NCBI GenBank assembly: GCA_900319675.1
Contig: ONPK01000002.1
Location: 1 to 41,965 of the forward strand
Source of the DNA: an uncultured Bacillota bacterium
Lineage (GTDB): Bacteria > Bacillota_I > Bacilli_A > Erysipelotrichales > Erysipelotrichaceae
DNA: 41,965 nt
Reading direction: 5' to 3'
Shown here: positions 1-41,965 of the stretch, one piece after another
Layout: every line of letters begins with the position of its first letter
How positions within the stretch are numbered: position 1 is the stretch's first letter
Made by a program: the position numbers and the translations under genes
The notes under the pieces: generated by a model
Database searches by the model: none
Seen by the model: the letters and a program-made list of their open reading frames with translations, nothing else
What the model was told of the DNA's origin: nothing

Positions 1-2
1 AA

Positions 3-902
3 GACCTTGCCAGACTGGAAACTGAAAAGAGAAACATGAACACCATTGACATTGATGTCGTTCCTACTGCTGAAGTACTGAAGATGATCAATGACGAGGA
101 TAAGACCGTGGCTTATGCGGTTGAAAAGGAACTGCCCGCCATAACCGAGCTGACTGAAGCCTACATCAGGACATTGCAGAACGGGGGCAGAGTATTCTAC
201 ATCGGTGCCGGAACCTCGGGGAGACTTGCGTTCATTGACGCTGCTGAACTGATGCCTACCTACAGCATGGATGAGGGAATCATTGAAGGCATCATGGCCG
301 GTGGCTTACCGGCAATGAGAAGAGCCAGGGAATTTGAAGAAGACAAGGCAGAAAACGGAACCAGAGATCTCAAGGAAAGGAATTTCTGCAGTAAGGACAT
401 GCTGATTGGGGTGGCTGCCTCAGGCAGAACACCTTATGTCAGGAATGCTCTGGAGTATGCCGGAAGTCTCGGGGCGGTTACCGGATCAATTTCCTGCGTT
501 TCAGATGCTGAGATATCAGCCATCGTTGATTATCCGGTAGAGGTCGTTACCGGTCAGGAAGTCGTACTGGGTTCAACCAGAATGAAGGCTGCGACAGCTC
601 AGAAGCTGGTACTTAACATGGTATCCTCAGCTGCCTGCATCAGGATCGGACGTACATACAAGAATTACACCATCGGCAAGCCGACGACGGAGAAGTCCTA
701 CTACAGAATGGTAAGACTCTTATCCAGGGAAACAGGTCTTGGGGAGGAAGAAGTCATCAGATACATTGAGGAAGCTGAAAATGATACCAAGGTGGCTCTG
801 TGCATGATCAAGGGAAGCCTAACTGCTGAAGAAGCCAGGAAGCTTGTTGACGATCATGGCGGCAGGGTAAGGGAAGCTTTAAGATCAATTGGAAAGGATT
901 AG
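3..902 (+). CDS. murQ: N-acetylmuramic acid 6-phosphate etherase, 5' end cut by window edge
   Basis: Cleaves the D-lactyl ether of MurNAc 6-phosphate to give GlcNAc 6-phosphate during cytoplasmic peptidoglycan recycling. The SIS-type sugar-phosphate site is visible in YIGAGTSGRL, followed by DAAEL, where family members place a catalytic Glu. The frame is open to the window edge: the codons before the first ATG (position 36) read DLARLETEKRN, matching the conserved family N-terminus (LTTEQRN-like). ATG 36 is therefore an internal Met and the true start lies upstream. The 289 or so residues seen are close to the usual 300. An intrinsic terminator follows directly. Identification is firm; only the start is missing. 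Confidence 0.93.
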   Translation, partial: DLARLETEKRNMNTIDIDVVPTAEVLKMINDEDKTVAYAVEKELPAITELTEAYIRTLQNGGRVFYIGAGTSGRLAFIDAAELMPTYSMDEGIIEGIMAGGLPAMRRAREFEEDKAENGTRDLKERNFCSKDMLIGVAASGRTPYVRNALEYAGSLGAVTGSISCVSDAEISAIVDYPVEVVTGQEVVLGSTRMKAATAQKLVLNMVSSAACIRIGRTYKNYTIGKPTTEKSYYRMVRLLSRETGLGEEEVIRYIEEAENDTKVALCMIKGSLTAEEARKLVDDHGGRVREALRSIGKD

Positions 903-930
903 AAGAACAGCTGAGCTGTTCTTTTTCTTT
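903..930 (+). terminator. Intrinsic terminator after murQ
   Basis: A 9-bp stem AAGAACAGC / GCTGTTCTT with a TGA loop is followed by a T-rich run, one base after the murQ stop codon. Confidence 0.85.
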
Positions 931-954
931 GAGTGTATCATTATGAGGCAATTG

Positions 955-963
955 TGCTAAAAT
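955..963 (+). promoter_or_regulatory. Extended -10 promoter of mnmG
   Basis: TGCTAAAAT is an extended -10 element about 17 bases before the mnmG start. No good -35 is seen. The same TGCTAAAAT element occurs before the flavin reductase gene at 6346. Confidence 0.55.
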
Positions 964-979
964 ACAGTCGAGGTTTTTT

Positions 980-2842
980 ATGATCGATGTAATCGTTGTT
1001 GGCGGAGGACACGCCGGATGTGAAGCAGCTTTGGCTACAGCCCGTATGGGACTGCAGACGGTTTTGTGTACCCTCGATAAGAACTGGATTGCTTCAATGC
1101 CGTGCAACCCGTCCGTAGGCGGACCGGCAAAGGGCATTGTCGTCAGAGAAATAGATGCCCTGGGCGGTCAGATGGGCAAGAATGCCGATGCCACGGCCTT
1201 ACAGTTCAAGATGCTGAATACGACCAAGGGACCTGGTGTCAGAAGTCTAAGGGTACAGTCTGACAAGATTGCATATAAGAAGAAGATGCAGGAGACCTTA
1301 GCTAACCAGGAAAACCTGGAAGTAAGGGAATGCATGGCTGAGGAAGTCCTTGTTGAAGATAATAAGGTAAGAGGAATCAGACTTGAAGATGGTTCCGTTC
1401 TGGAGTGCAGGGCACTCATCCTTACTACTGGAACATACATGGCTTCACTGGTCATGGTATCAAGTCATGTCACTGAAGAAGGCCCGGACAAACAGAAGAC
1501 CACGAAGAATCTCAGCGCATCCCTGAGGAACCTGGGAATAAGGACATTCAGACTGAAGACCGGAACCCCGGCAAGAATAAAGACGAACTCAATAGATTTC
1601 TCAAAGGCTCAGTATGAGCCGGGTACAAATGATGACGTTTCCTTCAGCTATGAGACGACTGAGGTATTGCCATTGGATAAGCAGGTTCCGTGCTATCTGA
1701 TCTATACGACACCTGAGACTCATGAGATAATCAGGGCAAATCTGAACAAGTCCAGCATGTACTCCGGGGTGGTAAAGGGCGTCGGGCCAAGATACTGTCC
1801 GAGCATTGAGGACAAACTGGTAAGATTCGCTGATAAAGAGAGGCACCAGCTGTTTTTAGAACCGGAATCATTAAGCATGGATACGACCTATGTTCAGGGT
1901 TTCTCAACCTCCATGCCTTATGATGTTCAGGACAGGATGTTAAGAAGTCTGCCGGGATTTGAAAACTGCGTAATTGACAAGTATGCATATGCAATAGAAT
2001 ATGATGCCATAGATCCGCTGCAGTTAAAGCCATCGCTGGAATTAAAGAGCATTGAAGGACTGTTCTGTGCCGGACAGATCAACGGTACCAGCGGATATGA
2101 AGAAGCTGCTGGTCAGGGCATAATGGCCGGCATTAATGCCGGTGCCAAACTGCTTGGCAAAGAACCTCTGATCCTCAGAAGAGATGAGGCTTACATCGGT
2201 GTCATGATCGATGATCTGGTAACCAAGGGGACCAAGGAACCTTACAGGTTGCTGACATCAAGAGCTGAATACAGGTTACTGATGAGGCATGACAATGCCG
2301 ATCAGAGGATGACGGAATACGGGCATAAGTACGGACTGATATCAGATGAGAGATACCAGAAGTACCTGGACAAGATGACTGAACTGGAAAAAGGTCATCA
2401 GCTGGTAAGGGAAACCAGGGTCACTGTCAGTGATGAACTGACTGAGTATCTCAAGAGTCTGGGCTATGACGATGACGGACACGGTTCAGTAGAGGAACTA
2501 CTGAAGAGACCTGGCGTCAGCATGATCAGACTGGCAGAACTGATGAATCTGGATATCAGTAAGGATATCGCTGCTCAGCTGGACATTGAAGTCAAGTATG
2601 ACGGCTACATTGCCAAGGCCAGAAGAGAAGCCAATAACCTGGTTAAGATGGAGAAGATCCGCATTCCTGAGAGCATTGACTATGCTCAGATGGATCAGCT
2701 TTCCTTAGAGGCCAAGCAGAAGCTTCAGCAGGTCAGACCGCTTACCATCGGACAGGCATCACGCATATCCGGGGTCAATCCGGCTGACATCATGGTACTG
2801 TCAGTGTACCTTAAGCAATATGGTCAAAGTTTACAGGATTAG
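980..2842 (+). CDS. mnmG: tRNA uridine 5-carboxymethylaminomethyl modification enzyme MnmG (GidA)
   Basis: FAD-dependent partner of MnmE that installs the cmnm5 group on wobble U34 of certain tRNAs in the cytoplasm. The N-terminal dinucleotide-binding motif VVGGGHAGCEAA (residues about 6-17), PCNPSVGGPAKG and the C-terminal helical region ending in GQASRISGVNPADI are all typical, and 620 residues is the usual length. A short purine stretch (CGAGG) sits before ATG 980. It has its own extended -10 promoter after the murQ terminator. No mnmE or rsmG neighbour is present in the window. No anomaly was seen. Confidence 0.97.
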   Translation: MIDVIVVGGGHAGCEAALATARMGLQTVLCTLDKNWIASMPCNPSVGGPAKGIVVREIDALGGQMGKNADATALQFKMLNTTKGPGVRSLRVQSDKIAYKKKMQETLANQENLEVRECMAEEVLVEDNKVRGIRLEDGSVLECRALILTTGTYMASLVMVSSHVTEEGPDKQKTTKNLSASLRNLGIRTFRLKTGTPARIKTNSIDFSKAQYEPGTNDDVSFSYETTEVLPLDKQVPCYLIYTTPETHEIIRANLNKSSMYSGVVKGVGPRYCPSIEDKLVRFADKERHQLFLEPESLSMDTTYVQGFSTSMPYDVQDRMLRSLPGFENCVIDKYAYAIEYDAIDPLQLKPSLELKSIEGLFCAGQINGTSGYEEAAGQGIMAGINAGAKLLGKEPLILRRDEAYIGVMIDDLVTKGTKEPYRLLTSRAEYRLLMRHDNADQRMTEYGHKYGLISDERYQKYLDKMTELEKGHQLVRETRVTVSDELTEYLKSLGYDDDGHGSVEELLKRPGVSMIRLAELMNLDISKDIAAQLDIEVKYDGYIAKARREANNLVKMEKIRIPESIDYAQMDQLSLEAKQKLQQVRPLTIGQASRISGVNPADIMVLSVYLKQYGQSLQD

Positions 2843-2844
2843 TG

Positions 2845-2874
2845 TTTAAAACAAACCTGTAAAAGTGATATAAT
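2845..2874 (+). promoter_or_regulatory. Promoter of the PGK-TIM gene
   Basis: TTTAAA (2845-2850), an 18-base spacer and a perfect TATAAT (2869-2874) preceded by TGA, giving an extended -10. It starts just after the mnmG stop. A strong AGGAGG ribosome site follows at 2887-2892. Confidence 0.75.
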
Positions 2875-2898
2875 TTAAGCGCATATAGGAGGAAATTT

Positions 2899-4857
2899 AT
2901 GGCAAAGAAAACGGTAAGAGATTTAGATGTAAAAGGCAAGAAAGTCTTAGTTAGAGTAGACTTCAACGTTCCTCATAAGGGAGATGTCATCACAGATGAC
3001 AACAGAATCGTTGCTGCTTTACCGACAATTAAGTATCTGCTTGAAAACGGAGCAAAGGTCATTCTCTTCTCACATCTGGGAAAGGTAGACCACAAGGATC
3101 CTGAAAAGAAGGCTTCAGACATGGCCAAGAACAACATGGCACCAGTCGCAGCCAAGCTACAGGAATATTTACCAAATGCTAAGGTTACTTTCGTCAACGC
3201 AACAAGAGGCGCTGAACTGGAAGAAGCCGTTAACAATCTTGAAGAGGGCAACGTTGTATTAATGCAGAATACACGTTATGAAAAGGGCGAGAGCAAGAAT
3301 GATCCGGAACTGGCAGCTTACTGGGCTTCATTGGCTGACCTGTACGTATCAGATGCATTCGGCTCAGTTCACAGAGCACATGCTTCAACAGTTGGTGTTA
3401 CAGAACACTTACCAAGTGCTGTAGGTTTCTTAATTGAAAAGGAACTGAAGTTCTTAGGCGATGCTGTTGAAAAGCCAGTAAGACCATTCGTAGGCATCTT
3501 AGGCGGCGCCAAGGTTGCTGACAAGTTAAAGGTCATCAACAACCTGCTTGAAAAGTGTGATACACTGATCATCGGCGGCGGCATGGCTTATACATTCTTA
3601 AAGGCCAAGGGACTGGAAGTTGGACAGTCATTAGTTGACCTGGAAAAGGTAGACTACTGCAAGGAAATGATGGAAAAGGCTGAAAAGCTCGGCAAGAAGT
3701 TATTACTGCCTATCGACACAGTAGTAGCTGATCACTTCCCGGATCCAATCGATGGACCTATCGAAACTGAAGTTGTTCCAGCAGATGCAATCCCAGCTGA
3801 CAAGCAGGGCTTAGACATCGGACCGGCTACAGCCAAGTTATTCGCTGACGAAGTCAAGGCAGCCAAGACAGTTGTCTGGAATGGACCAATGGGCGTATTC
3901 GAGAACCCGACATTAGCTGCAGGTACAAACGCTGTAGCAGCAGCTTTAGCAGAAGCTGAAGGCACAACAATCATCGGCGGCGGCGACAGTGCAGCAGCCA
4001 TCAAGCAGTTAGGTTACGCTGACAAGGTCAGCCACGTATCAACAGGCGGCGGTGCTTCTCTGGAATTCTTAGAGGGCAACGGCTTACCAGGCGTTGACGC
4101 AATTGATGAAGCTGGCAGAAAGCCAATCATCGTTGGTAACTGGAAGATGAACAAGACAATTGCTGAAGCTGAGGAATTCATCGCAGCAATCGATCCTGTA
4201 GTTCATGATCATGCAACATTCGGTGTAGCAACAAGCTTCATCGCATTACAGTCAAGCATCAAGAATGCAAAGAACCTGATCGTAGCTGCTGAAAACTGCC
4301 ACTTCGCAGAAAGCGGTGCATTCACAGGTGAAGTCAGCATTCCAATGTTAAAGGAAATCGGCCTGAAGTGGTGTATCGTAGGACATTCTGAGAGACGTCA
4401 GATGTTCGGTGATACTGACGAAACAGTCAATAAGAAGGTTAAGGCTCTGATCGCCAACGGCATCACACCAATCATGTGCTGCGGTGAAAGCCTTGAAACA
4501 TTCGAAGAAGGCAAGACTGAGGAATGGGTAAGAGGCCAGATCAAGGCTGGTTTGGACGGCTTAACAGCTGAACAGGTAGCTGACATGGTCATCGCCTATG
4601 AGCCAATCTGGGCTATCGGCACAGGCAAGAGCGCAACGAAGGAAATCGCTGAAGCTACATGCGCAATCGTCAGAGACGAAGTCAGAAAGAACTTTGGTGA
4701 CGAAGCTGCTGACAAGGTCAGAATTCAGTATGGCGGAAGCGTAAAGCCAAACAACATTGCTGAATACATGGCTGAACCTGATATCGACGGTGCACTCATC
4801 GGCGGCGCAAGCCTGAAGGTTGATTCATTCACCGAAATCATCGAAGCAGTTAAATAA
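2899..4857 (+). CDS. Bifunctional phosphoglycerate kinase-triosephosphate isomerase fusion
   Basis: One open frame of 652 residues carries two glycolytic enzymes. Residues 1 to about 403 are PGK ([10 protein letters not shown] near the start, [17 protein letters not shown], ending [10 protein letters not shown]). Residues 407-652 are TIM, with catalytic Lys416 in GNWKMNK, His496 in VGHSERR, Glu568 in [10 protein letters not shown] and the phosphate loop YGGSVKP. The joint is only a few residues (about 403-406). No stop, frameshift or internal ribosome site was seen, so a single polypeptide is expected. Fused PGK-TIM is known from Thermotoga. Codon use is strongly biased (ACA, GCA, TTA), as for an abundant protein. 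The last 43 bases are repeated 1.4 kb downstream. Confidence 0.96.
4815..4857 (+). repeat. Left copy of 43-bp direct repeat (3' end of PGK-TIM gene, att-like)
   Basis: This copy encodes the last 13 residues and stop of the fusion ([13 protein letters not shown]). It matches 6244-6286 at 41 of 43 positions. The differences are G4819/A6248 (Val to Ile) and C4832/A6261 (ACC to ACA, silent). ACC is unusual in a gene that writes threonine almost always as ACA, so this may be the incoming copy. Confidence 0.9.
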
Positions 4858-4870
4858 GAGTTTTATTGTT

Positions 4871-4910
4871 AATATGGGTCTGATTAAATACTGGCCCATA
4901 TTTATTTGTT
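4871..4910 (+). terminator. Probable terminator after the PGK-TIM gene (insert-derived)
   Basis: AATATGGG (4871-4878) pairs with CCCATATT (4895-4902) across a long loop, followed by TATTTGTTTT. It lies inside the insert and may now end the PGK-TIM message. The T-run is imperfect. The remaining bases to 5024 hold only AT-rich leader and a small GTTTC/GAAAC hairpin near 4914. Confidence 0.5.
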
Positions 4911-5024
4911 TTCGTTTCATAGAAACATGCACTTAAAAGCGGTAGTTAAACTCTCAATTATTTAATTAGTGCGGGATTAAACATATTATGACATTGTAAA
5001 ATATTTGATAATAGAAAGGACTTT

Positions 5025-5504
5025 ATGCTTTTAAAAAAACGAATTCTTAAGTGGATTAATCTGATAATAGTTGTTTCAATAGTGACCTTACACGTATTTA
5101 CAATAAACGCTAAAGAAATAGAAAACAACAATATCATTAAGAGTCCTGAAACACCTATAACAATTGTTGGATACGTAAATTATAAAGGAACTAACTCTAG
5201 TGGAGAATACTTATATGAAGTTCATGTTGAAGCTAGTAACGCATCTGATTATGTTAAAGGAATTAGATCTTGGGATGTAAGTGTTTACTCTAACTCAAAT
5301 CAAACAGATCAGTTATTTAGTGGTTATGTTAATTCATTTAGTAATTATGCAAATCATGTATTAAATGTTTATGTAGGTCAGTTTACATCTTCATCACCAT
5401 TATACTCATGTTACATTTATGTAGGTGATAATTATGTCTATTTACTAAATGATGGAGCTTGGAATTCTGTCAGCAATTATTATGGAACAATTTACACCAA
5501 TTAA
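5025..5504 (+). CDS. Predicted secreted protein of unknown function (insert gene 1)
   Basis: I do not recognise this 159-residue protein. The start has a basic stretch (LLKKRILKW), a hydrophobic core and a likely signal-peptidase site after TINA (residue about 29). The mature part of about 130 residues is rich in Ser, Asn, Tyr and Val in alternating patterns, which suggests beta structure. It has a single Cys and no cell-wall anchor or lipobox. An AAAGGA ribosome site precedes ATG 5025 at good spacing. The gene is AT-rich and uses codons (AAT, TTA, AGA) unlike its neighbours. It overlaps the next gene, so the two are probably coupled. A secreted effector or peptide-like factor with a partner is possible but unproven. 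Confidence 0.7.
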   Translation: MLLKKRILKWINLIIVVSIVTLHVFTINAKEIENNNIIKSPETPITIVGYVNYKGTNSSGEYLYEVHVEASNASDYVKGIRSWDVSVYSNSNQTDQLFSGYVNSFSNYANHVLNVYVGQFTSSSPLYSCYIYVGDNYVYLLNDGAWNSVSNYYGTIYTN

Positions 5505-6225
5505 GTTTCCGCTTGAATATATTAAGCTTCCTGAGATACCATTAACTTCTAAGAATTTCAGAAAAGAAAATAGATTATTTTACTATAATATTTTTATTAA
5601 GACAAAAAGAAAATATGATGACGTTTTAAGTCAGCTAAAGATGTTTTATGATATTGTAGAAGAAAAAAGCGATACAAAAGAATTAAGGCAGTTCAAAGTT
5701 GTAAATAATCCAAAATCTACAGATATTTACCATATATCTTCTTTGAAAAATGGACAAATCGAGTCTTTTCATTATGATTATATTTCTGATCTCTTCTATT
5801 CATCAAATCCACTTCTTCAGTCAATTTTAAGTTATTTACAAGGAGTTGATATTGGGGATAAAGAAAAAGAGGAGTTATATGCTGAAAACATATACTCTAT
5901 TAATATTTTCTATACAATTTTGAAGGCGAAAGAAATGTTTAAAAAGCTTAGTGTTAGTAGGGATTGTCTGGTAATTTCTTATAAACATAAGGCAATACGG
6001 TTACCAAATACTGTTTTCAATAATTATATTAACCAGCACCTTAGTTATGTTAATCATCATAATGAAAACAAAAGTAGATGGAACTATAAAATAGTATTAA
6101 GAGGACACCACAATAACTATATAACTATATATGATAGATTAATCGTCTATGATGATACCGCCATCTTTGATGACAACAGATTAACTGCACTTAATGAATA
6201 CTTAGATATTATTTTTAAAATCTAA
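5482..6225 (+). CDS. Unknown AT-rich cytoplasmic protein (insert gene 2)
   Basis: Not recognised. From ATG 5482 (MEQFTPIKFPLEY) it has 247 residues; an earlier in-frame ATG at 5449 would give 258 but would overlap gene 1 by 56 instead of 23 bases, and neither start has a clear ribosome site, so translational coupling is likely. The protein is rich in Tyr, Ile, Asn and Lys and shows no signal peptide or membrane segment. No catalytic motif is evident. Its placement behind a secreted protein would fit an immunity or accessory protein, which is speculation. Base composition matches gene 1 and differs from all genes outside the insert. Confidence 0.65.
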   Translation: MEQFTPIKFPLEYIKLPEIPLTSKNFRKENRLFYYNIFIKTKRKYDDVLSQLKMFYDIVEEKSDTKELRQFKVVNNPKSTDIYHISSLKNGQIESFHYDYISDLFYSSNPLLQSILSYLQGVDIGDKEKEELYAENIYSINIFYTILKAKEMFKKLSVSRDCLVISYKHKAIRLPNTVFNNYINQHLSYVNHHNENKSRWNYKIVLRGHHNNYITIYDRLIVYDDTAIFDDNRLTALNEYLDIIFKI

Positions 6226-6243
6226 CGATTAGTGTCGTAAATA

Positions 6244-6286
6244 GAAGATTGATTCATTCACAGAAATCATCGAAGCAGTTAAATAA
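6244..6286 (+). repeat. Right copy of 43-bp direct repeat (displaced TIM 3' end)
   Basis: An untranslated copy of the TIM C-terminal coding sequence ending in TAA, encoding [17 protein letters not shown] stop lies immediately upstream in the same frame and there is no start codon. It is followed by TTAAATAAG and then the strong terminator at 6301, so it is the likely original end of the gene. Confidence 0.9.
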
Positions 6287-6300
6287 TTAAATAAGCTGAC

Positions 6301-6337
6301 ATACAGGACTGGCATTTGCCGGTCCTGTATTTTTTTG
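6301..6337 (+). terminator. Strong intrinsic terminator, probably the original one of the PGK-TIM gene
   Basis: ATACAGGACTGGC / GCCGGTCCTGTAT (one U-G pair) with an ATTT loop, followed by seven T. It is the strongest terminator in this region and lies just after the displaced copy of the TIM gene end. Confidence 0.9.
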
Positions 6338-6345
6338 TGAAGAGA

Positions 6346-6354
6346 TGCTAAAAT
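6346..6354 (+). promoter_or_regulatory. Extended -10 promoter of flavin reductase gene
   Basis: TGCTAAAAT lies about 30 bases before the ATG at 6384. An earlier in-frame ATG at 6345 overlaps this element and so is unlikely to be the start. Confidence 0.55.
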
Positions 6355-6383
6355 TGAATAATAGAATAATGGAGACATATCAT

Positions 6384-7025
6384 ATGGCGAGACAGTATTG
6401 GAAACCATCTAATCTTTTGAATCCCGTTCCCTGCGTAATGATCAGCTGCAGAGATGAGGACGGTAAGGAAAATGTCATGACGGCTGCCTGGGCAGGAACG
6501 ATCTGTTCAGATCCGGTTATGGTATCTGTTTCCATTCGCAAAAGCAGGTATTCTCACGACATTATCGTACGTACCGGTGAATTTGTGATGAACCTTACCA
6601 ATAAGAAACTTGTTAAGGCTGCTGATTATGTCGGCATCAAATCCGGTAGGAACATTGATAAGTTTAATCTGTTTGGCGACCTACATCTTACCAGAATGGA
6701 TTCACATGTTGTAAGTGCACCAAGCATTGCCGAAAGTCCGGTATGTCTGGAGTGCAAGGTAAGAGATGTCATAGAGCTGGGGTCTCATGACATGTTCATT
6801 GCTGAAGTAGTGTGTACTTCTATCGATGATGAAATACTTGATGAAAACGGCAGATTGGATTTAGATAAGGCCGAGCTTGTTGCCTATAGCCATGGTGAAT
6901 ATTTTGCCTTAGGTGAAAAGCTGGGAAAGTTTTCCTATTCGACTCATAAGAGTGAAAGGCTTAAGACAAGACAGATAAATAATCAAAATAAAAAAGGGAA
7001 TACAACAAAGGGCAGGAAAAAATAA
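6384..7025 (+). CDS. Flavin reductase family protein (FMN-binding split barrel)
   Basis: A 213-residue cytoplasmic protein of the flavin-reductase-like FMN-binding split-barrel family. Visible features are NPVPCVMISC, VMTAAWAGTICSDPVMVSVSI and the FVMNLT stretch; members bind FMN and many reduce flavins or act as small oxidoreductases, so the substrate is open. ATG 6384 is chosen because GGAGA lies about nine bases before it and the extended -10 promoter covers the earlier ATG at 6345. The C-terminal 25 residues are a Lys/Arg/Asn-rich tail (SERLKTRQINNQNKKGN...) beyond the usual domain. A broken zinc-ribbon gene begins two bases after the stop. Confidence 0.85.
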   Translation: MARQYWKPSNLLNPVPCVMISCRDEDGKENVMTAAWAGTICSDPVMVSVSIRKSRYSHDIIVRTGEFVMNLTNKKLVKAADYVGIKSGRNIDKFNLFGDLHLTRMDSHVVSAPSIAESPVCLECKVRDVIELGSHDMFIAEVVCTSIDDEILDENGRLDLDKAELVAYSHGEYFALGEKLGKFSYSTHKSERLKTRQINNQNKKGNTTKGRKK

Positions 7026-7026
7026 T

Positions 7027-7234
7027 ATGAATGCTTCAGAACAGATCTTACAGTATGTTGAACACGCTTGGGCCGAAGCCAAAAAGTCAGAAAAAAAGGT
7101 TAATAAGAATGCGGCTGAAATGATTGAGTTTAAAGCAGTTCAACCAGTAACTTTGTCAGTATTGCAGCGGACAGTTTAAGAAAGTATTCTTAGGTTATAA
7201 GTGTAAAAACTGCGGCAGAAGAAAGGATTACTAA
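7027..7234 (+). pseudogene. Small zinc-ribbon gene broken by a frameshift
   Basis: From ATG 7027 a frame of 50 codons (MNASEQILQYVEHAW..., helical and charged) ends at TAA 7177-7179. In the +1 frame from 7151 the sequence reads LCQYCSGQFKKVFLGY then KCKNCGRRKDY and stops at 7232-7234: two CxxC pairs that form a plausible zinc ribbon, with no start of its own and a stop at 7148 in that frame. Joining the frames near 7150 gives one protein of about 69 residues. Loss of two bases (for example CT in a CTCTTT context) or a sequencing error would explain it; a programmed shift is less likely because no slippery heptamer is seen. Confidence 0.55.
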
Positions 7235-7270
7235 AAATATATATTATTTAGAAATAGAGGGTAGCTGTAA

Positions 7271-7957
7271 ATGAAGGAGTTTATTTCAAAAGTTAAAAGA
7301 ATTCCCTGGTGGGGCATATTGGCAGGCTTCGGTTTCTTTGCCTTGCAAAGAGGAATGTACAGACTTGGAGATTTTGTAAGCAGGGTAACCGGGACAATTG
7401 ATCATGCCTTTGCCTGTAAGATTGCAGCAATAGATGATCTGATTCCTGTTGTACCGGTTTTCATCGTCATTTATGTTTACTCTTTCATATTCTGGATCTG
7501 TGGACCAATGGCAGTTTCACTTACCAAGAAGAGAAACTTCATAAATTTCTGTATTTACATGTTACTGGCATATTTTATTGGCTTCCTGTTTTTTGCCTTT
7601 GTCCCAACATATATGGACAGGGTGGCGGAAGGCTTAATGAAGGTTGGCGAGAACAAGGATATTTTCAGCAAGCTGCTGTTTATGATCTATCAGGCTGACG
7701 GCAGTGAGATGGCCTTTAACCTGATGCCTTCATATCACTGTCTGATCAGTGCCTGCTGTTACTTTGGCGTAAAAGATCAGGAAGAAATATCCAAGGGGTT
7801 CCAGAAATATTCACTGATGATGACAATTCTCATTTGTATTTCCACATTATTTACCAAGCAGCATTACATCATTGATGTTGTCTTGGGCCTGTTCGTTGCC
7901 TGGTTAAGTTACTTCATAGTCAGTAAACTTGATCCGGGAAAGAAATTCGATAAATAA
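7271..7957 (+). CDS. PAP2 superfamily membrane phosphatase/phosphotransferase
   Basis: A 228-residue integral membrane protein with about five or six hydrophobic segments. The PAP2 catalytic motifs are present: PSYH with His156 (NLMPSYHCL) and HxxxD with His198 and Asp202 (KQHYIIDVV). The upstream Lys/Arg motif common in bacterial PAP2 enzymes is not obvious, and the overall form resembles the inositol-phosphorylceramide-synthase-like branch. It probably acts on a lipid phosphate such as undecaprenyl or phosphatidyl species at the outer membrane face; the substrate is not visible. An AGAGGG site precedes ATG 7271. It converges on the next gene and shares its terminator. Confidence 0.85.
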   Translation: MKEFISKVKRIPWWGILAGFGFFALQRGMYRLGDFVSRVTGTIDHAFACKIAAIDDLIPVVPVFIVIYVYSFIFWICGPMAVSLTKKRNFINFCIYMLLAYFIGFLFFAFVPTYMDRVAEGLMKVGENKDIFSKLLFMIYQADGSEMAFNLMPSYHCLISACCYFGVKDQEEISKGFQKYSLMMTILICISTLFTKQHYIIDVVLGLFVAWLSYFIVSKLDPGKKFDK

Positions 7958-7966
7958 GCATAAGAA

Positions 7967-7995
7967 AACCAGGAGTGATCCTGGTTATTTTTTAG
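7967..7995. terminator. Bidirectional terminator between convergent genes
   Basis: AACCAGGA / TCCTGGTT with a GTGA loop, T-run on the plus strand and an A-rich 5' flank giving a T-rich exit on the minus strand. Confidence 0.85.
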
Positions 7996-8915
7996 TTAAA
8001 CCAATCTTCTTCCTTGACGTACTTGTCAAATGAAGCAGATAAAGGTTCGTCAAGACATTCAGGGTACGCCAGAATGTTCTTGAACAGGGCCAAGCTCTTG
8101 GCAAAATAGAAACCGTCAGCGATTCTTTCGTCAATGGTGAAGCCGAAGCTCATTCCGTCCTTCATTTCATAAGTGCCGTCATCATTGAAGAATGGCATCT
8201 TGTGCATTCTGTTGGCCAGTACGAAGATTGAGTTCAGGGACCAGTTGATCAAATGATGATAGCTGGCTTCCATCTTGATTGAACCAAGGTTGGAAATGAA
8301 TACCGTAGCTCTGTATGGGTCAACTTCTTTGATTGCCTTTGGAATGATGTCATGATATACCATCCAGTTGAGTACGCGGATAACAAAGCGTAATATCGGA
8401 CGAGGAATCTTGTTAAAAGCCCTCATCATGTTGTTTGTTCCGTTGCTGTCAGTCTCAGGTTTTTCGGCATCTTTTCTGGTCTTGTATACTTCTGAACAGA
8501 TTTTGTCATGAATCTGATCAATGATCTTTGTGTCATTGTCTTCTGCAACCAGATACATTACGAATTCACCGGCATTGTCGGCAAACTTGTTCTTGGCAGT
8601 AAAGCAGAAGGAGATCTCTCTTCTCATGTAGTGCTTGTGGCCGGCAATGAAGATGTTCATCTTTGGTCTCATGTAGATCGTCTTGGCCAGGGCGGCTACG
8701 ACAACATGGAATATCGTATATTTGAATTCCGGTTTTTCACTGTTTTTCTTTTCAAGATATTTAACAACATTTGTCATGTCGAATGTTGCGTTCAGTAAAG
8801 CTTCATTCTCTGTTCTCGTACCCATGATGTAAGGCATGAATACGTGCATTGGGTCATTGCTGTGAACTAATGTGCCATCGCTTCTGTCTCCTGGCTGTCT
8901 TGTTTTCTGTGACAT
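7992..8915 (-). CDS. 2-oxoacid dehydrogenase acyltransferase (E2/CAT-fold)-like protein without lipoyl domain
   Basis: A 307-residue protein resembling the catalytic domain of E2 acyltransferases and chloramphenicol acetyltransferase, with YTIFHVVVAALAKTIYMRPKMN near the N-terminus and a C-terminal GFTIDERIADGFYFAKSL block. There is no lipoyl or peripheral-subunit-binding domain and no E1 or E3 gene nearby. The family's catalytic motif DHRxxDG reads DERIADG (residues 262-268), so the histidine is replaced by Glu263. It may have a different chemistry, act as a non-catalytic homotrimer, or use another base. A GGGAGGG ribosome site lies just upstream. It stands alone between convergent and divergent neighbours. 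Confidence 0.8.
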   Translation of the reverse strand: MSQKTRQPGDRSDGTLVHSNDPMHVFMPYIMGTRTENEALLNATFDMTNVVKYLEKKNSEKPEFKYTIFHVVVAALAKTIYMRPKMNIFIAGHKHYMRREISFCFTAKNKFADNAGEFVMYLVAEDNDTKIIDQIHDKICSEVYKTRKDAEKPETDSNGTNNMMRAFNKIPRPILRFVIRVLNWMVYHDIIPKAIKEVDPYRATVFISNLGSIKMEASYHHLINWSLNSIFVLANRMHKMPFFNDDGTYEMKDGMSFGFTIDERIADGFYFAKSLALFKNILAYPECLDEPLSASFDKYVKEEDWFN

Positions 8916-8941
8916 AATAACTAACCCTCCCTAACCCCAAA

Positions 8942-8971
8942 ATTATACCCTTTTTTCAGGGAGCTGTACAA
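8942..8971 (-). promoter_or_regulatory. Promoter of the E2-like gene
   Basis: On the minus strand, TTGTAC (8966-8971), an 18-base spacer and TATAAT (8942-8947), followed by the GGGAGGG ribosome site at 8924-8930. Confidence 0.6.
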
Positions 8972-9035
8972 CCTAAAAACACGCATTTGTTTATACTTTA
9001 GTTAGTTGTTTACCCTACTAAAAAAATACAGTTTA

Positions 9036-9044
9036 TGGTATCAT
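9036..9044 (+). promoter_or_regulatory. Extended -10 promoter of eno
   Basis: TGGTATCAT, an extended -10 about 31 bases before the eno start, with a GGGAGGG ribosome site between. No matching -35 is clear. Confidence 0.55.
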
Positions 9045-9048
9045 ATAA

Positions 9049-10407
<1,359 letters not shown>

Positions 10408-10426
10408 TACAGACCGTTAACTTATG

Positions 10427-10454
10427 AAGCGCTGGATAGTACCAGCGCTTTTTT
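10427..10454 (+). terminator. Intrinsic terminator of eno
   Basis: AAGCGCTGG / CCAGCGCTT stem with an ATAGTA loop, followed by TTTT. A TATAAT for the next gene (10456-10461) follows at once. Confidence 0.9.
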
Positions 10455-10486
10455 GTATAATGAATACATGAGTTGGAGATGATAAC

Positions 10487-11293
10487 ATGAAGAAGTTTCT
10501 GGTGACATTGATCATCGTTTTACTGTTCTCAGTGAATGTCGTTCACGCTGACATGGGTCCCAAACCGTCAGTGGACGTTTATTTCAAGGGCCTTAATGAG
10601 ACTGCTTATGCAGCCTTGTTAGGTGAGGGGGACGGCTATGGACCATGGCAAACCGTAGAAGAACCCCATGGTGCGGATGAGGAATCAAGGGCAGCTGAGA
10701 TGGCCTTCATGAACGTTCAGTATTTCAATTATCATTACTGGGGCAACTTTACCAAACTTGAAGGAAAGAACAACGGACTGCACTGGGGATATTTCGCACC
10801 GGAATCATTCATCATAGCGTTGTACTTTCCATCAACGGGAAAGGTGATGATTTCCGAACCGCAGTCAAGACGTTACTTTGAGCAGCACTACATATGCAAT
10901 GTTACGGAAAACGGTCTGGAGGTAAGGGAAGACAACAACATCCCGTTAAGGATCCTGATGATTGCCGTAAGGGTACTCATCACCATAGTGGTAGAGGTAT
11001 TGCTGGGAATGCTGTTTGGTTTCAGAAGCAAAAAGCAGATAGGCCTGATCGTAAAGACTAACCTGTTTACTCAGGCTATCGTAAACATCGTCTTCAGCGT
11101 TCTCGAATTAAGCGGCGGCCTGATGTTTGCGCTCATAATATACATACCTTTGGAGTTCATTATCTTCCTCATTGAAGGCATCATATACCACAAGCGTCTT
11201 GATCCGAAGTGGTACAAGACCTGGATCTACTCACTGTTTGCCAACGGCATTACCACTTACATCGGCATATTTGCCGGAGCATTTCTGAAGTAA
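10487..11293 (+). CDS. Membrane protein of unknown function with signal peptide
   Basis: This 268-residue protein has a signal peptide (MKKFLVTLIIVLLFSVNVVHA, cleavage likely after residue 21) followed by DMGPKPS, an extracellular domain of about 130 residues rich in aromatic residues, and three or four transmembrane segments from about residue 150 to the end. Proteins with this DMGPKPS start and a C-terminal membrane part occur as uncharacterised families in Firmicutes; no function is known to me. A GGAGATGAT region before ATG 10487 supplies a weak ribosome site. It is monocistronic between the eno terminator and a bidirectional terminator. Confidence 0.8.
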   Translation: MKKFLVTLIIVLLFSVNVVHADMGPKPSVDVYFKGLNETAYAALLGEGDGYGPWQTVEEPHGADEESRAAEMAFMNVQYFNYHYWGNFTKLEGKNNGLHWGYFAPESFIIALYFPSTGKVMISEPQSRRYFEQHYICNVTENGLEVREDNNIPLRILMIAVRVLITIVVEVLLGMLFGFRSKKQIGLIVKTNLFTQAIVNIVFSVLELSGGLMFALIIYIPLEFIIFLIEGIIYHKRLDPKWYKTWIYSLFANGITTYIGIFAGAFLK

Positions 11294-11296
11294 AAT

Positions 11297-11334
11297 AAAA
11301 AGTCATGATTTCGATTTCGATCATGACTTTTTGA
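11297..11334. terminator. Bidirectional terminator between convergent genes
   Basis: AAAAAGTCATGA / TCATGACTTTTT stem with a 12-base loop; A and T runs on both sides allow termination in both directions. Confidence 0.85.
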
Positions 11335-11805
11335 TTACTCTTCGTAGATTGTCTTAATGACTACAGGCTCAAGCGGACGGTCCTGCCAGTTGGTTCTTAC
11401 AGATGCCAGGTCATCCAGGACGTCGAAGCCTTCGATCATCTGACCGAATGCGGCATACTGACCGTCAAGGTGCGGTGTGTCAACGTGGCAGATGAAGAAC
11501 TGTGAACTTGCGCTGTTCGGGTCCATGCTTCTGGCCATTGAGATCGTTCCTCTTTTGTGGAGGTGATTGTTGTTGACGCCGTTGGACTTGAATTCTCCCT
11601 TGATGTCCTCATCGGAACCGCCCATGCCGGTACCGGTCGGGTCACCGCCCTGGATCATGAAGTTCCTGATTATGCGGTGGAAGATCAGTCCGTCGTAGAA
11701 GTGCTGGTTGACCAGTTTGATGAAGTTGGCTGTGGTTATCGGTGCGTTTTCGGCATCGAGTTCAAATTTCATTTTTCTTCCGTCATTCATTTCGATAACT
11801 ATCAT
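11335..11805 (-). CDS. Cyclophilin-type peptidyl-prolyl cis-trans isomerase
   Basis: A 156-residue cytoplasmic cyclophilin that catalyses proline isomerisation during folding. Characteristic residues are visible: FHRIIRNFMIQGGDPTGTGMGG with the active-site Arg, GTISMAR, SSQFFI and HLDGQYAAFGQ. It has no signal peptide. It starts one base after the smpB stop on the same strand, with AGAGG as ribosome site inside the smpB end, so the two are co-transcribed. Nothing is missing in the domain. Confidence 0.95.
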   Translation of the reverse strand: MIVIEMNDGRKMKFELDAENAPITTANFIKLVNQHFYDGLIFHRIIRNFMIQGGDPTGTGMGGSDEDIKGEFKSNGVNNNHLHKRGTISMARSMDPNSASSQFFICHVDTPHLDGQYAAFGQMIEGFDVLDDLASVRTNWQDRPLEPVVIKTIYEE

Positions 11806-11806
11806 G

Positions 11807-12253
11807 TTAATACCTCTTTACTGCTTTCTCTATTTCTCTCTGTGCATCACGCTGCTTGAGCGTCTGACGCTTGTCATATAAGTCCTTGCCTCTGGCCAGG
11901 GCTATTTCCATCTTTGCCAGACCCTTGACGAAGTACATTCTGGTTGGAACTACCGTATAGCCTTTCACCTGAACGGCTCTTTTGAGTTTGATAATCTCAT
12001 GCTTGTGGAGCAGCAGCTTTCTTAATCTTGTCTCATCATGGTTGAAGATGTTGCCATGGTCATACTGGGCAATGTGCATGTCACGGATAAAAGCTTCGTT
12101 ACCAACGAAGTCAATGTATGCATCCTTAAATTGTACGTGACCCTTGCGAACACTCTTGATCTCGGTTCCAGTCAGGGCTATGCCTGCCTCGTAGAACTCT
12201 TCCAGGAAATATTCGTGTCTGGCTTTTCTGTTTACAGCTATGACCTTTTCCAT
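11807..12253 (-). CDS. smpB: SsrA-binding protein SmpB
   Basis: Binds tmRNA and lets it enter stalled ribosomes for trans-translation. Conserved stretches are ARHEYFLEEFYEAGIALTGTEIKSVR near the start and the C-terminal RQTLKQRDAQREIEKA tail that lies in the mRNA channel; 148 residues is normal. GGGGAG precedes the ATG. It follows secG on the minus strand, but a terminator lies between them, and the rnr gene often found between secG and smpB in Firmicutes is absent. Its RNA partner ssrA lies about 21 kb away at 33707. Confidence 0.97.
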   Translation of the reverse strand: MEKVIAVNRKARHEYFLEEFYEAGIALTGTEIKSVRKGHVQFKDAYIDFVGNEAFIRDMHIAQYDHGNIFNHDETRLRKLLLHKHEIIKLKRAVQVKGYTVVPTRMYFVKGLAKMEIALARGKDLYDKRQTLKQRDAQREIEKAVKRY

Positions 12254-12270
12254 TCTGCTCCCCTTGTTTC

Positions 12271-12298
12271 TAAAAAAAAGACCGAACGGTCTCTTTTT
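12271..12298 (-). terminator. Terminator after secG
   Basis: On the minus strand AGACC GTTC GGTCT is followed by a run of eight T. The smpB promoter must lie here or smpB depends on readthrough. Confidence 0.75.
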
Positions 12299-12526
12299 CT
12301 AGCCTACTATTAGTTTGATAATTACTAGTATAAAGAATAAGATACCAGCAACCAGAGTAGCCATGGCGATGACTTTTTCAGGACCTCTTTCCTTTGCATT
12401 GCTGAAGAGATTCAGTCCGCCATTACCGCCTGCGAATGCACTGCTGACACCGGCAGATTTTCCACTCTGTAATAAAGTTAGAATAATGATTGCGACTGAG
12501 TCGATCAGGATAAGTACATCTAACAT
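12299..12526 (-). CDS. secG: Preprotein translocase subunit SecG
   Basis: A 75-residue membrane subunit of the SecYEG export channel. Two transmembrane segments (about residues 3-22 and 54-73) flank the cytosolic loop LLQSGKSAGVSSAFAGGNGGLNLF, a SecG hallmark. AAGGAG (minus strand 12534-12539) precedes the start, and a clear TTGAAT-17-TATAAT promoter lies upstream. It stands as its own unit with a terminator behind it. Confidence 0.95.
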   Translation of the reverse strand: MLDVLILIDSVAIIILTLLQSGKSAGVSSAFAGGNGGLNLFSNAKERGPEKVIAMATLVAGILFFILVIIKLIVG

Positions 12527-12553
12527 AGTGCGGCTCCTTTCTGATGCTCATAC

Positions 12554-12582
12554 ATTATAACAAACCATAATGCGTAATTCAA
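12554..12582 (-). promoter_or_regulatory. Promoter of secG
   Basis: On the minus strand TTGAAT (12577-12582), a 17-base spacer and TATAAT (12554-12559). Confidence 0.8.
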
Positions 12583-12600
12583 ATAGTTTTTACTGCATTA

Positions 12601-12629
12601 TAAAAGGTTATCTGTTCATCAGATAACCT
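12601..12629 (-). terminator. Terminator of the ECF S-component gene
   Basis: On the minus strand AGGTTATCTG / CAGATAACCT with a 5-base loop followed by TTTTA; just past the stop codon. Confidence 0.7.
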
Positions 12630-12635
12630 GTTCTG

Positions 12636-13160
12636 TTAATCAACATTGATCAGCTTGGCTCTTACCAGGGCAGTAATCAGAATCGGTATTATGATCAGCT
12701 GAATGATGATGCCAGGTAACGCAGTAACAAACGCAGCTGAGATCCAGGCCTGCATGGTATATGAACCGGCTCTTAATACAAGGGCATTGAGCAGACCGTA
12801 GCCAATACGACCGCACAGCATGCTGAGGATCAGTACGCAGTAGATCTTGGCAATCAGAGGCTTGATCCTGATGACCTTTGTCAGTAAACCTGACATCAGT
12901 CCGTACAGGGCAAGTTCGAATAACATGCTTGGCAATACCGGTGCCGGAGGCATTCCGAACATCAGGTGTGACAGTAACGGAGTCAGAATACCGGCGCATA
13001 AGCCGAATAACGGACCTACTGAGAATCCTGCCAGTAATACCGGAATGTGCATCGGCAGGAATATGCTGCCAGCATTAGGTACGGCGTGAAATGCCTGAGG
13101 TAAGGCAACACCCAGGGCAACGAATAAAGCGGTTAGTACAAGTCTTCTTGTGCTTGACAT
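12636..13160 (-). CDS. ECF transporter S component (vitamin-binding membrane subunit), substrate unknown
   Basis: A 174-residue membrane protein with about six hydrophobic helices, an N-terminus (RRLVLTALFVALGVALP) typical of ECF S components, and the substrate-side stretch FLPMHIPVLLAGFSVGPLFGLCAGILTPLLSH (described here only by its position, about residues 34-65). S components bind a vitamin or precursor and dock on a shared EcfAAT module, none of which is encoded here. The substrate cannot be read from the sequence. The long leader between its TTGACA-17-TAAACT promoter and AAAGGAG ribosome site holds two hairpins, the second terminator-like, so expression is probably controlled by a small-molecule-sensing RNA. 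Confidence 0.82.
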   Translation of the reverse strand: MSSTRRLVLTALFVALGVALPQAFHAVPNAGSIFLPMHIPVLLAGFSVGPLFGLCAGILTPLLSHLMFGMPPAPVLPSMLFELALYGLMSGLLTKVIRIKPLIAKIYCVLILSMLCGRIGYGLLNALVLRAGSYTMQAWISAAFVTALPGIIIQLIIIPILITALVRAKLINVD

Positions 13161-13180
13161 TGTGATGGTTCTCCTTTCAT

Positions 13181-13266
13181 AAAAACAGCCATGACGGCAT
13201 CGAAAAAAACTTTCCTAGCCTTCATGGCATGTTCTTGTTCAAGAAATCCAGCTTCATGCTGAACAA
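13181..13266 (-). promoter_or_regulatory. Structured leader of the ECF gene: candidate riboswitch/attenuator of unassigned class
   Basis: Read on the minus strand. Hairpin I (TTGTTCA at 13266-13260 with TGAACAA at 13241-13235) begins at the predicted transcript start. Hairpin II (GCCATGA at 13228-13222 with TCATGGC at 13194-13188, extended by an inner GGC/GCC) is followed by GTTTTTA, a terminator shape, just before the AAAGGAG ribosome site. Loop I holds GCATG, complementary to the CATGC that overlaps the 5' arm of hairpin II, which would give an alternative pairing. It does not match TPP, FMN, cobalamin, THF or preQ1-I/II consensus as I know them. Confidence 0.5.
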
Positions 13267-13270
13267 CATA

Positions 13271-13299
13271 AGTTTAGCTTTTGTCGCGTTGTGTGTCAA
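13271..13299 (-). promoter_or_regulatory. Promoter of the ECF S-component gene
   Basis: On the minus strand a perfect TTGACA (13294-13299), a 17-base spacer and TAAACT (13271-13276). The predicted start near 13264 leaves a leader of about 100 bases. Confidence 0.8.
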
Positions 13300-13316
13300 T
13301 AGATGTACATTTCCTA

Positions 13317-13325
13317 TGATATAAT
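13317..13325 (+). promoter_or_regulatory. Extended -10 promoter of the ABC-F gene
   Basis: TGATATAAT, a perfect extended -10, 17 bases before ATG 13343; divergent from the ECF promoter. Confidence 0.6.
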
Positions 13326-13342
13326 GCAGATGAGGTAAATTA

Positions 13343-14881
13343 ATGTTCGTAGTTAATGATCTGACCATATCCACCCTGAAGGGCAGAGTACTGCTTAAGG
13401 ACTTCAGCATGACTCTGAATCCGGATGACAGGATCGCTCTGATCGGGGAGGAAGGCAATGGCAAGAGTACGCTTCTGAAAATACTGGCAGGAATTGATGT
13501 GAGCAGCTACGTCACACATTCAGGCAGTATCTTTTGTGATGAGAAGACAGCCTACCTGCCCCAGAAGATCGAAGATGAATGGCTGGATGAGACGGTCTTT
13601 GGCTACATGGTCAGAGAAAATCATTATGATGAGATCGATTATGAACACTACAGTCATTATGCCGAACTGTATGATGCCCTGAAGGCGGTAAATCTGGATG
13701 CCTCAATACTTGATGATGAGAGACAGTTAAGAACATACAGCGGCGGGGAAAAGGTCAGAATTGCCATGGCCAAGCTGCTATACGGCAACCCCGACATTCT
13801 GTTACTGGACGAACCGACAAATGATCTTGATCTGGAAACTCTCATCTGGCTGGAGTCCTTCATCCGCAGTTCATCATTGCCAATGATCTTCATTTCCCAT
13901 GATGAGTCATTGCTGGAAAACTGCAGTAACGGAATCCTTCATCTGGAACAGCTGAAGAGAAAGCAGGAAGCAAGGATGACCTTTGCCAGGCTTAGTTACA
14001 GCGATTATGTCAGAGACCGTCTGCATTTCATTGAGCGCAATAACTCGATAGCAGCCAAGCAGAAGGCAGAGTACTTCAAGCAGATTGAAAAGTACCGGCA
14101 GATATATCAGAAAGTCGAACATCAGCAGGCGACCATATCCCGTCAGGACCCTCATGGAGGTCAGCTTCTCAAGAAGAAGATGCATGCTGTCAAGTCACTG
14201 GGCAGAAAACTTGATGAGAAGAAGGAAAACCTTACGGAAAGATTTGATCCGGAGGAAGCCATCAACATCTTCTTTGCGGATGTTGATCTCAATCCGGGCA
14301 AGGTCATACTGGACTATCATCTTGATGAACTGACAGTCGGTGAAAGGGTACTGGCCAGAAACATTGAACTGCAGGTCAGAGGAAGGGATAAGGTATGTCT
14401 GATCGGCAAGAACGGTTCGGGAAAGACGACATTGTTAAGAATGATGAAGGATGTCATCATGAGCGATGACAGCGTCCATGCCGGCTACATGCCGCAGAAC
14501 TATGATGAGATCATGGATTTTGACATATCACCTGTTGAATTTCTGAAGAAGGAAGGTACCAGAGAGGAGATCAGCAGGATAAGAACACATCTGGGATCTC
14601 TGAAGTTTACTGCTGAAGAGATGGAGCACGACATCAGGGAACTGTCTGAAGGTCAGAAGTGCAAGATCCTGTTACTGAAGCTGATACTGGATGGCTGCAA
14701 CGTGCTGATCATGGATGAACCGACCAGAAATCTTTCACCGCTATCCAATCCACAGGTAAGAAAGATGCTGATTGAGTACGGAGGCTGCATCATCGCAGTA
14801 AGCCACGACCGTAAGTTCATCGAAAATGTCTGCGATAAGGTATACATGCTGGATGAAGATGGTCTCCACAGCATGATGTAA
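13343..14881 (+). CDS. ABC-F family ATPase (soluble, two ATP-binding cassettes)
   Basis: This 512-residue protein has two nucleotide-binding domains and no membrane segment, as in ABC-F translation factors and ribosome-protection proteins. NBD1 has Walker A GEEGNGKST, signature YSGGE and Walker B LLLDEPTNDLD. A charged linker (about residues 205-310) follows. NBD2 has Walker A GKNGSGKTT, a degenerate signature LSEGQ and Walker B LIMDEPTRNLSPLS instead of the usual DEPTNHLD. The degenerate second site matches a known subset of Firmicutes ABC-F proteins. Whether it protects ribosomes from an antibiotic or has a housekeeping role is not visible. GAGG precedes ATG 13343. Confidence 0.9.
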   Translation: MFVVNDLTISTLKGRVLLKDFSMTLNPDDRIALIGEEGNGKSTLLKILAGIDVSSYVTHSGSIFCDEKTAYLPQKIEDEWLDETVFGYMVRENHYDEIDYEHYSHYAELYDALKAVNLDASILDDERQLRTYSGGEKVRIAMAKLLYGNPDILLLDEPTNDLDLETLIWLESFIRSSSLPMIFISHDESLLENCSNGILHLEQLKRKQEARMTFARLSYSDYVRDRLHFIERNNSIAAKQKAEYFKQIEKYRQIYQKVEHQQATISRQDPHGGQLLKKKMHAVKSLGRKLDEKKENLTERFDPEEAINIFFADVDLNPGKVILDYHLDELTVGERVLARNIELQVRGRDKVCLIGKNGSGKTTLLRMMKDVIMSDDSVHAGYMPQNYDEIMDFDISPVEFLKKEGTREEISRIRTHLGSLKFTAEEMEHDIRELSEGQKCKILLLKLILDGCNVLIMDEPTRNLSPLSNPQVRKMLIEYGGCIIAVSHDRKFIENVCDKVYMLDEDGLHSMM

Positions 14882-14923
14882 ACAATATATAATTAAGATA
14901 AGCTTGAAAGAAGGATAATCAAC

Positions 14924-15958
14924 ATGAACAGAGAACATTTCGGCAAGAGTCCAAAAGGCGAGGAAGTATCACTGTATACCCTGAAAAATGACAGAATCAC
15001 GGCCAGAATAACCGATTTCGGGGCAACTCTGGTTTCTCTGGTAGTAAAGGATGCCAGGGGAGAAGACAGGGATGTGGTTCTGGGCTACAGATCACTTGAA
15101 CCATATTTTGACAACCCGGCCTGCATGGGAGCTACCATTGCCCCGTGTGCCAACAGAACGGCCAACGCTTCATATGTCATTGACGGCGTAAGATATCAGA
15201 TGAGCATAAATGACGGCAGGAACAATCTGCATTCAGATCTGGTAAACGGTGCTCATAAGAGAGTATGGAGTCTGAAAAATGAAACTGACAGTTCTCTGAC
15301 CTTTGAACTGGAGATGGCCGACGGTGATCTGGGTTTCCCGGGAAACAGAACGATCAACGTAACATACGGCATAAGCGAGGGAACTCTGTCCATCGAATAC
15401 AGGATCAGAAGCGATAAGACAACGGTGTTCAATCCAACCAATCACAGTTACTTCAATCTGAGCGGTCATGACAGCAGTGACATCCTTGATGACTGGCTGA
15501 AGCTTGACTGCACCTGCTTTACTCCCGTAGTTGCCGGTTCAATTCCTGACGGCAGCATACTGGAAGTGAAGGGAACACCGATGGATTTCACAGAGGGAAA
15601 GACCATTGGCAGGGACTTTGATCTTAACTATGAACAGCTTAAGCTGACAAACGGCTATGACCACAACTTCGTCATTGACGGTTATGACGGTACGTTAAGA
15701 CACTTTGCCACTCTCAAGAGCAATAAGACGGGAATAGTATTGGACGGCTATACGACAATGCCTGGCGTTCAGGTATATGCCGGTAACTTCGTTGAGAGCG
15801 ATGAGGGTAAAAACGGGGCAAGCTACAGGGCTCATGACGGTGTATGTCTGGAAACTCAGTTCTTCCCGAATTCCGCCAACCAGGAGGGTTTCGTTTCTCC
15901 TGTCATCAACGGGAATGAAGAATACTGTTACCGTACGGAATACAGGTTCAGTTGCTAA
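14924..15958 (+). CDS. galM: Aldose 1-epimerase (mutarotase)
   Basis: Interconverts alpha and beta anomers of aldoses in the cytoplasm. The galactose-mutarotase fold is recognised from ITDFGATLVSL near the start, APCANRTANASY, NNLHSDL, FNPTNHSYFNLSG with a catalytic His, YDHNFVID and CLETQFFPN with the catalytic Glu; 344 residues is normal. Ribosome site GAAAGAAGG upstream of ATG 14924; a TATAAT at 14888-14893 right after the ABC-F stop may give it its own promoter. No other galactose gene lies beside it, so its role is probably general. Confidence 0.95.
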   Translation: MNREHFGKSPKGEEVSLYTLKNDRITARITDFGATLVSLVVKDARGEDRDVVLGYRSLEPYFDNPACMGATIAPCANRTANASYVIDGVRYQMSINDGRNNLHSDLVNGAHKRVWSLKNETDSSLTFELEMADGDLGFPGNRTINVTYGISEGTLSIEYRIRSDKTTVFNPTNHSYFNLSGHDSSDILDDWLKLDCTCFTPVVAGSIPDGSILEVKGTPMDFTEGKTIGRDFDLNYEQLKLTNGYDHNFVIDGYDGTLRHFATLKSNKTGIVLDGYTTMPGVQVYAGNFVESDEGKNGASYRAHDGVCLETQFFPNSANQEGFVSPVINGNEEYCYRTEYRFSC

Positions 15959-15965
15959 GGTCTGA

Positions 15966-15996
15966 TTGACAACAGAGTCAGTTCATATAGTATAAT
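15966..15996 (+). promoter_or_regulatory. Promoter of the DUF4428 gene
   Basis: TTGACA (15966-15971) and TATAAT (15991-15996) with a long 19-base spacer, or TAGTAT (15988-15993) with 16. Confidence 0.55.
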
Positions 15997-16042
15997 ATCT
16001 AGGTAGATATATTATGCAAGAATAATAATGAAGGAGGATAAT

Positions 16043-16816
16043 ATGGGCTTTTTAGATGGTATTTTTGAAAGAAAGACATGTGACATCTGCGGAGAAAAGT
16101 GCGGTGTATTGGGCGGCACAAAGCTCAAGGACGGCAGACTTGACAAGAACTGCGTTAATAAGCTGTCACCGTTACTGGGCTATCTGAAGAACTATACAGT
16201 TGAAGACATCAGGGAACATCTGGCATACCGTGAGGAAAACGAACAGATCGTAAAGGGATTCAACGTTACTCACATTGCCGGCGCAGATGGCACCAAGCTG
16301 TACATTGACGCTGAAAACAGACTGTTCTTCGTCAGCAGCAGTGATAACTGGAGAGCTTCAAATCCTGACGTTCTGAGTTTTGACCAGATCATTGACGGTG
16401 ATCTTAACATCGTTGAAGACAAGAAGGAAGTAATGAAGAAGGATGAAAACGGCAAGGAAGTCAGCTACAATCCAAAGCGTTACGAATACAGCTATAACTT
16501 CTATGTCAAGGTCAATGTTAATTCTCCATGGTTCAATTCTCTGAACATCAAGGTAAACAGAAACAAGATTGACGGCTTTGACAATGAAGCCTATGATGAT
16601 GCTTATCTGTACAGTGAAGAAGTATGTGAAGTCATCAACATGCTCAAGGATGCTGAGCCTGAGGAAATCACTGAAGCCATTGATTACTTCAAGGACAGGA
16701 TCGCTCAGCCAAAGCGCAAGTATGACGTTACCTATTACGCTGATACCAAGTCACTGAGAAAGGGACACGATTATTACATTCAGCGCGACCCGAGAAAGTC
16801 ACACTACCGTTTCTAG
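16043..16816 (+). CDS. DUF4428-type zinc-ribbon protein of unknown function
   Basis: A 257-residue cytoplasmic protein whose N-terminus has four cysteines (C13, C16, C20, C38 in TCDICGEKCGVLGG and DKNCV), the pattern of the DUF4428 zinc ribbon. The remaining 200 residues look like a PH-like or beta-rich domain followed by an acidic helix and a basic C-terminus; function is unknown. ATG 16043 is chosen over an in-frame ATG at 16028 because AAGGAGG lies between them at the right distance. It ends at a terminator, so it is probably monocistronic. Confidence 0.78.
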   Translation: MGFLDGIFERKTCDICGEKCGVLGGTKLKDGRLDKNCVNKLSPLLGYLKNYTVEDIREHLAYREENEQIVKGFNVTHIAGADGTKLYIDAENRLFFVSSSDNWRASNPDVLSFDQIIDGDLNIVEDKKEVMKKDENGKEVSYNPKRYEYSYNFYVKVNVNSPWFNSLNIKVNRNKIDGFDNEAYDDAYLYSEEVCEVINMLKDAEPEEITEAIDYFKDRIAQPKRKYDVTYYADTKSLRKGHDYYIQRDPRKSHYRF

Positions 16817-16824
16817 AGATAAAC

Positions 16825-16850
16825 AGCCAGAACAGCAGGTTCTGGCTTTT
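16825..16850 (+). terminator. Terminator of the DUF4428 gene
   Basis: AGCCAGAAC / GTTCTGGCT with an AGCAG loop and TTTT. A second, looser GCCAGAA...TTCTGGC pair follows at 16855-16883. Confidence 0.8.
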
Positions 16851-16938
16851 ATGCGGCCAGAACTGAAAAATGTTGAATTCTGGCGGGAGAATATACATAA
16901 TAAAGGGGATAACAAATAACTATTGGAGGTGTTTACAT

Positions 16939-17595
16939 ATGAGATTTGAAAATGCTTATAAGGGTATTGGAAACATCATTACCGCTGAAGTACTCTCAAT
17001 CATCGCAACGGTTACTGGCGTTCTGACAGCAGTCTTCGGTGCTGTTGCCTACGCAGCAGAGATGGAAAAGATCAAGGAAGTCCTGGATTATACCATTGGT
17101 GGATTTACGATTCTGGGAATCATCACGCTGGTATTGCTGGCACTCTCATTCATCATCAACATCATCGGTCTGGCCAAGGCCGGTAAGGATGACAGTGAAT
17201 TCGTCAAGGCTCTTGTAGAGATCCTGATTGCCATAGTTGCCCTGGTTGCCGGAGTTTACTTCGATGGCAAGAACGATCTGATCAAGACCATATGCAACGC
17301 AATTCTCAGTGTTGTTAATACCATTGTCATGATGCACGTCGTTAACGGCATTGCCAATCTGGCAGATAAGATGTTCAACAGCAAGATGATCAACAAGGGC
17401 AAGACAGTCACCATCCTGATCATGGTCGCATTTGGCCTGAAGGCACTGGCTGAAATCGTACTCAAGTTCTTCTTCAAGGATCCGAAGGCCAACATCAACG
17501 TGATCCTGTCACTGGTTTCAGCACTGGCACAGATCATTCAGTATCTGTTCTACATCGGCTACTTAGGCAAAGCCAGAAAGATGCTCAGAGCTTAG
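16939..17595 (+). CDS. Membrane protein of unknown function
   Basis: A 218-residue protein with about five strongly hydrophobic segments (roughly residues 15-42, 55-78, 90-108, 115-138, 155-175 and 185-208). No family motif is recognised. ATG 16939 is chosen because TTGGAGGT lies ten bases before it; the in-frame ATG at 16870 lies in the intergenic inverted repeat and lacks a ribosome site. It stands between two terminators and so has its own transcript. Confidence 0.7.
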   Translation: MRFENAYKGIGNIITAEVLSIIATVTGVLTAVFGAVAYAAEMEKIKEVLDYTIGGFTILGIITLVLLALSFIINIIGLAKAGKDDSEFVKALVEILIAIVALVAGVYFDGKNDLIKTICNAILSVVNTIVMMHVVNGIANLADKMFNSKMINKGKTVTILIMVAFGLKALAEIVLKFFFKDPKANINVILSLVSALAQIIQYLFYIGYLGKARKMLRA

Positions 17596-17597
17596 TC

Positions 17598-17621
17598 AAA
17601 AGGAACTTCGGTTCCTTTTTT
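17598..17621 (+). terminator. UUCG-loop terminator
   Basis: AAAAGGAAC / GTTCCTTTT closing a TTCG tetraloop, followed by T's. Confidence 0.9.
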
Positions 17622-17695
17622 CTTTGGTTTTGTGTTAGAATGTTGATGTTAAGGGGTTAACAAATCGGAGAATTATTACTGAATGGAGGAAGGCA

Positions 17696-17803
17696 ATGAT
17701 CTCAGCAGTTTCAGAGGGTTATAATAAGGCCGGATCAGCAGTAATAGGAAAGATAATGAAAGAAATGAGCGGAAGGATGTTTTCATATGGCTTTGCTGGA
17801 TAA
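17696..17803 (+). CDS. Small ORF (35 codons) overlapping the dxs start
   Basis: ATG 17696 follows a strong GGAGGAAGG ribosome site at ideal spacing, better than that of dxs itself. The product would begin MISAVSEGYNKAGSAVIG, be partly amphipathic, and end at TAA 17801-17803, 17 bases inside dxs. It could be a leader peptide that couples translation into dxs, a small functional protein, or the end of a decayed gene. It is not recognised by sequence. A possible extended -10 (TGTTAGAAT) lies near 17632. Confidence 0.4.
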   Translation: MISAVSEGYNKAGSAVIGKIMKEMSGRMFSYGFAG

Positions 17804-19655
17804 GATCAAGGATGCTAACGACATCAAGCAGCTGCCTGAAAGTGATCTTCCGCTTTTAGCAGAGGAAATCAGGCAGAGATTACTGGAAGTAACCAGTACC
17901 AACGGCGGACATCTCGCCAGCAATCTTGGGGTAGTGGAGATCACCATCGCCCTGCACAGACTGCTGGATTTCCCCAGGGATAAACTGATATTTGACGTGG
18001 GACATCAGTCCTATGTACACAAGATGCTCACGGGCAGAAATGAGGCCATGGGTACATTGAGACAGCTGGATGGCATCAGCGGATTTACCGATCCGGGGGA
18101 AAGCGAGGATGATTCCTCCATCTCCGGTCATGCCTCCAATGCGATCTCCATTGCCCTGGGCTATGCCAGCGCCAGAGAGATAAAGGGAACGAACGAAAAG
18201 GTAGTTGCCCTCATCGGTGACGGTTCCCTGACCGGAGGCATGTCAAACGAGGCGCTTAACAACGCTGCCAATCTGAAGGGAAATCTTGTCATAATTCTGA
18301 ATGACAATGAAAGATCAATATCTGCCAATGTCGGCGGCCTGGCTAACTATCTAGGCAAGATAAGAACAAGCAATCGCTATCTTTCAACCAAGACGGTCGT
18401 TCAGAATACTCTGGGCAAGATCCCGGTAGTTGGTGAATACATCAAGACGGGTATTCACGCCACCAAGGAATCTATCAAGAGACTGTTTGTTGAAGGCATG
18501 TTCTTTGAGGATCTTGGCCTCACCTACATCGGACCGATCGACGGCAATGACATTGAGCAGGTTACGGAAGCTCTGGAGAGCGCCTTCCGCTTTAATGAGC
18601 CTGTGATCATTCACGCTCTTACCGTTAAGGGCAAGGGGTATAAGGAAGCTGAAAAGCATCCGGCACAGTACCACGGTGTCGATCCGTTTGATCTGAAAAC
18701 CGGCAAGCCATTGAAGAAGAAAACGGGAAGAAGCTATACGACCTGTTTCTCCGACAAGATGCTGCAGCTGGCAGAAAAGGATGAAAGAATAGTTGCCATT
18801 ACCGCAGCGATGCGCTTTGGCACGGGATTATACAATTTCAACAAGAAGTATCCGGAAAGGTTCTTTGACGTCGGCATTGCCGAGGAGCATGCCGTAGCCT
18901 TTGCGGCCGGTCTGGCCTCAGCCGGTTTACGACCGGTGGTAGCCATATACTCAACGTTCTTACAGAGAGCGTATGACCAGATGATCCATGACGTCTGCAT
19001 GAGCAGACTTCCGGTCATCTTTGCGGTCGACAGGGCAGGATTGGTAGGAAATGACGGCAAGACCCATCAGGGTTTACTGGATGAATCATTCCTCACCAGC
19101 ATCCCGAATATGACGGTAATGAGCCCGAAGAATGAATGGGAACTTGATGAGATGTTTGATCTGGCCTTGGAGTTAGGCAGCCCGGTAGCCATCCGCTATC
19201 CACGCGGTCAGGCAAGCGAGAGTCTGAACGAATACCGTCAGCCGCTTGTACTGAACGAGGATGAAATAATGGAAAGAGGCTCCAGAGTATGCATTCTGGC
19301 AACAGGCGTAATGGTTGAAACCGCCATGAAGGTCAGAGACATGCTTAAGGAGAAGGGAATTGAACCGACGGTAGTCAACGTAAGATTCCTCAGCCATGTA
19401 AATACTGATCTGATCAGGGAGCTTAAAGATGATCATGAACTGTTTGTCACGATGGAAGAAGTCGTGGCTCACGGCTCATACGGACAGAGAATGGACGCTG
19501 CCGTTGCCGCTGAAAAGCTTGGAGTCAGCGTAATGAACGTTACTCTTCCGGACAAATTCATAGAGCATGGAACCATTGAAGAATTAAGAGAACGCTACGG
19601 TCTGACCGCCGATGCAGTCACAGACCGCATCGAGAGGGAACTGGGCGGCTTTTAG
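17787..19655 (+). CDS. dxs: 1-deoxy-D-xylulose-5-phosphate synthase
   Basis: Thiamine-diphosphate enzyme that joins pyruvate and glyceraldehyde 3-phosphate, the first step of the non-mevalonate isoprenoid pathway; it uses a product of the PGK-TIM step. The TPP motif GDGSLTGGMSNEALNNA, NGGHLASNLGVVE, VGHQSYVHK, GIAEEHAVAFAAGLA and RYPRGQ are present. At 622 residues it has the family length. GGAAGGA sits about eleven bases before ATG 17787 and the start overlaps a small ORF. No later MEP-pathway gene is nearby. It is followed by a riboswitch-controlled unit. Confidence 0.97.
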   Translation: MALLDKIKDANDIKQLPESDLPLLAEEIRQRLLEVTSTNGGHLASNLGVVEITIALHRLLDFPRDKLIFDVGHQSYVHKMLTGRNEAMGTLRQLDGISGFTDPGESEDDSSISGHASNAISIALGYASAREIKGTNEKVVALIGDGSLTGGMSNEALNNAANLKGNLVIILNDNERSISANVGGLANYLGKIRTSNRYLSTKTVVQNTLGKIPVVGEYIKTGIHATKESIKRLFVEGMFFEDLGLTYIGPIDGNDIEQVTEALESAFRFNEPVIIHALTVKGKGYKEAEKHPAQYHGVDPFDLKTGKPLKKKTGRSYTTCFSDKMLQLAEKDERIVAITAAMRFGTGLYNFNKKYPERFFDVGIAEEHAVAFAAGLASAGLRPVVAIYSTFLQRAYDQMIHDVCMSRLPVIFAVDRAGLVGNDGKTHQGLLDESFLTSIPNMTVMSPKNEWELDEMFDLALELGSPVAIRYPRGQASESLNEYRQPLVLNEDEIMERGSRVCILATGVMVETAMKVRDMLKEKGIEPTVVNVRFLSHVNTDLIRELKDDHELFVTMEEVVAHGSYGQRMDAAVAAEKLGVSVMNVTLPDKFIEHGTIEELRERYGLTADAVTDRIERELGGF

Positions 19656-19689
19656 TTGAAAACACCGGGTTATTATGATAAATTGAGTT

Positions 19690-19777
19690 TGAATGAGGGA
19701 GTAACAGACGTTGAAAAACGTAGCTAAGTCGTCATCACGGATAATTCCCGGCTCGCTTCAAATTGTGAGACTCATGC
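19690..19777 (+). promoter_or_regulatory. yybP-ykoY (Mn2+) riboswitch aptamer
   Basis: The conserved elements of the manganese-sensing yybP-ykoY aptamer occur in order: P1 strand ATGAG (19693-19697) with GGAGTA loop (19698-19703); a hairpin ACGT...ACGT; the L3 region AAGTCGTCATCACGG (19726-19740); CCCGGCT; and GTGAGACTCAT, whose CTCAT (19771-19775) closes P1. These match the Lactococcus lactis aptamer (GGAGUA, GUCGUCA, CCGGCU, AAGACC) in sequence and spacing. A terminator follows at 19818, so Mn2+ binding is expected to permit transcription into the Na/Pi-PhoU gene. Confidence 0.82.
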
Positions 19778-19817
19778 ATTACTTCTGTTGTGCGTGAGCG
19801 TGTTGAAAAAATACATG

Positions 19818-19845
19818 GGTACGGCAGATGCCGTACCTGTTTTTC
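19818..19845 (+). terminator. Expression-platform terminator of the riboswitch
   Basis: GGTACGGC / GCCGTACC with an AGAT loop and TGTTTTTC, placed 42 bases after the aptamer and 45 before the start codon. Confidence 0.85.
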
Positions 19846-19889
19846 ATAAAAATGAACGTCAGTAGTTAAGGGGACTACAGGAGGATAAC

Positions 19890-21623
19890 ATGGATATTTA
19901 TTCATTCTTGCAGATTCTGGTAGGATTGGCCTTTTTCCTGTTCGGCATGCAGGTCATGTCGTCATCGCTGGAAAAGATGGCCGGCGGTTCTCTGGAAACG
20001 ACAATGAGAAAGGTGACCAGCAATAAGTGGCTCAGCTTCTTATTAGGCATGCTGATCACATGTGCAATTCAGTCGTCTTCAGGTGTAATCGTCATGCTTG
20101 TTGGTCTTGTAAACTCCAACATCATCATGTTTAAGGACACATTACCAATCATTCTCGGTACCAACGTAGGTACTACGATCACCGGCTGGATCCTGACTCT
20201 TACCGGCATTGACAGCAGTAGCTTCTCAATCATGTCAGTACTGAGCCCGAAGTTCTTCACACCAATTCTGGCCTTTGCCGGTGTTGTCATGAGAATGGTA
20301 TCCAAGAAGGAAAAGCAGAAAGACCTTGGAACGATATTCCTGGGTTTCGCAGTATTAATGTACGGCATGACCTTCATGTCAGATTCAGTAAAACTTATGG
20401 CTAATGAGCCTTGGTTCGCCAAGCTTCTGCTTATGTTCACCAACCCGATACTGGCTGTACTGATTTCAGTAATCGTCACTGCGGTTATTCAGTCATCAGA
20501 CGCAACCATCGGTATCATTGAAGCGTTCGCTTCTTCAGGCCAGATCTCATTGGGAATGGCCATACCTCTGGTACTTGGCGCCAATATCGGTACCTGTGTT
20601 ACCGGTCTGATCAGTTCAATCGGTGTTTCCAAGGGAGCCAAGAGAGTCAGCGTGCTGCAGGTAATGGTAAACTGCACCGGTGCATTGATCGTACTGGCTG
20701 TATTACTCGTAATTGGCAACATGGAATTTTTGAAGGGCATGACAAACCATGTCGGAGTAGCCCTGACCCACACGCTGTTCAACGTATTCGTTACGATCGT
20801 TGCCTTCTCAATTGAGCCGATCCTCATCAAGATCGTCAAGAACATCGTCAGGGACGAGGCAGAAGATCTGCCGAAGGTTCTCATCGACGACAGACTGCTC
20901 AACCAGCCGTCAATCGCCGTTACCGAGTGCATGTACAAGACGATTGAAATGGTTCTGATGGCCAGAAGAAACATCCTGTCATCACTGAACCTGATCAAGG
21001 AATTCAATGAGATTGAATATGAGACCATCAAGGAAACTGAACAGATGATCGACTGGTATGAGGATGAACTCGACAGTTTCCTGGTCAAGTTGTCAAAGGT
21101 ATCACTGTCTCAGGCTGACGCTGATACCGTAGGCAAGATGCTGCATGTAATCACCGACTACGAGAGAATCGGTGACCATGCCAACAATCTGGCCGATCTG
21201 GCTAAGAAACTGAATGAAAGCGAAGAAAAGTTCTCTGAAGATGCCATGAAGGAAGTTGACAACATGATCAACGCCATCAACGAGATAGTTGAATTCGCTA
21301 CGGATTGTCTGGTTGACAATGACCTGGCCAGCGGTGCACAGGTTGAACCGCTTGAAGAAGTCATTGACTACATGTCAGATGCCATGATGGATTCTCACGT
21401 TGAAAGACTCGTCAAGGGCAAGTGCTCTGTTTCCCAGGGCTTCCTGCTTTCTGACTTCGTAAATAACTGCGAGAGAGTTTCTGACCACTGTTCCAACATT
21501 GCGGTTGCGGTTATTGAAGCATCAAATGATGAATTCTATACCCACCAGTATCTGCATGACGTGAAACACGAGTCAGAAGATTTCAAGGCACTATACGATT
21601 TCTACTTCCAAAAGTACTGCTAA
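19890..21623 (+). CDS. Na/Pi-cotransporter family protein with C-terminal PhoU domain
   Basis: A 577-residue membrane protein. The N-terminal 320 residues contain two Na/Pi-cotransporter repeats with the diagnostic QSS motifs (AIQSSSGV near 57 and VIQSSDAT near 202) and GTNVGTTITG / GANIGTCVTG. The C-terminal 220 residues are PhoU-like, with metal-binding helices DYERIGDHANNL and NCERVSDHCSNI. Bacterial homologues such as E. coli YjbB are linked to phosphate export. ATG 19890 follows GGAGG. Control by an upstream Mn2+ riboswitch is unusual, since known yybP-ykoY targets are mainly Mn2+ exporters. Confidence 0.93.
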   Translation: MDIYSFLQILVGLAFFLFGMQVMSSSLEKMAGGSLETTMRKVTSNKWLSFLLGMLITCAIQSSSGVIVMLVGLVNSNIIMFKDTLPIILGTNVGTTITGWILTLTGIDSSSFSIMSVLSPKFFTPILAFAGVVMRMVSKKEKQKDLGTIFLGFAVLMYGMTFMSDSVKLMANEPWFAKLLLMFTNPILAVLISVIVTAVIQSSDATIGIIEAFASSGQISLGMAIPLVLGANIGTCVTGLISSIGVSKGAKRVSVLQVMVNCTGALIVLAVLLVIGNMEFLKGMTNHVGVALTHTLFNVFVTIVAFSIEPILIKIVKNIVRDEAEDLPKVLIDDRLLNQPSIAVTECMYKTIEMVLMARRNILSSLNLIKEFNEIEYETIKETEQMIDWYEDELDSFLVKLSKVSLSQADADTVGKMLHVITDYERIGDHANNLADLAKKLNESEEKFSEDAMKEVDNMINAINEIVEFATDCLVDNDLASGAQVEPLEEVIDYMSDAMMDSHVERLVKGKCSVSQGFLLSDFVNNCERVSDHCSNIAVAVIEASNDEFYTHQYLHDVKHESEDFKALYDFYFQKYC

Positions 21624-21637
21624 ACACAGTACTTTTT
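21611..21637 (+). terminator. Terminator overlapping the end of the Na/Pi-PhoU gene
   Basis: AAAGTACTG / CAGTACTTT stem around the TAA stop codon, followed by TTT; the T-run is also part of the lemA -35 region. Confidence 0.75.
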
Positions 21638-21664
21638 TACAATTACATGTAAAAAGAGTATAAT
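21636..21664 (+). promoter_or_regulatory. Promoter of the lemA operon
   Basis: TTTACA (21636-21641), a 17-base spacer and TATAAT (21659-21664). Confidence 0.8.
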
Positions 21665-21696
21665 TTACTAGATAGATAACAAAGGAGGATAATCCA

Positions 21697-22245
21697 ATGA
21701 AATATGTTCTTATTGCTATTGTTGTATTAGCCGTTCTGGCAGTTCTGTACTTCATTTCAACAAACAATGCATTTGTTGCCTTACAGAATAAGATCGAAGA
21801 GGCATTCTCAACAATGGATGTATATCTGGTTAAAAGAGCTGAGCTGATCCCAAACATCGTCGCAACTGTAAAGGGATATGCAAAGCATGAAACTGAGACT
21901 CTGGAAAAGGTCGTCGCCGCCAGAAATTCAGCCGTTACAGCCGGTGACAAGATCGCTGCTGATACCGAGCTGACAAAGGCAGTCAGACAGGTATTTGCCC
22001 TGGCAGAATCCTATCCTGAATTAAAGGCAAACACCAACTTCCTGAATCTGCAGCAGCAGCTTTCATCAATTGAAGAAGACATCGCAACTTCACGTCGTTA
22101 CTACAATGGTGTCGTAAGACAGTACAACACCAAGTTACAGTCATTCCCAAGCAGCCTGGTTGCTTCAGCCAAGGGCCTTGTAAGACAGCCGATGTTTGAG
22201 GTAAGTGACGATTCACAGCGTCAGAATGTAAAAGTAGAGTTCTAA
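21697..22245 (+). CDS. lemA: LemA family protein
   Basis: A 182-residue membrane-anchored protein: one N-terminal transmembrane helix (about residues 3-21), then the LemA coiled domain with NKIEEAFSTMDVYLVKRAELIPNIV and YPELKANTNFLNLQQQL, all conserved. The molecular role of LemA is not settled. It stands two bases before the DUF2207 gene, a frequent LemA partner, which supports a shared envelope function. AAAGGAGG precedes ATG 21697. Confidence 0.93.
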   Translation: MKYVLIAIVVLAVLAVLYFISTNNAFVALQNKIEEAFSTMDVYLVKRAELIPNIVATVKGYAKHETETLEKVVAARNSAVTAGDKIAADTELTKAVRQVFALAESYPELKANTNFLNLQQQLSSIEEDIATSRRYYNGVVRQYNTKLQSFPSSLVASAKGLVRQPMFEVSDDSQRQNVKVEF

Positions 22246-22247
22246 AA

Positions 22248-24143
22248 ATGCGCAAGCTTCTGAATGTAATTTTGGCCATATTGATTGCCGTAAGCGTCAT
22301 TTCCATCAGGACTGACCGCGTACAGGCAAGAGAAGGCTTTGATATCAACAAGCATGTAGTAGAAATGGATGTTCACGAGGATGGAACCATTCTGGTAACT
22401 GAAACCATGGACGTACTTTTTACTGTGCCAACTTTACATGGCATCTACGTGAATATTCCGAAGGAGTATTCAATGAGATGGGAGATCAACGATCAGACTG
22501 TCAGGAAGAAATATGTCTTCCCTGTGCGCCATGTAAAGGTGCTGTCCGATCATAAGTATGACACTACCGATTTTACTGAAGGTGTTCAGATCAAGATCGG
22601 TGACAAGAACAAGTATGCAAATACAAACGAAACCTACAAGTTCCAATACGAGATCGTGACCAGAGATCTGGATCTTAACGGATTGCAGATGCTGTTCATG
22701 AACATCATCTCCGGAGGCTGGAATACCGTAACTCATTCAGTTGAGTTCCAGATCAACATGCCTAAGGAGTTTGACAGAAGCAAACTGCAGTTTGACTCAC
22801 CGGAAGGCGTTACCAGTGAATCAAAGGGAGCCCTGTCATTTGTCGTTACCGGAAAGACCATTTCCGGTACATACAGCGCAGATCTGAATCCTGGTGAGGC
22901 TATCACCGTTCTGCTGAATCTGCCGAATGACTACTTCCATTTCATCAGTAACAACGTTTACGGTCTGTACGCAATGATCACATCCTGCATCATAGCCGTG
23001 ATTATGGCTACACTGTTCTTCATCTTCGGCAAGGATGACCCGCTCATCGACAGCGTTGAATTCCATGCTCCAAGCGGGGTAACAAGTGCAGAAGTCGGCG
23101 TCATAATCGATGGCGTTGCCAATGACGGGGATGTCATTTCACTGATCCTTGACTGGGGCAGAAGGGGACTCATAACCATTACTGACAAGGAAGACTCACT
23201 GATCCTCACCAAGAAGAGCGATCTGGAAGCTACGGCCAGAGGTTATGAAAGACACATGTTTGACGAACTGTTCAAGAACCGCGATGAAGTCAACATTGAC
23301 ACCCTCAAGGACAAGTTCTATACGACCATCGGCAGAGTCGAGAAGATGCTGGACAAGTACTTCAATTCCAAGAAGCGCAGACTGTTCACTGAGTCATCTC
23401 TGACTGTACAGACAATATGCCTGATGCTGTCATTTTTGCCGATAGGCATTACCTCATTCATGCTGTATTACTGTTACTACTATGACATGGTTCTTGGCCT
23501 GATCTGGGTTGCCATTGATGCAATCACCATCATCGGTGCAACGGCCATCATGGTATACATGGATAACAGAAGATACATGCACAAGTGGTATACAAAGCTG
23601 TTACTGTACATCGCCGTAGGCGTACTGTTCACCATACCGGTCATCATACTGGTATACATCGCAGCTGATACCAATACAAACATCGGATATCCGATCGTCA
23701 GCATAGTGGCCAACATTCTGGTAATACTTGTCGTCAGGTTCATGAAGAAGAGAACCGAATACGGCAATCAGATCCTTGGTCAGGTAATAGGCTTGAGAAA
23801 CTTCATCCTGGTTGCCGAGCAGGACAGACTGCAGGAACTGGTTGATGAAAATCCATATTACTTCTATGACATTCTGCCGTTTGCCTATGCGCTAGGTCTG
23901 ACAGATGTCTGGAATGATCATTTCAAGAATCTGACAATACAGCCATGTGACTGGTATTACAGTCCGTATTACTCTAACCCGTATTACATGACTAACTCAC
24001 TGTCCAGTCAGATGCATGTCATTGAAAGGGCCATGACAAGTGCCCCGGCACCTGAAAGCTCATCAGGAGGATTCAGTTCAGGATCTTCCGGCGGAGGATT
24101 CTCAGGCGGCGGCTTTGGTGGTTCATCAGGAGGTGGATGGTAA
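22248..24143 (+). CDS. DUF2207 domain membrane protein
   Basis: This 631-residue protein has a signal peptide (about residues 1-28, ending RVQA), an extracellular beta-rich DUF2207 domain of about 200 residues, a transmembrane helix near 243-262, a cytoplasmic domain, two to four further helices near 385-500, and a Ser/Gly-rich end (SSGGFSSGSSGGGFSGG...). This layout is standard for the LemA-associated DUF2207 family; function is unknown. The DNA for the Gly-rich tail includes AGGAGGTGG, which serves as ribosome site for the next, tiny gene. Confidence 0.88.
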   Translation: MRKLLNVILAILIAVSVISIRTDRVQAREGFDINKHVVEMDVHEDGTILVTETMDVLFTVPTLHGIYVNIPKEYSMRWEINDQTVRKKYVFPVRHVKVLSDHKYDTTDFTEGVQIKIGDKNKYANTNETYKFQYEIVTRDLDLNGLQMLFMNIISGGWNTVTHSVEFQINMPKEFDRSKLQFDSPEGVTSESKGALSFVVTGKTISGTYSADLNPGEAITVLLNLPNDYFHFISNNVYGLYAMITSCIIAVIMATLFFIFGKDDPLIDSVEFHAPSGVTSAEVGVIIDGVANDGDVISLILDWGRRGLITITDKEDSLILTKKSDLEATARGYERHMFDELFKNRDEVNIDTLKDKFYTTIGRVEKMLDKYFNSKKRRLFTESSLTVQTICLMLSFLPIGITSFMLYYCYYYDMVLGLIWVAIDAITIIGATAIMVYMDNRRYMHKWYTKLLLYIAVGVLFTIPVIILVYIAADTNTNIGYPIVSIVANILVILVVRFMKKRTEYGNQILGQVIGLRNFILVAEQDRLQELVDENPYYFYDILPFAYALGLTDVWNDHFKNLTIQPCDWYYSPYYSNPYYMTNSLSSQMHVIERAMTSAPAPESSSGGFSSGSSGGGFSGGGFGGSSGGGW

Positions 24144-24272
24144 GTGAAGAAGATACTGGCCGCACTAATGGCCATGACACTGCTGCTGACAGCCTGCTCA
24201 GGTAAGAGCGGAATGGCTCAGGCTTCAGTCGGCGTCGGCAGAAAACTGACAACAGAAAACAATTCATGGTAA
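24144..24272 (+). CDS. Tiny predicted lipoprotein, GTG start
   Basis: A 42-residue product starting with GTG directly after the DUF2207 stop, served by AGGAGG ten bases upstream inside the DUF2207 tail. It has a basic start (KKILAAL), a hydrophobic core and a lipobox LLTAC with Cys18, leaving a mature lipopeptide of only 25 residues (CSGKSGMAQASVGVGRKLTT...). A strong terminator overlaps its stop codon, which supports a real gene end. No family is recognised. It may be a small partner of LemA/DUF2207, or a shortened relic of a longer lipoprotein. Confidence 0.6.
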   Translation: MKKILAALMAMTLLLTACSGKSGMAQASVGVGRKLTTENNSW

Positions 24273-24298
24273 GGAACACATAATGTGTTCCTTTTTTT
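24271..24298 (+). terminator. Terminator of the lemA operon
   Basis: AAGGAACACA / TGTGTTCCTT with a TAA loop and a run of T's. Confidence 0.92.
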
Positions 24299-24349
24299 AA
24301 TATAATATTCACATTGTTTTGTGCTATCATACTAAAAGGGGGTATGTAC

Positions 24350-25195
24350 ATGAAGAAGAAGGTGATTGATATTCTTGCGGTTTTATTTGGCAATTTCTTA
24401 CTTGCCGTTTCAGTTGCCTATTTCGTACTGCCCAATGACGTTCTTTCCGGCGGCGTAGCCGGCATATCCATCATTACCAAGGTGCTGTTTGGCTTAAGCC
24501 CTACACTGGTCATTGACATACTGGTCATCAGTCTGTTCATCATCGGTGCCCTGGTACTGGGAAAGGACTTCGCCATCAAGACCGCTCTCAGCAGTATCAG
24601 CTATCCGATATTTCTGGAAATCCTGGTGCGCTATCCGATAGAAATGGATATTGATCCTATTTTAAACTGCGTATTCGGCGGTGCCATTGCCGGTATCGGT
24701 ATGGGCATTGCCTTCAGACATAACGCTTCTACCGGAGGGACGGACATCATATGTCTTCTGATGGACAAGTATCTGCACATTCCCGTTTCTACGTCAGTCA
24801 TGATCACTGACGGCATCATTACAGCCGCAGGTCTTCTCACCTACGGTCTGCAGGATGTCTTTCTGGGAATGGTCTACATATATGCATCAAGCGCTGCCAT
24901 CAACAAGATGATGGTACCTAAGACAGGCGAAGCCATCGCTCTGTACATCATCACTGACAGGTTTGATGAGATCAAGGAATTCATTCACGTCAAGCTCAGC
25001 CGTGGTACGACTATTCTGGATGGTCGCGGCGGCTATACCGACAAGAAGAAGCAGATCATTCTGACTGTATTATCAAGAGGACAGTATGTTACTCTGTCCG
25101 ACTTCATTGAAAAGACTGACCCGTATGCCTTTGTCATCGTATCTGATGCCAAGGAGATCAAGGGTGAGGGCTTCACGTACGAGTTCCGAGTATAG
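24350..25195 (+). CDS. YitT family membrane protein (DUF161/DUF2179)
   Basis: A 281-residue protein with five or six N-terminal transmembrane segments (LAVLFGNFLLAVSVAYF, GGAIAGIGMGIAFRHNASTGGTD and others) and a cytoplasmic C-terminal DUF2179 domain (GTTILDGRGGYT, YAFVIVSDAKEIKGEGF). The family is widespread in Firmicutes; its transport role is not established. ATG 24350 is preferred because AAAGGGGG lies seven bases before it; ATG 24344 is too close and the TTG at 24314 falls in the promoter area. A TGCTATCAT extended -10 is near 24321. Confidence 0.9.
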   Translation: MKKKVIDILAVLFGNFLLAVSVAYFVLPNDVLSGGVAGISIITKVLFGLSPTLVIDILVISLFIIGALVLGKDFAIKTALSSISYPIFLEILVRYPIEMDIDPILNCVFGGAIAGIGMGIAFRHNASTGGTDIICLLMDKYLHIPVSTSVMITDGIITAAGLLTYGLQDVFLGMVYIYASSAAINKMMVPKTGEAIALYIITDRFDEIKEFIHVKLSRGTTILDGRGGYTDKKKQIILTVLSRGQYVTLSDFIEKTDPYAFVIVSDAKEIKGEGFTYEFRV

Positions 25196-25214
25196 TTCAA
25201 TAATCAAGGTTATG

Positions 25215-25223
25215 TGCTATAAT
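25215..25223 (+). promoter_or_regulatory. Extended -10 promoter of ftsEX
   Basis: TGCTATAAT 31 bases before the ftsE start; no clear -35. Confidence 0.6.
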
Positions 25224-25253
25224 CTATAATAGATAATTATCGCGGAGGTTATC

Positions 25254-25940
25254 ATGGTACATTTGCAAAATGTATATAAGACATATAAAAACGGGGTCAA
25301 CGCCCTTAATGACGTAACGATCGACATCCAGGATGGCGAGTTTGTTTACGTTATCGGCGAAACCGGTTCAGGCAAGAGCACCTTCATCAAGGTCCTTGAC
25401 GGCGAAGAAATCCCGACCAGGGGAACTGTTGAAGTCAACGGTGTCAACGTTGGCAAACTTCGTTTCTCAAAGGTTCCAAAGTATCGCCGTAACATCGGTG
25501 TCGTTTTCCAGGACTACCGTCTTCTCAAGAGAAAGACTGTCTTTGAAAACATCGCCTTTGCGCTTGAAGTAATCAACAAGCCGAGAAAGGAAATCAGACA
25601 GAGAGTCAGAGAGGTTCTCGAGATCATTGACCTTACTGACAAGGCCAAGAGCTTCCCTGATGAACTTTCAGGCGGCCAGCAGCAGAGAGTTACCATCGGC
25701 AGAGCCATTGCCAACAATCCGAAGCTTTTGATAGCTGACGAGCCTACCGGTAACCTTGACCCGGAGCGTTCAAATGAAATTCTGGAGTTGCTGGAGAAGA
25801 TCAATGAGGCAGGCACAACGGTAATCATGGTTACCCATGACATTAACCTTGTTAACAAATATAAGAAACGTACTATCAAGCTTGATACAGGCCATGTGGT
25901 TTCTGACAATAAGGAAGGAGGGTATGTTTCTAATGTTTAG
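25254..25940 (+). CDS. ftsE: Cell division ATP-binding protein FtsE
   Basis: The ATPase of the FtsEX complex that signals across the membrane to a peptidoglycan hydrolase during division or elongation. Walker A GETGSGKST, signature LSGGQQQR and Walker B LLIADEPTGNLDP are intact; 228 residues is normal. CGGAGG precedes ATG 25254. It overlaps ftsX by a few bases and is followed by the likely target hydrolase. Confidence 0.97.
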   Translation: MVHLQNVYKTYKNGVNALNDVTIDIQDGEFVYVIGETGSGKSTFIKVLDGEEIPTRGTVEVNGVNVGKLRFSKVPKYRRNIGVVFQDYRLLKRKTVFENIAFALEVINKPRKEIRQRVREVLEIIDLTDKAKSFPDELSGGQQQRVTIGRAIANNPKLLIADEPTGNLDPERSNEILELLEKINEAGTTVIMVTHDINLVNKYKKRTIKLDTGHVVSDNKEGGYVSNV

Positions 25941-26829
25941 GCTTATTGGAAGACATTTTAAGGAAGCATTCCAGGGTATCTTCCGTCACTTTGCGATGGC
26001 GCTTTCAAGTGCCAACGCCGTTACCGTTACTCTAGTGCTGGTAAGTTTGCTGACACTGATCGTAGGTAACGTTTCACAGATAACCAAGAATCTGGAAGAG
26101 AACATTCAGATATACGTAAAGATAGACAAGGAACTTGACGAAGTAGAAATACCGGCCCTACAGAGAAGAGTCGAAGCCATCGACGGCGTAGGCAGGGTAG
26201 AGTATTCCAACAAGGATCAGGAACTCGACAGATTCATCAATGGCAAGGGTGAAGGTGGAAAGATCTTCGAGATCTACCGTGAAGATAACCCGCTGTCACC
26301 GGCCTTTCTGGTAGAAATCAAGTCGGGTTACACCCTATCAGGTGTTTCCGAGCAGATTGGCAAGATCAACGGTATCAAGGAAGTTGAATACGGTGGGGCA
26401 ACGGCCGATGATTTCCTGCGCGTACTGACAACAGTCCGTACCAGCGGCTACATCATCATTCTGGCCTTGACCTTACTGGCGATCTTCCTGATCAACAACA
26501 CCATCAACATTACCATTCATAACCGTAATGAGGAAATTGCGATCATGAGACAGGTCGGTGCAAGCAACAGTTACGTAAGACAGCCATTCGTCATTGAAGG
26601 CATTTTCATCGGACTGTTCGGCGCCATTATCCCGGCTCTGGCAACCATCTTCGGTTACAAGTACATATATGATACGCTTAACGGCCAGCTGATCAGCGGA
26701 ATGCTGACGCTGCTGCCGACAAACCCGTTTGCCTACTATGTTGCCGCTTTCCTGGCAGTCATAGGTATGGTCGTCGGTCTGATCGGTTCATTACTGTCAG
26801 TCAACAGGCAGTTAAGATGGAGGCGTTAA
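25933..26829 (+). CDS. ftsX: Cell division membrane protein FtsX
   Basis: A 298-residue membrane partner of FtsE: a short cytosolic N-terminus (MFRLIGRHFKEAFQG), TM1 near residues 22-45, an extracellular domain with SPAFLVEIKSGY, and three C-terminal helices with the conserved NNTINITIHNRNEEIAIMRQVGAS stretch. ATG 25933 is chosen over ATG 25924, which lies only three bases from the AAGGAGGG site; either gives an overlap with ftsE. The next gene starts three bases after the stop. Confidence 0.95.
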   Translation: MFRLIGRHFKEAFQGIFRHFAMALSSANAVTVTLVLVSLLTLIVGNVSQITKNLEENIQIYVKIDKELDEVEIPALQRRVEAIDGVGRVEYSNKDQELDRFINGKGEGGKIFEIYREDNPLSPAFLVEIKSGYTLSGVSEQIGKINGIKEVEYGGATADDFLRVLTTVRTSGYIIILALTLLAIFLINNTINITIHNRNEEIAIMRQVGASNSYVRQPFVIEGIFIGLFGAIIPALATIFGYKYIYDTLNGQLISGMLTLLPTNPFAYYVAAFLAVIGMVVGLIGSLLSVNRQLRWRR

Positions 26830-26832
26830 CAG

Positions 26833-28209
26833 ATGAAGAAACTTTTATCTGTTCTGTTAACACTTGCCATGATCGTCGGCTGCTTCCCATGGCTGAACAA
26901 TGAGACCTTCAGGATCAAGGCTGAAGATAATCCCTGTGTCATTTCCGAAGAGATGACTGATGAGCAGAAGGATGCCTGCAGACTATACAGGCAGGAGCTG
27001 GCTCAGCAGCTGGAGGACAGTGAACAGTACATCAGGGACATCAATGCCAACATCAGCGAAATGAAGGCCAACATCGCTGCTCAGGGTCAGAAGATCAATG
27101 AGATCAATGAGAAGATCCGTACGGTTGAAAATCAGATCTCAATCGTTGAGGAAAACGTCAAGGTCACTGAGACCAATATCGTCGTCGTTGAGGAAAAGAT
27201 CGCTGAGCGTGAGCAGAAGATCGAGGACATGAATAACAAGATCAAGGAAAGAATGGCTGCCGAGCAGTCAAACGTTTCCTCAAATAACTACATCAAGTTC
27301 ATCATGGGTGCGACCAGCTTCGTTGACCTGTTCAGAAGGATCAGTGCTCTCAATGAGATCACCGGTTACGATAAGCAGAAGATCGATGAGATGGAAGCTG
27401 AGAAGGTACTTCTGGAACAGGACAAGGTTGAACTGGAAAACCAGAAGATCGAACTGGAAAAGCAGAAGGCAGATCTGGAGAGAACCAAGGATGATCTGGA
27501 GACACTCAAGGAAAGATGTCAGGAACTCATTGATGAGTACCGCCGCAAGCAGGCTGCTCTGGCGACCGAACTGGAAAACGTCAAGCTGGAGATGAGTGAA
27601 CTTAAGAGCTCCATCAAGGACATCGACCAGGCACTCTCAGATTTCTATGCTTCAAACGGATTCTATTTCCCGATACATAACAGCTTCTACATTTCATCAA
27701 GCTGTTACTACTATGAACCGGGAGATTCCTACAGCGGATTCCATCCGGCAGCCGACATGGCAGCCAACTACGGATCCAATGTGTATGCGGTTGCCAATGG
27801 CTATGTCGTAGCCACCAATACGGGATGTCCGTATGGATATCTTGGCAGCTACTGCGGCTACGGTTTCGGTAACTATATATGCTACATCGTTCAGGTTGGC
27901 GACATGGTCTATGAGATCATCAATGCCCACCTAAGCTCAGTCAATGTTTCAGTGGGTGATTCGTTATTACAGGGAGAAGTAATCGGTAACCTTGGCAGTT
28001 CGGGAAGTTCAACCGGACCGCACCTGCACGTTGAGGTAATCAGAATGGGCAGTGGTTGGATTAGAGACTACATAGAAGACTACGCCAACGTAGGACGTGT
28101 ATATTACACGTTAGGTCGTAACATCTACAGTGCATGTACCTACAGAGGTGCGCCGTGTTACGAAAATGCGCTGAACATCTTCGGCGTAAAATACGGATAC
28201 TGGTATTAA
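26833..28209 (+). CDS. FtsEX-linked peptidoglycan hydrolase: coiled coil plus M23 (LytM) domain
   Basis: A 458-residue secreted protein. The signal peptide ends near residue 30 (RIKA). Residues about 45-255 form long heptad-rich coiled coils (EENVKVTETNIVVVEEKIAE and similar), then comes an M23 domain with zinc ligands in FHPAAD and GPHLHVEV (the HxH). The C-terminal extension contains paired cysteines (YSACTYRGAPCYENAL). The layout matches EnvC, PcsB or CwlO-type proteins that FtsX binds and activates, and the gene follows ftsX at once. Function as the FtsEX-driven hydrolase is inferred from domain order and position. Confidence 0.9.
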   Translation: MKKLLSVLLTLAMIVGCFPWLNNETFRIKAEDNPCVISEEMTDEQKDACRLYRQELAQQLEDSEQYIRDINANISEMKANIAAQGQKINEINEKIRTVENQISIVEENVKVTETNIVVVEEKIAEREQKIEDMNNKIKERMAAEQSNVSSNNYIKFIMGATSFVDLFRRISALNEITGYDKQKIDEMEAEKVLLEQDKVELENQKIELEKQKADLERTKDDLETLKERCQELIDEYRRKQAALATELENVKLEMSELKSSIKDIDQALSDFYASNGFYFPIHNSFYISSSCYYYEPGDSYSGFHPAADMAANYGSNVYAVANGYVVATNTGCPYGYLGSYCGYGFGNYICYIVQVGDMVYEIINAHLSSVNVSVGDSLLQGEVIGNLGSSGSSTGPHLHVEVIRMGSGWIRDYIEDYANVGRVYYTLGRNIYSACTYRGAPCYENALNIFGVKYGYWY

Positions 28210-28213
28210 TTCG

Positions 28214-28236
28214 TAAGGACTCGCAAGAGTCCTTTA
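28214..28236 (+). terminator. Weak terminator or hairpin after the M23 gene
   Basis: TAAGGACTC / GAGTCCTTTA with a GCAA tetraloop but hardly any T-run; may only attenuate. Confidence 0.45.
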
Positions 28237-28259
28237 CTATGGGAAAAAGACAGGCAGTG

Positions 28260-28268
28260 TGTTACAAT
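28260..28268 (+). promoter_or_regulatory. Extended -10 promoter of the ctpA-like gene
   Basis: TGTTACAAT 22 bases before the start codon, with GAGG as ribosome site. Confidence 0.5.
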
Positions 28269-28290
28269 ATTCAAATAGAGGTAAATTAGT

Positions 28291-29751
28291 ATGTCGGAAA
28301 ACGAAGTCTACACTGTAGCGCAGCATCAGAAAAAGAAAAGCAGGAGAGGATTCTTCATAACGTTACTGGCCCTGGTAACGTTGATTTCCTTTGTGCTTGG
28401 CGTAGGCATTGGCAGGGCGACCTCTGATCCGGAGATCATTTACCGCAATGACAGTTCTCTGGCTAACTTCGATGCAGTTCTTAAGATACTGACAACGAAG
28501 TTCTACTATGGCGAGGGAACCGATGAATATAAGAACAAGCTGATTGAAGATGCCATCAAGGGAATGGTCAGTGCTCAGGGAGACATTCACACCGAATACA
28601 TGACACCTGAGGAACTGGAGGGATTCAACGGTTCCCTGCAGAGCACATTTGTCGGCATCGGCATCAGATACAATGAGCTGGACGGTAAGATCTTCGTCAT
28701 TGAAACTCTGTACTCCTCTCCAGCCGAAAAAGCTGGTATACTGCCTGGTGACTACATCATCGCAGTAGATGGTGTCAAGGCCGAGGATGAGGGAGTTGAC
28801 GTACTTGTTTCCATGATTCCCGGTGAGATCGGTTCAACGGTAACCGTTACCGTTCAGAGAGGCAGCGATACCTTTGACGTTCCTGTTAGCAGGGGATTAA
28901 TTGAAAGCACTGTATATTCCACCACCAAGGAAGGTGTCGGTGTGGTAACCGTAACTTCTTTTGGTACAGGTACGGCTGACGAACTCAAGAATCATCTTGA
29001 AAGGTTCAAGAGTGCCGGTATCAGTGATCTGATAATTGACTTAAGAGACAACGGCGGCGGATACGCAGCCACCCTGGATCAGATGTGCACGTATTTTATG
29101 GATAACGGACAGATCGTCATGATCGAGGAAGACCGTGACGGCAAGGAGATAATCGACAAGGTTGAGAAGTCAAGAAAGTTTGATTTCAGAAACATCGTCA
29201 TCCTCATTGATGAGGGAAGCGCGAGCTGCAGTGAAGTATTCACCATGGCTCTCAAGGAAAACTGCAATGCCAAAACCGTTGGCACGACAACATACGGCAA
29301 GGGTGTGGCACAGCTGACCAAGACATTCTCAGACGGCAGTGCTCTGAAGTATACGGATGTCATCTGGAAGTCGGGCAAGGGTGTTTACATCGGCGGCAAG
29401 GGCATTGAACCTGACTATGAAGTCAGACTGCATGAAGCTCTGTATCTGCCGCAGTTCACACCTGAGGAAGGTGAAGAGTACGCATATGACAGCGTATCAT
29501 ACATGATTTCCAACGCTCAGTACATTCTGGACTTCCTGGGTTATGACGTTGACCGTACGGACGGATATTTCTCCGAAGCTACCGCAAAGGCCGTTGCCAA
29601 ATATCAGCAGGATCATGGCTTTGAGGTGACTTCAACACTTAATGAACAGACATGCCTTGGCCTCAACAGCAGTGTCATCTATGACTGGAACATGAAGAGG
29701 GACGTCTATGACACGCAGATGCAGAAGGCTCTGGAGATCGTAAAACAGTAA
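28291..29751 (+). CDS. S41 family C-terminal processing protease (CtpA-type) with PDZ and peptidoglycan-binding domains
   Basis: A 486-residue protein anchored by one N-terminal transmembrane helix (about residues 20-42). It has a PDZ domain (TFVGIGIRY ... [17 protein letters not shown]), the S41 protease core with the serine motif SASCSE (residues 310-315) and catalytic Lys in TYGKGVAQ (residue 337), and a C-terminal peptidoglycan-binding domain 1 ([20 protein letters not shown]). Such proteases process cell-wall hydrolases and other envelope proteins, so the M23 hydrolase encoded just before is a plausible substrate (inference). uvrB begins one base after the stop. Confidence 0.94.
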
Positions 29752-29752
29752 G

Positions 29753-31729
29753 ATGGATGAAAAGTTTGAATTAGTCAGTTCATTCGTTCCCAAGGGCGAT
29801 CAGCCGCAGGCGATCGACCAGCTGGTGGAAGGACTGAATGAAAACAGAAAATGTCAGGTACTGTTGGGCGCAACTGGTACCGGTAAGACATTTACCATAG
29901 CGAATGTAATAGCCAAAGTTAATAAGCCAACTTTGGTTTTTGTACATAATAAGACCCTGGCAGGACAGCTGTATACGGAGTTCAAGGAACTGTTCCCGAA
30001 TAATCACGTGGAATACTTCGTTTCCAACTTCGATTACTACCAGCCTGAGGCCTACATACCAAAGTCAGATACCTACATTGAGAAGAATGCCATGATCAAT
30101 GACGAGCTGGACATGCTGAGACTGGCTGCCTACAATGCGGTCCTGGAACACCGCGATACCATCATTGTGGCTTCCGTTGCCTGCATCTATGCGTCCAGTG
30201 ACCCTAATCAGTACAGGGACATGTTCTTCACCATCAAGACCGGTCAGCAGATCGACAGAAGGGAACTGATCAAGCTTCTGGTTGACCGTCAGTACAGCCG
30301 TAATGACATGGATCTCAAGAGAGGTACCTTCAGAGTCAGGGGAGATGTCATTGACATTGCCCTGGGTTACACGGACAGTTACATTCTCAGAATAGAACTG
30401 TTTGAAGATGAGATCGACAGGATCTGTGAGGTTGACCCGATCAACGGCAAGGTCCTGAATTCCTATACCGTATACAATGTCTTCCCGGCCAGCGGCTATG
30501 CCAAAGCACAGGATGACATCAACAGAGCCTGCGATAACATTGAAGTTGAACTGGCTGAGCGTCTGAAGTACTTTGAAGACAATAACAAGCCTCTGGAAAG
30601 GGAACGTCTGGAAAACAGATGCCGCTATGACCTGGAAGCCCTGAGAGAATTCGGCGTATGTCCGGGCATTGAGAACTATTCCCGTCATCTGGAATTCAGA
30701 GCCCCGGGCAGTCGTCCGTTTACGTTATTTGACTACTTCCCGGATGACTATCTGCTGGTAATTGATGAGTCACACGTTACGGTACCGCAGGTAAGGGGCA
30801 TGTACAACGGAGACCGCTCCCGTAAGGAGACACTGGTTGAATACGGCTTCAGACTGCCGAGCGCCCTGGACAACAGACCGCTGAAGTTCAATGAGTTTGA
30901 AAAGATGATCAATCAGGTCATCTTCGTATCAGCCACCCCGGGTGACTATGAACTGGACAAGGTCGATAACAAGGTAATTGAACAGATCATCAGACCTACC
31001 GGTCTGCTGGATCCAAAGGTAGAGGTAAGACCAACCAAGGGACAGATCGATGATCTGATCTACGAAATAACCGAAAGAATAAAGAACGGCGAAAGAACGC
31101 TGATCACGACACTTACCGTCAGAATGGCTGAGGAGCTTACAAGATATCTTCAGCAGCAGTCCTTCAACGTTGCCTATCTGCATCACGAAACCAAGACCCT
31201 GGAAAGAACGGAGATCATCAGGGATCTGCGTAAGGGCAAGTACGATGTGCTGGTCGGCATCAACCTGTTAAGGGAAGGTCTGGACATTCCGGAAGTATCA
31301 CTGATCGCCATACTGGATGCCGATAAGGAAGGCTTCTTAAGAAGTGAGAGATCACTGATCCAGACCATTGGCCGAGCAGCCAGAAACGCCAACGGTACCG
31401 TCATAATGTATGGTGATGCCATTACCGATTCAATGAGAAAGGCCATTGATGAGACCAACAGAAGAAGGGGCATTCAGGAAAGGTTCAATGAGGAGCACGG
31501 CATCGTACCTTCAACGATCAAGAAGGAGATCCGTGATGCCATCCACTCCAGAGAGACCCACGAAATGGCAGTCAAGTACATGGCGCGCAAGAACAGAAAG
31601 TCAGCCCGTGAGCAGGAAGAACTGATCAGGAGACTGGAAAAGGAAATGAGAGAAGCAGCGAGGATCCTCGATTTTGAGAGGGCTGCCGAACTCAGAGACA
31701 TGATTATGGAAATGAGAGCAGAGGGGTAG
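29753..31729 (+). CDS. uvrB: Excinuclease ABC subunit B
   Basis: Damage-verifying helicase-like subunit of nucleotide excision repair. Walker A GATGTGKT, the beta-hairpin YYQPEAYIP, helicase motifs [14 protein letters not shown] and [22 protein letters not shown], and a C-terminal UVR motif that contacts UvrC are present; 658 residues is normal. It sits one base after the protease gene and four before maf, so it is in the same transcript. uvrA is not beside it, unlike many Firmicutes; it does not appear in the window. Confidence 0.98.
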
Positions 31730-31733
31730 TCAC

Positions 31734-32303
31734 ATGAGAGACATAATACTGGCTTCCGCGTCACCGCGCAGAAGAGAAATAATGGATAAGCTTAACCTGC
31801 ATTACAGGATAATCGTCAGTAATGTCAGGGAAGTAATGAAGGAAGAACTTCCAATCGAGGAAAGGATCAAGGATCTGGCCATGCAGAAGGCACTGGCGGT
31901 TTATAAGGAACATCCGGAGGAACTGGTCATCGGTGCTGATACCATCGTTGAGATCGACGGTAAGATCCTCGGTAAGCCTCATACCATGACTGAGGCCAGG
32001 GAAATGCTTAAACTGCTTTCCGGCAGAACGCACAGAGTCATTACCGGCGTAGCCATGATTTCCAAGGATCATCAGTACGTTGACTATGACGTAACAGAAG
32101 TAACTTTTGAGTATCTCAGTGAGGCTGAGATTGAGAAATACATACAGACCAGAGAACCTTATGACAAGGCTGGAGCCTATGCGATACAAGGTTGGGCATC
32201 TGTCTTTATTTCCGGCATTAAGGGAAGCTATTATACTGTCGTAGGATTCCCGCTTCACAAGGTATACGGAAAGCTGAGAGAATTGGGATACTACGTAGGT
32301 TAA
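31734..32303 (+). CDS. maf: Maf-type nucleoside triphosphate pyrophosphatase
   Basis: A 189-residue Maf protein that hydrolyses non-canonical or pyrimidine nucleoside triphosphates; over-expression affects septum formation in Bacillus. Motifs ILASASPRRREIM, VIGADTIVEIDG, GKPHTMTEAREML, SGRTHRVITGV and DKAGAYAIQGWAS are present. It starts four bases after uvrB and precedes the MATE gene by four, so it is within the same operon. Confidence 0.96.
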   Translation: MRDIILASASPRRREIMDKLNLHYRIIVSNVREVMKEELPIEERIKDLAMQKALAVYKEHPEELVIGADTIVEIDGKILGKPHTMTEAREMLKLLSGRTHRVITGVAMISKDHQYVDYDVTEVTFEYLSEAEIEKYIQTREPYDKAGAYAIQGWASVFISGIKGSYYTVVGFPLHKVYGKLRELGYYVG

Positions 32304-32307
32304 TAAA

Positions 32308-33660
32308 ATGGATAAGAAGAAGTTCGTTGATCTTACAGAAGGAGTAGTCTGGAAACAGCTGTTGAGATTTGTGTGGCCGATAACCCTCGCAAACCTGTTT
32401 CAGCAGCTTTATGGAATGACAAATTCCATGATCGTTGGCAACTACATGTCATCAGATGCTCTTTCATCAGTAAGTTCCACACAGTCGATCTGTAACATAG
32501 CGAGCTTCTTTTTCTATGGCATTTCCACTGCCTGCGGCATTCTGGTTTCAAACTACCATGGGGCTAAGGACAAGGAGAATCTGCGCAAGACCATTCATAC
32601 CGGTTTGGTGATGGGAGTTGCCGTCGGCGTAATCATTACCGTACTGGGAGAGATCTTCTGTGATCAGCTGATGGGACTTACCAATATCAGAGACTCCATT
32701 TACGAAAATGCCGAAATATATCTGCGAGTATACATGCTGGGCAACGCCGCAGTATTCCTGTATAACATCAGTTTCTTCATCATGAGATCGCTTGGCGATT
32801 CCAGAGATCCGCTTTATTATCTGATGATCTCAAGTGTAATGAATGTCGTCCTTGGCATAGCCTTCGTCAAGTACCTTAACATGGGTGTTGTCGGAACGGC
32901 ATTGGCTTCCATCATATCCCAGCTGTTAGTTGACGTGCTGGCCATCAGAGCTCTGTTCAGAATGGATCCGGACTTCAGAATGACTTCAAATGATCTGAAG
33001 ATGGACATGCACCTGGTAAGAAGGATGATGTCCTTGGGCATCCCGGCTTCAATTCAGAACATGCTGATAGCCCTGTCAAACATGGTGGTACAGTCACAGG
33101 TCAATCTGTTCTCCAATGAATTCATTGCCGGAGTAGGTGTTGCCGAAAAGGTCGCTACCTGGACCCAGATTCCGATGCAGAGCATATCAACCATAGGAAC
33201 AAGCTACGTAGGGCAGAACCTGGGTGCCAGAAAGTATGACAGAGTTCATGAAGGCATCAGGATTTGCAATAGGATCGCAACCATCATCACCATAGCCTTA
33301 GCAGCTGTCATATTCATCTTTGCCGAAACGTTTGTCGGACTGTTCAATGACAATCCGGAAGTCATAAGGTTCGGCGCAACGATGACGAGGTATTCAGTCT
33401 TCGGCTTCATCCCGTTGACCTGGTCACATATCTATAACGGCTGCTGCCGCGGCGCCGGCAACATGAAAGTTCCAATGATCATCGCCGTATTTGCCCAGTG
33501 CGTATTCAAGTTCGTGTTTGTCACCGTTGGACTAAAGATAAAGTTTGACGTCATCTTCATATATCTGGCAACGACGCTGTCATTTGCCTTAGCCGGTGTT
33601 CTGGCAACGATTTATTTCCACACCAGCAAGTGGACAAAGGAAGCTCACTTGAGACCGTGA
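32308..33660 (+). CDS. MATE family efflux transporter
   Basis: A 450-residue membrane protein with about twelve hydrophobic segments, from the MATE family of Na+ or H+ driven drug and metabolite exporters. The N-terminal WKQLLRFVWPITLANLFQQLYGMTNSMIVG is typical, and the two halves repeat the pattern. Substrate unknown. It ends the operon: the stop codon abuts the -35 box of the tmRNA promoter and no terminator intervenes. Confidence 0.93.
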   Translation: MDKKKFVDLTEGVVWKQLLRFVWPITLANLFQQLYGMTNSMIVGNYMSSDALSSVSSTQSICNIASFFFYGISTACGILVSNYHGAKDKENLRKTIHTGLVMGVAVGVIITVLGEIFCDQLMGLTNIRDSIYENAEIYLRVYMLGNAAVFLYNISFFIMRSLGDSRDPLYYLMISSVMNVVLGIAFVKYLNMGVVGTALASIISQLLVDVLAIRALFRMDPDFRMTSNDLKMDMHLVRRMMSLGIPASIQNMLIALSNMVVQSQVNLFSNEFIAGVGVAEKVATWTQIPMQSISTIGTSYVGQNLGARKYDRVHEGIRICNRIATIITIALAAVIFIFAETFVGLFNDNPEVIRFGATMTRYSVFGFIPLTWSHIYNGCCRGAGNMKVPMIIAVFAQCVFKFVFVTVGLKIKFDVIFIYLATTLSFALAGVLATIYFHTSKWTKEAHLRP

Positions 33661-33689
33661 TTGACGGACTGAACAATATCTGTTATCAT
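33661..33689 (+). promoter_or_regulatory. Promoter of ssrA (tmRNA)
   Basis: TTGACG, a 17-base spacer and TATCAT with an upstream TGT, starting directly after the MATE stop codon. Confidence 0.85.
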
Positions 33690-33706
33690 ATTCTTCCAAG
33701 TGAATC

Positions 33707-34059
33707 GGGGTCGTCTTGGTTTCGACAGGGCGTAGTTGGATTCGGACTGCAGCGGAGTTATTCGCCTAACGGATAAACCTAAAAATAACTGGCAACAGTA
33801 ATTATTCATTCGCTGCTTAATAGCCTGACGTAAGGCTCGCAGCCGTCAGCCATTGTTTAGCTTCTGGGCTATGGACTGGTGTAAAAGACAGAAGATAAGT
33901 ACTGATGATTTCTGATAAATCAGTAACGAAAACCCATCAGGAAAACAGAGACTACATCTTGTTCATCATGAGGTTTCTGTTAATGAGATGAACTAAACTG
34001 TAGAGGTCTGAATGTGGGACACGTTTTGGACAGGGGTTCGATTCCCCTCGGCTCCACCA
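33707..34059 (+). ncRNA. ssrA: Transfer-messenger RNA
   Basis: Rescues stalled ribosomes with SmpB. The 5' end GGGGTCG pairs with CGGCTCC before the 3' ACCA to form the acceptor stem, the tRNA-like 5' part reads TTGGTTTCGACAGGG, and the T arm GGGGTTCGATTCCCC is intact. After the conserved AATAACT the tag frame GGC...TAA (33791-33820) gives (A)GNSNYSFAA, close in form to the Staphylococcus tag (A)GKSNNNFAVAA and ending in the AA needed for ClpXP degradation. Length 353 bases. The reading frame is assigned by analogy. Confidence 0.95.
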
Positions 34060-34070
34060 ATTGAAAACAA

Positions 34071-34100
34071 AAGAACTTACCAACGTAAGTTCTTTTTTTT
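34071..34100. terminator. Terminator of ssrA, also serving the minus-strand LacI gene
   Basis: AAGAACTTAC / GTAAGTTCTT with a CAAC loop and eight T on the plus strand; the A-rich left flank gives a T-run on the minus strand. Confidence 0.9.
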
Positions 34101-34129
34101 GTTTCCGTTATTATCAAGCAGGGGACATG

Positions 34130-35134
34130 TTATTGTGTCGATTCCCTGTTGACCAGGCTGCAGTCAATTACCGTGCTTTTTTCCACTGGTTTATTTCTGA
34201 TTAGATTCAGCAGAACTTCTGAAGATATCCTGCCCAGAAGAGATGGATTTCTTTCAATCGTTGAAAGGGTAGGCGTACAGATACGTGACTGGAACTGGTT
34301 GTCGAAGCCGAACACCTTCACGTCTTCCGGAACTCTCAGACCAAGGCGCTTGAGACCCTCCATGGCTCCGATTGCCTGATTGTCACTGGTGCAGATGATT
34401 CCATCGACCTTGTTGCCCTTGGAAACATAGTCAATGATTTCTATTTCTGCATTAACAATGGAAGGCCCTTCACCAAGCTGGATGACAGACTGTTCCTTAT
34501 CCAACCCATGGTCATGCATGGCGTTCAGATAGCCATCTTTTCTGTTTGTCTTAACGTAGGTAGCCAGGTATGAAGATATGAACACGATGTTTCTACACCC
34601 CTTGTCTATGAGGGAGGTGGTTGCGTCATGGATGCCTTTTATGACATCGGAAGTAACTATACAGAGATCCTGTTCGTTTTTCGGAGTTCTGTCAAGCAGT
34701 ACGACAGGAATTTCCCTGGAAAGGATGCCGGCTTCGATTTCCTTCTGGCATGATATCACGATGATTCCATCTACTCTCATTGAATCAAGACGGTGGAAGT
34801 ACCTTCTTTCCTTCTGGGGATCATTATCCGTATTGCATATGAACAGGGCATAATCATTGAAGTCAAAATACTGTTCGATGCTGACGGCAATGGATGAGAA
34901 GAAGTCGTTATTGATGTTAGGAAGGATCAGACCTACTGTATGTGATGCGGATGAACGAAGAGTTCTTGCCGTATTATTGGATACATATCCGTACTCTTTT
35001 ATGACAGTTCTCACTTTTTCCTCTGTTTCCTTGGAGAAACGTCCGGTCTTGTTTATGACATGTGAAACGGTTGCGGTTGATACTCCGGCAAGGCTGGCAA
35101 TGTCAACGATTGATAACATTTTCTTTTCTTTCAT
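34130..35134 (-). CDS. LacI family transcriptional regulator of the divergent PTS operon
   Basis: A 334-residue repressor-type protein. The N-terminal helix-turn-helix (SIVDIASLAGVSTATVSHVIN, residues about 8-28) and hinge (NNTARTLRSSASHTVGLILP) are canonical, followed by the periplasmic-binding-like effector domain ending RNPSLLGRISSEVLLNLI. It is divergent from the PTS/GH1 operon, with two LacI-type palindromes in the shared intergenic region, so it very probably controls that operon and itself. GGAG lies ten bases before ATG 35134. The effector is presumably a sugar phosphate or sugar from that pathway. Confidence 0.93.
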   Translation of the reverse strand: MKEKKMLSIVDIASLAGVSTATVSHVINKTGRFSKETEEKVRTVIKEYGYVSNNTARTLRSSASHTVGLILPNINNDFFSSIAVSIEQYFDFNDYALFICNTDNDPQKERRYFHRLDSMRVDGIIVISCQKEIEAGILSREIPVVLLDRTPKNEQDLCIVTSDVIKGIHDATTSLIDKGCRNIVFISSYLATYVKTNRKDGYLNAMHDHGLDKEQSVIQLGEGPSIVNAEIEIIDYVSKGNKVDGIICTSDNQAIGAMEGLKRLGLRVPEDVKVFGFDNQFQSRICTPTLSTIERNPSLLGRISSEVLLNLIRNKPVEKSTVIDCSLVNRESTQ

Positions 35135-35161
35135 AGCTGGTCACTCCAATATTCCGCAGTA

Positions 35162-35170
35162 ATTATAGCA
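35162..35170 (-). promoter_or_regulatory. Extended -10 promoter of the LacI gene
   Basis: On the minus strand TGCTATAAT, 27 bases before the ATG. The palindromic operator at 35200 lies just upstream. Confidence 0.55.
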
Positions 35171-35199
35171 TAAAAATGGTTAAATAAGTGGTTAAATGA

Positions 35200-35211
35200 T
35201 TAAACGTTTAA
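35200..35211. promoter_or_regulatory. LacI-type operator 1
   Basis: Perfect palindrome TTAAACGTTTAA with the central CG typical of LacI-family operators, between the two divergent promoters and upstream of the PTS -35. Confidence 0.65.
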
Positions 35212-35229
35212 CTTTTTTGTTGAAACCTA

Positions 35230-35258
35230 TTGAAAAGGGGAATTTGAGATGTTATCTT
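35230..35258 (+). promoter_or_regulatory. Promoter of the PTS operon
   Basis: TTGAAA (35230-35235), 17 bases, TATCTT (35253-35258) with an upstream TGT, giving an extended -10. Confidence 0.7.
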
Positions 35259-35265
35259 ATAGCTG

Positions 35266-35281
35266 GGTTAAACGAATAACC
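35266..35281. promoter_or_regulatory. LacI-type operator 2 at the transcription start
   Basis: GGTTAAACGAATAACC: GGTTA/TAACC arms around AACGAA, sharing the TTAAACG half-site of operator 1, and placed at the predicted start site where a repressor would block transcription. The centres of the two sites are about 68 bases apart. Confidence 0.6.
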
Positions 35282-35293
35282 AAACGGGATTAA

Positions 35294-36679
<1,386 letters not shown>

Positions 36680-36719
36680 TGTTATAATCAAAAAGGGAGC
36701 CGATCAGATGCTATCGGCT
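36680..36719 (+). promoter_or_regulatory. Intra-operon extended -10 and hairpin
   Basis: TGTTATAAT (36680-36688) is a perfect extended -10 just after the EIIBC stop, followed by the stem AGCCGAT / ATCGGCT (36698-36719) without T-run. It may protect the EIIBC message or give separate transcription of the later genes. Confidence 0.4.
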
Positions 36720-36749
36720 ATCTGCGCTTATAGATAAAGGAGTACAAAA

Positions 36750-39129
<2,380 letters not shown>

Positions 39130-39150
39130 CTCTGACGGAAAGGAACAAAT

Positions 39151-39615
39151 ATGAAACTCGCAATAGGAAATGACCATGTCGCAGTTGACATGAAGAAAGA
39201 GATAAAGGAATACCTTGAGTCAAAGGGAATTGAAGTAGTTGACGTAGGAACGAATTCTACGGAGAGATTCAATTATCCGGTTTCAGGCTATAAGGTAGCC
39301 AAGATGGTGGCAGGAAATGAAGTTGATGCCGGCGTACTGATCTGCGGTACCGGTGTCGGAATCTCCCTGGCTGCCAATAAGGTCAGAGGAATCAGAGCAT
39401 GTGTCTGTTCAGATCCATATACTGCCAGATTAAGCAAGCAGCATAACAATACCAACATCATCGCCTTCGGTGCTAGAGTAATCGGCATTGAAACGGCAAA
39501 GATGATCGTTGATGAATGGCTGAATGCCAAATATGAAGGCGGCAGACATCAGAACAGAATCGACATGATCAAGGAAATTGAAGAGACTCAGCATCTTAAG
39601 GCTGCGGAGGAATAA
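39151..39615 (+). CDS. rpiB: RpiB/LacA/LacB family sugar-phosphate isomerase
   Basis: A 154-residue isomerase that interconverts aldose and ketose phosphates (ribose 5-phosphate/ribulose 5-phosphate; RpiB also accepts allose 6-phosphate). GNDHVAVDMKKEI, the active-site Cys65 in ICGTGVGIS and NIIAFGARVIG match the family. A single RpiB-like gene, rather than a LacA plus LacB pair, argues against the tagatose pathway. AAAGG precedes ATG 39151. It is followed after two bases by an epimerase, suggesting two consecutive steps. Confidence 0.9.
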   Translation: MKLAIGNDHVAVDMKKEIKEYLESKGIEVVDVGTNSTERFNYPVSGYKVAKMVAGNEVDAGVLICGTGVGISLAANKVRGIRACVCSDPYTARLSKQHNNTNIIAFGARVIGIETAKMIVDEWLNAKYEGGRHQNRIDMIKEIEETQHLKAAEE

Positions 39616-39617
39616 GC

Positions 39618-40274
39618 ATGTCAGAAAGACTGTTATGCCCATCAATGATGTGTGCTAACTACGGACATCTGGCTGATGAAGTCAGAGCACTGGATGATGC
39701 CGGCGTAGACATCTTCCATTGCGACATCATGGACGGAACCTTCGTTCCCAATTTCACGATGGGTGTCATGGATGTTGAAACCATCAGAAGATATACCGAT
39801 AAGCCTGTAGACTGCCATCTGATGATTGAAAATCCGGCCAATAAGGTTGACTGGTTCATCAAGGCAGGTGCAGATATCATCTACATTCATCCTGAGTCAG
39901 AGAGATATGTTGTTAAGACACTGGCACACATAAAGGAAATGGGTGCCAAGGCGGGAATTGCGGTTAATCCTGATACTAGCGTTTCCTCAATAAGTGAAAT
40001 ACTGAATCTGTGTGACTATGTCATGGTAATGACAGTTAATCCGGGTTTTGCAGGACAGGCATTCATTGACTTTACCAAGAAGAAGATCAAACAACTGGTT
40101 GAACTGAAGGAAGAGTATGGTTTCAAGATCATGATTGACGGACACTGTTCACCGGAAGTTGTTGAAGACCTGAGCAACCTGGGGGCAGACGGTTTCATTC
40201 TTGGCAGCTCTGCCTTATTCCGTAAGGGTAAGACATATAAGCAGCTGATCAGTGAACTGAGAGGTGAAGAATGA
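39618..40274 (+). CDS. Ribulose-phosphate 3-epimerase family protein, AlsE-like (allulose-6-phosphate 3-epimerase)
   Basis: A 218-residue TIM-barrel 3-epimerase. Metal and acid-base residues are visible in FHCDIMDGTFVPN (His34, Asp36), DCHLMIE and VMTVNPGFAGQ. The second catalytic Asp lies in MIDGHCSPE. Ribulose-5-phosphate epimerases have DGG here, whereas E. coli AlsE (D-allulose 6-phosphate to fructose 6-phosphate) has DGSCN, so the motif favours the AlsE type. With RpiB it would convert allose 6-phosphate to fructose 6-phosphate. The assignment of substrate is an inference. It overlaps the next gene by four bases (ATGA). Confidence 0.88.
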   Translation: MSERLLCPSMMCANYGHLADEVRALDDAGVDIFHCDIMDGTFVPNFTMGVMDVETIRRYTDKPVDCHLMIENPANKVDWFIKAGADIIYIHPESERYVVKTLAHIKEMGAKAGIAVNPDTSVSSISEILNLCDYVMVMTVNPGFAGQAFIDFTKKKIKQLVELKEEYGFKIMIDGHCSPEVVEDLSNLGADGFILGSSALFRKGKTYKQLISELRGEE

Positions 40275-41101
40275 TGGAAAACAGAAAAGTAATAGGAATG
40301 ATCATCCCTACAACGGACAATTCCTTTTTCTCAGCTCTGGCTCACTACATTGAGTCACATCTTGCCGGTTACGGTTACAGAATGTTACTGTGCGACAGCA
40401 ATAACAATTCTGAAAATGAAAGGGAATATCTGAAACTGTTGGCGCCATTGTGTTCAGGCATCATCGATGTATCAGGCCTGTCTGAATTAGGAGATGGTCT
40501 GTTACCGGATGATTATCCAATCGTCTTTGTCGACAGAAAGCCATTCAGCAGCAGAGTGATTCCATGGGTTGGAAACGATGATGAAAGTGCCATGTATGAG
40601 GCAACATCATATCTGCTGGAAAAGGGATGCAGAAACATCTTGCTTCTGCCGGGTCTGCTGGCAGAAAAGCGCGAATCTCCAAGAGTCAGCGGCTATAAGA
40701 AAGCCTTAAGCGACAGAAATAATCAGGTAAATGAATCCCTGATCATATACAGAGAAGGAAAGAAGTCTTCACAGGAAGAGACAAGAGACATCGTGATGGA
40801 TGTTTTGTCTCAGAATAAGAAGATCGACGCCATCATTACTTCATCTGACAGATCTGCTTTTTCCGTCATGAAGGCTATTGGATTACTGGGATACTATGCG
40901 CCAGAGGACATCAAGTTGATTTCCTTTGACAATACTCCATATTCAACACTTGCATCTCCTTCCATTACAGCTATTGACAGGAATCCCGAAAGGATAGCTG
41001 ATAAGGCAGTAGAAACCATGCTAAAGTTGCTGTCTAAGGAAGAAGTGTCATCAGATAACATCATCCAGGTATCACTGGTTGAAAGAGATTCTACGAGGTA
41101 G
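40271..41101 (+). CDS. LacI-type effector-binding domain protein without DNA-binding domain
   Basis: A 276-residue protein equal to the sensor half of a LacI regulator. It starts MMENRKVIGMIIPTTDNSFF, aligned with TVGLILPNINNDFF of the full-length regulator (residue about 66), and ends RNPERIADKAVETML...VERDSTR like the other (RNPSLLG...VNRESTQ). No helix-turn-helix is encoded upstream, because the start lies inside the epimerase stop. There is no signal peptide, so it is cytoplasmic, not a transport binding protein. As the last gene of the operon it may form mixed dimers with the divergent repressor, titrate the inducer, or be a degenerate copy kept for another reason. Confidence 0.88.
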   Translation: MMENRKVIGMIIPTTDNSFFSALAHYIESHLAGYGYRMLLCDSNNNSENEREYLKLLAPLCSGIIDVSGLSELGDGLLPDDYPIVFVDRKPFSSRVIPWVGNDDESAMYEATSYLLEKGCRNILLLPGLLAEKRESPRVSGYKKALSDRNNQVNESLIIYREGKKSSQEETRDIVMDVLSQNKKIDAIITSSDRSAFSVMKAIGLLGYYAPEDIKLISFDNTPYSTLASPSITAIDRNPERIADKAVETMLKLLSKEEVSSDNIIQVSLVERDSTR

Positions 41102-41127
41102 AAGACAATAAATCAAGCAGAAATCAG

Positions 41128-41152
41128 GCATCTGAGTAATCAGATGCTTTTT
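41128..41152 (+). terminator. Terminator of the PTS operon
   Basis: GCATCTGA / TCAGATGC with a GTAA loop and TTTTTA. Confidence 0.85.
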
Positions 41153-41230
41153 ATGTGGAATTTTTTCTGTATAATAAACCTGAAGGCAGAATCTGATTAA
41201 ATCGTAAACCAATGCCTTTCAGGAGATAAC

Positions 41231-41689
41231 ATGATATTTAGGCTTGGTAACATTACCCTAGACATTGACATTGAAAAGACTGCAGAATTCCATGCCGGTC
41301 TTCAAACCGCAGCGGAAAGCTGCGGATGTGTCGGATGCCGTAACTACGACATGGCCTGCAGCAGTTTTCCTGAGGCAGTCAGGGAATTCTTCTCAATGCT
41401 GGGAATGAACGTGAGAAAGGCGACTGAAATCATTTCCTGGAACGCAGAAGATGAAGGAATGGCAATGCATTATGGAGGTTTCTACCACATGTGTGGTAAG
41501 ATCGTTGAAGGTGAGGAAGTCTGGAAGGATGATGGAAAGCTGAATCTGCTTGAGATATGTGAAGGTTATTCCGTTGGATTCACCACGGAAATATCTCTTC
41601 CGGAAGAAGACCTGCCGCAACCGGCACTGCAGATTGAGATATTCTTCCATGGCGTACCGTGGCTGCTCGATGAGGAGAATCCATACTAA
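41231..41689 (+). CDS. Cysteine-rich small protein of unknown function
   Basis: A 152-residue cytoplasmic protein with CGCVGCRNYDMAC near residues 32-44 (CxCxxC and a further Cys), reminiscent of a metal site, then a domain with aromatic residues and an acidic C-terminus. The pattern CVGCRNY occurs in uncharacterised Firmicutes proteins; no function is known to me. AGGAG precedes ATG 41231, and a TATAAT at 41170-41175 lies upstream. It is a single-gene unit between two terminators. Confidence 0.78.
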   Translation: MIFRLGNITLDIDIEKTAEFHAGLQTAAESCGCVGCRNYDMACSSFPEAVREFFSMLGMNVRKATEIISWNAEDEGMAMHYGGFYHMCGKIVEGEEVWKDDGKLNLLEICEGYSVGFTTEISLPEEDLPQPALQIEIFFHGVPWLLDEENPY

Positions 41690-41722
41690 GACATATAATT
41701 ATCAGCATTATAAGCAGAATAA

Positions 41723-41755
41723 AGGCATCTCATTGAGATGCCTGTTTGTTATTTT
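41723..41755. terminator. Terminator between convergent genes
   Basis: AGGCATCTC / GAGATGCCT with an ATT loop, then GTTTGTTATTTTG; it serves the plus-strand gene and, through the A-rich left flank, possibly the minus strand. Confidence 0.75.
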
Positions 41756-41965
41756 GTTTTCTTTTCCTCTGACTTGTCGGCTTTCTTCTTTTCTTCCTTC
41801 TTATCTGCACCGCCCAGCCATTTCTTTCTTTCTTCCATTAACTTTGTAACCTTGTCGGCGAACTTACGCGGGATCGGATTAACGGAAGCGTTGGCAATCT
41901 GGTCAGCAAACTTGGCTACGAAGTTCAGAGTGATCATGAATGAATCAGGATCAAGATGATCCATG
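41749..41965 (-). CDS. C-terminal part of an unknown protein, cut by window edge
   Basis: The minus-strand frame is open to the window edge. At least 71 residues are visible: a helical region (FMITLNFVAKFADQIANASV) and a strongly charged Lys/Glu tail (KKEEKKKADKSEEKKTK). An ATG lies one base from the window end, without room to see a ribosome site, so this may be the start or an internal Met. The family is not recognised. Confidence 0.55.
   Translation of the reverse strand, partial: MDHLDPDSFMITLNFVAKFADQIANASVNPIPRKFADKVTKLMEERKKWLGGADKKEEKKKADKSEEKKTK

Follow-up and report, generated by a model that had tools for sequence, protein, structure and literature searches.

A P4-less yybP-ykoY-class leader, probably a manganese-responsive ON switch, upstream of a Na/Pi-cotransporter-PhoU gene

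The locus and the architecture of its leader

In the window (the whole stretch of DNA analysed, 41,965 nucleotides, from a gut bacterium), a leader region lies between dxs (17787-19655) and a gene for a Na/Pi-cotransporter-PhoU protein. The main features of this region are listed below.

19656..19684, + strand: possible promoter (TTGAAA, 17 nt, TG-TAAATT), from a consensus scan only (chance expectation, about 0.6 sites)
19693..19775, + strand: three-way-junction yybP-ykoY-type aptamer (covariance model R1, trained without the window, 50.3 bits, E=1.2e-11; covariation in relatives)
19880..19884, + strand: ribosome-binding site GGAGG, from the sequence
19890..21623, + strand: Na/Pi-cotransporter-PhoU protein, 577 aa (PF02690, 1e-54; PF01895, 1.4e-18; NF037997, 174 bits against a cut-off of 50)

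Profile matches in the open reading frame comprise two Na_Pi_cotrans stretches and likewise two PhoU stretches. Both QSS motifs (residues 61-63 and 201-203) are invariant in an alignment of Na/Pi proteins, and the E-R-x-x-D pattern is retained in both PhoU repeats, where it is invariant or nearly so; the protein thus has two Na_Pi_cotrans repeats with QSS plus a PhoU domain. Genes for LemA and a DUF2207 membrane protein (21697-24143, + strand) lie directly 3' of the Na/Pi gene, with a TATAAT-like stretch in between. Elsewhere in the window there is a tmRNA gene (33707-34059, + strand, 141.6 bits).

The original prediction described GGAGTA, GTCGTCATCAC, CCGGCT and GAGAC in the right order, with a closing P1 stem and a downstream terminator, and all of these elements were found. 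The motifs run in order from 19697 to 19771 (GGGAGTA at 19697-19703, GTCGTCATCAC within 19728-19738, CCCGGCT at about 19747-19753 and GAGAC at 19767-19771), closed by helix P1.1 and followed by an intrinsic terminator at 19815-19840. In full, the order of the leader is AUGAG, GGAGUA, ACAG, a GNRA-type hairpin, AGUC, GUCAUCAC, a short hairpin, GGCU, UUGU, GAGA and CUCAU, which we assigned to the following elements.

19693..19697, + strand: 5' strand (AUGAG) of the switch helix P1.1, pairing with CUCAU at 19771-19775 (covariation, fold)
19698..19703, + strand: L1 loop GGAGUA, together with GAGA at 19767-19770 (GGGAGUA invariant in 79/79 window-type leaders; role from PMC6754395)
19704..19707, + strand: 5' strand (ACAG) of P1.2, pairing with UUGU at 19763-19766
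19708..19721, + strand: P2 hairpin ACGUU-GAAA-AACGU
19727..19730, + strand: 5' strand (AGUC) of P3.1, pairing with GGCU at 19750-19753 (C19730 and G19750 correspond to C44=G66)
19731..19738, + strand: L3 loop GUCAUCAC (A19734 corresponds to A48 of X. oryzae and A41 of L. lactis, and is present in 79/79)
19739..19748, + strand: P3.2 hairpin GGA-UAAU-UCC

The conserved L1 (GGGAGUA with GAGA) is closed by P1.1, and the A-minor contact pair C19730=G19750 occurs together with the invariant A19734 of L3, as in the yybP-ykoY class. Central to the X. oryzae structure are C44=G66, A10 of L1 and the invariant A48, which coordinates Mn2+ through its N7 (PMC6754395); in L. lactis, the metal site is formed by G9, U39, C40, A41, U44 and C45 (PMC9190785). 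Placed by the shared core, U-C-A at 19732-19734 of the window matches U39, C40 and A41 in the structure of the L. lactis RNA with Mn2+ bound. Among 79 window-type leaders, GGGAGUA, the A of L3, CGG and AGAC are all invariant. P1.2 is closed by an A-U pair in the window versus a G-C pair in most mntP-type leaders, a two-sided change that keeps the helix, and P3.1 is one pair (A-U) longer in the near-twin genome G006, where the window has A-C (A19726-C19754).

Compared with members of the RF00080 class such as L. lactis yoaB and the X. oryzae riboswitch, the window leader has the same P1.1, L1 (GGGAGUA/GAGA), C44=G66 equivalent, invariant A in L3, GAGAC, P1.2, P2, P3.1 and P3.2, and its predicted expression platform would, like theirs, be a transcriptional ON platform. 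Unlike them, it lacks P4, is missed by the RF00080 model and precedes a Na/Pi-PhoU gene. No P4 was found between positions 19754 and 19762 of the window, and the lineage models also lack it; the junction is one of three helices rather than the four-way junction of P1-P4. The leader of S. pneumoniae mgtA likewise combines a three-way junction with the yybP-ykoY core, judging from its description in PMC9495176; unlike the window leader, it controls a P-type ATPase according to the same text. On sequence grounds, the assignment of the window leader to the yybP-ykoY structural class as a P4-less three-way-junction member is well supported.

Detection of the leader within the lineage

With cmscan, RF00080 gave no match in the window at its gathering cut-off (45 bits) and none at E<=10. 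We regard this miss as uninformative, because RF00080 exceeds its cut-off in 0/148 genomes of the order. Its weak matches in the order sit upstream of mntP, P-type ATPase and Na/Ca antiporter genes, and a leader preceding a P-type ATPase gene in the same genome as the window receives only 16 bits. RF00080 alone was therefore rejected as a test, the whole lineage being missed. Matches of the leader to rli45, AniS and Mu-gpT-DE (10-15 bits, Rfam) were attributed to chance.

We built a covariance model (R1) from 17 aligned relatives that were given the yybP-ykoY helices, leaving out the window and G006. In an unfiltered scan of the 42-kb window, 19689-19779 was the top place with 50.3 bits and E=1.2e-11, and the runner-up place scored 13.5 bits; the R1 E-values are rough owing to a short calibration, and the gap in score is large. 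In the alignment of the 17 relatives, 94.6% of the cells were paired versus 77.7% after shuffling, 13 of the 20 pairs had changed on both sides, and shifting the partners by 1 to 3 columns lowered pairing to 23-44%. Pairing in the 79 window-type leaders, a set that includes the window and whose alignment was fitted to the model, was 92.3%, with two-sided changes in 15/18 pairs.

Two further models were derived from 12 window-type leaders of the genus (R2) and from the 79 leaders (R3), and both find the window-type subclass widely; R2 matches 182/316 genomes of the order at E<=0.01. RF00080 thus has a blind spot, with 0/148 order genomes over its cut-off, whereas a lineage model detects such leaders in 221/316. 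As for the Mn2+ riboswitch of the yybP-ykoY type that had been proposed, the structural class is borne out by the R1 score and the conserved core, the RF00080 match is absent, and the choice of Mn2+ derives from the core.

Genes downstream of related leaders

Genes classified downstream of the lineage leaders encode Na/Ca antiporters, Na/Pi proteins, flotillin/SPFH proteins, MntP, P-type ATPases, PiT, CitMHS-like proteins, an unnamed membrane protein and an ABC ATPase. Mn2+-export genes (mntP and P-type ATPase genes) are thus among the neighbours, and MntP-like genes as the sole targets were rejected by this survey. The original prediction had set the Na/Pi gene against known targets that were chiefly Mn2+ export systems; such systems do occur behind the leaders of relatives, and the Na/Pi gene is no isolated exception, as several unexpected targets were found. 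Na/Pi genes follow 20 of about 130 classified leaders, plus the leader L295.

A tree was built of 49 Na/Pi proteins; in it L139 is a long branch, and the rows with a switch were collected because they carry it. The switch label needs at least 5 changes on this tree and falls on four branches that lie apart (the window clade, L139, a large clade of genus g35 and L295). Outside the order, a leader was found in a member of Oscillospiraceae (Clostridia) at 1292-1400 of L357 (E=1.5e-6), about 100 bases upstream of a Na/Pi-PhoU gene; its P1.1 is contained in a perfect terminator. Of about 76 Clostridia-type Na/Pi loci tested, a single one has the leader; therefore, the Na/Pi gene carries the switch occasionally rather than as a rule. 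The link between leader and gene recurs on separate branches, and, together with the profile matches of the protein, this bears out the proposal that the Na/Pi-PhoU gene is controlled by a yybP-ykoY-class leader, which we consider well supported.

The genome that contains the window (G000) has further leaders before a P-type ATPase gene and a flotillin gene. Within the genus, the switch precedes the Na/Pi gene in G000 and G006 and the PiT gene in G001, G004 and G007; no switch was detectable at the PiT gene of G006, and several relatives carry the Na/Pi gene without a switch. In G001 and G007 (L010 and L009), the order of dxs and the Na/Pi gene persists and the flanks and terminator are conserved, with the aptamer gone, apparently by a deletion some 200 bases ahead of the latter gene. 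This pattern, drawn from small numbers and incomplete genomes, reads as an exchange of which phosphate transporter is metal-controlled.

Within the family, AACA-type L3 loops go with MntP and ATPase genes and GUCA-type loops with the rest (35:3 versus 2:90, counted over related rows with biased sampling). The split may possibly be one of dose or ligand. A strict rule by which L3 type fixes the target does not hold in general: other families also have GUCA-type leaders in front of P-type ATPase genes.

Less familiar genes were also seen behind these leaders. A membrane protein of about 550-570 aa, whose scanned members match nothing in Pfam or NCBIfam, follows the leader in seven genomes (L206, L153, L180, L191, L201, L211 and L217); it is a candidate metal-response protein. 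In G001 and G007 (L113 and L114), a leader precedes a small protein whose Tubby_C_like/LOR matches are weak and below the curated cut-offs. Another (L280, G037:C1:248681-248778) precedes a 441-aa protein whose start, judged by eye, resembles the CNNM/CorC family.

Predicted switching, ligand and use

Downstream of the aptamer, the following elements were predicted.

19771..19798, + strand: competing hairpin that uses the 3' strand of P1.1 (CUCAUGCA...UGCGUGAG), in the minimum-energy fold
19784..19793, + strand: antiterminator strand UCUGUUGUGC, pairing with GUACGGCAGA at 19819-19828 (10 pairs, by complementarity)
19815..19840, + strand: intrinsic terminator with U tract

The ligand-free minimum-energy fold holds both the competing hairpin and the terminator. 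The antiterminator strand lies inside the competing hairpin, and its target is the 5' arm of the terminator. Consequently, the competing hairpin and P1.1 are mutually exclusive, as are antiterminator and terminator, and two such helix pairs make up the layout of an ON switch. The antiterminator complementarity of the window ranks 2 against 100 shuffles. Among the 68 leaders with a separate terminator, 45 fall in the best 5 of 100 shuffles, where 3-4 are expected; by this simple complementarity test, a clear antiterminator is absent in 6/15 Na/Pi leaders. A further 21 leaders have the 3' strand of P1.1 within the terminator or immediately adjacent to it. In a secondary-structure energy model that ignores tertiary and metal contacts, aptamer plus antiterminator lie about 20 kcal/mol above hairpin plus terminator. 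The ON state being far costlier than the OFF state, switching would have to be kinetic, occurring during transcription with help from metal and tertiary contacts.

In the yybP-ykoY class, Mn2+ turns target genes on. By analogy, abundant metal, most likely Mn2+, would turn on the Na/Pi-PhoU gene at the level of transcription. The metal would join L1 and L3 and stabilise P1.1, withholding CUCAU (19771-19775) from the competing hairpin; the freed strand 19784-19793 could then pair with the terminator's 5' arm, and transcription would continue. In the absence of metal, the terminator would form together with the competing hairpin. Taken together, the sequence features indicate that the leader is probably a P4-less yybP-ykoY variant acting as a transcriptional ON switch for the Na/Pi-PhoU gene, with Mn2+ as the most likely ligand. 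We infer the ligand, the sign of switching and the effect on phosphate, the ligand from the conserved core.

The main rival to Mn2+ is Ca2+. The RNA and its ON logic would be identical, and the physiological signal would be Ca2+ or Ca2+ with Mn2+: window-type leaders would form a subclass that jointly controls Ca antiporters for Ca2+ export, transporters of phosphate, and flotillins as membrane scaffolds, and the actual Mn2+ exporters (MntP and P-type ATPase) would fall to a sister subclass in the same genomes. Calcium/sodium antiporters (TIGR00367) are the largest target class among the sampled window-type leaders, with the leaders of Na/Ca antiporter genes being window-type in 27/27 classified cases, and phosphate and CitMHS-type transporters move Ca-binding anions. 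For the three-way-junction mgtA leader of S. pneumoniae, PMC9495176, citing Martin 2019, reports tighter binding of Ca2+ than of Mn2+, but also stronger activation by Mn2+ in vitro. Moreover, the A whose N7 confers Mn2+ selectivity is invariant, and the L3 of L. lactis, of the same type, belongs to an established Mn2+ sensor (PMC9190785). We consider a Ca2+-sensing subclass unlikely.

A role in moving or sensing the metal for the Na/Pi protein itself, or for its metal-binding PhoU portion, is quite improbable; the target would then be a disguised metal exporter for which phosphate is incidental. The E-R-x-x-D pattern kept in the PhoU repeats and the many cation exporters among the other targets would fit such a role; however, every profile match of the protein is to a phosphate symporter, and PiT, a different phosphate transporter, bears the switch in G001, G004 and G007, a sign that phosphate is what these targets share. 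It is hardly credible that this copy of the leader is decaying or has no function, or that it is just an attenuator of the ordinary kind: the P3.1 pair A19726-C19754 is broken and the aptamer was lost from the G001/G007 leader despite kept flanks and terminator, but the core is intact, the R1 score is high, and G006 keeps all helices despite several substitutions and has an extra A-U pair.

The recurring pairing of the switch with phosphate transporters suggests that, in these bacteria, phosphate handling is coupled to a metal signal. YjbB of E. coli and Salmonella, which annotation and literature place in the same Na/Pi cotransporter family as the window protein, promotes export of Pi (PMC11389368), a likeness to the window protein by family only; no riboswitch has been reported for yjbB in the literature examined. 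PitA imports Mn-phosphate in D. radiodurans (PMC13188870). The likeliest use of the switch would be to shift cell phosphate during metal overload, via Pi export as by YjbB or by adjusting metal-complexing phosphate; altered Pi export or Pi supply would each change the amount of metal complexed. By these data, Pi export, handling of Mn-phosphate and Mn transport by this family, the three roles named in the original prediction, are not distinguished.

In the literature covered by our full-text searches (15 of 17 matches listed), no paper linked yybP-ykoY to the cotransporter, COG1283 or NptA; target tables published in 2015 may already mention such a gene. The class is already known; the window leader is a P4-less form of it that escapes RF00080 and has a target not expected for the class. 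A metal riboswitch that has been studied in depth thus has its regulon extended from metal exporters to phosphate transport (Na/Pi, PiT) and membrane scaffolds, and as it reaches phosphate transport, the metal-phosphate link becomes directly testable.

FloT and FloA are among the interaction partners of the B. subtilis Mn proteins MeeF and MeeY (PMC10550928), a hint, by analogy, that flotillin may be part of Mn physiology. The sample contains 19 flotillin leaders; in G000, a window-type leader (L064:1501-1592, G000:C115:16698-16789) precedes a flotillin-like SPFH gene.
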